Shown: positions 1-64,000 of the stretch, piece after piece | How positions within the stretch are numbered: the stretch's first letter is position 1 | Layout: each line of letters starts with the position of its first letter | From: Thermoplasmatales archaeon E-plasma | GTDB lineage: Archaea; Thermoplasmatota; Thermoplasmata; Thermoplasmatales; Thermoplasmataceae | Direction of reading: 5' to 3' | DNA length: 64,000 bases | Assembly: GCA_000496135.1 (NCBI GenBank) | Contig: KI542675.1 | Coordinates: 714,059 to 778,058 of the forward strand | Program-made: the position numbers and the translations under genes | Notes under the pieces: model-generated | Seen by the model: only the letters and a program-made list of their open reading frames with translations | Databases searched by the model: none | What the model was told of the DNA's origin: nothing

Positions 1-1
1 C

Positions 2-886
2 AACCTGGGCATTGCCGGCGAAATGTTCAGATGGGAGATGTACGAGCATCTTGCAAAGTACATTGACGGAATTAAATTCTATGGGCATGTGAGATCATTT
101 GACAACAGATATTACCTTAAGGGAAGTGTTGCATCTGATTTGAATTTGAGGGAATCTCCACATTCAGAGGAGTTTGAATTCGTTCTTAACAATACAACAA
201 AGGATGTGAAAGTTCCCATTACAGGGCCATATACAATGATGGACTGGTCATTCAACGACCATTACGAAAAAAGGGATGAACTGGCAATGGCCTTTGCAAG
301 GGCAATCAATGCGGAAATCAAAAATCTGAAGAAGATATGGCAAAGATCTGGAAGATCGGGTCCACTGCAAATTCAGATTGATGAGCCTGCGGGTACAACT
401 CATAAAAATGAGGCGCATATTCTCACAGATTCAGTGAACGAATCAATTAAGGGAATCAGCGACTGCGAATTCACAATTCATGTGTGTTATACCAGCGGTT
501 ATCCTGAATTCTTCAAGTCTGTGCCCGATCTCAGACTACATGGATTAAATCTTGAATTTGCCAACAGAGATTCAGATGCTCCAGGAGTGAATGAAAATTC
601 CAGGAAAGGGTACATATTCCTGAAAAATTACATCGAGGCACTTGAAACATCTGATCACAAAATGTTCATGGGCCTTGGCGTCGTGGATGTTCACAGGGAT
701 TTCATTGAGCCTCCTGAATTAATCAGAGACAGAATACTGTTTGCCAACAGGATAATAGAGGATCCGAAACTGCTCAGAATAAATCCCGACTGTGGTCTGA
801 GAACGAGATCAATAGACACTTCATTCAGGAAGTTGCGAAATATGGTTGAGGGCACAAAGCTTGCCCAGGAAGCCATTTTCAGATAA
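2..886 (+). CDS. metE: Methionine synthase, MetE-type catalytic domain (5' end outside window)
   Basis: Cobalamin-independent methionine synthase, transferring a methyl group to homocysteine to make methionine in the cytoplasm. The frame is open to the left edge, so the true start lies outside the window. The zinc/homocysteine ligand pattern of the MetE C-terminal barrel is visible: His and Cys in 'HVCYTSGYPE', Glu in 'NLEFANRD', and the last Cys in 'NPDCGLRTR'. Archaeal MetE proteins are usually single-domain and correspond to the C-terminal half of the bacterial enzyme, which fits this fragment. Family assignment is firm. The methyl donor of archaeal single-domain enzymes (a corrinoid protein or a folate-like carrier) cannot be read from the sequence. 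Confidence 0.9.
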   Translation, partial: NLGIAGEMFRWEMYEHLAKYIDGIKFYGHVRSFDNRYYLKGSVASDLNLRESPHSEEFEFVLNNTTKDVKVPITGPYTMMDWSFNDHYEKRDELAMAFARAINAEIKNLKKIWQRSGRSGPLQIQIDEPAGTTHKNEAHILTDSVNESIKGISDCEFTIHVCYTSGYPEFFKSVPDLRLHGLNLEFANRDSDAPGVNENSRKGYIFLKNYIEALETSDHKMFMGLGVVDVHRDFIEPPELIRDRILFANRIIEDPKLLRINPDCGLRTRSIDTSFRKLRNMVEGTKLAQEAIFR

Positions 887-963
887 AATTTTATATTCAT
901 ATGAGAGTGCGCATTAAAATACCTCTCACTATGATATTATAGTAATTTTCAATAACCTCACAT

Positions 964-1863
964 ATGCAAAATTTCATTTACATACTGCTCACAGAAATAC
1001 TGATGACGCCCCTCATTGTGTATTTTCTCTATTACACTTCAGTTTTTTTTGATCATCTTAACACAAAGAAAATAGCGCTCATAATGCTGATTCTTTCAAT
1101 GATGTCCGGTATGTTGAATTCCATAAACTTCTATATTATCTTTCCAAAAACATTCCTTGATGAAGTTATGGCAATCAATATCTCAATGTTCGAGATGAGC
1201 GTGATATTATCATATATTCTTCTGTCTGCATTCAACGGGAATTTGAAGAGAATGACAAAAACCCATTCAAAATGGATATCCATATTGATAGGGTGGAATG
1301 AAATATCAATGGCCATTCTTCTATACAGTTTTGCCTATGGGTTTGGAACTGAAGGAGTCTACCTTAACATAATCAACCTTTTCGGGGCAGGAATAACAAA
1401 CTATCTTTTTACCATTCCAATGATCATAGAAATGGTATTTCTTTTCTCTCTGAAACTTCACAGGGGTCTTTCAGGGCGAATTCTGGTTTCCATAATACTG
1501 ATGCAGGCTTCAGATCCAGGTCTTTTTGGCGGCCAGTATTCCTTATACCTCACTGGAATATTTGCAGTGGTTATGGTATTTTCACTTTATTATACCCTTA
1601 CTTTCATTAATTCAGAAAGGGATAAACTTGAGCCTGGATGGGCTAAAAATTTCAGGTACTTCGTATTCTTCATATTTCTTTCGGCCATTGGTCTCATTTC
1701 AAGTGCTTTCATACCGGGAGAATTCGGAGTCAGGTGGATTATATTTTCACTGTCCATGGGATATTCCACAATTTATTATTTCCTGATCGCTTTGAGATAT
1801 TTTGATCCAGAAACCCCGGAAGGAATCAGAAGAAAGACAGTGGAAGCAAATAATGAATCATGA
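964..1863 (+). CDS. Polytopic membrane protein, paralogue of the N-terminal half of its convergent neighbour
   Basis: A 299-residue hydrophobic protein with about eight predicted membrane segments and no cofactor motif that I recognise. Short motifs ('MMSGML', an 'NE..M' segment, 'P..IEM') occur in the same order as in the N-terminal half of the convergent 657-residue protein at 1897-3870 ('MMNGML', 'NEFLM', 'PMALEM'), so I infer that the two are paralogues and that this one lacks the iron-sulphur tail. The ATG at 964 follows an AT-rich stretch. Function is unknown; a membrane anchor or quinone-interacting subunit is a guess from the neighbour only. Confidence 0.7.
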   Translation: MQNFIYILLTEILMTPLIVYFLYYTSVFFDHLNTKKIALIMLILSMMSGMLNSINFYIIFPKTFLDEVMAINISMFEMSVILSYILLSAFNGNLKRMTKTHSKWISILIGWNEISMAILLYSFAYGFGTEGVYLNIINLFGAGITNYLFTIPMIIEMVFLFSLKLHRGLSGRILVSIILMQASDPGLFGGQYSLYLTGIFAVVMVFSLYYTLTFINSERDKLEPGWAKNFRYFVFFIFLSAIGLISSAFIPGEFGVRWIIFSLSMGYSTIYYFLIALRYFDPETPEGIRRKTVEANNES

Positions 1864-1896
1864 TTAACGAAATATTCATCCGGATATTTCCCATAA

Positions 1897-3870
1897 TTAA
1901 TTTTTTTTCCTGAGACGATCGCGAATAAAGTGCCTGACATCATAGAAAAATATGTTTTCATAAGGGCATGCCTCAACGCAATCACCGATGCCAACACATC
2001 TTGAGTTCTTGAATTCCCCTGTTGATATGAAGTTTCCAGGCTGTGTGGATAAACCCACAGGGCATGCAGTGGCGCAATCCTTTGTCTTACAGTTTACGCA
2101 TTGCATTGGATCATTTACCTTCAATCTGAAGAAACCAAACTTGCTTATCCATCTGTTAAAATTTCCCCAGTGACAGTAACCAGTGTTTATGCAGCCATAA
2201 TTGCCGAAATAAGGCATTGTGAGAAAAACCGCATACCACATAAAATCGAATAATAAAATGTAGATAAAGAAGAGGGGATCGGTGCCATAAATACTGATTC
2301 CAAAAATATGGTATGAATTCAGGATCGAAAATATGGCACCAATGGCAAGGGATGTATATACCGTAAGGGAAACTACACGGTATATTTTATTTCGCTCCCC
2401 TTCTCTGCTGATATATCTGGCTGTTGGTGAGGTCCTGTTAAATTTTTTCATTGAATCATAAAATGTTCCCTGGTACATCAATGGCGCGGTGCAGAAAACT
2501 GAGCACAATTGTCTTGCACCAAATAAAAGAGACAGTATTCCGCTAATAAAATACGTTAGAAGCATAGGCACAATCAGATATGGAGCTAAACCTCCACCAG
2601 CACCTATTCCCATAGACCATCCAATGAATGGATAAATTTGTGCATTGGGAATTATGAAACTGGGAATTAGAATAGAATAAATTGCATATGCAAAAATTGT
2701 GAGACTTAACCTGATCTTATTTTCCAGTTCCCTTGTTTTAAGAATCTTAAATACAACCAGTGAACCCATTTCGAATCCCATCATAATTAGAAACCATGAT
2801 GAGCCTGTAATGCTGCCGATAACTATTACCACATCATAAAGAAAAGAAAGCATTATGCCATAGGCCGATCCTGATATTGCAGTCAGTGACATGGCATTGA
2901 TAAAAGTACCTGGTCCGAAATACTGAAAATCAAAGGTAGCACCCATTCCAAATTCCGCAATAAATATGGAAATCAGAAAAGTCGTTGACCACCTTCTGTT
3001 GGCCAGCCAGTATACCTTTTTTCCACCTTTAAAGTAAGAGGCGTTTATTATGGCATAAAGGTAAATGATCATTTCCACTATGATTGCAATGGAAACTATG
3101 GAATTCACATAATCATACTGATACAGGAGGATTCCACCCATCATCAGGCTATATGCGAGAATAATCAATATGATATATCTGGCAAAACCACCGGTTAAAA
3201 AATTCTGTCTATATAACGATTCAAACAGATATACAAGAAGGGTTGTCATAATGGCCCCTCCTGCAAAGACGGAAAAGAAAAGCCATTGGGAATAATTTAA
3301 TGCCGTCGGTGTGAGAAACATTATTACCGATTGAAACGTGATGAATATGAAAGGAGATTTATCAGTTTTCCTGATTGAAAGTAATGCTGTCAGGAACATC
3401 TCCAGGGCCATTGGAAAAATAAACCAGAAAGACGAGATGGAATTGAATATTATAGATAAAGTACTGAATGGTGAAACATAACGGAAAAATTGACCGGAAA
3501 TGTATGAATTGAAATCAAAGCTCATGAGGAATTCATTTAGGAGTGTTACAAAAATTATAATGAGGGTACTGACTTTTACCTGGACAAGAGGCCTCTCGAC
3601 ATGCCTAATGAACAGGATCAATGGATACACCATCTCAAGAGACATTATTCCAAGAGACAGAATGATTACATTCTCAGCAGAGAAATTATGAAATTCAAAG
3701 AAATAAATGGCTGGCCCAAGGAGCATTCCATTCATCATTGCCAGCAACAGATAGACAATGACTATTCTTACAGGACTCTCATGGAATCTGGAAAGATAAA
3801 GAATATAAGAAGCAGTAATTCCCATTCCAGTTGCCAGTGCAGTTAGAACGGCCAATGAAATGAGGTACAT
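1897..3870 (-). CDS. Large membrane protein with C-terminal ferredoxin-type iron-sulphur domain
   Basis: A 657-residue protein with well over ten membrane segments, followed by a cytoplasmic-type ferredoxin tail. Around residue 595 there is a cysteine cluster 'CVNCKTKDCATACPVG', and a second one 'CVGIGDCVEACPYEN' follows about 20 residues later. Together they could hold one or two cubane clusters. A further pair in the membrane part, 'CSVFCTAPL', resembles the Cys-x3-Cys motif of NapH/NosR/CcoG-type membrane ferredoxins. It probably carries electrons to or from the membrane quinone pool, but donor and acceptor are not evident. A TATA-like TTTTAAATA lies 20-30 bases upstream of the ATG, which supports this start. 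Confidence 0.8.
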   Translation of the reverse strand: MYLISLAVLTALATGMGITASYILYLSRFHESPVRIVIVYLLLAMMNGMLLGPAIYFFEFHNFSAENVIILSLGIMSLEMVYPLILFIRHVERPLVQVKVSTLIIIFVTLLNEFLMSFDFNSYISGQFFRYVSPFSTLSIIFNSISSFWFIFPMALEMFLTALLSIRKTDKSPFIFITFQSVIMFLTPTALNYSQWLFFSVFAGGAIMTTLLVYLFESLYRQNFLTGGFARYIILIILAYSLMMGGILLYQYDYVNSIVSIAIIVEMIIYLYAIINASYFKGGKKVYWLANRRWSTTFLISIFIAEFGMGATFDFQYFGPGTFINAMSLTAISGSAYGIMLSFLYDVVIVIGSITGSSWFLIMMGFEMGSLVVFKILKTRELENKIRLSLTIFAYAIYSILIPSFIIPNAQIYPFIGWSMGIGAGGGLAPYLIVPMLLTYFISGILSLLFGARQLCSVFCTAPLMYQGTFYDSMKKFNRTSPTARYISREGERNKIYRVVSLTVYTSLAIGAIFSILNSYHIFGISIYGTDPLFFIYILLFDFMWYAVFLTMPYFGNYGCINTGYCHWGNFNRWISKFGFFRLKVNDPMQCVNCKTKDCATACPVGLSTQPGNFISTGEFKNSRCVGIGDCVEACPYENIFFYDVRHFIRDRLRKKN

Positions 3871-3939
3871 TTTACTCGATCATCATAAAAAGTTATTTAA
3901 AACTGGTGAATCGTAAATATTATTCTAACACATTACTTT

Positions 3940-4551
3940 TCATGAATTTACATATTCTTCCAGAACTTTTTTCTTTCTCTGGCTATATTCCTCGTCAGTT
4001 ATGATTTTGTGTTCATTAAGCATTTTCAACTCAAATAGTCTCTTACCCAGCGGGCTTAAATTTGTGGGAGAAACTTCCTTATTTGATTCCTGGGCGGCAG
4101 AGATATTAGATTTACCTGTTACCATTGGTGATGGTTCATTTTCTTTCTGCGCAGAAGAGATCTTTGGCTTATCATCGTATACCGATGCCTTTGTATCTGT
4201 AGCATTCGTTGATTTCTCAGGTTCTAATGGTTCCCTGGAATGGACATCTTTTCTTCCTGATTCATTCGTATCATGGTTGATCGCCGTATTAGGGTCATTA
4301 ACAGACCGACCAGAACTTACATTTTCATTCTTAGTTTTCAATGGTTCATTTGATTCCTTTTTCTCACTCTTCACTTCAGTTTCTTTAGGTTTTGGAGTAA
4401 TGGAATCTTTTGATGTTGACTCAGTATTGCCTTTAGGCTGGTTATTCTTTTGATCCGAAGGATTGGACAGTTGTGTAAGCTTCGTTCCACATTTCTGACA
4501 GAATTTTGAACCTTCCGGAAGAATTGCTCCGCATTTAGGACATGTTATCAT
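3940..4551 (-). CDS. Zinc-ribbon / disordered linker / SHOCT-like protein
   Basis: The N-terminus is a rubredoxin-like zinc ribbon ('CPKCGAILPEG' then 'CQKCGTKL', two CxxC pairs). A polar, Ser/Lys/Glu/Pro-rich linker of about 120 residues follows, probably disordered. The last 30 residues ('LFELKMLNEHKIITDEEY...') match the short SHOCT helix pair (hydrophobic helix, 'G/K-I-I-T-DEEY'). Such proteins are common in Thermoplasmata but have no settled function; SHOCT is regarded as an oligomerisation or membrane-targeting module. A TATA box on the minus strand (about 4573-4580) sits about 25 bases upstream of the ATG, implying a leaderless transcript. Confidence 0.75.
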   Translation of the reverse strand: MITCPKCGAILPEGSKFCQKCGTKLTQLSNPSDQKNNQPKGNTESTSKDSITPKPKETEVKSEKKESNEPLKTKNENVSSGRSVNDPNTAINHDTNESGRKDVHSREPLEPEKSTNATDTKASVYDDKPKISSAQKENEPSPMVTGKSNISAAQESNKEVSPTNLSPLGKRLFELKMLNEHKIITDEEYSQRKKKVLEEYVNS

Positions 4552-4570
4552 AGGGAAAAAATAAGAGTTG

Positions 4571-4580
4571 GATATATAAA
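4571..4580 (-). promoter_or_regulatory. TATA box for the zinc-ribbon/SHOCT gene
   Basis: The minus strand reads TTTATATATC, centred about 25 bases before the ATG at 4551. That is the standard archaeal TATA-to-start distance, so transcription probably starts at or next to the ATG. Confidence 0.5.
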
Positions 4581-4907
4581 GATTAACTCTTTAAAATTAC
4601 CCCGTATCTTTCTCCATATTTTTTTTAAGCTGAAGCTTTGAGAATATTTTAAAAAAATACTGTCTTGAAAAGCATCCGTGGTAATTCCTTTTATTTCTTC
4701 ATAATTATGCAAATATTGGCGTTATGGTAATTTACCGACTCTATTTTTATACATTCTCAAAAGATTGAATAGCTGTTGTTTTTTTACAATAAATTGGATA
4801 TACCAGATGGTTTTTAATAATATTTAGTGAACAAAAGAAAGTTTAGAGCAGCAAAAATTTTTATCCTGCTTTAATAATTGCTAAACGTGTTTCGCTATGT
4901 ATATGTC
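4581..4907. other. Intergenic region, no gene seen
   Basis: A very AT-rich spacer. Several T and A runs are compatible with termination of plus-strand transcripts and with a promoter for the next operon (TTTAATAATT near 4871). I see no tRNA fold and no convincing coding frame. Confidence 0.4.
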
Positions 4908-5153
4908 ATGGACAGAAACTCACTGAATTCAGGAAATTATCATAGGGGTCTAAGAATGGAAGAATTGCGTTTAATAAATCATCTTAAAAAAACAAGTATT
5001 GGGAAAATTGCCTCCATAAAGTATCAGATGCCATTTTATTTGAATTGTAATAATGAAACAAACGAAGTATATTCACAGGCTTCTAATTTACATTCTTTAT
5101 GTGGAAATAAAAACGAAATTCAGTTGAAAAAAGGTTCAACGTGGGGGTTATAA
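4908..5153 (+). CDS. Possible small protein upstream of a surface protein
   Basis: An open frame of about 80 codons ending two bases before the ATG of the following surface-protein gene. Usable ATGs are at 4908 and 4956; the longer frame from the TTG at 4878 is unlikely because that codon lies within or next to the TATA-like region. The product is polar, Asn/Lys-rich, with no family that I recognise. The tight spacing to the next gene suggests co-transcription and perhaps translational coupling. It could equally be a chance frame within the leader of the next gene. Confidence 0.3.
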   Translation: MDRNSLNSGNYHRGLRMEELRLINHLKKTSIGKIASIKYQMPFYLNCNNETNEVYSQASNLHSLCGNKNEIQLKKGSTWGL

Positions 5154-5155
5154 TC

Positions 5156-6829
5156 ATGAATGCAAAGGTAGTGCTCTCATTTGTGATTGTTGCCATAGTT
5201 TTGCTTTCCGGAGTGGTATTTGGTATTCAGTCCAATGCCCAGGACGTTAATATAGCCAGCCAGCAGAATACAAGTTATAATGTTGTTATATCGAGTAACA
5301 CTGTCCTTCATGGAAACCTGTTTGCTGTTAATTTAACTATTGATCCAGGAGTAACCCTTGTTACTGAGGGGTATAGCATTATACTTAGCGGCAATTTTGA
5401 AAACTTTGGAAAAGTATGTGCAGGATTCAACATGAATTCTGCAACTCAATATGGCTATGCAATAGACTATCACCATTCGCTAGGTGGTTCAGGAGGTGGA
5501 GCAAGTTACATACCAACGACTAACGTTGTAGTATATAGGGCCGGTTCTACCATGGTTCCTGGAGGTGCCGCCGTAGAAGACCAGAGTGGATGTCCCGGTC
5601 AATCTGTAACTGTTTCAACAATTCAAAGTTACGTAACCATGGCAAACATCTCTAAATGGTTTAAAACAGGCATTCAGCAATACATTACCGGTGCAGCTGG
5701 AGGAGGTGTTACGGGAGCTTATGGTAGTACGGACGTCGGCGGTTTAGGTTCCTATGGGATTTATATTCAGGCTAATACAGTTAATGAAGGGAATATAGTC
5801 GCAGCTGGACAATCAGTATTTGATGGTTGCTATGATGCCAGCCAGGGTGCTGGAGGAGGTGGAACTATCCTGATAGCATATGGTAATGGAGGATGCATAC
5901 CTGGTGCTATAAGCAACAACGGGGGGATAGCAACTCCCGAATGCTCTTCATATCTGGTAGCTGGTGGTTCAGGAGGAAACGGTAGCGTAATTTCTATGAA
6001 CTACCAGAATGGGCAAGCCCCGGTAGCGGTTACCATGCAGGGGCCTCAGTGGGCATTCGATGGAGCTTACGCAGATTATGAAGTTCAGGAGACAGTATCA
6101 GTAAATGGACAAAGTATATCTCAGACTGCTTCGTATATTAATCAAACAATTACCAGCATTTGCATTCCTCTTCAGGAATTTCAGCTTTGTGATCTATCCT
6201 TTAATGAATACTTAAACTGTACACTATATTTTAATAATCCACAAAGTCTAATGGCAATAAACAGTACTGATTTAAACGATTTAAATTCGGGAAGCCTGCC
6301 AGGTACAGGGCAGATACAAATTGGAAACCAGATAACTGTAAATTCGCCAACAATAGTCACGGGAGTAGATGTAACTGTAAATTCAGGTAGTTATATAACT
6401 GACCAGATAAATTTCCTGTACGGAGATACCGGGAATCAGGCGTCAGTGTGGATATCACAATCCTCTGGAATGGTTATCAAATTCTCCTACACACAATCTT
6501 CTTCGTCTGGAACATACAGTTATAAGGACACGGCAACTATGAATCTAGTAAAGACTAATATAGCAATGTCACAACCCGCACCAAAAAATAATGTAATACT
6601 CTATGCAGCAATTGGAGGAATAATAGCTGCGATTGTCATGGTGTCTTTTGCCGCTTACAGGGGCGGGTATATGGATTTGGAGAAATTCCGGAGGTCTGTT
6701 AAGGTAAAAAGCAGTCAGGGAAACAATTCCAACGAAATCATTCGCAAACTAAGGGACCTTAGGGATTCCGGGTTGATAACTAACGAAGATTTTAACAGAA
6801 GGCTTGAGGATATATTGTCTAAAAAATAA
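5156..6829 (+). CDS. Secreted glycine-rich membrane-anchored protein with cytoplasmic SHOCT tail
   Basis: The protein begins with a typical signal or anchor helix (residues about 3-25). A long extracellular region follows, rich in Gly, Ser, Thr and Asn, with blocks such as 'GGSGGGAS' and 'GAGGGGTILIAYGNGG', suggesting a parallel beta-helix or adhesin-like fold. A membrane helix lies near residue 480 ('ILYAAIGGIIAAIVMV'), then about 45 cytoplasmic residues ending in a SHOCT-like hairpin ('RKLRDLRDSGLITNEDF'). A GTG 15 bases upstream is in frame, but the ATG at 5156 is preceded by a GGGGGTT ribosome-binding sequence and puts the signal peptide at the N-terminus. Likely a cell-surface protein; ligand unknown. 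Confidence 0.75.
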   Translation: MNAKVVLSFVIVAIVLLSGVVFGIQSNAQDVNIASQQNTSYNVVISSNTVLHGNLFAVNLTIDPGVTLVTEGYSIILSGNFENFGKVCAGFNMNSATQYGYAIDYHHSLGGSGGGASYIPTTNVVVYRAGSTMVPGGAAVEDQSGCPGQSVTVSTIQSYVTMANISKWFKTGIQQYITGAAGGGVTGAYGSTDVGGLGSYGIYIQANTVNEGNIVAAGQSVFDGCYDASQGAGGGGTILIAYGNGGCIPGAISNNGGIATPECSSYLVAGGSGGNGSVISMNYQNGQAPVAVTMQGPQWAFDGAYADYEVQETVSVNGQSISQTASYINQTITSICIPLQEFQLCDLSFNEYLNCTLYFNNPQSLMAINSTDLNDLNSGSLPGTGQIQIGNQITVNSPTIVTGVDVTVNSGSYITDQINFLYGDTGNQASVWISQSSGMVIKFSYTQSSSSGTYSYKDTATMNLVKTNIAMSQPAPKNNVILYAAIGGIIAAIVMVSFAAYRGGYMDLEKFRRSVKVKSSQGNNSNEIIRKLRDLRDSGLITNEDFNRRLEDILSKK

Positions 6830-6872
6830 TTATGAAGGTGTTGTTAAGCTGAGTATATCAGCAAATAAAATA

Positions 6873-6944
6873 TGGACTGGAGGGGACTTGAACCCCTGGC
6901 CTCTTCCATGCCAAGGAAGCGATCTACCGCTGATCTACCAGCCC
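6873..6944 (-). tRNA. tRNA-Ala (anticodon GGC)
   Basis: On the minus strand a full cloverleaf can be drawn: acceptor GGGCTGG with CCAGTCC, anticodon stem CTTCC/GGAAG enclosing loop TTGGCAT (anticodon GGC), and T arm AGGGG-TTCAAGT-CCCCT. The acceptor contains the G3:U70 wobble pair, the classical identity element for alanyl-tRNA synthetase. No CCA is encoded and no intron is present. Confidence 0.95.
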
Positions 6945-7107
6945 ATTATGCCCTAAGTTATTCTTACATTAAATATTTGATCATATTGAAAGCGATGTTC
7001 CCAATAAGGATCAGGCAATTTGTTCTGGCACATGATTTGTTTAGTATGATTCTCTTTTGCTTTTTATTCTTGCAAAAACATTATTAAGTTTGTGCTAGTA
7101 TAAACAT

Positions 7108-8103
7108 GTGAATTTAACCCAATTGGATAGAATAATCTTGAAAAATATCCAATGGCCAAACGACTTTTCTGAGAAAAGATTTTGTCTTTGGGATATCAGT
7201 AGAAAATACAACTATTCAATTGTAACCGTTAAGAATAGATGGGAGGCAATGGTTTCATCCGGTTTCATCGTGAGTTTGAAAGTAAAGCCCAATAACGAAC
7301 TTTTCGGACTGAGGAGAGGTCTCGTTGCTTTGAAGAATAAACATTCAATGATAAAAGAAGAGGAAGAATTTTTAAAGCGGAACAAATATATAACTAACAC
7401 ATACTCCTTGGAAAATGAGGAAATCGGGATAGATTTTTTGTACCCATCAAATTTAGATCCCTTGGAATTTATCAATAAACAACTTGAATATAAGTTTAAA
7501 TTCAATGAATCTTCTTATGTGGCTATAGATAACAATCTCAGATGCCACATTACAAGAAAAGATTTGCTGATTTTGCGGGAGTTAATTAATCAACCCTTGC
7601 TGAACGCTAAGGAGCTTTCATCAATACTGGGAATAAAAAGAACTATTGTGGCAAAATCCCTGGATAAAATGTCAGAGGGAAATGCGTTCTCTGTAGATCC
7701 CATATTAAATATTTCATGTGTTGAAAATTTAATTTTCGCAATATATCACGCGTATGTAAAGGAAGGTTCCGAACAAAAAATAACAAGAGATATTTGCTTT
7801 TCATTAAAAGACAATTATCTCCTCACAAAATATTTTATTCCTGGCAGAGTTTTAATACTTGCTTCTTTTAATAATAATGAAGAGGTGGAGTCGTTCAAGC
7901 AACAGATGTCTTCATTTGATGTAAAAAAACAGAGCCTCAACACGATTTTTAAAACTAATCCGCAGAAATATTTCATATATGAGCAATTATTGAACGAACT
8001 TATAGAAAAACATTCCAGAAATGGACTGAATAACGAATCAGATGAGTTTTCAGAAGAGGAAGTTATACAAAATAAGAAGCTCGGTAAAGCTGATGATGTT
8101 TAA
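7108..8103 (+). CDS. Winged-helix transcriptional regulator with two HTH segments
   Basis: 331 residues. Residues about 3-60 form an AsnC/Lrp-like helix-turn-helix ('LDRIILKNIQW...WDISRKYNYSIVTVKNRWEAM'), and a second HTH is seen at about 150-200 ('DLLILRELINQPLLNAKELSSIL...IVAKSLDKM'). The intervening and C-terminal parts have the alternating pattern of small regulatory domains. The C-terminus is charged and probably flexible. The GTG at 7108 is the only reasonable start: the overlapping ATG is immediately followed by TGA in its frame. Ligand and target genes are not evident; the large downstream surface protein is a possible target. Confidence 0.7.
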   Translation: MNLTQLDRIILKNIQWPNDFSEKRFCLWDISRKYNYSIVTVKNRWEAMVSSGFIVSLKVKPNNELFGLRRGLVALKNKHSMIKEEEEFLKRNKYITNTYSLENEEIGIDFLYPSNLDPLEFINKQLEYKFKFNESSYVAIDNNLRCHITRKDLLILRELINQPLLNAKELSSILGIKRTIVAKSLDKMSEGNAFSVDPILNISCVENLIFAIYHAYVKEGSEQKITRDICFSLKDNYLLTKYFIPGRVLILASFNNNEEVESFKQQMSSFDVKKQSLNTIFKTNPQKYFIYEQLLNELIEKHSRNGLNNESDEFSEEEVIQNKKLGKADDV

Positions 8104-8555
8104 TTAACCGGTTCGATAGAATAAAGAATTAAGCAATTCAATGATCAGTTTTGTTTTTATTGATATTTTGAAAATTTTTGTCTAACTTCAATTTTAATGT
8201 AAGGCCTGCATTGTTCAGAATAACTTTTACGCCTTTTCAAGTCCGCCACTAATATATTCCCAGATATTCTCCGCAATGAAGTGTTATTAGTTCAAATATA
8301 ATTAGATGTCTTCAATATAATCTTCTATGGCATTATCCTATCTCCTCATATTTCGCTCAAATAATTTCTCCAGACTACCGGTCATATTGCCATCAGCCCC
8401 CCGATACATTATTGATTTTATTATTCCTTTTCCTGCAATTCATCTCATATCAAAAAGATGAAAAATTCTGTTTATTTGTTTCTTCAAATTTATCTTTATA
8501 TCATAATGCAGAGTGGGTACAAAATATTAATATAACCACATGGGATGTTTTCCAC
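8104..8555. other. Intergenic region, no gene supported
   Basis: About 450 bases of AT-rich DNA. An in-frame TTG at 8412 would extend the next protein by 48 residues. That extension is hydrophobic and poor in charge and looks like translated promoter DNA, so I leave it out. No RNA gene or repeat is evident. Confidence 0.35.
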
Positions 8556-11093
8556 ATGGGTAAATTATCAGCATACATTGTAGGATTATTCTCGGCTTTA
8601 GCGCTGTCCTATTATGTATTATCTTCTTATTATTCGCCACTGATAGCGTGGGTAGGTCCCATTTTTGGTGCTCCTTTGATATTTATACTCTCCTTAATGT
8701 TTCTGGTTCTCGGGGACGCATTAAATCACCTTATTCTGATTCCAATTCTCATAATTATTGGAGTTTTAATCGGGCTTGCTGCCAGAAAAGGTACTAGAGC
8801 CATTAGCGCTGCATTTACAGTTTACCTATCCCTCTACGGTTTCATTTTTTCGAGCCTTTTTACACTATATCTAGAATCTAAAAGTAAATTTACAAGTCTC
8901 ATAAGCTCTGTTGGAAGCTCATCAATTTCCAGTAGTTTGCCTTCACCTCCACCAGGGACCAATTTTGGCACTATTATGGGGGAGCCACTCTTCTCACGCA
9001 TTGCTTTGACCATTGAGAAGATTGGAGAAACGTCACTGAGCAGTTCGCTGGGCTCAAGCGGCACAAGTGGTTTATCATCATCCGGGTTTGTAATAGTAGC
9101 TGGAGGCGCCCAACAGTCTATCCTTGGTTTTGGTGGAGGAATATTTGGAACCTTAGCTGAAGCTTTCCTCCCTTATATTATTATAAATTTAGTTATACTT
9201 ATGTTATCCTCAGGATTAACTGGCAGATTTCTATACAGGAGAATTCATAAGGATAAAATAGGAAAGAAAGTAAAGAAGCAGGGAAAATCCAAGGAGGTTA
9301 TTGTTTTTATACTACTGGCATTATTTGTGTTATCATTTGCAGGTGCCCTTTCTCCATCCTCAACATCAACAGCTCAGCAGAATATTCACTTCGAAAATGG
9401 ATTATATTCCTTTGCCTCACCAGAACATAGCTTTAATGGAACTGGTATTTTTTCGACCACCAGAATGATTACAGGAATTTCTTCAGATAGCAATCATCAA
9501 TTTTCAGTAATGGGAAACAATTCAAATCAGGATATTCTATCGGCAGGAGTCATAGGGATGCAGGGTTCTTCATATAACATATTTCTCAACATGGCACTCT
9601 ACAATGGCAATTCTAATTCAAACTGGATATATTCAAGCGGTCAAACTACATCGATTTTTACGCTTGTTGCTGAAACAGACAATTTACCACAGCTGTTTAG
9701 AAGTGTCGAAAATGGCCTTGGTGTAAGTAAAACGATTTCAAATTCATCAATCACAAGTTCAACACTATGGAATTTAATGCCTCGATCAGTCATTGTAATG
9801 GCATATAACGGTACCTTAGCTAATACATCTTCTTCCGCTACAACACAGGTGGGAAATATAATGAGTCAGTTAGGGGGAAGTGATGGAGCATGCATTGTTC
9901 GATTATCCCTTGGAACATCTTTCATTGGCCTTACCGACTCAAATGTTAGTTTCTATATTTACACCTTTACAACTAACCAGTATAGTTCTGAAAATTCAAT
10001 GGTTAACGATTTATCTGGCACAATTTCAAATTCAGGATCTAACCAGATCTTCACGTCTGGTATGAATTCAGGATATCTGGTCCCAGGCTATACCTCAGGC
10101 AGTGTAGATTCATCAATATTCATAGCAGGTTTTGTTCATTCAGGTATTTTCTCTAATGAGATTTCTAAATATCTTGGTATAAACTCAACACTCAGCAAGG
10201 GTAGTTCCATTGTGTTTGATGGAGGATTATTTGCAAAGAGCCGAGTCGTAACATCATCTTCAGATATACACATGATTTCTGGAGAACAAATTTACGGTTA
10301 CGATGGAACAATTGCCTTTTCCAGTTCAAGCGTAAATTACGGTATGCTTCTTGGAGTGCCTGAAGGCAAGACATCTGCTAACTTTACCGAAATAGGTTCA
10401 TATACAGGGTCATTAGGTCAGCAGACAAATAAAGTGAATCAAACTATTCAGCCAAGCGGTCCATTTTCCATGGCTTCTATTATGATGCAATCCAATCATC
10501 TTTATCCGGCAAATCTCCAGATCACAACTTCCATAACATCTTCGGGAACTAACGATTTCACAGTAAAGACAACCGTTATCAACAGGGATACAAATTCGAT
10601 TTCATCGGTTGCCATAAACGAGAGTTCCTTTGCTACACAGTATAATGGAATAGCTACAGTAACATCAGGAAAACTCGTTTCAAGCATACCTTTACTTTCA
10701 CCAGGGCAGAGTTTTAGTAATACATTCACTTTTACAACCAGTAACCCTGGTTTCTATTCAATATCGCAGCCTACCATAACATATTCAATGAACGGAACCT
10801 CATTTACGAATTATGGCACGAGCACAGGAGCGTCAGGACCGACACCACTTGTAGTAACCAGTATAAACGGAGTCTGGTTTAATTCAGTTAACGAGAGTCA
10901 GAAGTTCCTTGGTGTAACATTCCTTACAAATGAAATCATGCCAGGATTCTATCTGTTCGATTTGATTATCCTTTTAATTATCATTGCAGATATTAGTTTA
11001 GAGGTAAAATCTTATAAAGAATGGAAGAGGGAAAAAGCACAATCAGCACAATTGGCTCAATCAACACAATCACAACCACCTTCAAAACCATGA
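8556..11093 (+). CDS. Large multi-pass membrane protein with extracellular domain, function unknown
   Basis: Starting at the ATG at 8556 the protein has about 845 residues. The N-terminal part has four or five membrane helices, then a Ser/Gly-rich loop, two more helices ('YIIINLVILMLSS' and 'VIVFILLALFVLSFAGAL'), a long Ser/Thr/Asn-rich outside region of about 500 residues with many N-x-S/T sites, a last membrane helix ('LFDLIILLIIIADI') and a short Gln/Ser-rich cytoplasmic tail. Secreted Ser/Thr/Asn-rich regions of this kind are typical of wall-less Thermoplasmata surface proteins. I recognise no catalytic motif. Confidence 0.65.
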   Translation: MGKLSAYIVGLFSALALSYYVLSSYYSPLIAWVGPIFGAPLIFILSLMFLVLGDALNHLILIPILIIIGVLIGLAARKGTRAISAAFTVYLSLYGFIFSSLFTLYLESKSKFTSLISSVGSSSISSSLPSPPPGTNFGTIMGEPLFSRIALTIEKIGETSLSSSLGSSGTSGLSSSGFVIVAGGAQQSILGFGGGIFGTLAEAFLPYIIINLVILMLSSGLTGRFLYRRIHKDKIGKKVKKQGKSKEVIVFILLALFVLSFAGALSPSSTSTAQQNIHFENGLYSFASPEHSFNGTGIFSTTRMITGISSDSNHQFSVMGNNSNQDILSAGVIGMQGSSYNIFLNMALYNGNSNSNWIYSSGQTTSIFTLVAETDNLPQLFRSVENGLGVSKTISNSSITSSTLWNLMPRSVIVMAYNGTLANTSSSATTQVGNIMSQLGGSDGACIVRLSLGTSFIGLTDSNVSFYIYTFTTNQYSSENSMVNDLSGTISNSGSNQIFTSGMNSGYLVPGYTSGSVDSSIFIAGFVHSGIFSNEISKYLGINSTLSKGSSIVFDGGLFAKSRVVTSSSDIHMISGEQIYGYDGTIAFSSSSVNYGMLLGVPEGKTSANFTEIGSYTGSLGQQTNKVNQTIQPSGPFSMASIMMQSNHLYPANLQITTSITSSGTNDFTVKTTVINRDTNSISSVAINESSFATQYNGIATVTSGKLVSSIPLLSPGQSFSNTFTFTTSNPGFYSISQPTITYSMNGTSFTNYGTSTGASGPTPLVVTSINGVWFNSVNESQKFLGVTFLTNEIMPGFYLFDLIILLIIIADISLEVKSYKEWKREKAQSAQLAQSTQSQPPSKP

Positions 11094-11099
11094 AATAAA

Positions 11100-12200
11100 T
11101 CATGGTGGTGCAAAAGTAATACTCATTTGGGCAAGTCTCTCCAGTTTTTCCCTTTTATTTATTTCAGACATATTTACAGACTTCAATATCTCCTTGAAAA
11201 ATTCAATTGACACCTCATAATCTTCATAATTAACCGGTTTAGGGATACCATCCTTTCCTCCAAGGGCGAATGTATATCTTAAGGGATCAGAATAACTCGG
11301 GGGTTTTCCCATAATCACCTCGCTGATATATGAAAGAGCTCTAATTGCGGATTTTCCAACACCTTTTAACATGAACAATTCATCAAAGTTAGAAGGCTGA
11401 TATTCATAAATTTTCCTTAGATTTTCCCAGTTTACATGAAGATCATAAGAAGTAAACTTCAAATCTTCCTGAAAATAGTCGAGTTTAAACTGCCCGTTTT
11501 TTCTCACATTGTTAACTGTCCTCAAAATTAATGGGTCCCTTACTGTTTCAATCATGCCATTCCTATTATCCCGACTTTTCGAAGTAGTAAGATCCAAGAC
11601 TCTGTCTTTTCTTTCATGAGATAATATTCCTGATCTTCCGTCATCAAGAATCTTATCTGCCAATGAGCTGTGCCATTGATATCTTCTTGCCATTCTGCCA
11701 TCCTTATCAATTCCCTGTTGTATAATTGTCCAATCCTTGTGCGATCTGTAAAAAATGGAATGAATGTAAAGGTCATAACCGTCCTGTAGTAAATTAGAAT
11801 CTGCTCTGGCAATCCTTTTGCTGAAGTTGATTAGTTTAAGTCCATCCTGATCACTAACAATTTTATCCTGCACGTTCTTCTCAATTTCCCTAACAGTGCC
11901 GGTCATATCCTTACCCTTACCTCCTGCGATGCATATACCGGTGTCAGATACTTTTAAAGCTTCCTTCAGGGCATAAAGAGTTGACGTTGTGGTACCACTG
12001 GAATTCCAGTCAAACCCGGTTACAAGACTTAAGGACTGGAACCAGATAGGATCAGATAATCTTTTTATGATTTCTGAAGGGCTGTACCAGGAATTTATAA
12101 TATCTATTATGGCCCCTGTCAAATCCACCATGTGTTTGAAAAGTTTTTCGGGAGGATGTCCATAATGCAACGGCAGATCTGAAATTCCAGTTCTTTTCAT
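11100..12200 (-). CDS. DUF763 family protein
   Basis: 366 residues that match the DUF763 family along the whole length. The start 'MKRTGISDLPLHYGHPP' is the conserved N-terminal signature, and conserved 'GGKGK' and 'LVTGFDWNSSGTTT' segments follow. Near residue 270 'LFMLKGVGKSAIRALSYI' looks like a helix-hairpin-helix, which suggests contact with nucleic acid. DUF763 has no agreed biochemical function. It is convergent with the upstream surface protein, with 6 bases between stop codons. Confidence 0.85.
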   Translation of the reverse strand: MKRTGISDLPLHYGHPPEKLFKHMVDLTGAIIDIINSWYSPSEIIKRLSDPIWFQSLSLVTGFDWNSSGTTTSTLYALKEALKVSDTGICIAGGKGKDMTGTVREIEKNVQDKIVSDQDGLKLINFSKRIARADSNLLQDGYDLYIHSIFYRSHKDWTIIQQGIDKDGRMARRYQWHSSLADKILDDGRSGILSHERKDRVLDLTTSKSRDNRNGMIETVRDPLILRTVNNVRKNGQFKLDYFQEDLKFTSYDLHVNWENLRKIYEYQPSNFDELFMLKGVGKSAIRALSYISEVIMGKPPSYSDPLRYTFALGGKDGIPKPVNYEDYEVSIEFFKEILKSVNMSEINKREKLERLAQMSITFAPP

Positions 12201-12246
12201 AGATTAGCCTACAAATTGTATATATGGTTTTAATTAATTACTTTTT

Positions 12247-12555
12247 ATGGCTGAGTTTAAGTGCTATATTTGTTCAGAAAAGGCTGCAACAGGGGAAAAG
12301 TTTACATTCACAAGTAATGGAGCTGTTCATTATGACTGTTTTATTGCCCATAAGAGAAAGGAATTGGGAAACCAGAATGCAGAGCTACTGTCAGAATTGG
12401 CCGTAATTCTGGATGCAGAGCTCACACATCTGCTGGCTCTTTTGAGAGTTGAAGTGCATACAGAAGATGGAAAAAAGCACCTTCAAACTAAATACAAAGA
12501 GATAGAGAAAGCCGCTGGTGAAACAACAAAGCTCATAAACGGCCTTAAAAAATAA
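12247..12555 (+). CDS. DUF2175-type small zinc-binding protein
   Basis: 102 residues. The N-terminus 'FKCYICSEKAATGEKFTF' with a following 'HYDCF' forms a treble-clef-like zinc site (CxxC plus His/Cys). The rest is a helical, charged segment that may form a coiled coil. This is the pattern of the archaeal DUF2175 family, of unknown function. It is divergent from the DUF763 gene (46 bases between the starts), so the two share a promoter region. Confidence 0.7.
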   Translation: MAEFKCYICSEKAATGEKFTFTSNGAVHYDCFIAHKRKELGNQNAELLSELAVILDAELTHLLALLRVEVHTEDGKKHLQTKYKEIEKAAGETTKLINGLKK

Positions 12556-12636
12556 TAAGTTATTATCTCTATTTTTGATCGTTATAAATGTTTTCTAATT
12601 TTATCTTTTAAATTAAAATAAACACATCATGGGAAT

Positions 12637-12798
12637 TTATTGTTTAGTCTTCTTCTTAATTTCCATGTAACCGCATCTACCGCAGGTAACCCTGTCCTCA
12701 TGCTCTGCAAGAAAGACTCCCGGGCCACATCTGGGGCAGTTTCTTCTCTGTCTCATTATTTTATTATTCTCTAATTTGTAAACTTCTCTTTTCTGCAT
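12637..12798 (-). CDS. rps27ae: 30S ribosomal protein eS31 (S27ae)
   Basis: A 53-residue basic zinc-ribbon protein: '[17 protein letters not shown]' followed by '[10 protein letters not shown]' gives the four zinc cysteines, with a lysine-rich C-terminus. This is the archaeal S27ae family, at its usual length. Its ATG follows directly after the stop of the eS24 gene, as expected in the archaeal rpo7-spt4-S24e-S27ae cluster. It belongs to the small ribosomal subunit. Confidence 0.93.
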
Positions 12799-13098
12799 CT
12801 ACTTCTTAACCTCTTTTTCCTTAAGTTTATTTCTGATCAGCTCATAATCAGGTTCAAAGAGCATAGCGGCTTCTTTGTTCTGGTAAATTTTGGAGTATCC
12901 TTCCATGGAATGACTTCCAGTAAGCTGCAGATTTTTATCCACTATTACAAGTGAACTATCAGCCTTATAGTTTCTTGATATTACTTCCCTGATTACATCG
13001 CGGGAAGGGCTAACATCGTTATCAAATTCCACGAAATACCTAATTTCCTTTCTTTTCAGGAGAGGATTATCCTTGGCTTCAATCACATTTAATTTCAT
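12799..13098 (-). CDS. rps24e: 30S ribosomal protein eS24
   Basis: 99 residues of the S24e family. The N-terminus 'MKLNVIEAKDNPLLKRKEI' and the middle 'PSRDVIREVISRNYKAD' are typical, and the C-terminus is lysine-rich. It overlaps the upstream kinase gene by four bases (ATGA) and abuts the eS31 start, so the three are translated from one message. Confidence 0.95.
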   Translation of the reverse strand: MKLNVIEAKDNPLLKRKEIRYFVEFDNDVSPSRDVIREVISRNYKADSSLVIVDKNLQLTGSHSMEGYSKIYQNKEAAMLFEPDYELIRNKLKEKEVKK

Positions 13099-13601
13099 TT
13101 TTGTTTCACATCCATTTTTTTAATTATATTCTCTACTAATTTCTTTGAATCTTCAGAAGGCCTGATATAAGCCATGCCTACATCCGGCACTCCATACACT
13201 ACCACTGTATTTTCGTCAGCATAAAAAAGTATTGGTATTACAGCCAAATCCTCCTCACCACTTACTTCAATTCTTGTATTGGAAGATCTTTCCATTGCTT
13301 TCTTAATCTCGCCAATAAGGGAACCGGTTATTGTGCCAGGAGGATTTTCGACAGTAATTGATCCGGGTACCCTGTTATATGTCTTTTCTCCTCGCTTTGT
13401 TCTCAGGTCAACTATCTCAATCCAGGGAATTATACCGGACTTTCGCAATACTTCGGTGGTATAGTCCCCTACTGATATGATTTTCAATTTGGAAAGATGG
13501 GATAAAATAAAACCAGGATCAATTATAGATCCATTATTTTCTTCTATTAATTTCTTCGATGATTCAGTAATAATGTAATCTTTATCTAACTTTAATAGCA
13601 T
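13095..13601 (-). CDS. GTP-dependent dephospho-CoA kinase (DUF359)
   Basis: Catalyses the last step of coenzyme A synthesis in archaea, GTP-dependent phosphorylation of dephospho-CoA. The family signature is clear: 'SVGDYTTEVL' near the N-terminus, 'DLRTKRGEK', 'VENPPGTIT', 'VSGEEDLAVIP' and 'VVYGVPDVGM'. Two starts are possible. The longer one (13637) overlaps Spt4 by 56 bases, while the ATG at 13601 is preceded by AAGGA and gives the N-terminus that I expect for the family, so I prefer 13601. The gene sits within the rpo7-spt4-S24e cluster, its usual archaeal location. Confidence 0.88.
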   Translation of the reverse strand: MLLKLDKDYIITESSKKLIEENNGSIIDPGFILSHLSKLKIISVGDYTTEVLRKSGIIPWIEIVDLRTKRGEKTYNRVPGSITVENPPGTITGSLIGEIKKAMERSSNTRIEVSGEEDLAVIPILFYADENTVVVYGVPDVGMAYIRPSEDSKKLVENIIKKMDVKQK

Positions 13602-13773
13602 ATATTCCTTGTTGAGATATGGCTGCTCTTTTTGCAATTATTGAAGTTTTAGGATCTGAAATTATTATGAATCCAAACCATTCGCTGGACATTTTAGAGT
13701 CGCCATGGTAAGGGCATAGCTTTTCTGAGGTTAGTCTTTTACACTCCTTGCAAGCTTTGTAAACGGGCTTCAA
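13582..13773 (-). CDS. spt4: Transcription elongation factor Spt4 (RpoE'')
   Basis: A 63-residue zinc protein that pairs with Spt5 to clamp RNA polymerase during elongation. The zinc site is 'CKECKRLTSEKLCPYH'; three cysteines plus a histidine replace the usual four cysteines. 'WFGFIIISDP' is the conserved Spt5-contact strand. It lies directly after rpo7 and overlaps the dephospho-CoA kinase gene by 20 bases. Confidence 0.93.
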   Translation of the reverse strand: MKPVYKACKECKRLTSEKLCPYHGDSKMSSEWFGFIIISDPKTSIIAKRAAISQQGIYAIKVR

Positions 13774-14361
13774 TCAGTTTTCCTCCTTGTTCTTTGCAAG
13801 TTTAATCCATTCCTTTTTGCCTAAACCAATCTGCTTCATGGTAAAACCTATTTTGCTGTCCTTCACTGAAGAGGAGCTAAGATTAAGAAGAACTATTCTT
13901 ACTCTGAGAATGTCTCCTGTACGGATTTCCCTTCCTGTTTCTTTTCCTATTAACCTCTGATTGGAAGGGTCAACATCAATTCTATCATCCATAATCTGAC
14001 TTATGTGTAAAAGACCCTCAAATGGGCCAAATCTGAGAAAAACACCGAGTTTAGGAACTACGGATATAACAAGGGCATCAACAACTTCCTGCATTTTTGG
14101 TGTGTATGCAAGAGCCCTGTATTTTATGGATTGATAAACTCCGCCATCTCCGTGAACAATCGAGGCTTCTCCAACTGGTTCAACATCAATCAGAGAAATA
14201 ACATAACACTTCCCCGTGATGTGATTGTTTTCATCCTTCATATCAAGTATTCTACCGCACAAAGTATCCCTTGCTACGTCCTCCACAGCCTGGTCGAAGG
14301 ATTCACCTAATAATTGGGGCGGTACTCTGGTAACATGCTCATCCTCTATGATTGTGTACAA
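13774..14361 (-). CDS. rpo7: DNA-directed RNA polymerase subunit Rpo7 (E')
   Basis: 195 residues. The N-terminal RNP-like domain contains 'RVPPQLLG', and an S1 domain begins near residue 82 ('VVDALVISVVPKLGVFLRFGPFEGLLHISQI'). With Rpo4 it forms the stalk of archaeal RNA polymerase. It is the first gene of the minus-strand operon rpo7-spt4-kinase-eS24-eS31. The divergent spacer to the acyl-CoA dehydrogenase (160 bases) carries TATA-like sequences for both directions. Confidence 0.95.
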   Translation of the reverse strand: MYTIIEDEHVTRVPPQLLGESFDQAVEDVARDTLCGRILDMKDENNHITGKCYVISLIDVEPVGEASIVHGDGGVYQSIKYRALAYTPKMQEVVDALVISVVPKLGVFLRFGPFEGLLHISQIMDDRIDVDPSNQRLIGKETGREIRTGDILRVRIVLLNLSSSSVKDSKIGFTMKQIGLGKKEWIKLAKNKEEN

Positions 14362-14520
14362 TTAAATTCCCTCTATTTAACCCTGATTGTTTGCTACTAG
14401 TTAAGATTATTCTCAGGGTCATCTATGATATTTTTCTTACCTATAAAAATATCTGGTTATAAAACTCTTCAATTGTTTCATTGATAAATAATCAAAAAGT
14501 TATAAAGAGTCTTCTAACAT

Positions 14521-15684
14521 ATGGAAAGAATGATTACGATCGAAAAGGAAGAACACAAATCTTTGAGGGAGAATGTCAGGGATTTCGTTAAGAAAAGGGT
14601 AGAACCAATATGTATCAGGATGGATGAAGAGGACATGTTTCCTGTTGATCTTTTTAAGGAAATGGGAAAAATGGGTTACCTTGGCGTTACCATACCTGAA
14701 GAATTCGGTGGATCAGGAATGGATTATCTTTCCCAGGGAATTATAGAAGAAGAGCTGGGTTATTCATCAGCCTCACTTGCGCTGTCATATGGGGCACACA
14801 GTAATCTATGCCTTGACAGCCTGTACAGAAATGGATCCAAACAGCACAGGGAAGAATATGTTCCAAAACTTTCAAGCGGTCAGTGGATTGGATCTCTGGG
14901 ATTAACAGAGCCATCATCTGGATCAGACGCGCTTGCGATGAAAACCACAGCAGAAAGAAATGGAGACCTATACACAATAAACGGTTCAAAGACGCTTATT
15001 ACGAATGCCCCATATTCAGATTTCTTTCTTACATATGCCAAAACTGGAGGGAATTATACCGCTTTTGCTATTCTGAGTACTGATGAAGGTTTTTCACGTG
15101 GAAAGAAATTTAATAAAATGGGAATGAGAGGTTCGCCAACCGGGGAGATTTATTTTCAAAATTTGCAAATTAGGGATGACCGAATCGTTGGAAAACCTGG
15201 AGGTGCAAAGAGTATAATTCTAAGTGGTCTTAACATAGAGAGAATCATACTTTCTTTTATATTTGTAGGTATAGCAAGAAGGGCTCTGGAGGAATCATTA
15301 AAATATTCCATAGAGCGCAAGCAATTTGGCCAGCCCCTCTATGAATTTGAAATGATTCAGGATAAACTTGCAACTATGTATACAAAATACGAAACTGCAA
15401 GAATAATGGCTTATGAGTCCCTGATAAGAGTACAGGAAGATAAAATGGATGCACTTCACGCTGCCTCTGCTATCCTTTACGCTGCTGAAATCTCTGAACA
15501 GGTTTCAAGAGACGCAATTCAGATCCATGGTGGATATGGCTATGTTAAGGATTCAGGGATAGAAAGACTTCTCAGGGATGCCATTTTGGGGCAAATAGGG
15601 GCTGGAACCACAGAAATTAGAAAGCATATAATAGCAGGTACGTTGGTTAAACAATTCAAAGATAACCCCAGGATTTTAGAATGA
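14521..15684 (+). CDS. Acyl-CoA dehydrogenase
   Basis: 387 residues, full family length, an FAD-dependent enzyme that oxidises acyl-CoA to 2-enoyl-CoA. The three domains can be followed: N-terminal helices ('YLGVTIPEEFGGSGMDY'), the central beta domain with 'GLTEPSSGSDALAM' and 'GSKTLITNAP', and the C-terminal helical domain with 'RKQFGQPL' and 'IQIHGGYGYVKDSGIERLLRD'. A TATA box at about 14500 places the transcription start at the ATG. The gene overlaps the downstream NMD3 gene by four bases. Chain-length preference cannot be read. Confidence 0.92.
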   Translation: MERMITIEKEEHKSLRENVRDFVKKRVEPICIRMDEEDMFPVDLFKEMGKMGYLGVTIPEEFGGSGMDYLSQGIIEEELGYSSASLALSYGAHSNLCLDSLYRNGSKQHREEYVPKLSSGQWIGSLGLTEPSSGSDALAMKTTAERNGDLYTINGSKTLITNAPYSDFFLTYAKTGGNYTAFAILSTDEGFSRGKKFNKMGMRGSPTGEIYFQNLQIRDDRIVGKPGGAKSIILSGLNIERIILSFIFVGIARRALEESLKYSIERKQFGQPLYEFEMIQDKLATMYTKYETARIMAYESLIRVQEDKMDALHAASAILYAAEISEQVSRDAIQIHGGYGYVKDSGIERLLRDAILGQIGAGTTEIRKHIIAGTLVKQFKDNPRILE

Positions 15685-16691
15685 AATGTATAAATTGTGG
15701 CAGGAATGAGGCCATAGAACGGGGTCTTTGCGCAGCCTGCATTACTGAAAGCATTAAGATCACTCCCCCTGGAACTTATGAAATCACTGTATGCCCTAAA
15801 TGTGAATCTGTACTGGTAGGAAAAAGATGGGTAGAGGAAAATGGTCAGAATTTATTTGAAAAAAAACTTCTTGAATCAATAACTACAAACGATAAAAACG
15901 GCTCCATAGACCTGGCAAAATCAAACATCAGGATTCATGATTATAAGGGAACAGCAACATTACATATCTCAGTTAAAAGAACAGGATTGGATAATATTGA
16001 GCAGGATTTCGAAATACCTTACAAGGTCAGGAAAGTGAGCTGTCCTTCCTGTAATAAGGCAACAGGGTCATATTATGAGGGGAAAATCCAGATCAGGGGA
16101 TTCAAGGAAGAAGACAACCCTCTTCTGGAAAAGATTACAGAATTTATCCTGAGAAGAATGGATATATATTCAAAAAAGTCAAACGATTCCTTTGTATCTT
16201 CCGTTGAAAAGCTAAGGGAGGGATATGACATATATCTTGGCAAGAAAAACGATTGTGACAGGATATGCAAGGATATCTCCAGAGATTATTTTTCAAATCT
16301 TAACGTTTCGAAAACACTTGCTGGAATGAAGGAAGGTCATGAAATTTATAGATATACATATTCAATGAGAATACTTGATCTCATTCCTGGAGATATAGTT
16401 GAGGTTAATGGTACTGAATTCATGCTGAAAAAAATATCTCCTCAGGTAGTATATCTTATTGATACAGAAAAGAACCGTGATATTGTTATGAGACAGAATG
16501 AATTTTTTTCATCCAGATTTAATATAAGAAATTTTTCGGCAGATAAAAGAAGATTCATAAGAATATCAGGCACAGACAGTGAAACAGTATTTATGGATTC
16601 ATTGGATTTTAAGCAGGTTACGTTGAAGGAGGCAATAAGCGATCCTGAAATAGACCTATTTCTTTATAGAGAGGAATATTATCGCTTATAG
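15681..16691 (+). CDS. NMD3-family ribosome-associated zinc protein
   Basis: 336 residues. The N-terminal third has repeated zinc pairs: 'CINCGRNEAIERGLCAAC', 'CPKCESVLVG' and 'CPSCNKATGSYYEGKIQIRG'. This order is that of archaeal NMD3 homologues; the eukaryotic protein is the 60S export adaptor. In archaea a role in late large-subunit assembly is inferred, not shown. The gene overlaps the acyl-CoA dehydrogenase stop by four bases. Confidence 0.88.
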   Translation: MKCINCGRNEAIERGLCAACITESIKITPPGTYEITVCPKCESVLVGKRWVEENGQNLFEKKLLESITTNDKNGSIDLAKSNIRIHDYKGTATLHISVKRTGLDNIEQDFEIPYKVRKVSCPSCNKATGSYYEGKIQIRGFKEEDNPLLEKITEFILRRMDIYSKKSNDSFVSSVEKLREGYDIYLGKKNDCDRICKDISRDYFSNLNVSKTLAGMKEGHEIYRYTYSMRILDLIPGDIVEVNGTEFMLKKISPQVVYLIDTEKNRDIVMRQNEFFSSRFNIRNFSADKRRFIRISGTDSETVFMDSLDFKQVTLKEAISDPEIDLFLYREEYYRL

Positions 16692-16701
16692 GTGTTCACA
16701 A

Positions 16702-17970
16702 ATGTGGGTAAATGCTGAATTTGATACTCTACGTGAAGTTATTATGCACAGGCCAGGACCAGAAATAGAATATGCAATGCTTGCGCCAAAGCAATTCCTT
16801 TTTGAAAGGCCGTTTCGGTCAAGAGAAGCTCTGAAAGAACATGAAGCACTGGAATCAATTCTCAGGGAAAACGGAGTTAAAGTAAGCATTTTGAAAGATC
16901 TGGTCATTGATACGGCCGATTCAGATAAGGCCTTCAGGAAGGCACTGGAACAGAAGGTTGGGGAAACTGTGAGGTATTACGGTTCCATGGAAACAGCATC
17001 AGATATGAAAAATGAGCTTGAAAAAAACCTCAGTATACTTGATTCGAGCACATTATTCAACACCCTGATTCTTGAACCATCACTGGATATAAAAAAAATC
17101 AATCAAAGTGATCCTGGATATCCCACTATTTATTCCAATCTTCCTCTTGCAAACCTTTATTTCATGAGAGATCAGCAGGCTGTATCCAGTAATGGTATTA
17201 TTATTGGAAATATGCGAATGTCTCAAAGGGCAAGGGAAACCGAACTGACTGAATTTATTTTTTCAAATAAGTTCGGCAGGAATAATATAAAAAAAATAAG
17301 CGGCGCTTCGAAATTTGAGGGCGGTGATTACATTCCAGCAGGGGAATTTGGTCTTATTGGCATTGGGCCAAGAACAAATGTGGCAGGAGCTATGGATTTC
17401 ATGAACAGCGGTATATCATCTCATGATGAGATTTTAATTCTGGAAAATCCACTTTATGATTTCATGACCGGCAGTGAAAGAGGGTCAATGGTCAATATGC
17501 ATCTGGACACATACTTCAATATTGCATCGGATTCAGTCGCCATAGGATCAGTGAGGTTGTGTAAAAGAGCCAGGGGGACCGTTTATCAAAAGGTAAATAC
17601 AGGAAGTTATGAAGAGGGGAGGAAAACGACCCTTTATGACTACATGAGAGAGAAACACTTCGAATTCATTGATTTGAGCGTTTCTGAGCAGATATCATAC
17701 TCTTCCAACTTTCTCACTATCTCAAATGGTAAAATTCTTTGTATCGATTCAAAACTTGTGATGGAAAAGCTCATTGAAAATAATTTCATTGATAAACAGG
17801 TTCTAGATATCATAAATAAGGAGCAAAATTCAAGGGATTATGGAAACATGTTCCCTAATAAGGCGGTAATGGGAAACTTCGGTGTTGACTATATAACTGC
17901 TGATCTCAGTGAATTGACAGGCGGGTATGGTGGTGCTCACTGCATGACCTCATCAATTAGAAGAGGCTAA
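16702..17970 (+). CDS. arcA: Arginine deiminase
   Basis: Hydrolyses arginine to citrulline and ammonia, the first step of the arginine deiminase energy pathway and an acid-stress ammonia source. Length (422) is normal. Guanidino-group-modifying enzyme motifs are present: 'YFMRDQQAV' (Asp), 'FEGGDYIPAGE' (Glu/Asp), 'NMHLDTYFN' (His) and the nucleophile in 'GGYGGAHCMTSSIRRG'. It starts 10 bases after the NMD3 gene. Ornithine carbamoyltransferase and carbamate kinase are not in the window. Confidence 0.93.
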   Translation: MWVNAEFDTLREVIMHRPGPEIEYAMLAPKQFLFERPFRSREALKEHEALESILRENGVKVSILKDLVIDTADSDKAFRKALEQKVGETVRYYGSMETASDMKNELEKNLSILDSSTLFNTLILEPSLDIKKINQSDPGYPTIYSNLPLANLYFMRDQQAVSSNGIIIGNMRMSQRARETELTEFIFSNKFGRNNIKKISGASKFEGGDYIPAGEFGLIGIGPRTNVAGAMDFMNSGISSHDEILILENPLYDFMTGSERGSMVNMHLDTYFNIASDSVAIGSVRLCKRARGTVYQKVNTGSYEEGRKTTLYDYMREKHFEFIDLSVSEQISYSSNFLTISNGKILCIDSKLVMEKLIENNFIDKQVLDIINKEQNSRDYGNMFPNKAVMGNFGVDYITADLSELTGGYGGAHCMTSSIRRG

Positions 17971-18108
17971 CTTATTTGCTTCATACAAATTTCTCCACAA
18001 TTCCTTCAACGCTCAATTTTCAGACCGATAAAACCGAAAGGTTTAACTTAATTTTTTAATTCCCTCCTTACAACAAATGTATTTCAAATCAGTGTTTAGA
18101 GGGATTTA

Positions 18109-18762
18109 ATGGCTGGAGAAAAAGGACAGAGAAGAGTAAAGGATAAATGGAGAGAGAAGAAGTGGTTCTCAATAATGGCACCGAATCAGCTTGGTGGTAA
18201 GGAAATTGCCCTGAGCCCAGCCGTCAATGGCGAGGAATTAGTAGGAAGAAAAGTGGAAGTACCAGTATCAGATTTTACGGGAAATTTTAAGAAATCAAAT
18301 TCGAAATTAATTTTTCAGGTTGTTTCATGCACGGGTCTTAAGTGTTCTTCAAGTTTTGCAGGTCATATTGTCAGTGATGATTACATAAGAAGAATGGTCA
18401 GAAGAAGAAAGGAGAGGCTTGATGTAATTACTGAAATTAAAACCACGGACGGCTTTACCATGGCCCTCAAAACGGTTGCAGTTACAGACAGCAAACTTAC
18501 TGCTACAAAGAGAGCTGAACTCAGAGAGGCAATTCTGACATTTCTAAATGAAAAAACATCAAATATGAGTTTCTATGAATTTGCAAGATATGTAATCGGC
18601 GACGAAATATATTCAAATATTGTTGATGCGGTAAGAGACATATACCCACTGAAAAAAATAGAAATAAGACGCTCGGAGCTTATCAGCTCAGGCAAAGAAG
18701 CTTATGAGTTCATTGAGCCTACGGACGAACAGAAACCACCTGAAGTAGAACCAGCACAATAA
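18109..18762 (+). CDS. rps3ae: 30S ribosomal protein eS1 (S3Ae)
   Basis: 217 residues of the S3Ae family: a basic N-terminus ('VKDKWREKKWFSIMAP'), then 'GRKVEVPVSDFTG' and 'LKCSSSFAGHIVSDDYIRRMVRRR'. GAGGG a few bases before the ATG serves as ribosome-binding site. The acidic, Pro/Glu-rich last 15 residues form a flexible tail. The tRNA-Met gene begins 7 bases after the stop codon. Confidence 0.95.
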   Translation: MAGEKGQRRVKDKWREKKWFSIMAPNQLGGKEIALSPAVNGEELVGRKVEVPVSDFTGNFKKSNSKLIFQVVSCTGLKCSSSFAGHIVSDDYIRRMVRRRKERLDVITEIKTTDGFTMALKTVAVTDSKLTATKRAELREAILTFLNEKTSNMSFYEFARYVIGDEIYSNIVDAVRDIYPLKKIEIRRSELISSGKEAYEFIEPTDEQKPPEVEPAQ

Positions 18763-18769
18763 AATCTGA

Positions 18770-18860
18770 GCCGGGGTGGCTTAGTTGGTAGAGCGCCGGA
18801 CTCATAGGAATATAATTCTGAGAAATCCGGAGGTCTCGGGTTCAATCCCCGATCCCGGCA
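18770..18860 (+). tRNA. Elongator tRNA-Met (CAT) with an 18-base intron
   Basis: Acceptor GCCGGGG pairs with TCCCGGC, and the T arm TCGGG-TTCAATC-CCCGA is standard. The anticodon stem CCGGA/TCCGG is interrupted after A37 (CTCATA) by an intron at 18807-18824. Within the intron TGAG can pair with CTCA of the exon, giving the bulge-helix-bulge recognised by the archaeal splicing endonuclease. Removing 18 bases gives a normal tRNA with anticodon CAT. Its acceptor starts with a strong G1-C72 pair, which fits an elongator rather than an initiator. Confidence 0.92.
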
Positions 18861-18875
18861 TATAACCGTTTTGTT

Positions 18876-19438
18876 TGTGAAGTTGAATTCTTTGTCATTA
18901 CCAGAATAATGATTAAAGCAAACGCCCCTATTTTTAATGAAATTAAATAAGTATCCAAGAAAAGAAGGCATTTGAGGATAGCCCATGCCCAGCCAGGCAA
19001 TCCAGCCAATACTAAAAGCGATAAAAGCAGAAATAGTTACCCTGTCTTTTTTCCACTTTGGAAAGGAGATTGAACCCATAAGCTACCAGCTTAAAAGAAT
19101 AAGTTCAGAATTTAGGTTATCACTAAACTTACCTGTTAAAAGGAACGAATTTTGCCAAAGAACCTCAAAAAAGGTTACCCATAGGAATGGTACACCTATT
19201 GAAAGAGGGATGGAAAGAATTCCATCATATCTGAACCAGTAGAGTGATATTAAAAATGAGAATACAGATAGGAAGTATGTAAGTGGAAATAATGTATTCT
19301 GGTGGAACGGTGATAAACTAGCACTAACTGCAAAAAGAAGTATTCCCGTTTCAACGTTTATTATAATGAAGAATGTAGATGTAAGGAATAGGAAACTGAA
19401 ATATATATTCTTCTATTCCTCTTTTCGCTTAAATTCAT
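18876..19438 (-). pseudogene. Decayed polytopic membrane-protein gene
   Basis: Reading the minus strand from an ATG at 19438, a hydrophobic protein of about 190 residues can be rebuilt only by correcting three lesions: an extra AT in an ATATATAT run near 19407, an in-frame TAG at 19083-19085 between 'ELILLSW' and 'LMGSISF', and one extra T in a TTTT run near 18964. After correction it ends with a membrane helix ('GAFALIIILVM') and a polar tail. The main stretch 19086-19412 is open for 109 codons. No family recognised. It lies between tRNA-Met and the IS3 element, a likely cause or consequence of the loss. Confidence 0.5.
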
Positions 19439-19509
19439 CAACACGAGCACCAGCAATATTATTTAACCTAGAATGGAAATTACACACGTGAATACTATGC
19501 CTAATACAT

Positions 19510-19537
19510 TGATCCGCTCCAGCAGAATTTGGAACAC
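19510..19537. repeat. Left terminal inverted repeat of the IS3 element
   Basis: It matches the inverted right end at 20775-20803 with a few mismatches and one gap. The inner ten bases (TTGGAACAC against CTGGAACAC) are best conserved. It starts with TG, as usual for the IS3 family. Confidence 0.7.
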
Positions 19538-19546
19538 TTCTCCTCT

Positions 19547-20416
19547 CTAATCATCTAGTGTCACCTCAACTTCTTTCTTCTCGAATCTTTCCCTGAATGC
19601 TTTATCGTTCAGGAACTTCCTCCTGAACTCCCTTGGAGGAAGATAATCAATGGATGAATGCGGCCTGCATTCATTGTAATCATAGAATGCCTTTTCTATC
19701 TCTATGGAAGCATCATTAAAGTTCCTGAACTCGTTTGGCCATATGTAATCTGTCTTGATTGAGTTATGGAACGATTCAATATTTCCATTATCTTCAGGAG
19801 TGTGTTTCTGTATATATTCCAGCTTGATACCCAGTAATTTCATGGCACTCCTGAACTCCTTTGAGATATACTGGGGACCGTTGTCTGTCCTCAATACCAG
19901 ACCGTCCGGAACTGTTCCGTTGAATGCTATCAGAACAGCATTCTCCACAGATCGTATGGCATCCCTTGCCATGCAGGATCGGGAATAATGGTATCCCTGC
20001 CATTCCTTGGTAAAACAATCCTTTATGCACATCAGATAGGTCATTCCCGACTCAGTTGGAATATAAGTGATGTCAGTTTGCCAGAGCTGATCCGGTCCAT
20101 GCGGATGGAAGAGATTCCTGGTCTTTGTTCTACCCCTGTGTTTCGATACAGGAAGATTCAGATTGTTATCCTTCAGAACCTTCCTGACGGTCTTCTGATT
20201 CACCGCTGTACCCTGATTCCTCAGTACTGCCCACACTCTCCTGTATCCGTATGTCGGTCTTTCTGATGCAATGTCCCTGATCCTTGTCCTTATGGAAGGA
20301 TCAAGCCTTTCAACATGCCTCTCCCTGGGTCTGTAATAATATCCTGACAGTGATATTCCGGATATTCTTGATATCTCCCTGAGAGGTATCTGATCCTTGA
20401 GATCATTGATCACCAT
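19547..20416 (-). CDS. IS3-family transposase OrfB (DDE integrase domain)
   Basis: 289 residues with the full retroviral-integrase fold. The N-terminal HTH_21 region has 'RPTYGYRRVWAVLR'. The catalytic triad is Asp in 'WQTDITYIP', Asp in 'RTDNGPQYIS' and Glu in 'EDNGNIESFHNSIK', and the C-terminal 'YNECRPHSSIDYLPP' is diagnostic. All catalytic residues are present, so the enzyme itself looks intact. Its ATG overlaps the orfA stop (TAATG) and has its own GGGAGGT ribosome-binding sequence, so expression may be by coupling as well as by frameshift fusion with OrfA. Confidence 0.92.
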   Translation of the reverse strand: MVINDLKDQIPLREISRISGISLSGYYYRPRERHVERLDPSIRTRIRDIASERPTYGYRRVWAVLRNQGTAVNQKTVRKVLKDNNLNLPVSKHRGRTKTRNLFHPHGPDQLWQTDITYIPTESGMTYLMCIKDCFTKEWQGYHYSRSCMARDAIRSVENAVLIAFNGTVPDGLVLRTDNGPQYISKEFRSAMKLLGIKLEYIQKHTPEDNGNIESFHNSIKTDYIWPNEFRNFNDASIEIEKAFYDYNECRPHSSIDYLPPREFRRKFLNDKAFRERFEKKEVEVTLDD

Positions 20417-20694
20417 TATCTTGACCTCCCTTGAAGCCTTTTTTTAAAAGCGTCTATGACCAGTGACTGATCTCCTATGATCGTCTTCAGATCCTGTATC
20501 TCCTCATCCCTTGAATCAGAATTCCTTCTCTGAGCCAGTGCTGACTTACCGCCCTGGATGAACTGTTCCCTCCATTTGATCATCTGTACAGGATATATGC
20601 CGTGCCTCCAGCATATTTCAGCCTGTGTCACATTGTCTGTGAAAGATTCCATGACTATCTGGAACTTCTCCTATGCTGAATATTTGGATTTCAT
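20416..20694 (-). pseudogene. IS3 OrfA (HTH) with in-frame amber codon
   Basis: OrfA is the small DNA-binding helix-turn-helix partner of OrfB ('TQAEICWRHGIYPVQMIKW' then 'QDLKTIIGDQSLVIDAF', a leucine-zipper-like segment). The natural start appears to be the ATG at 20694 ('MKSKYSA'), but codon 8 is TAG at 20671-20673, where the family usually has Glu (one GAG to TAG change). Re-initiation at the ATG at 20652 would give a 78-residue protein that still has most of the HTH. A run of seven A followed by GG near its end (20437-20445) is the expected -1 frameshift site. The element is therefore impaired or depends on re-initiation. Confidence 0.75.
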
Positions 20695-20811
20695 GAAGAG
20701 ATCTCCATGATCCGGAAAACCGCTTTTCGCATGCTCTTTATGTATCCGTTCATCTCTATAATATTATTATCATAGTGTTCCAGTTCTGTGATGGTGCAGG
20801 TCACCTTTAAA

Positions 20812-21585
20812 TTAACTTGGAGAGGGAGGAATATTTATAAATTCACCCCCTGTCAGAGTATCTACGGCGATGAATGTAGTTACGTTCGCATCGCCCATAG
20901 TCCCTTTTATTTCTTGTATATTGATATTAGTCCTCAAGGAAAGATAAAAATTACCGGTTACACTAACATTCCAAATTCCTCCTACTGATTCAATTCGGTT
21001 TAGCGCGCTTAATAAGATCAAGGTAAATTTTTGTCCATAAGTGTTCTGAATTGTGAAATTTATGTAATTTAAAGATATATTGCCATCTATAGAATTTAAT
21101 GATAAGCTATAATCCGCTGGACTGCTAGAAATTGTTATTGCTGAAAGTGAAATTACTGGGGTGAGGGGCTCAAAGCTGAGAGCGATGTTAATTTGGCTTG
21201 GATATGAATTATTACCCCCTGTCGCTGATGGGTTGTTGCCTCCTACCTCAACGACACCACTATACCCATTTCCGTTTGTTTCCCCCGATTGAGTCATCTT
21301 GTATCCAAACTCTGGTATTATACTATAATTATAAGTTCCATATTCTAATGATAAAAAAATTAATTCTGAGGAATTTGTTGATTTTGTTTCAGTATAATCA
21401 GTGCCATATACTTTTACCGTCCAATTATTTTTATTAACTATTCCTGTTTCTGTGAAAATAATTTCCCCAGTATTTACTTTATGCTCTTTCTGAATATATG
21501 AACTATAATAATAATAATCAAAAGAACCAAAAGCAATTAGAATAAATATAATTCCTATCACTATCATTTTTTGATTGCTTTTCAT
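20812..21585 (-). CDS. Membrane-anchored surface protein, C-terminus at the IS3 boundary
   Basis: 257 residues. It has an N-terminal anchor or signal helix ('MIVIGIIFILIAFGSF') and an outside domain with the repeat style common in Thermoplasmata surface proteins ('NWTVKVYGTDYTETKSTNSS...LEYGTYNYSI', the same layout as domains in the thermopsins at 28.8-32.7 kb). The stop codon lies only nine bases from the right end of the IS3 element, so the natural C-terminus may have been cut off. An AT-rich promoter region precedes the ATG. Ligand unknown. Confidence 0.6.
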   Translation of the reverse strand: MKSNQKMIVIGIIFILIAFGSFDYYYYSSYIQKEHKVNTGEIIFTETGIVNKNNWTVKVYGTDYTETKSTNSSELIFLSLEYGTYNYSIIPEFGYKMTQSGETNGNGYSGVVEVGGNNPSATGGNNSYPSQINIALSFEPLTPVISLSAITISSSPADYSLSLNSIDGNISLNYINFTIQNTYGQKFTLILLSALNRIESVGGIWNVSVTGNFYLSLRTNINIQEIKGTMGDANVTTFIAVDTLTGGEFINIPPSPS

Positions 21586-21700
21586 GTCGGTTCGTTATAT
21601 AGTATATATGGATGTTATTAAACATTACTTTAGTATCAAGGAGCCAAATCATTAATACAATGCAATCTCGTATAAACTTATTGCCAGTTAAGGAATAAAC

Positions 21701-21808
21701 ATGGCAGAAATTAAAATGAAACTTCCAAACAAAAAGCAGGTTTTGACCATACTGATTATCATTATGCTCCTCGGATATGGTATTCTGTTTCTGGCATCTA
21801 TTTTATAG
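21701..21808 (+). CDS. 35-residue single-helix membrane peptide
   Basis: A short ATG frame coding for a basic, amphipathic N-terminus ('MAEIKMKLPNKKQ') and one membrane helix ('TILIIIMLLGYGILFLASIL') ending directly at the stop. A TATA-like TATAAACTTA lies about 28 bases upstream, so it can be transcribed as a leaderless message. The positive-inside charge pattern argues for a real small membrane protein. Function unknown; it is too short for a reliable family call. Confidence 0.45.
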   Translation: MAEIKMKLPNKKQVLTILIIIMLLGYGILFLASIL

Positions 21809-22094
21809 GTTGGTAATTCCTCACTCAACAAAAATATCTGCGCGTGTGAAGATAGTATTGCTTATGGCATCCAAGAACTTTTTAAAAATCAATCATAATG
21901 TGAGTTTTGCTGATATTGTGGTAAGTACATAATTTCATTTTTTAAGTGTAAGTATTTTGAATTACCACAAATTGATACAAAAATATAATATGTAACTTAA
22001 CATGATATCATTACTGAATTAAATCTGCTAAAATAGTGGATCCATATCTGATAACATAAATGGAATCTATGGATCAAATGCACGAGGGGAAGAA

Positions 22095-24746
22095 ATGAAT
22101 AAAATAATAGAAAAGAGAACTGGTGAGACGGAGGAGTTTCAGCCCAGAAAGATAACCGAGGCAATTTTTAAGGCCATGCTGTCCGTGGGAAAGGGAAATC
22201 TTGATGACGCAGAGATACTGACAAACCAGGTTTTGAATATTCTTAATAAAATTCCACGGAAGACCACAGTAGAGGATGTTCAGGATATTGTCATAAATGT
22301 CCTGATGAACGAAAATCTTCAGGGTAGAACTTTTGCTGACGTTGCGGAATCATATATTCTGTACAGAGACAACAGGAGAAGGATAAGAGAGGAGAAGAAG
22401 AGGATTGAAAACAGCCTTAAAAATAGTGTAAGACATGAGGCTTCTAAAGATTCATCCGGATCCATGGAGACTTTGCAGTTAAACCTGAAAATAATGCCTA
22501 CAACTGTAACTAATCGTCTTGGACAGAAAGTTCCAATTGATGTGAGTAAGATAAGAGATGTTGTTTCTGAAGCATGCAGGGGTCTTGCAGGGGTTGATCC
22601 CCTTGTACTGGAAATGGATTCACAGATACATTTCTTTGACGGGATATCAACGCGTAAAATACAGGAAACTCTCATCAGGGTTGCTAACGAGAAAACATCT
22701 GTAAATCAGCCGAACTGGACAATGGCAGCTGCCCGCCTTCTTCTCCACGATCTTTACGGGGAGGCTTCAAGAAACAGAAACGAAGCCTTTAAGAAATACG
22801 GTAATTTCTATAACCTTGTCGTTAAACTGACCCAAATAGGAAGATACGATCCACGCGTGATGAAAGAATATTCCAGAGAGCAGCTTGAGGAACTTGGTCA
22901 GTACATTAAGCCTGAAAGAGACGAACTCTTTACCTTTGCAGGTGCAAAGCACATCAGTGATCGATACTGTATAAGAGGCCTTGAAAACGAGGTAATGGAA
23001 CTACCTCAGGAGGCTTTCATGGGAATAGCTGCATTTCTTGCCATTGCTGAGAAGCCCTCTGAGCGTATGAGATGGGCAAGGCAGTTTTATGACGTTCTTT
23101 CCAATCTTTACATCACCATGGCTACTCCAACACTTGCCAACGCCAGAAGGATAAACGGGCAACTCAGTTCCTGTTTCATTGATACGCCGGAAGATTCTCT
23201 TCAGGGTATTTTCGATGGCCTGAGAACATTCTCCAAGGTGTCTCAGAATGGAGGGGGAATGGGTGTTTATATTGGAAAACTGAGAAGTCTTGGCAGTTCA
23301 ATTAGAGGATATAAGGGTGCAGGGAGCGGTGTGATCCCATGGGTCAGGTTATATAATGATACAGCTGTCTCAGTGAATCAGCTTGGACAAAGGGCCGGTG
23401 CAGCAAGTATATGGCTTGATATTTGGCATAAGGATATCCTGGATTTCCTGGATCTGAAAACCAATAGCGGAGATGACAGACGGAAAGCCCATGATATATT
23501 TCCAAGCATATGTGTTCCTGACAAATTCTACAAAGAACTTGAGGTGGATGGTGACTGGTACCTCTTTGATCCCAACGAAATCCGTGAAAAGAAAGGTTAC
23601 AGCCTTGAAGATTTCTATGGAGAAGAATGGGAGAAGAGATATGATGAGCTAAGTGCAGATGAGGACATATCAAGGAAAACAATTCCTGCTCTTGAGATAA
23701 TGGCGTCCATACTAAAGAGCCTGTATGAAACTGGTGGACCTTTCATCTTCAATCGTGATACGGTCAACAGAATGAACCCAAACAAACATGCGGGAATGAT
23801 ATATTCCTCAAATCTTTGCACGGAAATATGCCAGAATATGTCATCAACCAGACTTATGGAAACAAGAATTGAAAATGATAAGGTTGTTGAGATTTATTCT
23901 CCGGGTGACCTTGTTGTATGTAATCTCTCATCGATTAACATGGGACGAACGAACACTGTTGAGAAGGTGAATGAGATTGTGCCCGTTCAGATAAGGATGC
24001 TTGACAATGTAATTTCCATGAATAATCTGCCGCTGGACCAGGCTACAAGGACAAATATGCGATATAGAGCCATCGGTGTGGGAATATCAGGTTATCATCA
24101 GTTCCTTGCTGTTAGGGGTATCGAATGGGAGTCTGAGGAACATCTTAAGATCATGGATGAATTTTTTGAGGAAATAAACTATGTGGCAATCAAAACTTCA
24201 ATGGAACTGGCCATTGAAAGAGGAGAATACCCACTTTTCAAAGGCAGTGACTGGGATAACGGTGACTACTTTAAACTAAGGAATTATAACTCAGAACGAT
24301 GGAATAAACTTGCTGAGCAGGTACACAAGCATGGTTTAAGGAATGGATATATAATGGCCATTGCCCCCACTGGTTCAACATCTGTTATTGCCGGTTCAAC
24401 AGCGGGCATAGACCCCATATTCAAACCTGTGTTTGTTGAAGAAAAGAAAGGATTCATAATTAAACAGGTGGCTCCTGATCTGAATCCACACACGCTTCCT
24501 TTCTATAAAGGCGCACACAGGATAGATCAGATGTGGAGCATCAGGGCAGCAGCCATAAGGCAGAGGCATCTGGATCAATCTCAGTCAATGAACATCTACG
24601 CCACAGAAGGAATGGATGAACAGGCTTTCCTGAACCTTTATTACGAGGCATGGAGACTGGGAATTAAAACTGTTTACTACTTTAGAAACTTTACGATGGA
24701 CGAGGATGAACCAAATGATCCATCATGTGAGGCATGTCAGGCATAG
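22095..24746 (+). CDS. nrdA: Ribonucleoside-diphosphate reductase, class I large subunit
   Basis: 883 residues; reduces ribonucleotides to deoxyribonucleotides. Two ATP-cone allosteric domains come first ('EFQPRKITEAIFKAM' at the start, and 'GQKVPIDVSKIRDVV' near residue 140). The catalytic barrel has the disulphide cysteine in 'QLSSCFIDTPEDS', the Asn/Cys/Glu active site in 'SNLCTEICQNMSSTRL', the phosphate-binding 'APTGSTSVIAGS', the radical-transfer tyrosine pair 'VYYFRNF' and the C-terminal shuttle pair 'CEACQA'. AGGGG upstream of the ATG is a ribosome-binding site. With NrdB it forms an oxygen-dependent class I enzyme; many archaea have the class II type instead. Confidence 0.95.
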   Translation: MNKIIEKRTGETEEFQPRKITEAIFKAMLSVGKGNLDDAEILTNQVLNILNKIPRKTTVEDVQDIVINVLMNENLQGRTFADVAESYILYRDNRRRIREEKKRIENSLKNSVRHEASKDSSGSMETLQLNLKIMPTTVTNRLGQKVPIDVSKIRDVVSEACRGLAGVDPLVLEMDSQIHFFDGISTRKIQETLIRVANEKTSVNQPNWTMAAARLLLHDLYGEASRNRNEAFKKYGNFYNLVVKLTQIGRYDPRVMKEYSREQLEELGQYIKPERDELFTFAGAKHISDRYCIRGLENEVMELPQEAFMGIAAFLAIAEKPSERMRWARQFYDVLSNLYITMATPTLANARRINGQLSSCFIDTPEDSLQGIFDGLRTFSKVSQNGGGMGVYIGKLRSLGSSIRGYKGAGSGVIPWVRLYNDTAVSVNQLGQRAGAASIWLDIWHKDILDFLDLKTNSGDDRRKAHDIFPSICVPDKFYKELEVDGDWYLFDPNEIREKKGYSLEDFYGEEWEKRYDELSADEDISRKTIPALEIMASILKSLYETGGPFIFNRDTVNRMNPNKHAGMIYSSNLCTEICQNMSSTRLMETRIENDKVVEIYSPGDLVVCNLSSINMGRTNTVEKVNEIVPVQIRMLDNVISMNNLPLDQATRTNMRYRAIGVGISGYHQFLAVRGIEWESEEHLKIMDEFFEEINYVAIKTSMELAIERGEYPLFKGSDWDNGDYFKLRNYNSERWNKLAEQVHKHGLRNGYIMAIAPTGSTSVIAGSTAGIDPIFKPVFVEEKKGFIIKQVAPDLNPHTLPFYKGAHRIDQMWSIRAAAIRQRHLDQSQSMNIYATEGMDEQAFLNLYYEAWRLGIKTVYYFRNFTMDEDEPNDPSCEACQA

Positions 24747-24754
24747 GTGATAAA

Positions 24755-25804
24755 ATGGAACATAAAAAATTATTTAACCCGGAAGGAACAAGAGAAAGAT
24801 CAGAGCAGAGACTTGTTGGAGGACCATCAACCAATTTGCTGGAATTTGACAATTGTAAATATACATGGGCCGAACCATTGTACAAGAAAATGAGGAGTTT
24901 TTTCTGGATACCGGACGAGATACCTCTTGTTGATGATAAAAAACAGTACTCCACACTTACACCGGAAGAACAGGAGGCTTACAAGAAAACCCTTTCATTT
25001 CTAATATTCCTTGATAGCATCCAGATTGACAATCTGGGTGCTGTTGCTTCTTATATTACTGCCCCGGAGGTCACTGCATGTCTCAAGGCACAGGCGTTCT
25101 TCGAAACGATCCATGCACAGAGTTATGATTATCTTCTCACATCTGTTGTGGATCATATTACAAGAGAAGCCGTCTATGATTTGTGGAGAGAGGATGAGCA
25201 CCTGGCACGAAGGAACAGGTTTATAACAGATCTCTATGAGAAATTTATATCAGATCCAACACCCCATAATTTCATCATGTCGTGTATGGCCGATTTTCTT
25301 CTTGAAGGAATATATTTCTACAGCGGTTTTGCATTCTTCTACACACTTGGCCGTCAGGACAAAATGGGGGGAACAGTAAGCATGATCAGACTTATACAGA
25401 GAGACGAAAACACACATCTGGCACTTTTCACCCATATTATGAGAACTCTCAGGGAAGAAAATCCTTCATGGTTTGATGAGAGCATATTAAATGAACTCTC
25501 TGCCATGGTTCGAACGGCTGTTGAACACGAAATAAGCTGGGGAAAATATGTTACCAGAAATCAAATACTTGGGCTAAGTGATCAGGCAATAGAAGCTTAC
25601 ATAAAATATCTCGGAAATGTTAGAAGTCAGGCCATTGATCTCCCGGAACTCTACCCGGAATTCAGAACGAATCCCCTATCATGGATAGATTCGTATTCCT
25701 CAATGAACTCAACAAAAACTGACTTTTTCGAAAGAAGGGTTACCAACTATACAAAAACTGGAACCGGAATAAATCTGGGAAGATTAAAACCTCCACAGAA
25801 ATAA
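24755..25804 (+). CDS. nrdB: Ribonucleoside-diphosphate reductase, class I small subunit (R2)
   Basis: Ferritin-like dimetal protein that generates the radical for NrdA. Metal ligands are seen as Glu and His in 'FFETIHAQSYDYLL', Glu in 'DFLLEGIYFY' and the Glu/His pair in 'RDENTHLALF'. A Tyr lies seven residues after the first ligand Glu, the position of the radical tyrosine, so this looks like a tyrosyl-radical R2. An upstream in-frame ATG (24734) overlaps nrdA, but the ATG at 24755 has a well-placed AGGTGAT and a normal N-terminus, so I choose it. It lies 8 bases after nrdA in one operon. Confidence 0.94.
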   Translation: MEHKKLFNPEGTRERSEQRLVGGPSTNLLEFDNCKYTWAEPLYKKMRSFFWIPDEIPLVDDKKQYSTLTPEEQEAYKKTLSFLIFLDSIQIDNLGAVASYITAPEVTACLKAQAFFETIHAQSYDYLLTSVVDHITREAVYDLWREDEHLARRNRFITDLYEKFISDPTPHNFIMSCMADFLLEGIYFYSGFAFFYTLGRQDKMGGTVSMIRLIQRDENTHLALFTHIMRTLREENPSWFDESILNELSAMVRTAVEHEISWGKYVTRNQILGLSDQAIEAYIKYLGNVRSQAIDLPELYPEFRTNPLSWIDSYSSMNSTKTDFFERRVTNYTKTGTGINLGRLKPPQK

Positions 25805-25807
25805 TAT

Positions 25808-27400
25808 CTATTTTATTTGTGGAGGTTCAAGATAAACCTCTATTAAATTAACACCACTTTTATTTCTTGCCTCTGTAAATACTTCAAGAAACTGTCCTTT
25901 ACCATTAACAAGATAATGGTTTGCCTTAAAGCTGGAGGCAAGCATCCTGAAATCAGGATTTGTGAAGGAAATAAACTCTGGTTTAAAGCCCATATCCACC
26001 TGTTTCTTTTCTATTAAACTGTATCTTCTGTCATTGAATATTATATATACAAAATCGATACCAAGACGATAAGCTGTTTCCATCTCCTGTACATTCATCA
26101 GAAATCCTCCGTCACCTCCAATTCCAATTACCTCATGATCAGGAAGAGTTAGTTTTGTTGCGATGCATGCTGGCAACGAAGCCCCCATAGACGCAAATCC
26201 ATTATAGATTATGGTCTTCCCTGCTATTTTCGGATGAAACCATCTTGATACCCAAACTTTATGCAGACCTACATCTGATATGACCATTGTGTTATTATTG
26301 ACCTGTTCGGTCAGTACTTTCATAACTTCTTTTGGCAGTGATTCAAATTCATTCCTGGATGAAAGCATCTCTTCAAGTCTTCTTTTTCTGATGTCATCAT
26401 GCAGGGTTGTATCACTTCTTTTCTTCACAAGTTTTGTGAGGGCATCAACACTTCTACCTATTTCTCCCGTTAGATCAAATTCACACTGAAAATGGCTGTC
26501 CGTTTCAGAGGGATATGTGTTTATATTTACTATATGCCTTGATCTATCTTCATTCCATATGACTGGATCGTATTCTACAAGATCAAATCCCACAGATATG
26601 ATAAAATCTGAAGAGTGAAGTGGTCTCATTCCCTTAGGATACGGTTTTCCTCCTACAGCAAACAAATTTCTGGGATGATTGTATGGAAGAATTCCTTTTG
26701 CCATAAATGTAGTTACCAGGGGAATTCCGGTTTTATTTACAAATTGCGCAAGACTGTCCCATGCTCTTCTTCTGATAACGCCGTTACCTGCAAGTATAAC
26801 GGGGTTTGATGACTCATTGATAGCTTTTGCGGCCTTTTCTATGAGATCAAAAGGCACTGATGAAAGTTCAGTAGTAGTAGGTTCCAGCAATGGCACAAAA
26901 TCTGTCTCAATGGCAGCAACATCTTCACTTAGCTGAATATGGGTTGCGCCTGGCTGTTCCTGTATACTCAAATTAAATGCCTTTCTCACAATTTCAGGAA
27001 TGGTGTCAGCTACTATGACAGGAAGATTATACTTTGTAATTCCGGAAAACAGGGCTATTGTGTTCACATTCTGATGTGACTCCTTATGGAGTCTCTCTCT
27101 TGATGCCTGTCCAGTAATGGCTACAAGGGGAACTTTATCAAGATGAGCGTTTGCAACACCAGTCAGGAGATTTGTTGCCCCCGGCCCAAGTGTTGACAGG
27201 CATACTCCAGGCTTTCCAGTTATTCTCCCATAGGCATCAGCCATGAATGCTGCGCCCTGTTCATGTCTGGTTAGAATAAATCTGATATTTGATCTTGAAA
27301 TTGAATCCAGAAGATCTATATTCTCCTCTCCAGGCAGGCCAAATATGAACTTAACCTTCTCATTCTCCAGTGCCTTAACAAATAGATCGCTTGCCTTCAT
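25808..27400 (-). CDS. Acetolactate synthase-type thiamine diphosphate enzyme
   Basis: 530 residues. The N-terminal pyrimidine-binding domain has the catalytic Glu in 'TRHEQGAAFMADAYGR' and 'STLGPGATNLLTGV'. The middle domain follows, and the C-terminal diphosphate-binding domain has 'GIGGDGGFLMN' with the metal motif closing in 'IIFNDRRYS'. Expected reaction: two pyruvates to acetolactate and CO2. No regulatory small subunit lies nearby, so a catabolic (acetoin-type) role is as likely as branched-chain amino acid synthesis. Its stop is four bases from the nrdB stop on the other strand. Related carboligases or oxalyl-CoA-type enzymes are possible but less likely. Confidence 0.82.
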   Translation of the reverse strand: MKASDLFVKALENEKVKFIFGLPGEENIDLLDSISRSNIRFILTRHEQGAAFMADAYGRITGKPGVCLSTLGPGATNLLTGVANAHLDKVPLVAITGQASRERLHKESHQNVNTIALFSGITKYNLPVIVADTIPEIVRKAFNLSIQEQPGATHIQLSEDVAAIETDFVPLLEPTTTELSSVPFDLIEKAAKAINESSNPVILAGNGVIRRRAWDSLAQFVNKTGIPLVTTFMAKGILPYNHPRNLFAVGGKPYPKGMRPLHSSDFIISVGFDLVEYDPVIWNEDRSRHIVNINTYPSETDSHFQCEFDLTGEIGRSVDALTKLVKKRSDTTLHDDIRKRRLEEMLSSRNEFESLPKEVMKVLTEQVNNNTMVISDVGLHKVWVSRWFHPKIAGKTIIYNGFASMGASLPACIATKLTLPDHEVIGIGGDGGFLMNVQEMETAYRLGIDFVYIIFNDRRYSLIEKKQVDMGFKPEFISFTNPDFRMLASSFKANHYLVNGKGQFLEVFTEARNKSGVNLIEVYLEPPQIK

Positions 27401-27434
27401 GATTGTCAGATTGTATTGATACTATTATGGTTAT

Positions 27435-28760
27435 TTATTTTTGGTTCTGGATCCAGACAGTCTTTTTGTTGGTAAATTCCAGCATTCCATATCGGGACAA
27501 TTCTCTGCCAACACCGCTCTTTTTCACTCCACCGAAAGGGAGCCTTGGATCAGAGGCTACTATTTTGTTAACAAATACCATTCCAGATTCTATACCTTCA
27601 ATATAGGATTCAGCCTCTTCTGGATCGCCCCATATGGACGCCCCTAAACCAAATTCTATCTCGTTGGATATGTTCAGGGCTTCTTCACGGGTTCTGAATT
27701 TTCTCAGCAATGCAATTGGTCCAAACACTTCCTCGTTGTAGGCTGTATTTAAATCTGCAATTGTTGGAGGGATCAAATTTCCATGACCCTTTCCATAGGA
27801 AGTTATCTTTCCCATAGATTTCAGCTGGTTAAGCTGTTCCCTTAAAATTTCGCTCTGTGAATCTGAGGAAACAGGCCCGAGATAGGTTTCTGGATCCATC
27901 TGATTTCCCGTCTTGATTTTCATGAAAGCCTCTTCAAGCTCCTTTCTGAAATCATTATAAATACTATCATGAACAAGGAATCTTTTAGATGCAATACAGC
28001 TCTGACCGTTATTTTGGAGCCTGCCCATAGCTGCATTATGCGCTGCCACTTTTAGATCCGCAGATTTCAATACTATAAACGGGTCTGAACCACCAAGCTC
28101 AAGAACTACCTTTTTGATATTTTTTCCTGATTCAATGTATATCTCTCTCCCGACATTTGTAGATCCTGTAAAGGAAACACCATCGGAATATTTAATCAGG
28201 TCGAGAGCAGATGATCCCTTCACAATGACAGTCTTGAATTGAGGCGTATCAAATATTTCTTCTATTTTTTTGCTCGATCCCGATACAATGCTTGCGTGTT
28301 TCAGCACAATACTATTTCCAGCAAGCATTGCAGGTATTGCCGCCCTTGAAACCTGCCAGAGCGGATAATTCCATGGCATAATCAGAAATATAACGCCAAG
28401 GGGTTCGAAGCTAATATAGCTCTTGTTTGCCTCAGTTGGTATTATTTCATCAGAAAGAAAGTCATGGGCATTGGATACAAAATATTCTATCATCTTAATT
28501 GTTTTATCAATCTCTGCAACACTCTGTTTTATAGATTTTCCCATTTCCTTTGACATAAGGTCTGCCAGTTCCAGCTTTCCCTTTGATAAATTCGGTATTA
28601 GAACATCTTTCATGTATGAAATTCTGCTTTCCAAATTTTTTGACCATAACTTCTGCTCTTTCCGGGAGTTCTTAAAAATATCCCTGGCCTCATTTTCCCC
28701 TGTAATTTTTATTTTGCTTACAATTTTTCCATCATAGGGGTTTATCGTCTCCAATTCCAT
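27435..28760 (-). CDS. Aldehyde dehydrogenase (glyceraldehyde or succinate-semialdehyde type)
   Basis: 441 residues, shorter than the usual 480. All catalytic elements are present: 'MPWNYPLWQ' (Asn), 'FTGSTNVGREI', general-base Glu in 'LELGGSDPF', and the nucleophile Cys in 'NNGQSCIASKR'. Related Thermoplasma and Picrophilus enzymes oxidise glyceraldehyde to glycerate in the non-phosphorylated Entner-Doudoroff pathway (established for those genera). By analogy that is my first guess, with succinate semialdehyde as the alternative. It lies 34 bases upstream of the acetolactate synthase-like gene in the same direction, so the two may be co-transcribed. Confidence 0.85.
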   Translation of the reverse strand: MELETINPYDGKIVSKIKITGENEARDIFKNSRKEQKLWSKNLESRISYMKDVLIPNLSKGKLELADLMSKEMGKSIKQSVAEIDKTIKMIEYFVSNAHDFLSDEIIPTEANKSYISFEPLGVIFLIMPWNYPLWQVSRAAIPAMLAGNSIVLKHASIVSGSSKKIEEIFDTPQFKTVIVKGSSALDLIKYSDGVSFTGSTNVGREIYIESGKNIKKVVLELGGSDPFIVLKSADLKVAAHNAAMGRLQNNGQSCIASKRFLVHDSIYNDFRKELEEAFMKIKTGNQMDPETYLGPVSSDSQSEILREQLNQLKSMGKITSYGKGHGNLIPPTIADLNTAYNEEVFGPIALLRKFRTREEALNISNEIEFGLGASIWGDPEEAESYIEGIESGMVFVNKIVASDPRLPFGGVKKSGVGRELSRYGMLEFTNKKTVWIQNQK

Positions 28761-28826
28761 AGTTTATCATATTAATAAACAATAAATTGTTTTGCATATG
28801 AAAAAAAATGTCATTTTTAAAAATCC

Positions 28827-30737
28827 CTATTTCTTTTTCCTGTAGTATAACCAGGTGACGGAAATCGCGGCTACAATAATGGCTGGTGTAATATACCCTA
28901 TGAGCCTTCCATCTGGAACTCTCCCCAAAGGTTGGGATATGGGTGTGAAAGAGATATTTATAAGGAGGTTTGTGCCATTTATCAAAAACGATCCCGTTGC
29001 ATTTGATGATATTGAATACCCTGAAACATTCTGAATCGAAAACATGTAACTTCCATTTGGTAGATAAAATTCTATGGTTGCATTGAAAACCGCAGTTTTA
29101 GAAGAAATATTATGTACTGAGACACCCCAGGTTATCCCCTGACTGAGTCCGCTGGAATTGAATGTAACTTTGTAGGAACTCATTGCAAAGAAAATTGTTG
29201 TGTTTGTGAAAGTGCTGCTGGCATCAACTGTTCCAACCCCGTTTGCTATGGGAATAGAAGCATAGTTGGATCCAACGGTGTAGTTATAGTCTCCATAGGG
29301 GAGGTATAAAACAATGGACTTCGCCGATGTGCTGTAATTTTTGCCGTTGATAAGTATATACCATATGAAGTTAGAAGGGGTATGATGAAGGGAGAAATTT
29401 TCAAATATGGTGATTTTGCTGATTTCTAAATTTGCATTTTGCCCCTTTCCTATGGAAATATTTGAAGAATAAACCCTTCCTGAAGAATTATAAAGTTCAT
29501 ATGACATCTCACTGGAAACATATGGAAGGGTAAGGTTCAATTTTCCGTACGAAAAATTGTAAGTGTTTCCGTTAAGAACCAGGCTTCCGTCCTGAAATGG
29601 TACATACACATGAAGGAAGGACAAATTGGCCGCATTATATACCTGACCAAGCTTACCTGTACCATTTTGAATATGAACTGACAGTGGTAACGACGCCTCC
29701 TGAGGAAGCTCTGTTCCTACGACATTACAAATCCCTTCCGCTGTATCACTCCCAAAATTGTATGCATTGGAAATATACTGGTAATTCATCCCGTTCCAGT
29801 ATTGCAGCTGTAGACTCACGTTAGAATAAACATCAGTTGTTTTCGTACCCCCGCCAGGTCCTCCCATTATGAGTTCTGCATCATAAAAACTATACCTGTC
29901 CGGCTCATACTGTTTGCCATCAACTAGGAAAAATGGTCCGGAAGTGATGTTTTTCGCAAAAAGAAAGATGGGTTTATCATAGGTTATCATACCATTCCCA
30001 TCATTAAACATGAACTCAATTTCCGGGAGACCACTGGAAGAAGTGGTTGTGTTAATCTGAAGAGTCAGTTTTGCCGGATATGTTAGAGAAAACATGTGTT
30101 CATATACATAATAATAGAATTTTGTGGAAGAAGAATTTCCTATTGTACCTGAACCTGAAATTGTTGAATTATGCATATTAGCTGATGTTGATGACATATT
30201 CCATATATTGTCCACCATATAGAAAGAATTATCAGATGTGTTAAAATCTGCCACATCCTGAACCCAATAGGCATACACATTGCCTCCATCTTTAAAGAAA
30301 AGGTTTACATTCAACTGAAATCCCATCTGGCTGCTGCTCTTGCCCAGACTTTGATTATATGTACTTAGATTGGTAAGAGAAATTGTGCCCATAAAGGATG
30401 TTGTATTATAACTGTAAGGAACACCATTTGGACCAATACCAAAATCGGCGATTCCCATGGGAGCGGGTTCATTATTGTAAATTTCATTGGGGTTAACTGC
30501 CGTTTGTGCCCTGGTATTTACCGTCACATTACTTCCCCTGGTAGGCTTCAGATTACTCATTGAAGATTTTGAACCTGATACTCCCGAAAGGGAAATATTA
30601 TGCAAACCATTATGATCATAACTCAAATTTGATACGCTGGTTATAAGCAGTACCCCCACTATTAATAAAACAGGAACGATAATTACTGATAAATTCCTCC
30701 TTTTACCAGCATAATCTGAGATCGTTTTTTTTCTCAT
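28827..30737 (-). CDS. Thermopsin-family acid protease, membrane anchored (copy 1)
   Basis: Secreted peptidase of family A5. The mature domain starts near 'EPAPMGIADFGIGPNGVPY', the thermopsin signature, and continues with 'YWVQDVADFN', 'EIEFMFNDGNG' and 'GGPGGGTKT'. The N-terminus has a signal or anchor helix (residues about 18-38), the C-terminal third carries beta-sandwich repeats ('VTFNSSGLSQGITWGVSV'), and the protein ends with a membrane helix and 'YYRKKK'. The ATG at 30737 is preferred to the GTG two codons upstream. It is adjacent and parallel to a second copy, implying tandem duplication. Works outside the cell at acidic pH in characterised relatives. Confidence 0.85.
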   Translation of the reverse strand: MRKKTISDYAGKRRNLSVIIVPVLLIVGVLLITSVSNLSYDHNGLHNISLSGVSGSKSSMSNLKPTRGSNVTVNTRAQTAVNPNEIYNNEPAPMGIADFGIGPNGVPYSYNTTSFMGTISLTNLSTYNQSLGKSSSQMGFQLNVNLFFKDGGNVYAYWVQDVADFNTSDNSFYMVDNIWNMSSTSANMHNSTISGSGTIGNSSSTKFYYYVYEHMFSLTYPAKLTLQINTTTSSSGLPEIEFMFNDGNGMITYDKPIFLFAKNITSGPFFLVDGKQYEPDRYSFYDAELIMGGPGGGTKTTDVYSNVSLQLQYWNGMNYQYISNAYNFGSDTAEGICNVVGTELPQEASLPLSVHIQNGTGKLGQVYNAANLSFLHVYVPFQDGSLVLNGNTYNFSYGKLNLTLPYVSSEMSYELYNSSGRVYSSNISIGKGQNANLEISKITIFENFSLHHTPSNFIWYILINGKNYSTSAKSIVLYLPYGDYNYTVGSNYASIPIANGVGTVDASSTFTNTTIFFAMSSYKVTFNSSGLSQGITWGVSVHNISSKTAVFNATIEFYLPNGSYMFSIQNVSGYSISSNATGSFLINGTNLLINISFTPISQPLGRVPDGRLIGYITPAIIVAAISVTWLYYRKKK

Positions 30738-30814
30738 GAGCACATCTTATTGATTTCAAACTAAAATACTTTTTATAAAGTTTCTCTAAAGTTTTTATGA
30801 AATTTAAATGATGT

Positions 30815-32707
30815 CTAAACCTGTTTTTTCCTGTAATACCAGTAGACAAACGAGGAAAGGGATATTCCTGTGATTAGTGCATAAAGGTACCAATATTGGA
30901 GTATGGAAAATTGATCTGCGTTAATTCTGGTAAACGATATATTGAAGGCATATCCTGTGCCATCAATTTGCAGGGAGACAGACGAATTTGATACCACATT
31001 ATAACCATGAACATTTCCAACTTTGAAGGTAAAAGTTCCGTTTGGCAAATAGATCTGAATTGAATCAGGAAAAGTGCCATAATATGTATCAATACCTTTA
31101 ACGGATACCCGCCAGGAAGTTCCTCCGGTCAATCCAGCGGGATGAAAGATCAATTCATAGGCTTCTTCAAAGAAATAGAGATTTATCGTCTGACTGGTAC
31201 CATTCAAAACGAGGGTTCCATTCTTATTATAAAACGGGACCATTTCATGATTATAGGAAACTGAATAACTATAATTTCCTGAAGGCAAACAGAAACTCAA
31301 TGATTTAGAACTTGTATTGTATAAAGTTCCATTGATATCCAGACTCCAGTTTAAGTTATCATTTGATCTTGAAGGGGGAAGAATTTCTCTAAATGATATA
31401 TTGGTTAAAATAAGACATTTATATTCTCCGGGACTTAAAGAAATGTTTGCAGCATAAACAATTTTGTTCTGGTTCATAATTTTCAAATGTTGTAATCCTG
31501 CCATATATGGTAATGTGACATTAAGCTGACCCATGGTGAAATTAAAATATTTATTGTTCAGTTCCATTGAACCCTTTTGGAATGGAACCCGTAAATGGAG
31601 AAATGAAAGATTGGCTGAATTATAAATTTGACCAAGAGAGCCGTTCCCCTGAACCATTTTGCTTCCTATGAAATCACTGTTTAAATTCTCATAGGATGAT
31701 GCAATTACGTTGGATGAACTCTCTGCAGTATTTGCACCAAAATTGTATGCATTGGATATGTACTGATAATTCCACCCATTCCAGTACTGGAGTTGCATGC
31801 TGATATTGGCAGAATGAACATAAATATCGTCCCCTGCACATGGCCCCCCCATTATGAGGCTGGCATCATAAAAAGTCTGGTTAGATATGGCATACTGGGA
31901 CCCATCCACTCTAAATACAGGATTATTTACTTCACTGGTAAAGACAAATATGGGCTGGTCATATGTGACAAATCCATTTCCAAGATTGTACATTAAATCG
32001 AGCTCAGGAACCCCGCCTTTACAGGTTGTGACATTTGTCTGGAGGGTAAGATTGGATGATGTATTTATTTCAACAGTAACCGGGGCTTCAAATGCATAAA
32101 AACTCGCTAAAAAACCATTGATTACTCCGCCATTACCTAGTACTGTATCGGATGGCATGTTATAGATCGAACCTGTGAAATTCCATATATTGTCAATAAA
32201 AGTCATGGCATGGTTCATGGTGTTTATTTTTACTGCGTTTTGAACCCAGAATGAGTAGGTATTACATCCTGATTTGAAATACAGAACCACATTCAATTGA
32301 AATCCAAGGCAGCTTGAATTACCCCGTAATCCAGTGTTTGTCACATTCAAATCGCTCATGGATATTGTACCCCTGAAGGAGGTTGTGTTATAGCAGTAAG
32401 GAACTCCGTCTGGACCTATACCAAAGTCAGTTATTCCCATAGGTGCCGGTTCGCTGTTATAATGCTTAAATGGATTTACCACTGAACCTGAATATCTGGA
32501 ATTTTCTCCCAAGGCAGCGGGAATGTGGTTTCCTGACACACGATCATATGTGAAGGGCAGGTTGTTCTGAGAGTTGCTGGATACAGAAATAGTTAAATTA
32601 TTTAGCCCAGGCGGTATAGAGTGAATAACGAGAAGGAATATTACCAATATTAAGACGGGAATGTAAATGAGTCTGTGATATCTTTCATGTATGAGATAAG
32701 CTTTCAT
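30815..32707 (-). CDS. Thermopsin-family acid protease, membrane anchored (copy 2)
   Basis: Same architecture as its downstream neighbour: N-terminal anchor ('LIYIPVLILVIFLLVI'), thermopsin core ('EPAPMGITDFGIGPDGVPY', 'FWVQNAVKIN', 'GGPCAGDD'), beta repeats ('LIFHPAGLTGGTSWRVSV') and C-terminal helix with 'YYRKKQV'. It carries several extra cysteines ('FRGTISMSDL...SSCLGFQ', 'VTTCKGG', 'GGPCAG') that copy 1 lacks, so disulphide bonding may differ. A TTG 42 bases upstream would place the TATA box (TTTTTATAAG) inside the gene, so I choose the ATG at 32707, preceded by GGGCGG. Confidence 0.85.
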   Translation of the reverse strand: MKAYLIHERYHRLIYIPVLILVIFLLVIHSIPPGLNNLTISVSSNSQNNLPFTYDRVSGNHIPAALGENSRYSGSVVNPFKHYNSEPAPMGITDFGIGPDGVPYCYNTTSFRGTISMSDLNVTNTGLRGNSSCLGFQLNVVLYFKSGCNTYSFWVQNAVKINTMNHAMTFIDNIWNFTGSIYNMPSDTVLGNGGVINGFLASFYAFEAPVTVEINTSSNLTLQTNVTTCKGGVPELDLMYNLGNGFVTYDQPIFVFTSEVNNPVFRVDGSQYAISNQTFYDASLIMGGPCAGDDIYVHSANISMQLQYWNGWNYQYISNAYNFGANTAESSSNVIASSYENLNSDFIGSKMVQGNGSLGQIYNSANLSFLHLRVPFQKGSMELNNKYFNFTMGQLNVTLPYMAGLQHLKIMNQNKIVYAANISLSPGEYKCLILTNISFREILPPSRSNDNLNWSLDINGTLYNTSSKSLSFCLPSGNYSYSVSYNHEMVPFYNKNGTLVLNGTSQTINLYFFEEAYELIFHPAGLTGGTSWRVSVKGIDTYYGTFPDSIQIYLPNGTFTFKVGNVHGYNVVSNSSVSLQIDGTGYAFNISFTRINADQFSILQYWYLYALITGISLSSFVYWYYRKKQV

Positions 32708-32900
32708 TAACCGCCCGTAAGTATTAGTATACTTATAAAAATTCGCCAAAACTTATTATTAATTTGAATAAAAATTTCAATTTGTTATAAAATCGGAATC
32801 AACTTTCTTTCTTTCCCGGAAAATTTATAACATCGAAAGATTCTCGCCTTTTTATTGTTTATGAGAACGATATTAACTACCAGGGCAATCACAAACAGAA

Positions 32901-33242
32901 TCAGTAATTCACTGTTATTTCGTCCTTATTTTCCAATACGGTGAAAATTCTCAGATTGTCGCTGTCATGGTAATCTTTCATACTGTCAGGTATTGGGTTA
33001 TGAATGATCTCTCCTGTTTCAAGGGAAAAAGTGATTTTATGGCTTGGGCATGTTATGCAAGCCCCCGGTTTCAATCGTCCCATAAAAATTGGGCCTTTTC
33101 TGTGAGGACACTTTGATTCGTATGCAAAATATTTGCCTTCCCAATGGGCAACTGTTAGATCCTCATCGGTCATTTCAAATCGTTTCTTTTCTCCATCCCT
33201 CAGAGAATCTTTTAAAAGTTTAACCTGCCCCAGAAAGATCAA
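32901..33242 (-). CDS. Rieske-type 2Fe-2S ferredoxin
   Basis: 113 residues. The cluster ligands are 'CPHRKGP' (Cys, His) and 'CPSHKITF' (Cys, His) about 17 residues apart, the spacing of soluble Rieske ferredoxins. No membrane helix is present, so it is a cytosolic electron carrier. Its start overlaps the stop of the thioredoxin reductase by four bases (ATGA), which makes a functional link between the two proteins likely. It may alternatively be the ferredoxin of an oxygenase, but no oxygenase gene is nearby. Confidence 0.9.
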   Translation of the reverse strand: MIFLGQVKLLKDSLRDGEKKRFEMTDEDLTVAHWEGKYFAYESKCPHRKGPIFMGRLKPGACITCPSHKITFSLETGEIIHNPIPDSMKDYHDSDNLRIFTVLENKDEITVNY

Positions 33243-34201
33243 CTCTTCTTTGAATCAATAAATTTCCAGTCGGATTTAAGCGAACCTTTACCCCTCTTCT
33301 TATGAATATAGTTAATACACGAAAGAGCTGCCACAGATCCCTGACCTGCTGATATTACAGCCTGTTTATAGGGTATATTTGTGACGTCACCGCATGCATA
33401 AATTCCAGGATGACTGGTTGCACAGAACTGATCTACGATTACTTCACCTGAAGCATTTAAATTGACCAGGTCCTTTATGAAACCTGTCTTTGCCACATAA
33501 CCCATCTCAACAAAAACAGCTTCTATCTTCAATTTTTCCTGAGCACCTGTTTTTTGATTTTTAAGTAATAATCCCTCAACATTCCTTTCCCCAAAAATTT
33601 CCAAAATCTCATTTTCTGTTAAGAAAACTACGTTCTCATGGGCTTTAACTTCACTGATCATTTCTTCACTTCCAGAAATCCTTGAACCTTTCTGGACAAC
33701 GTATACCCTTGATGCAACAGTGCTCAAATATAAGGCTGCCTGTAAAGCATGATCTCCAGCACCTGCCACAGCAACCTCCTTATTCTTATACAGGGGGCCG
33801 TCACATATGGAGCAATAGGACACGCCAAGACCCTTAAGTTTCTCTTCACCTTTTACATTAAGATCCCTCGGGGTCTTCCCAAAAGCAAGTATGAGACCCT
33901 CGCTTTCAAATTCTCCTGAAAACGTTTTAATTTTGAATAAATTTCCATCACTGGAGATATTTGTGACCTCGTCATAGACGTATCTTACCCCATATAATGA
34001 GGCCTGTTCCTGAAATTTTGATGCTAAATCAAATCCAGATATGGAATTAAATCCAGGGTAGTTTTGAATATCAGTGGTTAATAAGCCCTGTCCACCAATA
34101 TCCTTCGTTATCAGCAGAGTATTCATTCCCTGTCGGGCAGAATAAATGGCGGCAGTTAATCCTGCAAAAGCTCCCCCTATTATTATTACATCATTTTCCA
34201 T
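33239..34201 (-). CDS. trxB: Thioredoxin reductase-like flavoprotein lacking the NADPH motif
   Basis: 320 residues, with FAD-binding 'IIGGAFAGLTAA', redox-active 'SYCSICDGPL' and C-terminal 'GIYACGDVTN'. In the pyridine-nucleotide domain the loop is 'AGAGDHALQAALYLS', and the family's HRRxxxR motif is replaced by a stretch around 'VVQKGSRIS', so NADPH binding is doubtful. The Thermoplasma acidophilum enzyme is known not to use NADPH. The gene lies one base after the thioredoxin gene and overlaps the Rieske ferredoxin gene, suggesting an operon trx-trxB-ferredoxin, with the ferredoxin as possible electron donor (inference). Confidence 0.9.
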   Translation of the reverse strand: MENDVIIIGGAFAGLTAAIYSARQGMNTLLITKDIGGQGLLTTDIQNYPGFNSISGFDLASKFQEQASLYGVRYVYDEVTNISSDGNLFKIKTFSGEFESEGLILAFGKTPRDLNVKGEEKLKGLGVSYCSICDGPLYKNKEVAVAGAGDHALQAALYLSTVASRVYVVQKGSRISGSEEMISEVKAHENVVFLTENEILEIFGERNVEGLLLKNQKTGAQEKLKIEAVFVEMGYVAKTGFIKDLVNLNASGEVIVDQFCATSHPGIYACGDVTNIPYKQAVISAGQGSVAALSCINYIHKKRGKGSLKSDWKFIDSKKS

Positions 34202-34202
34202 A

Positions 34203-34604
34203 CTAATTCAGGAGTTTTTTTATTCTTGCATCCAGCATTGGTTTTGGAACTGCGCCTATGCTCATATCAACCATCTTTCCGTTTTTGAACATGAGCACTG
34301 TAGGTATGCTTCTTATATTAAACTCCGCTGAAACGTTAGGATTCTCATCCACATTCAATTTCCCGAATGTTACCTTACCTGAATAATCCTTTGCCAGTTC
34401 TTCTATTACAGGGGAAAGATATCTGCAGGGTCCGCACCATGCGGCCCAGAAATCTACCACAAGGATCTTCTCACTGGCAACGCTCTGCATAAAATTTTCA
34501 TCACTCAATTCTATCGGTTTCACATTTTTCACCTTTTGCGACATAATATCTTTAAGCAAATTCTGCCTGATAGCTTCAATGTTGTTATCTTCACTTTCTA
34601 TCAT
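34203..34604 (-). CDS. trx: Thioredoxin
   Basis: Classical thioredoxin domain with active site 'WAAWCGPCRYLSP' and the cis-proline segment 'RSIPTVLMF'. An upstream TTG (34679) would lie next to or within the TATA element TTTATAG, so I choose the ATG at 34604, preceded by GGTGG, giving 133 residues with a helical N-terminal extension of about 25 residues before the domain. It is the first gene of the operon with the reductase and Rieske ferredoxin, and is divergent from a redox-cysteine-rich regulator. Confidence 0.92.
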   Translation of the reverse strand: MIESEDNNIEAIRQNLLKDIMSQKVKNVKPIELSDENFMQSVASEKILVVDFWAAWCGPCRYLSPVIEELAKDYSGKVTFGKLNVDENPNVSAEFNIRSIPTVLMFKNGKMVDMSIGAVPKPMLDARIKKLLN

Positions 34605-34680
34605 TCTGTCCACCAGGATATTACCATATGTAATCACTTTCTGATTTAATAGTTTTATGGTATTGCTAATACCATGCAAA

Positions 34681-34710
34681 ACTATAAATTATTTTAAACG
34701 ATTATGAATT
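34681..34710. promoter_or_regulatory. Divergent promoters between thioredoxin and regulator genes
   Basis: The short spacer contains TATA-like sequences for both strands: TTTATAG (minus, toward trx) and TTTTAAAC (plus, about 20 bases before the regulator ATG at 34711). Two start sites so close mean that a regulator binding here would touch both promoters. Confidence 0.45.
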
Positions 34711-35107
34711 ATGGCAAATGCCAATTCGCTTTACAAGATATCTCTGAAGAGCGCATGTTGTGACGATCTCCTTACATGCCTTTTTATGCTGAGTCAAACG
34801 GATGTTCTGCTATTCAACTGTATGGTCTTTAACAAGGGAATATACCCTTGAAGAGCTTGCTCACTTATCAGGTAAGGATAAAACCACTGTATTTAGATCC
34901 ATGCAGAAATTAACAAGTATCGGTGTAGTAATAAAGAATTCAAGAACAATACCTAGAGGGGGTTATTATCACACATATAATCTCAGCGATATTGAAAATA
35001 TAAAAAAGATTTCAATGGAACGTATAAACTCTACACACGAGGGGTTTCTTCAACTCCTGGATCAGCTTGTTTCAGATATAAACGCAAGGATAAATCCTGA
35101 AATCTGA
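34711..35107 (+). CDS. Winged-helix regulator, single-base frameshift
   Basis: Two overlapping frames together encode one complete HTH protein of about 130 residues. Frame 1 from the ATG at 34711 gives 'LKSACCDDLLTCLFMLSQTD', a typical first helix, and stops with TGA at 34849. Frame 2 continues with 'EYTLEELAHLSGKDKTTVF' and 'SMQKLTSIGVVIK', the recognition helix. Skipping one G of the GGG run at 34836-34838 joins them exactly. Four cysteines in the N-terminal helix, plus the position opposite the thioredoxin operon, suggest redox sensing (inference). Sequence error, mutation or +1 shifting are all possible. Confidence 0.6.
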
Positions 35108-35479
35108 TTATTTTATCATTATAATAAAGCCCGCAACGAGACCAAAGAGTGTTCCAATTAGAAACCCTCCTCCTCCTATAAGGGCCACAATACTGAGAAT
35201 CATTATAATTATCCCATTGACAGCGTGTTCCTTCCTGCTCCTTCTCATTCTTTCTGTAATACTCAAAATTGTAGAGCCACACAGCAATGCAACTATGGAA
35301 ACTATTATACCAATAAGCCCTGTTAATGCAACCAGTCCAAATGAAACACTATGAATGGCAGCAAAAGTAGTTCCGACAATTATGGCAATTAAATCAATAA
35401 AAGCATTTAAAACTATAAAAATTGCAGCTAACAAAGCCAGCAAGTAAGTTATATCTCCTGCGGCACCTCTTGAAGTCAT
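35108..35479 (-). CDS. Small four-helix membrane protein
   Basis: 123 residues with four membrane helices separated by short loops; a basic loop 'ERMRRSRKEHA' sits between helices 2 and 3, and glycine-rich helix 'LIGGGGFLIGTLFGLVAG' is next to last. It resembles DUF4064-like small membrane proteins, but I cannot confirm the family. A TATA-like TATTTTAAAC lies 25-30 bases before the ATG. It is convergent with the regulator, with stops adjacent. Confidence 0.65.
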   Translation of the reverse strand: MTSRGAAGDITYLLALLAAIFIVLNAFIDLIAIIVGTTFAAIHSVSFGLVALTGLIGIIVSIVALLCGSTILSITERMRRSRKEHAVNGIIIMILSIVALIGGGGFLIGTLFGLVAGFIIMIK

Positions 35480-35689
35480 TTTACTGAATTAACTTTTAGT
35501 TTAAAATAGTTGACATTCCCATAGGTAAAAATATAGTTAATTAAGTGAATGATTATGAAGAGACATGTTTTCAAAATAGCATTTTCCATTAATTTACTAT
35601 ATTTTATTAACAGATGTTTCCTGATCAATTCCTTAGAGGCAACATCTACATAACACTTATAAGGCAAAATGATCTCACCATTTGGCTAT

Positions 35690-35726
35690 GATGTCAGCCT
35701 TTAAACGCGAAAAAGCTGATGACATC
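35690..35726 (+). promoter_or_regulatory. Inverted repeat in the leader of the hydrogenase-like operon
   Basis: GATGTC-AGC at 35690-35698 can pair with GCT-GAT-GACATC at 35715-35726, leaving a three-base bulge, in the leader between a TATA-like CTTATAAGG (about 35657) and the GGGTG ribosome-binding site of the first gene. It may act as an operator or RNA hairpin. No other gene is evident at 35480-35741; a 63-codon minus-strand frame there begins inside promoter DNA. Confidence 0.35.
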
Positions 35727-35741
35727 TGTTAGGGTGTAAAT

Positions 35742-36689
35742 ATGATAGGGGGCATCATAGAAACGGCTATACAGATAATAGGAGTTTTAATCCTTGCACC
35801 GCTGGTACAGGGAATTTATGAGAATTTGAAGGCTAAGACTGAATCAAGGAAAGGTCCTCCAGTTCTTCAGCCATATTATGATCTGTTTAAATATCTTAAA
35901 AAGGAGAGAAATACAACTACCACAGGTGGAGGAATATACAGGCTCGCTCCATACATGGTTTTCTCCATATTCTTTACAATTTCATTTGTAATACCGGTTG
36001 TTATTCCTGAACCAACAGACTTCGCGCCCATGGTTGATTTTCTGGGAGGAGCCATGCTGTTCTCTCTGGCTTCTGTTATTCTAATTATTGCAGCGCTTGA
36101 TTCAGGGAGCAACTATTCTGCTCTTGGGGCCAGCAGATCAGCAACATTTTCAGCACTGGCAGAACCTACATTAATCCTTGTATTTTTCGCTGTTGCAATT
36201 CAGACTGGAACAAATAATCCTTACATCACAAACGAATCAATAGCAAACAGTTTTCCAACATATCTGTCACTTACACACATTCTGTCAATGATAGCATTTT
36301 TCATGATATTTTTATTTGAAACCGGAAAACTTCCCCTGGAAAGCTCCGGATTGTCAGAAATGGGGATGATTGATGAAGGGAGGGTTTTTGAATACGGGGG
36401 GAGGGACCTGTTCCTCATTAAGGAGTCAGCATGGATGAAGCAGTATCTACTTGGTTCTGTCCTGCTTAATGTTTTTCTGTTCCCATGGTTTATGCAGAAT
36501 TCTGTACTCGGTGCCATCGAAGATATTCCCATTATGATTGCAAAGTGGATATTTCTAATTCTCATTGTCATTTTCATAGAGCAGAGTCTTGCAAAGGTTA
36601 GATTGTTCAAGATAGCTGATTATCTTGCAGTCTCTTTCACCCTGTCGATTTTTTCTGTTGTCATATTTGTATTGGGAGGTCTGGTATGA
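35742..36689 (+). CDS. Hydrogenase-4/complex I-like membrane subunit (HyfC/NuoH type)
   Basis: 315 residues with about eight membrane helices. 'LAPLVQGIYENLKAKTESRKGP' and 'PYYDLFKYLKKE' at the N-terminus and 'FIFLFETGKLPLESSGLSEMGM' in the middle are the conserved loops of the NuoH/HyfC family, which joins the hydrophilic arm to the proton pumps. First gene of a six-gene operon whose members mostly overlap by a few bases. Confidence 0.88.
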   Translation: MIGGIIETAIQIIGVLILAPLVQGIYENLKAKTESRKGPPVLQPYYDLFKYLKKERNTTTTGGGIYRLAPYMVFSIFFTISFVIPVVIPEPTDFAPMVDFLGGAMLFSLASVILIIAALDSGSNYSALGASRSATFSALAEPTLILVFFAVAIQTGTNNPYITNESIANSFPTYLSLTHILSMIAFFMIFLFETGKLPLESSGLSEMGMIDEGRVFEYGGRDLFLIKESAWMKQYLLGSVLLNVFLFPWFMQNSVLGAIEDIPIMIAKWIFLILIVIFIEQSLAKVRLFKIADYLAVSFTLSIFSVVIFVLGGLV

Positions 36690-37306
36690 CGGTCTCTGAA
36701 TTTCTTGATGTTATAGCTGTCAGTTTACTTTTTACTGGTATATGGGCGCAAATAGGAACTTATGTTATGTCAAAGGTGCATGTTATTATTGTACAATCCG
36801 TTCTTCTCTCTGTTTATGCAATATATCTGGGTATCATTACCAGCTCCATAGATCTGGTAATTCTGGGAATACTTACCGTAACGCTCAGAGGATTCCTGAC
36901 AGCATATATTCTTCATAAAAAACTACCTGAAAGAGGAAATATGTTCAGGGAGATATCCACTGGTATTCCATCCATAACAATACTCAGCGTAATTTTGCTT
37001 GTAATATCTCTTGCGATATATCATGAAGTGTTCTTTCCATTTACGGGGAGCAATATTGGCGGAATCGGTTTTGCAATGATTATTCAGGGTATGCTGCTCA
37101 TAGCATCAAGAAAGAACAAGATAGCTCAATTCAGCGGATATATAGAGGAAGAAAATGCAATAATTCTCCTGAGCCTTGGCATTGTTCCGTTACCACTTAT
37201 AGTTGAAATAAGTGTGCTTCTTGATGTTCTTGCACTTGTTATTGTTTCTGCTGTTCTTATATCTGAAACGCTTGAAACTGAAAACCTGAAGGAGATGATT
37301 GGATGA
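36686..37306 (+). CDS. Hydrogenase-4-like membrane subunit (HyfE type)
   Basis: 206 residues with about six helices and a cytoplasmic loop 'HKKLPERGNMF', the HyfE pattern, corresponding to a fusion related to NuoK. It overlaps both neighbours by four bases. Expected to be part of the membrane arm; no redox cofactor. Confidence 0.8.
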   Translation: MTVSEFLDVIAVSLLFTGIWAQIGTYVMSKVHVIIVQSVLLSVYAIYLGIITSSIDLVILGILTVTLRGFLTAYILHKKLPERGNMFREISTGIPSITILSVILLVISLAIYHEVFFPFTGSNIGGIGFAMIIQGMLLIASRKNKIAQFSGYIEEENAIILLSLGIVPLPLIVEISVLLDVLALVIVSAVLISETLETENLKEMIG

Positions 37307-38658
37307 TATTTTCAGGTGAATATTATGTATACTTTATCCTATCCATACCGGTTTTAACCTCATCATCTTATTTCTTCAGGCATTTTAAGGAAATAGGAAT
37401 TGCCGGGGCCTTTGTGACTGCAGTCAGTTCTATCATTCTTCTTCTTGCTCCCACGGGTGTATATGGTCCTTTCTTCCTGAATTCTCTCAACAGATACCTG
37501 ATATTCACGGTATCCTTCGTTTATCTCTTTTCATCCATATTCGCTTCAGGGTATCATAAAAAATTGGGTGAATCTAAAAATTTAAGACTTCACTATTCAC
37601 TTATAAATCTGTTCACATTTACAATGCTCTTCACGCTTGTCATAGATAACTTTGGTCTTATGTGGATAGGACTGGAAGCTACAACAGCATCCTCTGCCCT
37701 TCTTCTCATTGTGGAAAGGGGAAGAAATGAACTCGAAGCAGCGTGGAGATATGTGATCCTTGTTTCATCGGGGCTTGCAATAGCATTAATTTCAGTATTG
37801 CTCATATTTGACGTCTACAGGCATTTAACAATAACAAGCATAACTTCTGTAAACATCAATAATCCACTTCTTGAAATTGCCGGCGTTACAGCATTAATTG
37901 GGTTTGGAACAAAAATAGGTATATTTCCAATGCATACATGGCTTCCGGATGCTCATTCCCAGGCACCATCGGAGATCAGTGCCATGTTCTCAGGTATATT
38001 ACTTCCTGTGGCCGTATACTGCCTTTATGAATTCTATTCCGTTACTGCAGTGGGGCCAGTTCAGGGAATATATCTGGTATTTATTTTCGCATCTTTAATA
38101 TTTGTTGCACTGGTTATGCCGTCGCAGACTCAAACAAAGAGAATGTTTGCATATTCAACAATGGAGAACATGTCGATTGCCCTCTTAGGGCTCATAACCG
38201 GCGGTATTGGATTTCTTGGGGCAATACTCATTCTTCTTTCGCATGCCTTTGGAAAGTCAGGTGCATTCTATTCATCCGGTAACATTCTTGAGATTTACGG
38301 TACGCGAAACATAACGATGATTCAGGGAATGAAAAAGCGAATGCCATATACCTCATCAACGCTTATTTTATCATCACTGGCTGTTACAGGGGCTCCTCCA
38401 TTTGCAACCTTCATAGGTGAATTTCTCATCATTTACCAGTTGATTTCCATGGGGCAGATAGCTGGGGTCATAATTCTTGTCATATCACTCTTCATAATTT
38501 CACTGTCGGTTATTTATAAAGTATCAACCATGATATTTGATGGAAATGAATATGTAAATAAGGAGGAACCAGCCATTAGTCAGATTCTCGTGACATTTGC
38601 CACCGTATTCATGTCGTTGAGTATTACCTTTTTCTATTTAGGGGGAATGATAATTTGA
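37303..38658 (+). CDS. Antiporter-like proton-translocating subunit (HyfF/NuoN type)
   Basis: 451 residues with about 14 helices. The Mrp/NuoLMN core is clear: 'FGLMWIGLEATTASSALLL' (ion-channel Glu), 'GTKIGIFPMHTWLPDAHSQ' (Lys and His), and 'SHAFGKSGAFYSSGN' (Lys). Expected to move protons or sodium when electrons flow through the complex. Overlaps both neighbours. Confidence 0.9.
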   Translation: MIFSGEYYVYFILSIPVLTSSSYFFRHFKEIGIAGAFVTAVSSIILLLAPTGVYGPFFLNSLNRYLIFTVSFVYLFSSIFASGYHKKLGESKNLRLHYSLINLFTFTMLFTLVIDNFGLMWIGLEATTASSALLLIVERGRNELEAAWRYVILVSSGLAIALISVLLIFDVYRHLTITSITSVNINNPLLEIAGVTALIGFGTKIGIFPMHTWLPDAHSQAPSEISAMFSGILLPVAVYCLYEFYSVTAVGPVQGIYLVFIFASLIFVALVMPSQTQTKRMFAYSTMENMSIALLGLITGGIGFLGAILILLSHAFGKSGAFYSSGNILEIYGTRNITMIQGMKKRMPYTSSTLILSSLAVTGAPPFATFIGEFLIIYQLISMGQIAGVIILVISLFIISLSVIYKVSTMIFDGNEYVNKEEPAISQILVTFATVFMSLSITFFYLGGMII

Positions 38659-39865
38659 ATAAAGAAAAAGTGGTAGAGGGTCTTTTTTATAAAGACGGGA
38701 AACAGTATATTATTCTCAGGGGGTCAGATTCCCCGCAAAGTGTTTCTGAAGAAGATTTGAATCATCTGGACCAGTGGAATAGTCTTAGAACAGAATTTGA
38801 ACATAAGACCGGAGGGGAAAATACAATGGGATTTGATTATGGACCGAGTATGGGAGGAGTCATAGAATCCATTCTGTTCAGGATGTATACCAATGGTGAA
38901 AGAATTCTCTCCATGAGTGCCTATCCACGCTTCAAGGAAAGAATTATCAATATTAGCGGAGAGCATGTTGATAATGCAATTCTGAAGATTGAAAGATTTA
39001 ATGGTTTTCACAGTGCATCCTATTCAACATTGTTCTGCAGGTCAATTGAACAATCACTGAAAATAAAAACAGCGAAATCCACAAACCTGACAAGAGTCCT
39101 GATGATGGAAATGGAGAGGATAGCATCCCACCTGTTTGTAATCACAAGGCTCTGCGAGGGAGCATCTCAGAATATAGCTGCATTTCATCTGAATGCATTG
39201 AGGGAAAGGGTTTTACGCCTTATCTCAAAGGCTTTTGGACATCGTTATTTCTTTGGGATGAATGTCATAGGGGGAACTTCCAGAGAAATTCACATTGATC
39301 ACATAGCAGTGGAAATAAGGAAAGTTGTGGAAGAATTTAATGACATATTGAAACTTCTTTCAAGCTCCAGGATATTTATTGACAGGATTCAGAGAACATG
39401 TGCAATCGATCGGCCATGGCTATGTGGTCCTGGCCCTAAGGGGCAACAGGTGAGAAATACGATGCCAGATTATTTGATTCATATTATAAGGGAATAAAAT
39501 TCAACGTCATAAATGAGAAAGGTTCTGACTCCCTTGCCAGATTTTTAGTAAGGGCACAGGAGATTACAGAGTCTGCAAATATAATAGAACAGGCGGTGAA
39601 TATGCTGGAAACAAATCGGCCTGAAATTGAGACGACAGGGGAGGGGAGCGGCAGTTCTCTTAACAGTATGGAAACCCCCTCGGGAAACTGTACATTTTAT
39701 ATTGAAATCAGGGAGAATAATATCGACTATGTCTATCTTAGACCGCCGTCACTGTTCAATCTTGAGGGGTTTCTGTCAGGTATGCAGGGTAATGTTAAGA
39801 CAGACTTTCCCTTTGCTTATGAGAGTTTTGGAATCTGGGTCAGCGAGATGAGTGTGATATCATGA
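38655..39865 (+). CDS. NuoD/hydrogenase large-subunit homologue, no NiFe cysteines, frameshifted
   Basis: Two frames encode one HycE/NuoD-like protein of about 400 residues. Frame 1 (38655-39497) contains 'GPSMGGVIESILFRM', 'ERFNGFHSASYSTLFC' and 'EMERIASHLFVI'. After 'LCGPGPKG' it leaves the family and stops. Frame 2 takes over ('TGEKYDARLFDSYY', 'SLARFLVRAQEITESAN') to 39865. One extra G in the GGGG run at 39440-39443 would join them exactly. The N-terminal hydrogenase motif RxCGxC is absent, and the C-terminal CxxC is absent too ('GIWVSEMSV'), so no NiFe site can form. This resembles the hydrogenase-related (Ehr-like) complexes. Confidence 0.75.
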
Positions 39866-40491
39866 GCAGGTGGATTCTGAGAGGCCTCAAAAAAGGAATT
39901 ATAACAAGCAGATTCCCAAAAGGAAAGCCCGAAACAATAAGTCCATGGTCTACATTGCCGGTATATAACGCAGGTACCTATGAAGAGTGCCCGGCAGATG
40001 CTATCCATAAGAATGAGGTTGACCTGAGAAAGTGTATTTCATGCGGAAGGTGCAGCCCTGGTTTTACGCCGTCATTAAATGAAAACAATTCAATAATCTT
40101 AAATTCACAGAAATCGCTGAGGAAATCACTTAAGATTTATGTAGTGGATTCCGGAAGCTGTGGAGCGTGTAATTCAGAACTGCATGCACTTGGCAATCCC
40201 TATTATGATATGAATCGTCTTGGTATCTTCTTTGTAAATACGCCAAAACAGGCTGATGCAATTTTTGTTATAGGCGTCTTGAGTGAAAGAATGAAAGAGG
40301 TGGTGAGGGAGGCCTATGACATAATGGCCGAACCAAAACTGGTCTTCGCCATGGGGGCATGCCCCGCTTCAGGAAGTATTCTTGGAAAATCTCTATCGGG
40401 GATCCTTGATGCAGATGTTATTATTGGCGGGTGTCCTCCCGATCCATTTGTTATACTCGATGCAATCATAAAGGCCAGAGGTGGAGTCTGA
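39862..40491 (+). CDS. Ferredoxin-NuoB fusion, small subunit of the hydrogenase-like complex
   Basis: 209 residues. The first 80 form a single-cluster ferredoxin-like part (HyfH/NuoI remnant): 'YEECPADAIHKNEVDLRKC' and 'CISCGRCSPG' give four cysteines. The rest is the NuoB/HyfI small subunit with 'SGSCGACNSELHALG', 'MGACPASGS' and 'GGCPPDP', the ligands of the proximal cluster N2. Fusing the two is unusual, since they are normally separate genes. It overlaps the large-subunit frame by four bases and the next gene by three (TGATG). Confidence 0.88.
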   Translation: MSRWILRGLKKGIITSRFPKGKPETISPWSTLPVYNAGTYEECPADAIHKNEVDLRKCISCGRCSPGFTPSLNENNSIILNSQKSLRKSLKIYVVDSGSCGACNSELHALGNPYYDMNRLGIFFVNTPKQADAIFVIGVLSERMKEVVREAYDIMAEPKLVFAMGACPASGSILGKSLSGILDADVIIGGCPPDPFVILDAIIKARGGV

Positions 40492-42359
40492 TGATTCCTG
40501 AAATTATCCTGGGTGTACTTTGTATACCTCCCATAGCTGCAATTTTTAGCAGAAAGGTATCATACGTTACAAATTCAATTATCTCCTCTCTCATAATTAT
40601 ACTATCTCTCCTTATGCTTCTGAGCGTAATTAAATCAAGTTCTTTCTCAATGGGGTATCTTTCCTTTTCAATAGATAAGCTGTCAGCGGTATTCCTTTTC
40701 ATTCTTGGACTGGTAGTGCTTCTTGACAGTATATTCTCCCTGTACTATGTGAATACAAACAGAATCATAGCCTTTGCATATTCGCTCTCAATTTACTCCA
40801 TGATGGGAGTGCTGATCTCATCAAATTACCTGACTCTGATTCTTTTCTGGGAAGGTATGAGCATCTTCGGTTACCTCGCAATTGCATACAGGAAATCTTC
40901 GCAGGCTTTTCCACCATTTGTTTTCCTAGCCTTCGGAGAGCTGTCAACTCTATTTCTGGCTGTCTCATTTGCGGGTATTTACTTCTATACCGGAACGCTG
41001 AATATGATCAGCATGAACGTGAATCCATATATTCTGTTCATAGCACTGGTAGGATTCATGATTAAGATGGGTATAATTCCTCTGCAGATGGTTGAATGGC
41101 TTCCAATTGCCCATGGCGAGGCGCCAACAAATGGTTCCATAATATTCAGCGCAGCTATGACAACTGTTGCCATTTACGCAACTCTGAGACTTGTAATGCT
41201 GCAATCAGTGCCGTATATATCCATAGGGATTACTCTCATGATTGTTGGGTCATTTTCACTTCTTATGGCTTCAATTTATGCTGTATCATCGGAAAACAGC
41301 AAGATGCTCCCGGCATACAGTACCATTGAGAATTGTGGCGCAATGCTCACGCTGACTGGACTGTTCATAATTAACATGTATTATGGTAATGTAGATCTGG
41401 CCGGGTTTATCGTAATTGCTGTTCTTGTTTATGCCATGGCACATGCTCTTGCGAAGACGACTATGTTTATTTCAACTGCAGTTTCGGAAAATAAGAATTT
41501 CAGTGATATTAACGGCGGTTCAATCCGTGGATTTTCGAGATTTGCCTTTGCTGTATCCGCTATTTCATTAACGGGTTTGATACCACTGGGAGGAGGAATA
41601 GGAGAGTGGATGCTTCTTGAATCTCTTTTTATTACCTCAACCGGTCCACAGACATATATTTCCCTCACAGCCATATTTGCAGGAAGCCTTGCAGCACTGG
41701 GTGCAGGTATGTCCATAATTGCATTCACAAAGTACTTTTCCTTCATGACAAGGAACAGGGAGAATATTAAAAGGTCTTCAGATGTCAGAACTCCACTTTC
41801 AATTGCCGGTCCTGCTGTTCTTATTATGGGCGTTATTGCGCCTGTTATAATAACTGTATTTTCACCTGTCATTGCAAATTTTACTAAAATAGAGAACATT
41901 CAGATTCTTGGTACGTTAAAGGATATTCCACAGGGATTTCTTATTACTTCTCCGGGGGTCAATGGATATTTTGGTTTCATATCCCCCACGTTCGATATTT
42001 TATTCATTTCCGTGCCCTTTGTTGTTACATATTATATGTTGAGAGGGAAGGACAGAGGTGTTAACCCATGGAATGGAGGCTTGCCAGTCAGTGATAAATT
42101 CAGTTCCTTTGCCTATTCAAATTCAATTCGTTTGATTATGAAAAAAGTGTATTTTACAAGAGAGGAGAAGATTAATGGAATATATAGCGAGAGAACATTC
42201 GATATTTTCTGGGTGGTAATATCAGACCTTGCTTCAATATATACTAAATTTTCAAGGTATTTTGCCAGGAAGTTTATGAATGGAAATATCAATGCATACA
42301 TGGCATATACCATAATTGCACTTCTTCTTAGCCTAATTTCACTCCTGTTCTTTTTATAA
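40491..42359 (+). CDS. Antiporter-like proton-translocating subunit (HyfB/NuoL type)
   Basis: About 622 residues from the ATG at 40491, which shares bases with the stop of the preceding gene (TGATG). An upstream GTG (40431) would overlap that gene by 60 bases and adds non-family residues. Motifs: 'TLILFWEGMSIFGYLAIAY' (Glu), 'GFMIKMGIIPLQMVEWLPIAHGEAP' in part (Lys, His), and 'AHALAKTTMF' (Lys). The C-terminus has a cytoplasmic region and a last helix. Last gene of the operon. Confidence 0.9.
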   Translation: MIPEIILGVLCIPPIAAIFSRKVSYVTNSIISSLIIILSLLMLLSVIKSSSFSMGYLSFSIDKLSAVFLFILGLVVLLDSIFSLYYVNTNRIIAFAYSLSIYSMMGVLISSNYLTLILFWEGMSIFGYLAIAYRKSSQAFPPFVFLAFGELSTLFLAVSFAGIYFYTGTLNMISMNVNPYILFIALVGFMIKMGIIPLQMVEWLPIAHGEAPTNGSIIFSAAMTTVAIYATLRLVMLQSVPYISIGITLMIVGSFSLLMASIYAVSSENSKMLPAYSTIENCGAMLTLTGLFIINMYYGNVDLAGFIVIAVLVYAMAHALAKTTMFISTAVSENKNFSDINGGSIRGFSRFAFAVSAISLTGLIPLGGGIGEWMLLESLFITSTGPQTYISLTAIFAGSLAALGAGMSIIAFTKYFSFMTRNRENIKRSSDVRTPLSIAGPAVLIMGVIAPVIITVFSPVIANFTKIENIQILGTLKDIPQGFLITSPGVNGYFGFISPTFDILFISVPFVVTYYMLRGKDRGVNPWNGGLPVSDKFSSFAYSNSIRLIMKKVYFTREEKINGIYSERTFDIFWVVISDLASIYTKFSRYFARKFMNGNINAYMAYTIIALLLSLISLLFFL

Positions 42360-42513
42360 TTTTGTCCGGTCATATTTAACTCCAAAATTATCCTCAAACT
42401 GCAATATATGTTCTAACAGCCTTCAAATCGAAGTATTCCTGCTCAGATAATTGCAAATATTCTGATAAATGGATGCGTGAGTTTTAATATATCCTAATTC
42501 TTTCTATTATTAA

Positions 42514-42940
42514 ATGGGAAGTTATCTTGACGGGGATGAATTTAACAGGTGGATAACAACTGCCAGTTCAACATTAAAATCAGCTCTGAACGACGGTGAA
42601 TCCGGTTTTTATAACTGGGCGTGTTTCAAGGCACAACAGGCATCTGAGTTTTCCATAAAAGCCTATTTAAGGGGAACAGGAAACGATTCTTTTGGGCACT
42701 CAATATCAATGCTCCTTCAAAAGGGGAACTTTGATACTGCAATCATAAACAAGGCAAAAAAAACTGGATAAATACTACATTCCTACCAGGGATACAGATT
42801 CGTGGTCGGACGGAACGCCAGAGGACTACTATACAAAGGAAGATGCTTTTGATGCCATAGAATGTTCCAGGTCAATAATTATGGAGATTGAAGGTAAATG
42901 GAGATCATTGAAAAGCGAATTGAAGAAAGAAAAAGAATAA
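42514..42940 (+). CDS. HEPN-domain protein, frameshifted at an A8 run
   Basis: Frame 1 (ATG 42514 to TAA 42771) has the HEPN start: 'YNWACFKAQQASEFSIKAYL' and 'SFGHSISMLL'. It breaks at eight A residues (42756-42763). With seven A the frame continues through 'LDKYYIPTRDTDSW' and 'DYYTKEDAFDAIE', the standard HEPN C-terminus, to TAA at 42940. The protein pairs with the following nucleotidyltransferase, which it overlaps by 43 bases. In characterised HEPN/MNT systems HEPN is an RNase toxin silenced by AMPylation. Slippage on A8 could produce some full-length protein; an indel error is also plausible. Confidence 0.7.
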
Positions 42941-43254
42941 TAAGGAACGCACAGGAGTATTCCTTAACTTTTGAGTTTAAGGCCACAGTTATCCTCATTG
43001 GGTCATACGCAAGAGGTGATTTCAACCTCTGGAGTGATGTGGATATAATGATAATTGGTGATTTTACTGGTAATCCTCTGTATAGACTTAAGAATATTGA
43101 TTTTCCACCGGGATTTGAAATAATTCCGTTAACGGAGGAAGAATTTTATAAAATGAAAAATAGAAACAATAAACTTGTGAAAGACGCACTTGCTGAGGGT
43201 GTTATTTTAAGGGACGATCTTCAAATTTTTTGCCATAGTTCTGATTCTAAATAA
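42898..43254 (+). CDS. MNT-type minimal nucleotidyltransferase (HEPN partner)
   Basis: 118 residues with the polymerase-beta-like active site 'LIGSYARGDFNLWSDVDIMI' (GSxARGD...SDxD). In HEPN/MNT modules it serves as the antitoxin by adding AMP to the HEPN partner. Overlaps the corrected HEPN frame and is convergent with htpX (2 bases between genes). Confidence 0.85.
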   Translation: MEIIEKRIEERKRIIRNAQEYSLTFEFKATVILIGSYARGDFNLWSDVDIMIIGDFTGNPLYRLKNIDFPPGFEIIPLTEEEFYKMKNRNNKLVKDALAEGVILRDDLQIFCHSSDSK

Positions 43255-43256
43255 TA

Positions 43257-44216
43257 TTAATTACCATGGCTCTTCCTGTATTCCTCAAGTTTCTGCACTC
43301 TTCTTGCGGGATGGGGATGGTTTGACAAAATATGATCCTTTAATGTTACCTTCTGGTTCCTCCAGTGATTCAATAATGCCATATGAGGGGCGCGTATATC
43401 CGATCCCGTTCCATCTGAGAACATCAGCATAGTAGCCGGTGATGATGCAGTATGCTTTTTCTGTCTGCCGAAATAATGAGGCTGATTTGCCTCTATCTTG
43501 GCAAGTGCCGTTTGCAATGTAAGAGAAGCTCCGGGTACAGTCTCTGCTGAATTCATATCAGCATAACTTTCTCTCATTCTATTTACACCAAGGATCATCA
43601 GATTAAAAATAAAACTCATCGCAACAAGACCTATGGCCACTAAGAAAATACTTCCGCTATTGCCTCTTCGGCCCCCTCCTGAAAAGAGGATAGAATAACC
43701 AAAATAAAGAATTAAGGTTGGAATTAATCCAATAGCCATAATCAAGCCTATATCATGATGTTTCAGGTGTCCAATTTCATGACCCAGAACGGCTTCAATT
43801 TCATCCCTTGTAAGAATTGAGAGCAAACCTGATGTTATTGCAATTCTTCTTCCTGAAATGGGTGAACCAAATGCAAAAGCATTTGGAACCATGACGTTAG
43901 CTATGAACACTCTTGGAACTTTCTGTTTATTCAGGGAAGATACCTTCTTTACCGATTCCACAATCCAAAAATACTGGGGATCATTTTCAAAAATCTCCTT
44001 AGTATGATAAACCCTACCAACAATATAAGGCGAAATAAGCCACTGAATGATGTCCATTATGAGAAATAAAGTAAGAATGAGAAAGATAAGATTAGATGTT
44101 ACTGCAATACCGAAGAAATATTCAAGTACTCCAAGTATTATGAAAGTTGCAAGAAACGCTATGGCAATCCCTGCAAGGATACTGGCAATTCTAAGTTTTA
44201 TGGAATATAAAGACAT
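43257..44216 (-). CDS. htpX: Membrane zinc metalloprotease HtpX (M48)
   Basis: 319 residues. Two N-terminal membrane helices, then 'GHEIGHLKHHD' in the catalytic domain (HExxH) and the third zinc ligand in 'RMRESYADMNSAE', with two more helices between them. C-terminal 'NHPHPARRVQKLEEY' (H-P-x3-R) is typical. Removes damaged membrane proteins in characterised relatives. Confidence 0.94.
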   Translation of the reverse strand: MSLYSIKLRIASILAGIAIAFLATFIILGVLEYFFGIAVTSNLIFLILTLFLIMDIIQWLISPYIVGRVYHTKEIFENDPQYFWIVESVKKVSSLNKQKVPRVFIANVMVPNAFAFGSPISGRRIAITSGLLSILTRDEIEAVLGHEIGHLKHHDIGLIMAIGLIPTLILYFGYSILFSGGGRRGNSGSIFLVAIGLVAMSFIFNLMILGVNRMRESYADMNSAETVPGASLTLQTALAKIEANQPHYFGRQKKHTASSPATMLMFSDGTGSDIRAPHMALLNHWRNQKVTLKDHILSNHPHPARRVQKLEEYRKSHGN

Positions 44217-44303
44217 TTTTTTAGTATTGAAACCTGTTGATTAAGCTTTTCGCCCTTAGCCGAACCAACAGGGAAAATGAGCCTCAGGGAGATATGGTTA
44301 AAA

Positions 44304-45206
44304 TTACTGTTTCTGGTTCGAGAGTATCTCCCGTATTCCGGCTCTAAGATCGAATTCCGGTTTGAATCCAGTATCTTTGTTTATTTTCGTAATATCTGCA
44401 CATGTGAACAACTGATAACTCTGAAATGGTATTTTTTCATACTTTGCCTGGACGCTACTTCCCATCTCTTCCCTGACAATTTTGAATATATTATTAAACG
44501 AAGTAGTTACTCCTGTCCCCACATTGTATGATTCTCCAGTCCTGCCACCAATTGCGGCCATAACATTTGCCCTTGCCACGTCTTTGACGAATATAAAGTC
44601 CCGGCTTTGTGTTCCATCGCCGAAAATGACCGGGGTTTCCCCAAGTCTGATATCGGAAATAAATTTGTGTATTACGCTGGAATAGAATCCTTTTGAATTC
44701 TCTCCTGATCCATATGTGTTGAAATATCTTAGAAAAACAGTTTCCGGAGTTTTATCTTTACCATAGAATTTTGCGAGCAGTTCATTGATAAATTTTGACA
44801 TTGGATATAGATTGATAAAATTTGTATCTACATCTCCTTCTACGGTCTTTTTCATGGTATTTCCGTAAATAGATGATGATGATGCAAGGATAACCCTCTT
44901 TACGTTATGCCTCCGTGCCATATCAAGAACATTAAAGGTACCCATAACGTTTGTGTCAAATCCCTCGAATGGTCTTTCCTCAAATTCAGGTGGCGATGTC
45001 ACTGCCGCATTGTGAAAAACGTAATCGACACCAGAAAAAAGATTTTCCATTTTGTTTCTGTCTAAAATTGAAACCTGCTGGAATTCATTTGCCTCGCTCC
45101 TTTTTTCAGCAATATCCATGGAGATAGAGTACCAGCCTCTCGAATTTATCTCTTTGATTATATTTCTACCAATAAATCCTTCGCCGCCTGTTACGAGAGC
45201 CTTCAT
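44304..45206 (-). CDS. NAD-dependent nucleotide-sugar epimerase/dehydratase
   Basis: 300 residues of the extended short-chain dehydrogenase family. NAD-binding 'VTGGEGFIGRN', 'HNAAVTSPPEF', catalytic Ser/Tyr/Lys in 'ASSSSIYG' and 'YPMSKFINE', and substrate motif 'RYFNTYG' are all seen. It likely acts on a nucleotide-linked sugar for surface glycans. It is separated by 77 bases from the heptose-kinase-like gene, in the same direction. Confidence 0.87.
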   Translation of the reverse strand: MKALVTGGEGFIGRNIIKEINSRGWYSISMDIAEKRSEANEFQQVSILDRNKMENLFSGVDYVFHNAAVTSPPEFEERPFEGFDTNVMGTFNVLDMARRHNVKRVILASSSSIYGNTMKKTVEGDVDTNFINLYPMSKFINELLAKFYGKDKTPETVFLRYFNTYGSGENSKGFYSSVIHKFISDIRLGETPVIFGDGTQSRDFIFVKDVARANVMAAIGGRTGESYNVGTGVTTSFNNIFKIVREEMGSSVQAKYEKIPFQSYQLFTCADITKINKDTGFKPEFDLRAGIREILSNQKQ

Positions 45207-45283
45207 TGCAATACACCTTTTGCTTTATCCAGAAATTGATATCTCATGAGATTATCATATAAATTGTTAATAATTTCCATTTA

Positions 45284-46282
45284 TTAATCACCTACATAAA
45301 TTATCCTGCTACCTTCAGATTCAAAGCTGAATTCCTGCCTTGTAAGCTCGGGTAAACTCTGCATTATTTCATTATGCTTTGACGGGTCTGCCATGAATAA
45401 CATGAAACCGCCTCCTCCTGCCCCTATGATTTTACCACCGAGAGCCCCCTTCTTCAAGGCTTTTTCATACCAGACATCTATATTTCCATTGGAAACTCCC
45501 TCGGAAAGAGATTTTTTAAGAATCCAGTTTTCGTGAATCATCCTTCCAATCGATTCATAATTGCCGTTGTTAAGGCAAGCAAAAGCCTCGTCAGCCATCT
45601 GGACCATTTTTTCATAGTTAACGCTTGTCTTTTCAACCCTCTGCATCTGAACCTTATGAATATCTGTTGAACTCCTCTGAATACCGGTATATAGAAGTAA
45701 CAGGGAACGTTCGAAATTCCTGATTGTTTCAGTGCTTGAAATAACCGGTCTTACGCCAACCTTTTCATCTGCGTAAAATTCGAGCTGTTGAATTCCTCCA
45801 TAAGCTGCCATATATTGATCCTGTTTTCCGCCAGGTTCACAAAGAATTTCTCTCTCTATTTTAACTGCTTCCTCAGCAAGTTCCTTCGGAGATACAAATT
45901 CACCTTTCCATGCATGAAGTGCGTTCAGGAGACCTACCAGAAAAGTACTGCTAGAACCGAGACCGGTTCCGCCGGAGGGTATATCTGATATGCTTACTAT
46001 TTCAATTCCGCCTTCGATTTCCAATAATTTAAGAGCCTCCCTAACTGACGGATGCTCGATTTTATTGACACTATCTACAATCTCTGTCTTTGAATAACTG
46101 ACCCTTATCTTAGAATCAAATTTCTTGTTTACAACTATATATATAAATTTATTAATGGCTGCAGAAAGCACACTTCCTCTTCCATATTTTGAATAATATT
46201 CTTTGATGTCACTTCCTCCACCCACAAATGTAATTCTCAGTGGTGTCTTTGAAATGAACATCCGGTCTTTCATTTTTTTCAC
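45284..46282 (-). CDS. hddA: GHMP kinase, heptose-7-phosphate kinase type
   Basis: 332 residues. GHMP-family motifs: 'FVGGGSDIKEYY' at the N-terminus, ATP loop 'PSGGTGLGSSSTFLVGLL', and C-terminal 'GAGGGGFMLF'. The best match is D-glycero-D-manno-heptose 7-phosphate 1-kinase (HddA); an L-fucose-type kinase is the alternative. A GmhA-type isomerase at 53.3 kb would supply its substrate. Start overlaps the preceding epimerase stop by four bases. Confidence 0.82.
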   Translation of the reverse strand: MKKMKDRMFISKTPLRITFVGGGSDIKEYYSKYGRGSVLSAAINKFIYIVVNKKFDSKIRVSYSKTEIVDSVNKIEHPSVREALKLLEIEGGIEIVSISDIPSGGTGLGSSSTFLVGLLNALHAWKGEFVSPKELAEEAVKIEREILCEPGGKQDQYMAAYGGIQQLEFYADEKVGVRPVISSTETIRNFERSLLLLYTGIQRSSTDIHKVQMQRVEKTSVNYEKMVQMADEAFACLNNGNYESIGRMIHENWILKKSLSEGVSNGNIDVWYEKALKKGALGGKIIGAGGGGFMLFMADPSKHNEIMQSLPELTRQEFSFESEGSRIIYVGD

Positions 46283-47196
46283 TTTGTTATGAGTTTTATG
46301 CCTTCTTCAAGATCGATGCCAGGTAAGAATGACAGCTTTTTCTTAAGGTTACTTGTGTCAGCGAGCGTTTCCATAACATAGTTATTAATTGGCATTTTGA
46401 TAAACTTTGCCTCAACATTTGTCCCCAGATGGTTGTTAAGCATGGTAAGCATTTCATTCAAGCTGTAATTTTTTCCAGTTCCGCCATTAAGAATATTGAA
46501 TCCCTTAAGTTGAGAAGCTCTTATTATTATCTCAACCAAATCATTCACATGGATAAAATCCCGTCTCTGGGTCCCATCGCCATATATTACAGGAGATTGT
46601 TTATTCTTTATATCCCAGTAGAATTGAGTAACAAGGTTGGCATAATTCTTCTTTGCCTCTTCGTGCGGTCCGTAAACAGAGAAAAATCGTATTGCCTGAA
46701 CGTCTACCCCTTCAAGATTTGAATATAACTCAGACATTCTCTCTGCGGCTATTCTTGCCTCTGTATAATAATCAGTTACTTTGGGAATAATTTCCTCTCT
46801 ATGGGGAGGCTCAATACTATTATAAATGGAAGATGTTGAAGCGAATACAACCTTTGACTTATGCGCTTTAGCATACTCAAGAACTCCGATCATTCCAGAA
46901 ATGACTTCTGCTACCAGAAATGGATCCTTCCTGTACATTGGTGACGCTGAATATATGCCCAGATGGAATACATAATCTGCATGGTAATCCAGATTGGGAA
47001 GATTTTTAGCATCATCCTTCATAAAGTGTACCTTTCTTTTATCGAGAAGACCCTTTATATTGGCCTCATCGCCAGTATGAAGATTGTCAATTACAAATAC
47101 CTCATTGAACTCTGATAACTTTTCAACAAGATTGCTTCCTATGAAACCTGCTCCCCCGGTAACAATGATTTTCTTATCTTTTATAATTTCCATCAC
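46279..47196 (-). CDS. NAD-dependent nucleotide-sugar epimerase/dehydratase
   Basis: 305 residues, 'VTGGAGFIGSNLVE' Rossmann motif, 'FASTSSIYN' and 'DYYTEARIAAE' (YxxxR in place of the usual YxxxK at this position; the alignment should be checked), 'IRFFSVYGPHE', and 'YGDGTQRRDFIHV'. First gene of the minus-strand trio epimerase-kinase-epimerase. Likely substrate is an NDP-hexose or NDP-heptose. Confidence 0.85.
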   Translation of the reverse strand: MMEIIKDKKIIVTGGAGFIGSNLVEKLSEFNEVFVIDNLHTGDEANIKGLLDKRKVHFMKDDAKNLPNLDYHADYVFHLGIYSASPMYRKDPFLVAEVISGMIGVLEYAKAHKSKVVFASTSSIYNSIEPPHREEIIPKVTDYYTEARIAAERMSELYSNLEGVDVQAIRFFSVYGPHEEAKKNYANLVTQFYWDIKNKQSPVIYGDGTQRRDFIHVNDLVEIIIRASQLKGFNILNGGTGKNYSLNEMLTMLNNHLGTNVEAKFIKMPINNYVMETLADTSNLKKKLSFLPGIDLEEGIKLITK

Positions 47197-47316
47197 AGGT
47201 TAATCATTTCAAAGATATAAATTTCTCATACATTTTAGAAATATTATAGCTTCGCAGATGAAGATGAATCAATTGAAAATTGATAAAATATATATTGGAA
47301 TACGTTCTCTTATGGC

Positions 47317-49317
47317 ATGGCGTTTGAATATAACAAATCAGGAAGCAATGCAATGCCAGACATAAACAGTTTTTCAATAAATAAGATGGACCATTCAAAA
47401 AACCCAATAAATGACTTTTATCATTATGCTAACGGGCAATGGTTAACCAAAATTGAAATACCTGACGATAAATCGTCATGGGGTTCTTTCGTGGAACTCT
47501 CTGAAAGAAATCTGTATCTGCTTAAAGATATAACAGAAAATTGTGAAAGAGAAACCGGGAAAAATAACTCTGAAAATGTTAAGAAGATATGGAATTTTTA
47601 CAGTTCCGTAATGAATACTGCCTTGCTGGAAGACTTGAAATTTAAACCCATAGAATCATATCTCAGTAATATTAAAAGGATCAAATCCAGAGTGGAACTT
47701 TATGAGGTTCTTATCTCACTGGAGGAAAGCGGGATAACGGGTTTATTCTCAATCCAGGCAAGCCAGGACAAAAAGAACAGTTCCATTTATGCTCTTTACC
47801 TGGAGCAGGGAGGATTGTCTTTGCCCAACCGAGACTATTATCTCGAAGATTCATATAAAAATATACTGGATGAATTTGAAATATTCGCGAATAAAATGTT
47901 CAAGCTCACGAATCTTCAGGAATATGGTGAAGATACTGTTAAGGCCATTTTAAAATTTGAAAGTGAACTTGCGAAGGTCAGCCGAAGCAATGAAGAGCTT
48001 CGTGACGAGGAAAAAAATTACAATCGCTTTGAAAGATCAAACTTAAAATCTCTCTTTTCATATTTTGATCTAAACGATTTTATCACAAAACTTGGAGTTC
48101 CTGAGGTTTCATATGTTGTAGTGGGTCAACCTGAATTTTTTAGCTCTCTCAATGAAATTATAAACAGAACAGGTATGGAAACGCTAAAAGCATATCTTTC
48201 TCTGAGGGTGGTCATTAGCGCTTCTCCCTTACTGAACGAGGAACTTGAGGATGCGAATTTTGATTTCTTTGGAAAAAAACTCATGGGTTTGAAAGTAAAA
48301 GAGGAAAGGTGGAAGAAGGCAGTAAAACTCGTAAGTGCATGCATGGGAGAAGCACTGGGAGAAATATATGTTAATAAGTATTTCCCCGAGAAATCAAAGA
48401 GACTGATGGAAGAAATGGTTGAAGACATAAAATCTGTTTTCCGGGAAAAGCTAAACAATGTTGAATGGATGAGTCAGAAAACAAGGGAAAAAGCGCTGGA
48501 AAAATTTTCAACCTTTAGAACAAAGATAGGTTATCCCACAAAGTTTCTGGATTATTCTTCACTTGAAATCAAACCGGATGACCTGATTGGAAATGTTCAA
48601 AGGTCTTCAGTTTTTGAGATCAAAAGAAGATTAAAACGTGTTGGCAAGGAGGTTGACAGAGAGGAGTGGGAAATGTCTCCACAGACTGTAAATGCATATT
48701 TTTCCCCTACAGATAATGAGATCGTTTTTCCTGCAGCAATTCTTCAGCCGCCTTTCTTTGACCCTAATATGGATAAAGCTGTAAATTATGGTGCGATTGG
48801 AGGTGTTATCTCACACGAGATAACTCATGGATACGACGATCAGGGATCAATGTACGATGCCAGCGGTAATGTGAATAACTGGTGGAGTGAAGCCGATAAG
48901 AATGAATTCAATAAAAGAGCTAGGAAAGTTTCTGATTTATACAGTTCAATGGAAGTCCTTCCAGGGGTTTTTGTTCATGGAGAAAGGACAAATGGAGAGA
49001 ACATTGCCGATTTTGGGGGAGTCAGCATAGCTTATGCTGCACTGGAAAGACATCTGAAGAATCATAGTGAGGAATCTAAAAAATTAATAGATGGACTTAC
49101 CCCGCACCAGAGATTTTTTATTTCATGGGCTCAAATTTGGGGCGAGAAAATCAGACCGGAATATCTGAAACTTCTGGTTACCGTCGATCCACATTCGCCG
49201 GCAGAATTAAGAGCCACTTTACCTGTCTATAATCATAAGGGATTCTATGAGGCATTTCAAACGCCCGGCGGGGTTAAAGAAGATAAAATTAAAAGGGATC
49301 TAATATCTATCTGGTAA
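47317..49317 (+). CDS. M13-family zinc metalloendopeptidase (PepO/neprilysin type)
   Basis: 666 residues. Zinc site 'VISHEITHGYDDQG' (HExxH) with third ligand in 'NGENIADFGGVS', and the substrate-binding 'NAYFSPTDNEIVFPAAI'. No signal peptide or membrane helix, so it is cytosolic and probably cleaves short peptides. An AAATATATAT element about 28 bases upstream supports the ATG at 47317 with a leaderless message. Divergent from the epimerase genes. Confidence 0.94.
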   Translation: MAFEYNKSGSNAMPDINSFSINKMDHSKNPINDFYHYANGQWLTKIEIPDDKSSWGSFVELSERNLYLLKDITENCERETGKNNSENVKKIWNFYSSVMNTALLEDLKFKPIESYLSNIKRIKSRVELYEVLISLEESGITGLFSIQASQDKKNSSIYALYLEQGGLSLPNRDYYLEDSYKNILDEFEIFANKMFKLTNLQEYGEDTVKAILKFESELAKVSRSNEELRDEEKNYNRFERSNLKSLFSYFDLNDFITKLGVPEVSYVVVGQPEFFSSLNEIINRTGMETLKAYLSLRVVISASPLLNEELEDANFDFFGKKLMGLKVKEERWKKAVKLVSACMGEALGEIYVNKYFPEKSKRLMEEMVEDIKSVFREKLNNVEWMSQKTREKALEKFSTFRTKIGYPTKFLDYSSLEIKPDDLIGNVQRSSVFEIKRRLKRVGKEVDREEWEMSPQTVNAYFSPTDNEIVFPAAILQPPFFDPNMDKAVNYGAIGGVISHEITHGYDDQGSMYDASGNVNNWWSEADKNEFNKRARKVSDLYSSMEVLPGVFVHGERTNGENIADFGGVSIAYAALERHLKNHSEESKKLIDGLTPHQRFFISWAQIWGEKIRPEYLKLLVTVDPHSPAELRATLPVYNHKGFYEAFQTPGGVKEDKIKRDLISIW

Positions 49318-49322
49318 TTGTT

Positions 49323-50372
49323 CTAAAGAGATGAATTATCGATTACAAAACGATATCTCACATCGTTTTTCATTATTCTCCCGTAGGCTTCATCCAGATC
49401 CTGAAACTTTATCAATTCTATTTCTGATCTGATATTATGTTTTACACAGAAATCAATGACTTCCTGTGTTTCAGGTATTCCTCCGATATTTGAACCTGTC
49501 AGAGATCTGTTTGAATCCATAAGAATAGATGGGGACAGTGAATATCTTGTACTTCTTTCAGGGAGACCCACCAAAACCATGGTTCCGTTGGGCTTAAGAG
49601 TGGATATTAATGCGTTTATATCGTGATCTGCAGGTATGGTATCTATGATGATGTTGAAACTTAAACCACTCTTTCTAATGTCATCCTTATTTTTATACAC
49701 TATAGTTCCATGGGCTCCCAGTTTTTTTGCATCTTCGGCTTTCTTTTCTGATGTTGTGAAAACCGTAACTTCAGAACCCATTGCCTTTGCAAGTTTTAAA
49801 GCCATATGGCCAAGTCCTCCGAGACCTGCAACAGCAACCTGTTTTCCAGGTCCTGCCCCAAATTTTTTCAAGGGAGAATAAGTAGTGACTCCAGCGCATA
49901 ATATGGGAGCCATTCCAGCTAGATTTTCATGAGTGTTTATTTTTATTACAAATCTCTTATTTACTGTTATTCTGTCTGAATATCCTCCAAATGTAAGTCC
50001 CTTTGTATGTGGATCCACAGAATTATATGTCCATACGGTTTCATTTTCGCATTGCTGTTCAAAGCCATCCTTACATGCCTGACATGTACCGCATGAATCA
50101 ACCATACAACCTACGCCCACGTAATCTCCTATTTTGAATTTATCTGCATTTTTTCCAACTTTTGTTACCTTCCCAACGATCTCATGACCTGGAACTATTG
50201 GATACCTTGACCCTCCCCAATCGTTCCTCACCTGATGAACATCTGAATGGCATATACCGCAGTAGAGAATTTCTATCATTATATCATCGTCCAGGATATC
50301 ACGTCTCTCTATTTTCAGCGGCTTAAAAGAACCACCCTGCGATTCAACGCCGTATGCATTAGCACTTATCAT
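49323..50372 (-). CDS. Zinc-dependent alcohol dehydrogenase (cinnamyl/AdhC-like)
   Basis: 349 residues of the medium-chain family. Catalytic zinc ligands 'CGICHSDVHQ', 'PGHEIVGKV' and a later Cys in 'PILCAGVTTY'; structural zinc in 'CGTCQACKDGFEQQC'; and the NAD(P) loop 'AVAGLGGLGHMALK'. Closest to the broad-specificity NADP alcohol/aldehyde reductases. Substrate unknown. Its stop is convergent with the M13 gene. Confidence 0.9.
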   Translation of the reverse strand: MISANAYGVESQGGSFKPLKIERRDILDDDIMIEILYCGICHSDVHQVRNDWGGSRYPIVPGHEIVGKVTKVGKNADKFKIGDYVGVGCMVDSCGTCQACKDGFEQQCENETVWTYNSVDPHTKGLTFGGYSDRITVNKRFVIKINTHENLAGMAPILCAGVTTYSPLKKFGAGPGKQVAVAGLGGLGHMALKLAKAMGSEVTVFTTSEKKAEDAKKLGAHGTIVYKNKDDIRKSGLSFNIIIDTIPADHDINALISTLKPNGTMVLVGLPERSTRYSLSPSILMDSNRSLTGSNIGGIPETQEVIDFCVKHNIRSEIELIKFQDLDEAYGRIMKNDVRYRFVIDNSSL

Positions 50373-50449
50373 AATATCAAGTTGAAGATTGCTTTATACA
50401 TAAAAATTTTGTTTATTCATCCTTAAATAGTGCCATTCAATAATTAATT

Positions 50450-50812
50450 ATGGAATATAGAAAACTCTCAAGAGAGGAGGAAAGGGTGATTCTGCACAAG
50501 GGTACTGAACGCCCTTTTACAGGCGAATTTGAAAATCACCATTCCAAAGGAACCTATACATGTAAAAGGTGCGGTGCACCTCTTTACAGGTCTGAAAGTA
50601 AATTCGATTCTGGTTGTGGATGGCCAAGTTTTGATGATGAAATCCATGGTGCAATAAAGCGCCTTCCAGACAGTGATGGGATGAGAACAGAAATTCAATG
50701 TGCAAAATGCGGTGCTCACCTGGGACATGTATTTCTCAATGAAGGATTTACATCTAAAAACACAAGGCACTGTGTTAATTCCATCTCAATGTTATTTGTT
50801 CCGGATGATTAA
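50450..50812 (+). CDS. msrB: Peptide-methionine (R)-S-oxide reductase
   Basis: 120 residues. Structural zinc pairs 'CKRCGAPLY' and '[12 protein letters not shown]', substrate site 'GCGWPSFDD', and catalytic Cys in '[10 protein letters not shown]'. Repairs R-methionine sulphoxide using thioredoxin. The next gene is MsrA, two bases away or overlapping, so both stereoisomers are handled by one operon. Confidence 0.95.
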
Positions 50813-50813
50813 T

Positions 50814-51380
50814 ATGGACGGTATGAAAACTGAAACGGCAATTCTTGGAGGCGGATGCTTCTGGTGTACAGAGGCTATTTATCAAAATATTCGAGGTATC
50901 ATGTCAGTTACTTCCGGTTATTCCGGCGGTCAGAAGGAAAACCCCACTTATGAAGAGGTATGTTCAGGAAGAACCGGTCATGCAGAAGTAATTAAACTGG
51001 AATTTAACCCACAATTAATTTCATACAGAGAAGTTCTGGAAATCTTCTTTGCAACACACGATCCTACAACTTTGAACAGGCAGGGTGCAGATAAAGGTGA
51101 GCAATACAGATCTGTCATATTTTATGCCTCTGAGGCACAAAAGAAGGTTGCTCTGGATTATATACGAGAACTGGAGGACAAACAAATATACAGAAAACCA
51201 ATCGTTACTCAGGTTGTACCGATGAAGCCATTTTACCCGTCAGAGGATTATCACAGGAATTATTATAACAATAACAGGGGAGCCCCATATTGCGAATTTG
51301 TTATTACCCCTAAAATGGAAAAACTGTTGAATAAATTCGGGTCAAAAATCAAATCAGATAAATCACTCAATGGAGAATAG
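50814..51380 (+). CDS. msrA: Peptide-methionine (S)-S-oxide reductase
   Basis: About 188 residues. Catalytic 'GGGCFWCTEA' near the N-terminus, followed by 'VTSGYSGGQKENPTYEEVCSGRTGHAE' in part, and 'GADKGEQYRS' and 'AEDYHRNYY'-type ('SEDYHRNYY') motifs. ATGs at 50805, 50814 and 50823 are all possible; 50814 avoids overlap with msrB. Reduces S-methionine sulphoxide. Confidence 0.94.
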   Translation: MDGMKTETAILGGGCFWCTEAIYQNIRGIMSVTSGYSGGQKENPTYEEVCSGRTGHAEVIKLEFNPQLISYREVLEIFFATHDPTTLNRQGADKGEQYRSVIFYASEAQKKVALDYIRELEDKQIYRKPIVTQVVPMKPFYPSEDYHRNYYNNNRGAPYCEFVITPKMEKLLNKFGSKIKSDKSLNGE

Positions 51381-51424
51381 GAATATAAAAAACATAATAT
51401 TTTAAGCAGGTATTGACCTGAATC

Positions 51425-52210
51425 ATGAGAATTCTACTTACAGGACACAAAGGCTTCATCGGCTCAAAAATCTATGAGACCCTGAAGAATGGAGGGTATG
51501 AGATAGAAGGTGTTGATATGGGAGATAAGGTACCCGACGCAAAGTTTGATATTATTCTTCATTTTGGGGCCCGCACTCTAATTAGAAATTCCATCAGGGC
51601 ACCATATGAGTATTTTCAGGACGGACTTGCTTTGACCGTAAAGTTTCTGGAAAGGGCCAGAAATGATAATGCTCTCTTTGTTTTTCCAACATCCGGTTCA
51701 ATTGCTGAGGCAACAAATCCTTATTCATTGTCGAAGAAGAATGGATCAGAATGGCTGAAATTGTATGAAGACCTGTACAATTTAAGAACAATTACCCTTA
51801 AACTTTTCAACATATATGGGGAAACATCCAGAAAGGGTGCAGTATATCTTTTTACAAAAGCGGCACTCTATAACGAAATAATCCCTGTTTATGGGGGTGG
51901 AAATCAGGTGAGGGATTTTGTTCACGTGGATGATCTTGTAAAATGTATTGTCAGGATTGTAAAGGGCGAAGTAAAACAGGGTAAATACGAGATTGGCACA
52001 GGTATCGGTACTTCTATCAATTCACTTATAAAGCAAATAGAAGATATTACCGGAAAAAAGGTAATTCGTGAGGAGAAGGATTTTCTGCTAAAGGAAGCCC
52101 CTTCACTATTTGCAAAGGAGCCACTTCCCATAGATCCGTTGCCCTTAAGGGAAGGAATAAAAAGGGTTATGGATTCTCTACTGAAGGAACAAATGTTAAA
52201 TGAAAAGTGA
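51425..52210 (+). CDS. Short NAD-dependent epimerase/reductase
   Basis: 261 residues, shorter than usual (about 300). 'LLTGHKGFIGSKIYETL' nucleotide loop, 'HFGARTLIRNS', 'PTSGSIAEATNPYSLSKKN' (Ser/Tyr/Lys triad) and 'LFNIYGE'. The C-terminal substrate part is reduced. It overlaps the glycosyltransferase start by 11 bases, so it likely belongs to the glycan operon. Confidence 0.83.
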   Translation: MRILLTGHKGFIGSKIYETLKNGGYEIEGVDMGDKVPDAKFDIILHFGARTLIRNSIRAPYEYFQDGLALTVKFLERARNDNALFVFPTSGSIAEATNPYSLSKKNGSEWLKLYEDLYNLRTITLKLFNIYGETSRKGAVYLFTKAALYNEIIPVYGGGNQVRDFVHVDDLVKCIVRIVKGEVKQGKYEIGTGIGTSINSLIKQIEDITGKKVIREEKDFLLKEAPSLFAKEPLPIDPLPLREGIKRVMDSLLKEQMLNEK

Positions 52211-53213
52211 ATTGCCCTTAATATCAGTGGTCATAACAGCTCATGACAGAAAGAAATATTTGATAAATGCTGTAAATTCAATCCTGGCTCAAACATTGAG
52301 CAGAGACATTATTGAAATTATAGTGGTTAAAAATTTTAAGGACCAGAAGATTGATGAATATCTTGGAAGAGAGGGAATAAAGAACATCTTTACAGAAGAA
52401 AATTCCTTTGGAGCCAAGCTGGCAATTGGTATGAAAGTGAGCAGGGGCGACATAATTTCTTTTCTTGACGATGATGATTCTTTTACGAATAATAAACTGG
52501 AAGTAGTTCTTAGAAATTTCAAAGACAATGCAGATTTAAATTATTTTCATAATAGTATACAGGAAATGAATGAGGAAGGTTTTACTGTAAGGAATATGGA
52601 TATTAAAAAGTACCAGGAACATCCTATAGTTCTGAGATCTCCAATAGAGGATTTATCCTCATTGAGTAAATTGTCAAAATTCAGAGGGGACTGGTATATG
52701 AGCTGTATCAGTATAAGGCGAAATTCGTTTATTTCCTTTATTGATTTTATCGGTTCAACATCCGCAAGCCTCGATAGAATATTATTTATTATTTCATTGA
52801 ATTTAACTGGCAAAATCATATTGGAAAAAGGGAAATTAACCAGATACAGAATGCACCAAAGTACAACAGGAATAAGTTCTGAATTCGATGATTACTGTAA
52901 TAAAAAGAAGGCGTTTTTCAGGAGAACACTTAATTCAATAAAAGCAGCGGAATCCTTGCCGGTCATTAACAACATTTCAAAACAGTATATTGCATTTCAG
53001 AAGGTACACAATGAAGCAAATAATATGCTGTACGATGTAAACTCGGAGAGGCTCCATAGAGCCGGAATATTTGTATCATGCATGAGGGTTTATTGTAAGC
53101 TTAAAGATAGAATATATCTCCTGATCAGCTTTTTCATTCTTCTAAGCATAATTTCTCCGAGAACGGTAATATTTATGCATTATCTGTATCAGAATTCTCG
53201 CATATCATTTTAA
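52200..53213 (+). CDS. Family 2 glycosyltransferase
   Basis: 337 residues. N-terminal GT-A domain with 'ISVVITAHDRKKYLINAV' and 'GDIISFLDDDDSF' (metal-binding Asp cluster). The C-terminus has a hydrophobic segment ('IYLLISFFILLSIISP') that may anchor it at the membrane. The sugar donor cannot be read; a heptose or hexose for surface glycans is inferred from the neighbours. Its reading frame is AT-rich like the surrounding glycan genes. Confidence 0.82.
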   Translation: MKSELPLISVVITAHDRKKYLINAVNSILAQTLSRDIIEIIVVKNFKDQKIDEYLGREGIKNIFTEENSFGAKLAIGMKVSRGDIISFLDDDDSFTNNKLEVVLRNFKDNADLNYFHNSIQEMNEEGFTVRNMDIKKYQEHPIVLRSPIEDLSSLSKLSKFRGDWYMSCISIRRNSFISFIDFIGSTSASLDRILFIISLNLTGKIILEKGKLTRYRMHQSTTGISSEFDDYCNKKKAFFRRTLNSIKAAESLPVINNISKQYIAFQKVHNEANNMLYDVNSERLHRAGIFVSCMRVYCKLKDRIYLLISFFILLSIISPRTVIFMHYLYQNSRISF

Positions 53214-53264
53214 AAAAATTTTTTATTGAACAAAAAATTAAATAACCTACGAAAATAGCGCATC

Positions 53265-53822
53265 ATGAATACTGAGCAAATACATGAATATCTAAAAGAG
53301 GGGGCAGATGCCAGATTGACCCTTGATGTTGGACAACTGATTCAAATAAGTCAGAAAGTTTCAGAATGCTTCAGGAACGGCGGTAAGATTATTTTCTTTG
53401 GAAACGGTGGGAGTGCCGCTGATGCACAGCACATTGCAGCTGAATTTGTAGGCAGATTTGAGAAAGAAAGGCAATCTTTACCCGCCATGGCCCTCCATAC
53501 AAATACCTCTGCCATGACAGCTATTGCAAATGATTATTCGTTTGATATGGTATATGAGAGACAAATAGAGGCTTTTGCAAAGAAGGGTGATATTGTTTTT
53601 GGAATATCCACCAGCGGAAATTCTCCAAATGTGCTTAAGGGATTGGAAAAGGCAAGAGAGAAGGGATGCGTAACTGTCTCTATGACTGGAAAAAAGGGAG
53701 GTAAAATATCACAGCTATCAGATTATGCTGTTAGAGTAAATTCGGATAGAACGCCAATTATCCAGGAAGTTCACATAACATTTGGTCATCTGATGTCGAA
53801 GATAGTCGAGGATCTACTGTAA
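53265..53822 (+). CDS. gmhA: Sedoheptulose-7-phosphate (phosphoheptose) isomerase
   Basis: 185 residues of the SIS family. 'FFGNGGSAADAQHIAAEFVG' includes the phosphate loop and the metal-binding His; 'GISTSGNSPNVLKGLE' and 'VHITFGHLM' complete the GmhA pattern. Converts sedoheptulose 7-phosphate to D-glycero-D-manno-heptose 7-phosphate, the substrate of the kinase at 45.3 kb. Confidence 0.92.
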   Translation: MNTEQIHEYLKEGADARLTLDVGQLIQISQKVSECFRNGGKIIFFGNGGSAADAQHIAAEFVGRFEKERQSLPAMALHTNTSAMTAIANDYSFDMVYERQIEAFAKKGDIVFGISTSGNSPNVLKGLEKAREKGCVTVSMTGKKGGKISQLSDYAVRVNSDRTPIIQEVHITFGHLMSKIVEDLL

Positions 53823-53953
53823 CATCCTTTCCCAGCTAAGGTAGGTGGTTTGCGGTTCGCATATGTTAAAAACTTAGTAATCTTAATTATTGTTCAGATA
53901 TTTAGGTGATTTATGAAATATCGACTCTACTCTAATTGGAGTATTATCAATCC

Positions 53954-54688
53954 TTATTTCATTTTCCTGGCTTTTCTCTTGTAATTTATGATTTCCTTGA
54001 AGTATTTAATTACGAAATCAAGTCCTTTACTCACTACCTTGGAATCCCCCTCCTCTCTTGAATTCATCTTTATGGGAATTTCCAATATGCTGGCCTCCGG
54101 ATGAGCTGATAGAGTATATAATAGTAGTTTATACCCGAATTTTATGCTCTCAAGGTTGAATACAAGGTCTCTCTTTGCTATAAAAAAGCCAGACATCGGA
54201 TCCTTCAACCTTCTGGCCCCCTTGAAAAGGAATTTTGCCAATATGGTTGCTCCTCTGCTCACAACACCTCTGGATGCCTTCCAGCTATTGGAACCGCCTT
54301 TTATATATCTGGAGGCAACGATTAAATCGATATTTTTATTCACTGCAGCAAACATCTCTTTCAATTTTGCTACTGGATGCTGGCCGTCAGAATCCATAAT
54401 ACACACATATTCCGCATTACTTTCTCTGATTCCAGTCAATTGAGCATCCACAGTACCCATCTTTACATTTCTGGATATGAATTTGACAGGGATAATAGGA
54501 TTCCCGTTTAAAACAGAATTTATGAATTCCACAGTTCCATCTGTACTTCCATCATCTATTATGATAATATCTGTAACATCTCTGATCATTTGATTTTTAT
54601 ACAAATTAAAGATTTGTTCCAGTGTTTGAGGTAAAGAATTAACCTCATTCAGTACAGCAAGGATAATGCTTATTGTATGTTTTTGCAA
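53954..54688 (-). CDS. Polyprenyl-phosphate mannosyltransferase-like GT2 enzyme
   Basis: 244 residues, DPM1-like: 'SIILAVLNEVNSLPQTLEQI', 'IIDDGSTDGT', 'IMDSDGQHP', 'DPMSGFF' near residue 165. No C-terminal membrane domain, as in the short soluble form. It is expected to load a sugar on dolichyl phosphate for protein glycosylation. Separate minus-strand transcript. Confidence 0.88.
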   Translation of the reverse strand: MQKHTISIILAVLNEVNSLPQTLEQIFNLYKNQMIRDVTDIIIIDDGSTDGTVEFINSVLNGNPIIPVKFISRNVKMGTVDAQLTGIRESNAEYVCIMDSDGQHPVAKLKEMFAAVNKNIDLIVASRYIKGGSNSWKASRGVVSRGATILAKFLFKGARRLKDPMSGFFIAKRDLVFNLESIKFGYKLLLYTLSAHPEASILEIPIKMNSREEGDSKVVSKGLDFVIKYFKEIINYKRKARKMK

Positions 54689-54991
54689 ACGATCACTTAG
54701 GGCTTTATTATCTTGTTATATTTATCATTATTCGATTTACACACAATATTGATTGGTAGATTCATCTAATTATAAAATATTATAGACATATCGGGTTTTT
54801 TCCTTTAAATAAAAAAGTTTAACTAAGAGACAATTTAAATAAATGGACTAAGAATGAGTATAGGGGTCTGCAAATCCTTCAATCACAGTAAAATTAGAAG
54901 GTTGTCTTATGGGAAATTATCGCGAATTTTATAGAGCAATCCAAATAAGACACACATCATCTCTAAAATGTAAATTTGTAACGAGGAATTC
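54689..54991. other. Intergenic region, no gene seen
   Basis: AT-rich promoter DNA for the minus-strand glycosyltransferase on the left. On the right, the end of the nucleotidyltransferase transcript. I find no RNA fold or coding frame worth listing. Confidence 0.35.
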
Positions 54992-55681
54992 TCACAGGGA
55001 ACGTTTCCCTCTGGCTTTTATAATCTTATCCTGAGAGATTTTTCTCAATTTTTTACGTATTGGAACGTCGACTCCATATTTCTCCATTAACTCTTCGCAT
55101 TTTTCATAAAGTGATGCTTCCCAAATATTACCCTTTTGATCCTTTTCAGATTGCTGCATGCACTCATTGAGAACCGATTCGTAATCTATGCCCGTTCTCG
55201 CTATAAGCGCCATATCCTCTAAATCCCGGTCTCTCTCAGTCATGCCTTTCATGAGAAACATGTCTTCATTTGATAATCTGGATACAGTGAGTTTTCCTCC
55301 TGAGAATATCTTTCCCGCACGAAGCCTAATTGTATTCGTCAACGCCAATTTTTTCGTAACATACTTTACGAATATTTCCCATCTAAATCCTTCAAGATTC
55401 TCCATGGCAGTTGCAGATAGTTCATTGTAAGGTCTGGACAAGTGTTGGGGTTGTAACAGGTGATATCCACATTTTTCAAGAGAAGCGACTAAAATGTCAT
55501 GAACTCGCTCATCTTCAACAATCACATCAACGTCTTTTGTTCCCGGTTTAAGCCCTGCTATTGTCATAACTGCTCCACCCAGTAAATAGATACTTAATTC
55601 TTCACTGAGAACTACATCCAACCTCTCCAACTCCTTTGTGATATATTCTTGGGCGAAGTTGCGTCTATCTGGATCGATCAA
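54992..55681 (-). CDS. Nucleotidyltransferase-fold protein of an AbiE-like pair
   Basis: 229 residues. 'LLGGAVMTIAGLKPGTKDVD' is the polymerase-beta-like signature (GG...T.D.D), followed by a helical C-terminal part with a run of basic residues. It starts inside the stop of the HTH gene (ATGA overlap). In AbiE-type systems the second gene is a nucleotidyltransferase toxin that modifies tRNA; whether this one is toxic is inference. A DUF6036-like nucleotidyltransferase is the alternative name. Confidence 0.72.
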   Translation of the reverse strand: MIDPDRRNFAQEYITKELERLDVVLSEELSIYLLGGAVMTIAGLKPGTKDVDVIVEDERVHDILVASLEKCGYHLLQPQHLSRPYNELSATAMENLEGFRWEIFVKYVTKKLALTNTIRLRAGKIFSGGKLTVSRLSNEDMFLMKGMTERDRDLEDMALIARTGIDYESVLNECMQQSEKDQKGNIWEASLYEKCEELMEKYGVDVPIRKKLRKISQDKIIKARGKRSL

Positions 55682-56640
55682 CCCATCCTCACCCCGTACA
55701 AATCAGCCTGTTCTTGGAGTTCTTTTGGATCGGGAAGTGGCCATTCTCTTATTCTTCCATTGCTGTTGATATACTTGACAAGATTTCTAGCAATGTCCAC
55801 TATCTTATATTTGCGTGACTTTTCCAGGAGTAAATTCATATCTATATTTCTTCCATTCTTTAACGCTAAAAGAAGTGCATAGGTGGAATATGCTTGGCTC
55901 TCTGGATCTATGAGCAAGGTGTGAAGAATTATATCTTCCACTGCTAACGCCGTTAGATTTGGCTCGTGGTAATAATATAAGTCCGATGTCAGGAACTGTA
56001 TTCCATAAGTAGGTGAAACAGTAAGTGCAGTAGGAAAAGTTTGATTTGGCAAAATTTCAGGTTTCCTCTTGGCGTGATCCCTTATCTTGAATAGACAACG
56101 GTAACCACTCCTCCAAAGAATGATTGCGTCTCTTGGCAGCTTCTCTGTCAGGTAGCTCCTGCTCACGTGATCTGAGTACTCACTGATGAAGCGTGACAGG
56201 TTGCTATTCCTGAGTGGCTGCTTCCCGGGGGAGCTGGAATACATTCCGTGCATCGATAAATTATGATTTGCTCTCCAGGAGGAAATGGAAGAAATACCCA
56301 ACTTAAAACTCTCTTCTCCTGTTATATTCTTGAAGAGTGCTACAATATTGGAATTCGAAATCGTTTCTTCCCATGGAACATATGGCTCAGCCCTGAAGAC
56401 TTCCCGTAGGGAAAGAGCGTAATTCTGACCTGAGATATCCACTAATTTCTTCATACCATGCCTCTTAGTTTTAACGATTCCCTTTTCTTCAAGACTATTC
56501 ACTGTTTGAGAGATAGAACTTTCCGATTTCCCCAATAAGGTCGAAAGATCACGAATAGATGAACTGCCATGGTCAGAGATCATTCTTGCAGTGGCTACTT
56601 CGCGCTTAGAAAATGCAAATGGCAACATTTTTTCCTTCAT
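55678..56640 (-). CDS. Winged-helix protein, candidate antitoxin/regulator of the pair
   Basis: 320 residues. N-terminal MarR/ArsR-like HTH ('TARMISDHGSSSIRDLSTLLGKSESSIS' in part, 'LEEKGIVKTKRHG') and a 230-residue C-terminal domain with 'AVEDIILHTLLI' that may bind the partner. An inverted repeat overlaps its TATA region (56662-56680), the mark of autoregulation. First gene of the pair, overlapping the nucleotidyltransferase by four bases. Confidence 0.72.
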   Translation of the reverse strand: MKEKMLPFAFSKREVATARMISDHGSSSIRDLSTLLGKSESSISQTVNSLEEKGIVKTKRHGMKKLVDISGQNYALSLREVFRAEPYVPWEETISNSNIVALFKNITGEESFKLGISSISSWRANHNLSMHGMYSSSPGKQPLRNSNLSRFISEYSDHVSRSYLTEKLPRDAIILWRSGYRCLFKIRDHAKRKPEILPNQTFPTALTVSPTYGIQFLTSDLYYYHEPNLTALAVEDIILHTLLIDPESQAYSTYALLLALKNGRNIDMNLLLEKSRKYKIVDIARNLVKYINSNGRIREWPLPDPKELQEQADLYGVRMG

Positions 56641-56661
56641 ATTATATTACATAATTACGAA

Positions 56662-56680
56662 TAACTATTTAAGTTATTTT
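56662..56680 (-). promoter_or_regulatory. Inverted repeat over the TATA box of the AbiE-like operon
   Basis: AATAACT-ATTTA-AGTTATT is a perfect seven-base inverted repeat with a five-base centre. On the minus strand the centre is a TATA-like TTAAATA about 30 bases before the ATG at 56640. Binding of a dimer here would block TBP. Confidence 0.5.
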
Positions 56681-56990
56681 GATTTATGCAATAACAGGCA
56701 AAGGTGCAGTCATAAGTAAAATAATTTCAACTGTACACTATGTGATTTGTAGGAGATTGGTGGTGATATTTGGTGCTTAATGCGCATATAACGGTTCTAC
56801 GATGTCAGAAGTCACAGTCTGCTAAAATAATAATCATTGATAATAATACCCATCATCTAAAACGGTAATATCTGTCATATTAAATATATTTAGATGTGTA
56901 TATTGAATAGTAAGAACAGGCATTGATTCAATTAATTAATGGATAACACCCATAAGCTATAACATCTTGCTATAACAACTCATAGTAAGC
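56681..56990. other. Intergenic region between two toxin-antitoxin-like pairs
   Basis: AT-rich, with no gene. It carries loose repeats of ATAA/TTAT and several short stop-rich frames. Together with the flanking operators it separates two divergently transcribed modules. Confidence 0.35.
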
Positions 56991-57008
56991 TTTAACTATA
57001 TACGTATA
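56991..57008 (+). promoter_or_regulatory. TATA box and palindrome before the RelBE-type pair
   Basis: TTTAACTATA followed by the perfect ten-base palindrome TATACGTATA (56999-57008), ending 11 bases before the ATG at 57020. The TATA box fits a leaderless start. The palindrome is a likely binding site for the antitoxin. Confidence 0.45.
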
Positions 57009-57019
57009 ATTACATCATT

Positions 57020-57250
57020 ATGGAGACAACTATCCAGATTAAAAGGGACCTTAAGGAAAGGCTGAATGCTTTGAAACTCTACCCAAACGAGTCATACGAT
57101 TCAGTCATAAGAAGACTTTCAGAACTGGCAGAGGACGAAGAACCTCTTTCTAAGGATACAATTGAGATGATAGAAATGTCTCTGAAGGATATTAAAGAGG
57201 GTAGGGTATATACGACCGATGAAGTGAGGAAGAGGCTAAAAATTGGCTGA
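57020..57250 (+). CDS. Antitoxin of a RelBE-type pair
   Basis: 76 residues: a ribbon-helix-helix-like start ('TTIQIKRDLKERLNALKLYP', 'SYDSVIRRLSEL') and an acidic C-terminal tail that would wrap the toxin ('EGRVYTTDEVRKRLKIG'). It overlaps the toxin gene by eight bases. Typical of archaeal VapB/RelB-like antitoxins. Confidence 0.8.
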   Translation: METTIQIKRDLKERLNALKLYPNESYDSVIRRLSELAEDEEPLSKDTIEMIEMSLKDIKEGRVYTTDEVRKRLKIG

Positions 57251-57503
57251 TTATGAGGTAAAATGGACAGAGACAACCGTTCGGTTCCTGGAGAAAATGG
57301 AAAGTGTTGACCCCGACAGAATCCTGGAAAAGATGAATCTTGTCAGCAAGAATCCGTTTCATTACATTAAACGTCTTAAGGGAATCCCACTTTATAGTTT
57401 GAGAACTGGAAAGTACAGGGTAATCATGAGTATAGAAAGGGAGAAGCTGGTGATCCTTGTTGTTGAGGTGGGAAACAGAAAGAATGTTTATGATGATTTG
57501 TAA
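57243..57503 (+). CDS. RelE/ParE-family toxin
   Basis: 86 residues from a TTG start within the antitoxin end. 'YEVKWTETTVRFLEKM', 'RLKGIPLYSLRTGKYRVIMSI' in part and 'VVEVGNRKNVYD' match the RelE fold, including the basic 'LRTGKYR' strand and the C-terminal Tyr. RelE toxins cut mRNA at the ribosome; ParE relatives act on gyrase. The conserved Arg and Tyr favour RelE. Confidence 0.85.
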   Translation: MADYEVKWTETTVRFLEKMESVDPDRILEKMNLVSKNPFHYIKRLKGIPLYSLRTGKYRVIMSIEREKLVILVVEVGNRKNVYDDL

Positions 57504-57520
57504 ATCCCAGTAAAATGCAT

Positions 57521-58021
57521 TCAGACAGGTTTTGACATTCTGGTCCATGTCTTATAAAATTCTTCTGATAGTCCCAACACCTTTATGAATCCACTTTTCT
57601 CGTAAAATTTGATAGCCAGTTTATTAATCAGTGGTGTATCTACGACAATAGCTTTTAGCCGATCCGTTTGTATTCCTTTTAATAGAAAACTACCGATGCC
57701 TTTTCTTCTATATGGAAAATCAACTACTATCTCTTCAATATAAAAATCCCCTAATGAACAGCCATGCTCAGAGAGAACTTCAGTATTGCTGCTCCCAGCC
57801 AGCCATCCTGCAATTTCTGAATTGATCTCAACGACTAGACACAGATAAACATCTCTATTCACATAATCTTCGACGATATCTCTGTCAATGATCAGTTGGA
57901 GATTCTTCGAAGAAGAGTCGTTAACCCTCAGATACGGACTTAGTGAATTTTTCAGCATTATGTACATACTTTCAACATCTGCATCCACAGGCTTTCTCAG
58001 AAAAAGTTCTATGGTCATCAT
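57521..58021 (-). CDS. GNAT-family N-acetyltransferase
   Basis: 166 residues. Acetyl-CoA loop 'VDFPYRRKGIGSFLLKGI' (the RxxGxG motif A) and 'NKLAIKFYEKSGFIKVLG' (motif B). Substrate unknown. It is convergent with the RelE toxin (17 bases between stops), but such enzymes can also be toxins or general acetylases. Confidence 0.85.
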   Translation of the reverse strand: MMTIELFLRKPVDADVESMYIMLKNSLSPYLRVNDSSSKNLQLIIDRDIVEDYVNRDVYLCLVVEINSEIAGWLAGSSNTEVLSEHGCSLGDFYIEEIVVDFPYRRKGIGSFLLKGIQTDRLKAIVVDTPLINKLAIKFYEKSGFIKVLGLSEEFYKTWTRMSKPV

Positions 58022-58187
58022 TCTTTTTATGTAGCATTGATTTATTAACGTTTTGGTCAGTAATTCTGCGTTTGACCCGGTTGAATCAAGTGAAAAAGGA
58101 TAGGTAGGTATCCAATTATTTAATTAATCGGATACGTGAAACTAGAAAAGATATCATTCATTGTATCGGAAGTTTCAACTCACTTTT

Positions 58188-59483
58188 TTATGTTCTTCCC
58201 CCTTGAGATGGCATTAATTTTAAAATTGTTGGGTCGTTGGAAATTTCATTAATTATGTGCATGGAGAGTGCCCTCCAAAAATTACAGTTTGGGTCTTTTT
58301 TGTACAAGTCATGATAACGAATATACGAATTGCCTGGACATCCACCTCCACACATACTCTGAACAGGGCACGATTGGCAATCTTCTATGACATCGGTAAT
58401 TCTGTTTTGAAAATTCAGGCCAGTGGATGAATTTAATATATCCTCTAAGTTTTCGTTAAGCATATTTCCCATTTTGAAACTAGGAACATATTCAACTGCT
58501 GAACATGGGTATACGTCTCCGTTTTCCTCAACCATTATCATGTTAACCCCCGTTCCACAATTAGTAGGCCATGTTTTCTTACCAGCATTCACAGCTATTA
58601 GATTCCAAATCATAGCTTGGAATATAGGGATTCTAAAACTTTGTCCTGCTTTTAACTTCTCTATCCATAAGTCAAAGAATTTTTTTAATGGACCGACCAT
58701 TTCTTCCGTATTGGGAATAATATCTTGTCCCTTTGAGATTGCGTTACCCAGTGAAAGCATCGGTATCAGCGCAATATCTTTAAACCCAAAATTACTGAGA
58801 TAATTCAATACAGCTTCAGGGTATTCAATGTTTCTCTTTGATAAAACAGCCAGACAACTAAGTCTAACATCTTCAACCGAATTCTTAAGCTCATTTATAC
58901 CTTTTTCAATAGAATTAGAAGTCCCCCCACCATTTATCGTTGTCCTTAATTTATCATTTATTGGAGGAGGTCCATCTAGACTTATTCCAACTTCTATATT
59001 AAACTCCTTAACGAATGATATAAAATCAGCGTTTATTCGTGTCCCATTCGTTTGTATCCTTAATGTGAGCCAATTTTTTAAATCCCTACAGTCAATTCTC
59101 CTTAATGCCGTGATTATTTCATTTAATCTAAAAGTTGCCTCACCACCGTGAAACTGTATAGTTACTTTCCGGTTATTATTGGAAGCGTATGATATTGCTT
59201 TCTTTAAGGTAACCACTAACACATCTATAGATATATTCTTCGGAGAAACTCTTTGGTTAGCTCTTACGCAATAAATGCAGTCAAGGTTGCATATGTCCGT
59301 CGTATTTATTACAATAGTATGTAAAGATTTGTCTATTCCGTTGGGCGAGTTTATTATAGGAAACAAAGATTTAAAAACACTATCTAAATCAGTCATTTCC
59401 AGAGAGATTGCCCATTTTTTAGTCTGTTGCTCCATTACATATAGCTTACCAGATGGTAGGGGCGTTGAAATGAGTTTTTCCAT
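58188..59483 (-). CDS. Radical SAM/SPASM peptide-modifying enzyme
   Basis: 431 residues. The SAM-cluster motif is 'TDICNLDCIYC' (Cys65, Cys69, Cys72), followed by 'QFHGGEAT' (the GGE SAM-binding site). The C-terminal SPASM region binds two further clusters: 'PTNCGTGVNM', 'GDVYPCSAVE' and 'CQSCPVQSMCGGGCPGNS', with a last Cys in 'DPNCNF'. This layout is that of anaerobic sulphatase maturases and, more often, of RiPP maturases that build thioether or C-C links. No sulphatase is nearby. It faces a tiny ORF (59571-59666) and an exporter across a divergent promoter, so a peptide-maturation role is likely. The transcript start is probably close to the ATG (TATTATATATC about 25 bases upstream). Confidence 0.9.
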   Translation of the reverse strand: MEKLISTPLPSGKLYVMEQQTKKWAISLEMTDLDSVFKSLFPIINSPNGIDKSLHTIVINTTDICNLDCIYCVRANQRVSPKNISIDVLVVTLKKAISYASNNNRKVTIQFHGGEATFRLNEIITALRRIDCRDLKNWLTLRIQTNGTRINADFISFVKEFNIEVGISLDGPPPINDKLRTTINGGGTSNSIEKGINELKNSVEDVRLSCLAVLSKRNIEYPEAVLNYLSNFGFKDIALIPMLSLGNAISKGQDIIPNTEEMVGPLKKFFDLWIEKLKAGQSFRIPIFQAMIWNLIAVNAGKKTWPTNCGTGVNMIMVEENGDVYPCSAVEYVPSFKMGNMLNENLEDILNSSTGLNFQNRITDVIEDCQSCPVQSMCGGGCPGNSYIRYHDLYKKDPNCNFWRALSMHIINEISNDPTILKLMPSQGGRT

Positions 59484-59570
59484 CGCAAATAATGAGCGAT
59501 ATATAATAAAAAACTTTCGCCTAATATATGAGGGAATATTTGTAAATAGTAAATCTTAATAACTAACCTA

Positions 59571-59666
59571 ATGAGAACAGTTATTAACATATATGGAAAT
59601 GGAGAGACGTTCACTATAAGCGCTGCACCTGAGGAAGAATATATTGAGCCATTGGTTTGCGCGTAA
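59571..59666 (+). CDS. Candidate RiPP precursor peptide (31 residues)
   Basis: A 32-codon ATG frame between the radical SAM gene and the exporter. The peptide starts 'MRTVINIYGNGETFT', continues with an acidic stretch 'AAPEEEYIE' and ends 'PLVCA', with its only cysteine next to last. An N-terminal leader-like half and a Cys near the C-terminus fit a substrate of a SPASM maturase. A TATA-like TAAATAG lies about 25 bases upstream, so the message could be leaderless; no ribosome-binding site is seen. A frame this short can arise by chance, so context is the main support. Confidence 0.45.
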   Translation: MRTVINIYGNGETFTISAAPEEEYIEPLVCA

Positions 59667-59730
59667 AACTGAGTTATATTTTTTAAAATAGTTGAGAGTA
59701 AAATTTTTAATTTTTTTTATAAATAAAGTC

Positions 59731-60909
59731 ATGAAAAATTACACTTTGCTCATCATAAATTCGTTTTTAACTCGTTTAGCTACGTCTTCATATTATCTGA
59801 CGATTTTATGGATAATGTATTCTATCACCAAATCACCATTTCTGGCAGGACTGGCTGATGGGATATCAGCGGCGCCACTTTTACTCGGGTTCATTGTTGG
59901 AGCTTTAGTATATAGAAATAAAAAAAAGAAATTATTAGCGATTCAGTCAAGTTTGTTAAGAGTAATATTCTTGTGTTTTATCTTTTTCTCTCTCTTATAT
60001 AATAACTATATAATAATAATATCTACGATATATTTATCAACTTTCTTTATAGGCCTTTCCTCTAATATTATGTCTTCCCTTAGGGTTCTTTGGCTAAAGG
60101 TATTTCTAAATGAAGATAAATACAAAAGTGGTAGTTCAACCATATCGGCTATTGGCTCTTTGGCCCAGATAAGTGGTTATATATTAGCGGGCTTTTTTCT
60201 TTTGACAAGATTTTCTATATCTATATTTGTATTAATATTCTTTTATCTAATATCTATTATGCCACTTCTGTTCATTTCATACTCAGAAATAAGTGACGAT
60301 AGAACGAAAGCAAATCTAAAGGATATTGTTTTCGCAGGCTGGAATTACATTAAAAAAAGTGAGAGCACTAAAGAATTAATTATATTAGACATTTGTGTTG
60401 GTCTAATATTTGGTGAAATCGGAATATTACTGACTGTCCTCACAAAGACTACGTTGGATTTATCTCCTACTTTTTTAGGTTTCTTCTTTGTTTCAATGGC
60501 AGCTGGAACTGCTTTTGGAGCTTTACTAATTAAAAAAATACACTTGAATTTTATGTATACATTCACTCTATTTACTATGATTGGTGCAATCTCAATAGCT
60601 GCATTAGGATTTTCGATTTCCATCAGTTCTACATTGATATTAATTTTTGCGGTAGGTATAAGCGAAGGCGCAACTAATGTTCTTACCTTTTTTACTTATA
60701 TTAAAATCATTCCAAAAGAAATGACAACTAGAATTCAAGGAATCTTTGATACATTCATTTTAGGAATAACCGCTTTTTCAGGAATTGTAGCTGGATTTTT
60801 AATTGAAGATGTTGGGTTAGTCGATACTTTATACGTAGAAAGCTTTTTCCTTGTCATAACTATAATTTTAGCAACAAGATTCAAGGAACTTAAACTAATC
60901 AAAGGATAA
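59731..60909 (+). CDS. MFS-family exporter
   Basis: About 392 residues with 12 predicted helices. N-terminal 'LTRLATSSYYLTILWIMY' and 'SPFLAGLADGI' and the internal symmetry of the major facilitator superfamily are clear; it resembles MacA/EntS-type drug and siderophore exporters. A TTG at 59692 is in frame, but TTTTAAAATA at 59681-59690 would serve as TATA box, so the ATG at 59731 is preferred. It lies 64 bases after the candidate peptide and may export the mature product and give self-immunity. Base composition is more AT-rich than the housekeeping genes. Confidence 0.85.
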   Translation: MKNYTLLIINSFLTRLATSSYYLTILWIMYSITKSPFLAGLADGISAAPLLLGFIVGALVYRNKKKKLLAIQSSLLRVIFLCFIFFSLLYNNYIIIISTIYLSTFFIGLSSNIMSSLRVLWLKVFLNEDKYKSGSSTISAIGSLAQISGYILAGFFLLTRFSISIFVLIFFYLISIMPLLFISYSEISDDRTKANLKDIVFAGWNYIKKSESTKELIILDICVGLIFGEIGILLTVLTKTTLDLSPTFLGFFFVSMAAGTAFGALLIKKIHLNFMYTFTLFTMIGAISIAALGFSISISSTLILIFAVGISEGATNVLTFFTYIKIIPKEMTTRIQGIFDTFILGITAFSGIVAGFLIEDVGLVDTLYVESFFLVITIILATRFKELKLIKG

Positions 60910-61221
60910 AATTTCCGCTCACTTACAATATTTTTGCATTTTTTATGTGAATATAATTGTTGATGGTGGTCTGCAATTAGGGGACCTAACCAATGGCCCA
61001 TTTACGGTTTTTTGCACAGTGGTATAAGAAATGATGGTCTCTTTACTCGCCTAAACCGTAATATACAGTTCCGAGAATGTGATTTCTGCTTATGAATGGT
61101 ACAATTATTACTATTATAAAGCAGATAAATTTAACCCTCAATTCTTCCGATTAAGTAGATCGTTTTATGGTATTTTTAGGTGTCTTTGATTAAACTTTCT
61201 TTCTAAGAAAGGTTATCGCAA
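60910..61221. other. Intergenic region between exporter and GC-rich island
   Basis: No gene seen. It holds a nine-base inverted repeat, TTACGGTTT at 61003-61011 and AAACCGTAA at 61054-61062, which could be a hairpin arm or an element end. Confidence 0.35.
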
Positions 61222-61280
61222 AGGAAAGCCCGTATATCATCAATTTGAAATTTTAAGGGCTTTCCTGCGAACCCCCCTCC

Positions 61281-61303
61281 CCGCCGAGCGGAGCAGTTTT
61301 TTT
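61281..61303 (+). terminator. Hairpin plus T7, possible plus-strand terminator
   Basis: CCGC-CGA-GCGG followed by AGCAG and seven T (61297-61303). It would stop transcripts coming from the exporter gene. Confidence 0.45.
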
Positions 61304-61308
61304 GGAAC

Positions 61309-61342
61309 AAAAAAACCTACGGGTAGCTTTAGCTACACGTAG
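61309..61342 (-). terminator. Hairpin plus T7, possible minus-strand terminator
   Basis: A nested hairpin CTACG/CGTAG and GTAGC/GCTAC at 61317-61342, followed on the minus strand by seven T (61315-61309). If the structured RNA is on the minus strand this could be its 3' end. Confidence 0.45.
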
Positions 61343-61806
61343 CCCACACGTGTGCAACACGGGGGGTGCGAAGCACAGGACACGGGGGGTCGGTGGACAG
61401 CCCAAAGGGCTGGACAAATCAGGGTAATAGCCCATTGCGAAGCCATAAGTGAACGCCGAAGGAGGACACGTGGCTATCCCTGATTAGACCTCCGAGACGA
61501 GTGGAAGCAAAAAGAGGGGGGGAATTTGTGAGTGAAGCGAGGACGGAGGGGTGAATTTTTGCTGGAGCGAAAGCCCTCCCTCCGTTCAGGAGGTTGGCGT
61601 GTCGTAGAGTGTCCTGTGCTACGCACTTGTGCGAGCGAGGCGGGGGTAAAGGAGGGCTTTGGGGTCTGACCTTTCTCCCGAAAGGGCAGAAAAGCAGAGA
61701 AGGGTAAATAACCATAAGCGGACTGCGGAATAAAGGGTTTATCCTGAAATGGAGCAGTCATACAGGTAGGGGTGGCTGACGCATAGATATAGGCTTGCTT
61801 GTTTGA

Positions 61807-61944
61807 TTAATTCAAGTAATATCCAAACAAATAAAATGTAGCACCGAAAACTAAAAGAATGTTAGATATTGCCTTTCCGAACATGCACGTGTAGTCATAA
61901 TGATTTTGCTCGTGTATGTGGAGTGTCCTTATTCCAGTAAACAT
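61807..61944 (-). CDS. 45-residue single-helix membrane protein
   Basis: From the ATG at 61944: a polar, His-rich start ('MFTGIRTLHIHEQNHYDY'), then 'ISNILLVFGATFYLFGYYL', one membrane helix, ending at the stop. GAGGTA just before the ATG resembles the GAGGCGGTA that precedes the start at 63208. Function unknown. Confidence 0.4.
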   Translation of the reverse strand: MFTGIRTLHIHEQNHYDYTCMFGKAISNILLVFGATFYLFGYYLN

Positions 61945-62000
61945 TACCTCAAAATCCTAATAATATATTGGAATGTAGCTGTATCTAATACAAAAAAGTC

Positions 62001-62087
62001 AGTATTACTGAAAAATCCACAATAGTAATACGCCCTCTCTCCTCTCTTGTTCCTGTTCAATTAGTATAGCTTAAGTAATACTAATTG
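62001..62087. repeat. Cluster of AGTATTACT/AGTAATACT motifs, possible origin or operator
   Basis: AGTATTACT at 62001-62009 pairs with AGTAATAC at 62024-62031, and the perfect ten-base inverted repeat CAATTAGTAT / ATACTAATTG spans 62058-62087 and contains another AGTAATACT. Such repeated palindromes next to a small-gene operon suggest a binding site for a RHH-type regulator or a replication initiator. No other gene is evident between 61945 and 62225. Confidence 0.45.
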
Positions 62088-62225
62088 TTGTTTTCGTTTT
62101 CATCGGGGCAGTAGTAATAATATGAAAAAGTCAGTTAGGGTTTTTCCCATTATCTGATACTTGCCTACCTCATTCTTTTCAGATACCATTAAAAACCTTT
62201 CCTGTGTAATAATATCGGTGTAAAT

Positions 62226-62570
62226 ATGACCGAACAACCAAACGAAAAAATAAATAAGATATTGGCTGAACTGCCAATAGAAAAATCTCTCCTGACTAAA
62301 GAAAAGTCAGACCTTGTGGGCGATGAGCTGGTAATAATGAATATAGAACCAGTGCATACGCAATCACCAGAAGGAGAAAGTAGGGACGTTAATCTCTATA
62401 CTGCACGAAATAACAAAACGGATAGCGTGGTTATTTTCTTTGGCTCTGCCGTAATGGATAAACAAAGTGTCAAGTTATCGGACCATGTTGTTATTGACCT
62501 GCGAATAAGCAAAGAAGGTCGGAAATACTACCTTTTCCTTGTCCTTCACAACTACGAGGTGGAAAAATGA
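62226..62570 (+). CDS. Small protein of a plasmid/virus-like operon (OB-fold-like)
   Basis: 114 residues, mostly beta: 'DELVIMNIEPVHTQSP', 'VNLYTARNNKTDSVVIFFGSA', 'HVVIDLRISKEGRKYYLFLV'. The strand pattern and basic loops recall single-stranded-DNA-binding OB folds, but I cannot confirm it. GGTG before the ATG is the ribosome-binding site. First of three genes whose ends overlap (ATGA). Confidence 0.55.
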   Translation: MTEQPNEKINKILAELPIEKSLLTKEKSDLVGDELVIMNIEPVHTQSPEGESRDVNLYTARNNKTDSVVIFFGSAVMDKQSVKLSDHVVIDLRISKEGRKYYLFLVLHNYEVEK

Positions 62571-62788
62571 TGACGACTACAAGCTTTAAAGTGGACAGCG
62601 ATAATATAGAGCTTGTTGTGGAAATGGCAAAAACGAGAGAGTTAAGCAAAATCCTTAACTTCCTTCTTCGGGAATATGCAAAGGCTCAAGGCTTCACCTC
62701 GTCTTACAACAAAATACAAGCATTAGAAGATAAATTAACAAAGAAAGACGCACAATATGAAGCCTTAAAAAAAGAGGTGCTGGAATGA
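62567..62788 (+). CDS. Small RHH/coiled-coil protein
   Basis: 73 residues. The first half ('TTSFKVDSDNIELVVEMAKT...SKILNFLLREYAKAQ') looks like a ribbon-helix-helix DNA binder and the second half is a heptad-like coiled coil ('LEDKLTKKDAQYEALKKEVL'). Overlaps both neighbours by four bases (ATGA). A good candidate for binding the nearby AGTAATACT repeats. Confidence 0.5.
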   Translation: MMTTTSFKVDSDNIELVVEMAKTRELSKILNFLLREYAKAQGFTSSYNKIQALEDKLTKKDAQYEALKKEVLE

Positions 62789-62934
62789 GCGGGACACGTA
62801 TAAAATGCTGGATTTGTAGGACGGCACTCTGTCAATTTGAAATAACTGATAATTGGTATTGTCCTTCCTGCCAAAAATGGCTGATTATTCCTTCCAGAAA
62901 GCACTACATTAAAGCCAAAAAGAGGGGGGTATAA
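62785..62934 (+). CDS. 49-residue zinc-ribbon protein
   Basis: Two CxxC pairs ('CWICRTALC' and 'CPSCQKWL') with a basic, Lys-rich C-terminus ('RKHYIKAKKRGV'). Its start overlaps the stop of the preceding gene (ATGA). Probably a nucleic-acid-binding accessory protein of the element. Confidence 0.5.
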   Translation: MSGTRIKCWICRTALCQFEITDNWYCPSCQKWLIIPSRKHYIKAKKRGV

Positions 62935-63076
62935 TCATACCTCCCCTGCCTTAATCGTTCCATACAGAGCGATTTAGAGGGTATATTTTCTGAAAGAAAT
63001 GCAAAAAAAGCGTATATGGCTATTTCCAAAGGAAAAGCGGAATAGGGGTAAGGAAGAGATCCGCTCCCTCAAAAAA

Positions 63077-63228
63077 ACATTACCGCCTCAAAAGATGTTT
63101 GACCTTGCGAATTTCAACATAACAAGAGATACAGCGTTCCGAAATTACCAATTCGCTTATACCTAATTCCTCGTCTGAAAGCTTTTTCCTGCATATTTTA
63201 CATCTCACATTACCGCCTCAAGAGATGT
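63077..63228. repeat. Pair of 22-base direct repeats at gene junctions
   Basis: ACATTACCGCCTCAAAAGAT plus GT at 63077-63098 recurs with one change at 63207-63228. On the minus strand each copy encodes the end of a protein ('HLLRR' and stop) followed by GAGGCGGTAATG. The copy at 63207 holds the start of the next gene; the other has no gene behind it. Confidence 0.6.
63080..63208 (-). CDS. 42-residue zinc-knuckle protein
   Basis: From a GTG at 63208: 'RCKICRKKLSDEELG' and 'SERCISCYVEIRKVKHLLRR', two CxxC pairs 20 residues apart. Its start overlaps the stop of the gene at 63210-63515. A 55-codon plus-strand frame (62999-63166) overlaps it, so one of the two is spurious; the cysteine pattern favours this one. 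Confidence 0.45.
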   Translation of the reverse strand: MRCKICRKKLSDEELGISELVISERCISCYVEIRKVKHLLRR

Positions 63229-63515
63229 CCTAAGCGTTCCTTATCGTATTCTTGCATTTCCCTTTTATTTGCCCTCTCCACTACCGCTCCGTCCCCATGA
63301 ATACGGAATTTGAAGTATTGGGCTTCCGCACAACTGCCATCTCGATATATTAGATAATAGACGCCTATGCCCTCCTTCTCGCCATAACGTATTTCAGAAA
63401 ATACGGATACGTCAAAATCCTTAGCGTCTATTTTCATTGCTCCTGCTCTACCCGATAGGATTTCCCTCAATCCTGTTTCCATAGGTTTTTCGTCATTTCT
63501 TGTTTTCGTTTTCAT
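63210..63515 (-). CDS. Small basic protein of the element
   Basis: 101 residues: charged N-terminus 'MKTKTRNDEKP', a central beta-rich part ('YGEKEGIGVYYLIYRDG') and C-terminal 'DKERLGHLLRR', the same five last residues as the next gene. The ATG overlaps the stop of the gene to its right (ATGA). No family recognised. Confidence 0.5.
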   Translation of the reverse strand: MKTKTRNDEKPMETGLREILSGRAGAMKIDAKDFDVSVFSEIRYGEKEGIGVYYLIYRDGSCAEAQYFKFRIHGDGAVVERANKREMQEYDKERLGHLLRR

Positions 63516-63691
63516 ATTCTACGCCTTTTAACTTTTAATCTGCGTCTAATCTTGATTGATTTCCCGCATTCCTTATGTACGTTAATATAAGGTATGATAT
63601 GCTCCACGTGTTCCCATTCGTAAATTTTCTTTCCGCATATGACGCATATTTCTGTATCTGTTTCGATAGTATCCCGAATCTTGTGTAATTC
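63512..63691 (-). pseudogene. Zinc-finger gene cut off at its 5' end by the IS256 element
   Basis: An open minus-strand frame of about 59 codons without a start, beginning right after a TAG at 63692-63694. It contains 'EICVICGKKIYEWEHVEHI' and 'NVHKECGKS', a CxxC plus His/Cys zinc site of HNH or treble-clef type, and a very basic C-terminus. Because the frame ends close to the transposon start, the 5' part was probably removed by the insertion. Confidence 0.45.
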
Positions 63692-63738
63692 CTAGAAGTA
63701 CCAGGATCATGAGAAAAATTTCATGAAAAATGAAAGGA

Positions 63739-63764
63739 TGCCTCCAGGAACGACCCAGGAGGCA
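63739..63764 (+). promoter_or_regulatory. Hairpin that can hide the transposase ribosome-binding site
   Basis: TGCCTCC (63739-63745) is perfectly complementary to GGAGGCA (63758-63764). The second arm contains GGAGG, the ribosome-binding site nine bases before the transposase ATG. Longer transcripts entering from outside would fold this hairpin and translate poorly. Confidence 0.5.
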
Positions 63765-63771
63765 ACAAACA

Positions 63772-64000
63772 ATGGAAGAACTGGATAAAAAGGTATCTGA
63801 AATAGTGAGATCCACAGTGAAGGAGTTCATGGAATCCCTCATGAAGGGAGAGATTCAGGCTTTCCTTGAGGAAAAGGAAGGCCAGAGGAATGGCTATTAT
63901 GAAAGAGACCTTGGAACAAGATACGGAAAGATCACCGATCTCAGGGTCCCAAGGGACAGGAACAATGAATTCCAGACTGCCCTCTTTGACAGGTATCAGA
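63772..64000 (+). CDS. IS256-family transposase, N-terminal part (runs off the window)
   Basis: The open frame from the ATG at 63772 reaches the right edge. 'VKEFMESLMKGEIQAFL', 'NGYYERDLGTRYGKI' and 'LRVPRDRNNEFQTALF' are the N-terminal signature of mutator-type (IS256) transposases. The catalytic DDE residues lie outside the window, so intactness cannot be judged. Confidence 0.9.
   Translation, partial: MEELDKKVSEIVRSTVKEFMESLMKGEIQAFLEEKEGQRNGYYERDLGTRYGKITDLRVPRDRNNEFQTALFDRYQ

What the first reader, a model, noticed from the sequence alone, without database searches (positions are those of the whole stretch)
61222..61760. GC-rich island of nested complementary stems: candidate unknown large RNA
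Seen directly: a sharp composition change over about 540 bases, four long-range complementary pairs (9, 17/18, 14 and 10 base pairs), at least six local hairpins, a duplicated CACGGGGGGT (61358-61367 and 61381-61390), and hairpin-plus-T7 signals facing both directions at its left end. Established: functional RNAs in AT-rich archaea stand out by GC content. Inference: a large structured non-coding RNA, perhaps carried by the mobile element beside it. It does not show the conserved cores of RNase P, SRP or rRNA that I know. Pairing 61366-61383 with 61609-61626 would cross the 61570/61651 stem, so a pseudoknot or two alternative folds are possible.
Basis: partly seen in the sequence, partly recalled or inferred. 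Interest (0 to 1): 0.82.

Follow-up and report, generated by a model that had tools for sequence, protein, structure and literature searches.

The report
Folded DNA landmark of archaeal plasmids
A GC-rich stretch found again and again in mobile DNA elements of acid-loving archaea keeps one pattern of matching strands even where its letters change, so it is predicted to fold, likely as DNA rather than RNA, and likely serves as the launch site where the element's own predicted DNA pump takes hold to move it between cells.

Summary
The GC island is real and conserved. It is an internal part of an about 11.6-kb element integrated at a tRNA-Cys gene. Matches, some short, occur in 23 of 117 genomes of the order, the window's own included. 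One copy lies on plasmid pPO1 of Picrophilus oshimae, apparently the GC-deviant region "IG2" left unexplained in 2011. Rfam has no match at E<=5; indels speak against a protein. Hairpin loops mostly obey the GNA/GNNA rule of ultrastable DNA mini-hairpins (28 of 33 core places), and no shared upstream promoter was seen: I favour folded DNA over RNA. Of five pPO1 proteins compared, only a HerA/VirB4-fold ATPase matches intact integrated elements of this family. It lies within 16 kb of 13 of 24 core loci (chance about 0.8%). Best reading: a cis-acting DNA transfer (oriT/clt-like) site. The function is inferred; RNA and replication/partition remain open.

The parts
61183..61655 (+). whole conserved island (family 1)
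   Evidence: blastn 82-87% over 408-461 nt to 8 other genomes; pPO1 homologue; drawn on the + strand because the GNA loops are there and that strand is 60-63% purine in 7 of 7 copies examined
61183..61270 (+). left module: AT-rich palindrome (about 61187-61216) followed by the stem 61216-61230/61257-61270 with a long loop (TATTATTA in most copies; TATATCAT here)
   Evidence: 17-row alignment A1; 5 of 11 pairs with changes on both sides, 92.5% of cells paired, slid controls 28-54%; model R1 finds it in 19 of 117 genomes of the order
61279..61285 (+). P0 outer closing stem, 5' arm CCCCGCC
   Evidence: pairs with 61639-61645; 6-11 bp in 8 of 9 full family-1 copies, 5 bp in G014; compensatory CCCGACC/GGTCGGG in G042
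61639..61645 (+). P0 outer closing stem, 3' arm GGCGGGG
61366..61383 (+). P1 long-range stem, 5' arm
   Evidence: 9 family-1 copies (some identical): 155 of 162 cells Watson-Crick, 10 of 18 columns with more than one Watson-Crick type (arms placed by hand); on MAFFT alignment A5 of 8 copies, P1 plus core stem: 9 of 25 pairs with changes on both sides, 97.8% of cells paired, slid controls 34-55% with no double change
61609..61626 (+). P1 long-range stem, 3' arm (one A-A mismatch in this copy)
61417..61423 (+). P2 stem, 5' arm AATCAGG (pairs with 61479-61485)
   Evidence: 7 of 7 pairs Watson-Crick in 6 of 6 copies counted; T-A to G-C compensation in G066
61479..61485 (+). P2 stem, 3' arm CCTGATT
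61507..61562 (+). core: stem GCAAAAA/TTTTTGC around G-rich sides and a hairpin. This copy is a variant, GAGGGGGGG...GGGGTGAA, with an imperfect inner hairpin
   Evidence: present in 7 of 9 full family-1 copies; G047 has GGGATGAA and G042 has lost it; outer stem covaries. The exact pattern GAGGGGTGG-N5-35-GGGGTGAATTT (not matched by this copy) is in 19 of 117 order genomes, 33 places, 0 for the reversed pattern
61579..61593 (+). P4 hairpin CCTCC-GTTCA-GGAGG
   Evidence: CCTTC-GTTCA-GAAGG in pPO1; CTTCC-GTGCA-GGAAG in G031
61349..61376 (+). two GNA-loop hairpins: CGTGT-GCA-ACACG and GTGC-GAA-GCAC (the latter an alternative to P1)
62226..62788 (+). 114-aa gene with a predicted five-strand, OB-like fold and a 73-aa gene, conserved beside family-1 islands
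   Evidence: found in 7 (114-aa and 73-aa) of the 20 other fetched loci besides the window's; model pLDDT 79; Foldseek matches all E>0.01, among them RPA, PrgE of pCF10, gene V protein and ribosomal S12
58094..58108 (+). left attachment repeat AAAAGGATAGGTAGG; right copy at 69665-69679 (beyond the window) at the tRNA-Cys gene 69668-69739
58188..60909 (.). variable cargo on the island's 5' side: radical SAM/SPASM protein and MFS transporter
   Evidence: upstream 1000 nt alike in 1 of 91 pairs of 14 copies, island alike in 81 of 91

Best explanation
The island is a conserved site of a family of plasmids and integrative elements of Thermoplasmatales archaea that likely folds as DNA, rather than as an RNA product, and likely is the cis-acting place where the element's predicted HerA/VirB4-type ATPase engages the element to launch its transfer. 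Shown: conservation, compensatory pairing, location in mobile elements, GNA/GNNA loops, and co-occurrence with the ATPase gene. Inferred: the strand carrying the GNA loops (+) folds when single-stranded or extruded by supercoiling; the outer and P1 stems would bring the left hairpin and the G-rich core together as a receptor; the ATPase, predicted to sit in the membrane and carrying a C-terminal ExETGxK nuclease-like motif, would load there and pump DNA, with the neighbouring OB-like protein perhaps coating single strands. This would be an archaeal oriT/clt equivalent without a relaxase.
For: Covarying stems: P1 and core stem, left module (105), P2 (117), P0 (119). GNA triloops: 22 of 40 distinct triloop hairpins with stems of 5 or more are G-N-A against 2 T-N-C, in 15 islands of both families; 200 shuffles gave mean 0.69, maximum 3. 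Core hairpin: 28 of 33 places GNA or GNNA; three distinct GNNA loops (GATA, GTTA, GCCA; 4 places) break the RNA GNRA rule. Rule for DNA: PMC4686876, passages. pPO1: its GC-deviant regions took none of the Tn5 insertions in 30 plasmids, and stable DNA structure was suggested as a reason (PMC3177234, whole text). Of five pPO1 proteins compared (of six annotated) only the ATPase matches intact family-1 elements, 28-34% identity; 13 of 24 core loci and 7 of 25 left-module places have one of 45 strong ATPase places within 16 kb, about 0.8% by chance. ATPase fold: HerA 4d2i E 1e-11, VirB4 4ag5 9e-11; the pPO1 ATPase passes the Pfam cut-offs for HerA central domain and AAA_10. Two N-terminal helices read as hydrophobic. 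Precedents: TdtA, a HerA-like DNA-donation ATPase of a Thermus ICE (PMC5365140, passages); single-protein transfer acting on clt (PMC3218068, passages). Archaeal conjugative plasmids lack recognizable relaxases (PMC9905601, passages).
Against: No experiment shows DNA folding, transfer or ATPase binding. RNA folding energy is significant on both strands and stronger on the minus strand (z -8.4 against -6.2). The Vienna DNA parameters as saved list no special loops, so energies cannot separate the strands. G-T against A-C mismatches barely favour the + strand: 12 to 7 in local hairpins, with 52 other mismatches; 2 to 0 in P1. In one search one measure, further pair types, was not above the shuffles (70 of 500). 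Single-stranded intermediates of pPO1 were looked for and not found (PMC3177234). 11 of 24 core loci and 18 of 25 left-module places have no ATPase within 16 kb (some are remnants or contig ends), and many ATPase homologues were not seen beside an island (7 of 20 stretches had hairpin clusters). Family 2 was first found by scanning around ATPase genes, which biases that set; the pattern scan does not use the ATPase, but its pattern came from that set and pPO1. Family-2 elements share more with pPO1 (resolvase, Cdc6-like), so the ATPase is not the only possible partner. Structural DNA also suits replication or partition.
Confidence: 0.4

Rival explanations
1. The island is a structured non-coding RNA of the mobile element, for example a regulatory RNA or an RNA partner of the ATPase in the manner of the phi29 packaging RNA (recalled). 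The GC content, stems and conserved core would then be RNA features.
For: Large covarying structure with significant RNA folding on both strands; G- and A-rich core sides; 5 of 8 distinct GNNA core inserts are also GNRA.
Against: No Rfam match. GNA triloops dominate and 3 of 8 distinct GNNA inserts are not GNRA. Homology stops at the 5' end with no shared promoter: no TATA-like box in the 80 nt upstream of 10 of 14 copies. A promoter inside the left module, or on the other strand, was not excluded.
Confidence: 0.25
2. The island is a replication or partition site: a single-strand initiation or priming site, or a centromere-like site. The ATPase and ParA-like proteins would act in segregation, not in transfer.
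For: The elements are plasmid-like: Cdc6-family protein and serine recombinase in pPO1, AAA/Cdc6-like, ParA and resolvase in the family-2 element of G029. A hairpin origin is known in other archaeal elements (SNJ2; PMC13107129, passages).
Against: The pPO1 authors place the origin in the AT-rich IG1 beside cdc6 and found no single-stranded intermediates. No rolling-circle Rep among the element proteins scanned (Pfam; NCBIfam 83; PHROGs 84). The site is far larger than known hairpin origins (recalled).
Confidence: 0.25
3. The island is a recombination or cargo-capture boundary, an attachment-like or IS200/IS605/IS91-like end, at which foreign genes are joined to the backbone.
For: Similarity between copies ends at the 5' edge: upstream alike in 1 of 91 pairs, island in 81 of 91. 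Cargo lies on that side in the window and in other elements.
Against: The element's own ends are tRNA attachment repeats elsewhere. Only 3 of 91 pairs are alike downstream of the island, so the sharp 5' edge may reflect general divergence. No TnpB lies near: 7 TnpB-domain places in the genome, none at this locus. A boundary does not explain the folded interior of some 400 nt.
Confidence: 0.07

Closest known systems
clt site of actinobacterial plasmids and ICEs, served by the single FtsK-like translocase TraB
   Same: Integrative element, a single pump of the FtsK/HerA superfamily, an intergenic site proposed as its target, no relaxase found
   Different: TraB reads 8-bp repeats at clt through a HTH (PMC5365140 passage); here a large folded site with a G-rich core and a HerA/VirB4-fold ATPase
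TdtA/NurA transjugation module of a Thermus ICE (PMC5365140, passages)
   Same: HerA-like membrane-associated ATPase plus nuclease on an integrative element
   Different: No structured cis site appears in the passages read; the nuclease is a separate NurA there, here a nuclease-like motif is fused to the ATPase
Relaxase-type oriT
   Same: Intergenic, hairpin-rich cis site of a mobile element (recalled)
   Different: No relaxase gene found; about 450 nt with long-range pairing
Phage N4 virion RNA polymerase promoters (PMC4496689, passages)
   Same: DNA hairpins extruded by supercoiling and read as structure, with strand-dependent loop behaviour; the kinship of their loops to GNA is recalled
   Different: N4 promoters are single small hairpins for a polymerase; here many hairpins organised by long-range stems, and no such polymerase seen
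pPO1 region IG2 (Angelov et al. 2011, PMC3177234, whole text)
   Same: Homologue: the match at 3772-4105 lies in the gap between annotated genes; identity with IG2 is inferred from position and GC content, as the text prints no IG2 coordinates
   Different: The paper records only unusual GC content and absence of Tn5 hits; no structure, homologues or function were reported

Membership tests
Rfam structured RNA families | Match to a family covariance model | tested here: not met
   0 matches at E<=5 over 60900-62230, 4227 families; the gathering-level scan of the window gives only two tRNAs and a fluoride riboswitch, all elsewhere
TnpB guide RNA (IS200/IS605) | TnpB-like gene adjacent | tested here: not met
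   PF07282 at 7 places of the genome (5 over the cut-off), nearest on contig C3 at 581 kb, island at 775 kb; IscB not searched
Relaxase-type oriT | Relaxase encoded by the element | tested here: not met
   No relaxase family among the proteins scanned: 8 of the window element, 9 of one family-2 element, 5 of 6 of pPO1 (Pfam; NCBIfam 83 and PHROGs 84 for the window element and two G014 proteins)
Relaxase-type oriT | nic site | not testable with these tools
   needs biochemistry
clt/TraB transfer site | Element encodes a DNA translocase of the FtsK/HerA superfamily | tested here: met
   HerA/VirB4 fold by Foldseek; the window ATPase passes no Pfam cut-off and has no PF01580 match
clt/TraB transfer site | Array of 8-bp direct repeats | tested here: not met
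   only two-copy direct repeats of 8-11 nt in the window's island and of 21-26 nt in that of pPO1
Rolling-circle origin | Rep/HUH endonuclease in the element | tested here: not met
   no such match; Rep-Arvir was not searched with a profile of its own
GNA/GNNA DNA mini-hairpins | GNA or GNNA loop closed by at least two G-C pairs | tested here: met
   loops; rule from PMC4686876. Not every hairpin has two G-C pairs next to the loop: 17 of 31 GNA triloops with stems of 4 or more are closed by C-G
GNA/GNNA DNA mini-hairpins | Forms as DNA in the cell | not testable with these tools
   needs probing in vivo
Mobile integrative element (host of the island) | Tyrosine integrase and tRNA attachment repeats | tested here: met
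   integrase: PHROG_1 5e-7, below the Pfam cut-off in the window element, over it in the family-2 relative; 15-bp repeat and tRNA-Cys

The most novel reading that the evidence does not exclude
The island is the first recognised member of a class of large natural folded DNAs: a single-stranded or extruded DNA receptor of about 450 nt, built from GNA mini-hairpins around a G-rich core. A HerA-type motor recognises it to start transfer, which would explain how archaeal elements transfer DNA without a relaxase.
Probability: 0.2. Interest if true: 0.88.

Novelty: new variant of a known kind. Interest (0 to 1): 0.68.

Why it matters
No relaxase is recognised in archaeal conjugative plasmids (PMC9905601, passages), so how archaeal elements mark and start DNA transfer is an open question. 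This gives a concrete, sequence-defined candidate site. It has two related families, a free plasmid in a culturable archaeon (pPO1) and a candidate partner ATPase, so the question can be tested at the bench. If the DNA reading holds, it would also be an unusually large conserved folded-DNA element.

Tried and rejected
Protein-coding: rejected; in eight pairwise alignments 0-2 of 5-13 internal gaps are multiples of three. Known RNA: rejected. TnpB guide RNA: considered because a zinc-finger-like reading frame seemed to lie downstream in G014; rejected. Element end: the island first looked like the left end; attachment repeats at tRNA genes placed the ends elsewhere. Rolling-circle nick motif: TTCTTG-like letters at the 5' edge and TATTATTA in the loop recalled nick sites of rolling-circle systems, but no Rep was found; left as a lead. 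Viral spread: the left-module pattern has 0 hits in IMG/VR; the core pattern has 2, both inside reading frames that read like phage terminases (recalled label), about what I roughly estimate for chance. Strand test by G-T against A-C: too weak. DNA energy test: uninformative. Sequence search of solved structures with the ATPase: 0 matches at E<=0.1. VIA-align was busy. Print: 1 paper holds both pPO1 and Picrophilus oshimae; 0 papers hold four of Thermoplasmata, noncoding RNA, mobile element, secondary structure, Picrophilus; two broader searches listed nothing on this site in their titles and abstracts. Subscription journals are mostly not in the library.

Full report
WHAT WAS CHECKED. The composition jump, the complementary pairs and the strong folding are all present. 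Rfam has no match even at E<=5.

WHERE IT LIES. The window is part of a 1.66-Mb archaeal genome. The island sits inside an integrated element. A 15-bp repeat (AAAAGGATAGGTAGG) occurs at 58094 and at 69665, the latter running into a tRNA-Cys gene at 69668-69739 just beyond the window. Inside are, from left to right: cargo (radical SAM/SPASM protein and MFS transporter), the island, small genes, an insertion-sequence transposase (IS256-like by recall; partly masked), a 618-aa ATPase and an integrase. In G014, G013, G039 and G059 a 12.4-kb element with the island is 98.5-99.9% identical along its aligned pieces and ends, in G014, at a tRNA-Val gene (in G013 the match is in two pieces).

HOMOLOGUES. 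By blastn 23 of 117 genomes of the order have a match at E<=0.001; nine of them, the window's own included, have long ones, the rest short ones, some under 40 nt. A model of the left 98 nt finds 19 of 117. Outside, the only hit among 72,556 plasmid records is pPO1 of Picrophilus oshimae; there is none in 50,697 phage records. In pPO1 the match falls in the gap between annotated genes ending at 3708 and starting at 4263. The 2011 paper (whole text) reports two oppositely placed intergenic regions of deviant GC, free of Tn5 insertions, suggests stable DNA structure, and proposes the AT-rich one as origin. The other is, by position and composition, this island (my inference).

STRUCTURE. P1 is the best long-range complementarity in 8 of the 9 family-1 copies searched and second best in G047. 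Its letters change greatly between G000, G031/G042 and pPO1 while pairing holds: 155 of 162 cells Watson-Crick, 2 G-T, 5 other. On a MAFFT alignment of 8 copies, P1 plus the core stem have 9 of 25 pairs with changes on both sides and 97.8% of cells paired; slid controls reach at most 55% and no double change, though one of five measures, further pair types, was matched by 70 of 500 shuffles. G042, which has lost the core, was not in that alignment. The left stem is supported by 17 rows. P2 and P0 hold with isolated compensations. The window's own copy is slightly worn: one mismatch in P1 and an imperfect core hairpin. pPO1 carries a second core-like repeat just outside P0.

A SECOND FAMILY. 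Scanning 20 stretches around ATPase homologues for GNA hairpins showed clusters in 7 of them. All 7 share with pPO1 a core of 41-48 nt at 90-96% identity: GAGGGGTGG, a hairpin, GGGGTGAATTT. A genome-wide pattern scan finds this in 19 of 117 order genomes at 33 places, with none for the reversed control. The window's own island does not match this exact pattern; it is a variant. In a phylum sample the pattern occurs in 11 of 389 genomes, all 11 among the 47 sampled from the order and none in the other 342. A P1-like stem is present in the 6 family-2 islands examined, without variation. The family-2 element of G029 carries an integrase, the ATPase, ParA, an HNH protein, a resolvase and an AAA/Cdc6-like protein.

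DNA OR RNA. Among distinct perfect triloop hairpins with stems of at least 6, 18 of 28 have a G-N-A loop and none a T-N-C loop; with stems of at least 5, 22 of 40 and 2. Shuffles give 0.69 on average for the latter. In family 2 one aligned hairpin shows GAA, GGA and GTA. In the core hairpin 28 of 33 places, or 13 of 18 distinct inserts, have GNA or GNNA loops (in a few inserts the script had more than one loop to choose from). GNA and GNNA loops with at least two G-C pairs are the published rule for ultrastable DNA mini-hairpins (PMC4686876, passages). The related copies are not independent, RNA hairpins with such loops are possible, and folding energies do not decide. I put DNA at about 65%.

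PARTNER. Five of the six annotated pPO1 proteins were compared with the fetched loci. The ATPase alone matches the intact family-1 elements; a partial Cdc6 match in G002 and a partial methyltransferase match in L075 lie beside remnants or at a contig end. Family-2 loci were not in that comparison. The ATPase lies within 16 kb of 13 of 24 core loci and 7 of 25 left-module places; a random place would have 0.8%. Without it, among full-length family-1 copies, are G015 and G066, whose contigs end within 2.4 kb, and G042 and G047, which look like remnants. The model (pLDDT 82) has two N-terminal helices and a fold closest to HerA and VirB4. Invariant C-terminal residues in an ExETGxK setting resemble PD-(D/E)xK nucleases; that label is recalled. 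The family-2 ATPase of G029 lacks the N-terminal helices by eye, with a hydrophobic small protein encoded next to it. The 114-aa neighbour has a predicted five-strand fold; its matches are individually weak and largely OB folds by recall, among them RPA, PrgE of a conjugative plasmid and gene V protein, but ribosomal S12 as well.

MECHANISM. Transfer is the reading that joins these facts: precedents exist for single HerA/FtsK-type pumps on integrative elements, and archaeal conjugative plasmids lack relaxases. Every step from folding to pumping is inferred. Replication or partition and an RNA role are each about a quarter.

VERDICT. A real, conserved and, as far as my searches go, undescribed structured site, likely DNA, of Thermoplasmatales mobile elements; function proposed, not shown.

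Noticed in passing
window 58188-60909; L033 3334-5518; L034 3214-5827; L038 4284-7417: The 5' side of the island carries radical SAM, SPASM, nitroreductase-family, MFS or ABC genes in several elements, as if peptide-modification cargo were repeatedly placed there (the peptide reading is recalled).
   Followed up: partly
L033, L035, L036, L037: A 12.4-kb element, 98.5-99.9% identical along aligned pieces, sits in four genomes of four different genera (G014, G013, G039, G059), suggesting recent transfer.
   Followed up: partly
window 35675-35735 (+): Fluoride riboswitch just over its gathering score directly before a gene that reads like an NADH-dehydrogenase/hydrogenase membrane subunit (35742-36689; label recalled), not a fluoride channel.
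   Followed up: no
G107, G043, G002, G039 (1.43 Mb), G109, G045, G033: Copies seemingly reduced to the left about 100 nt; in G107 both lie within about 1 kb of tRNA-Leu genes, like remnants of lost elements (G045 and G033 flanks only partly seen).
   Followed up: partly
L042 and L046 (G030, G043): The only pair of 14 copies with alike upstream flanks (73.5% over 937 nt), a place to look for the empty site.
   Followed up: no
L080 3715-3765 (pPO1): A second core-like repeat beyond P0, with its own outer stem of different letters.
   Followed up: no
L075 (DARG01000028.1): A contig binned as Candidatus Parvarchaeota carries the left module and a piece like the pPO1 methyltransferase; possible mis-binning or transfer.
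   Followed up: no
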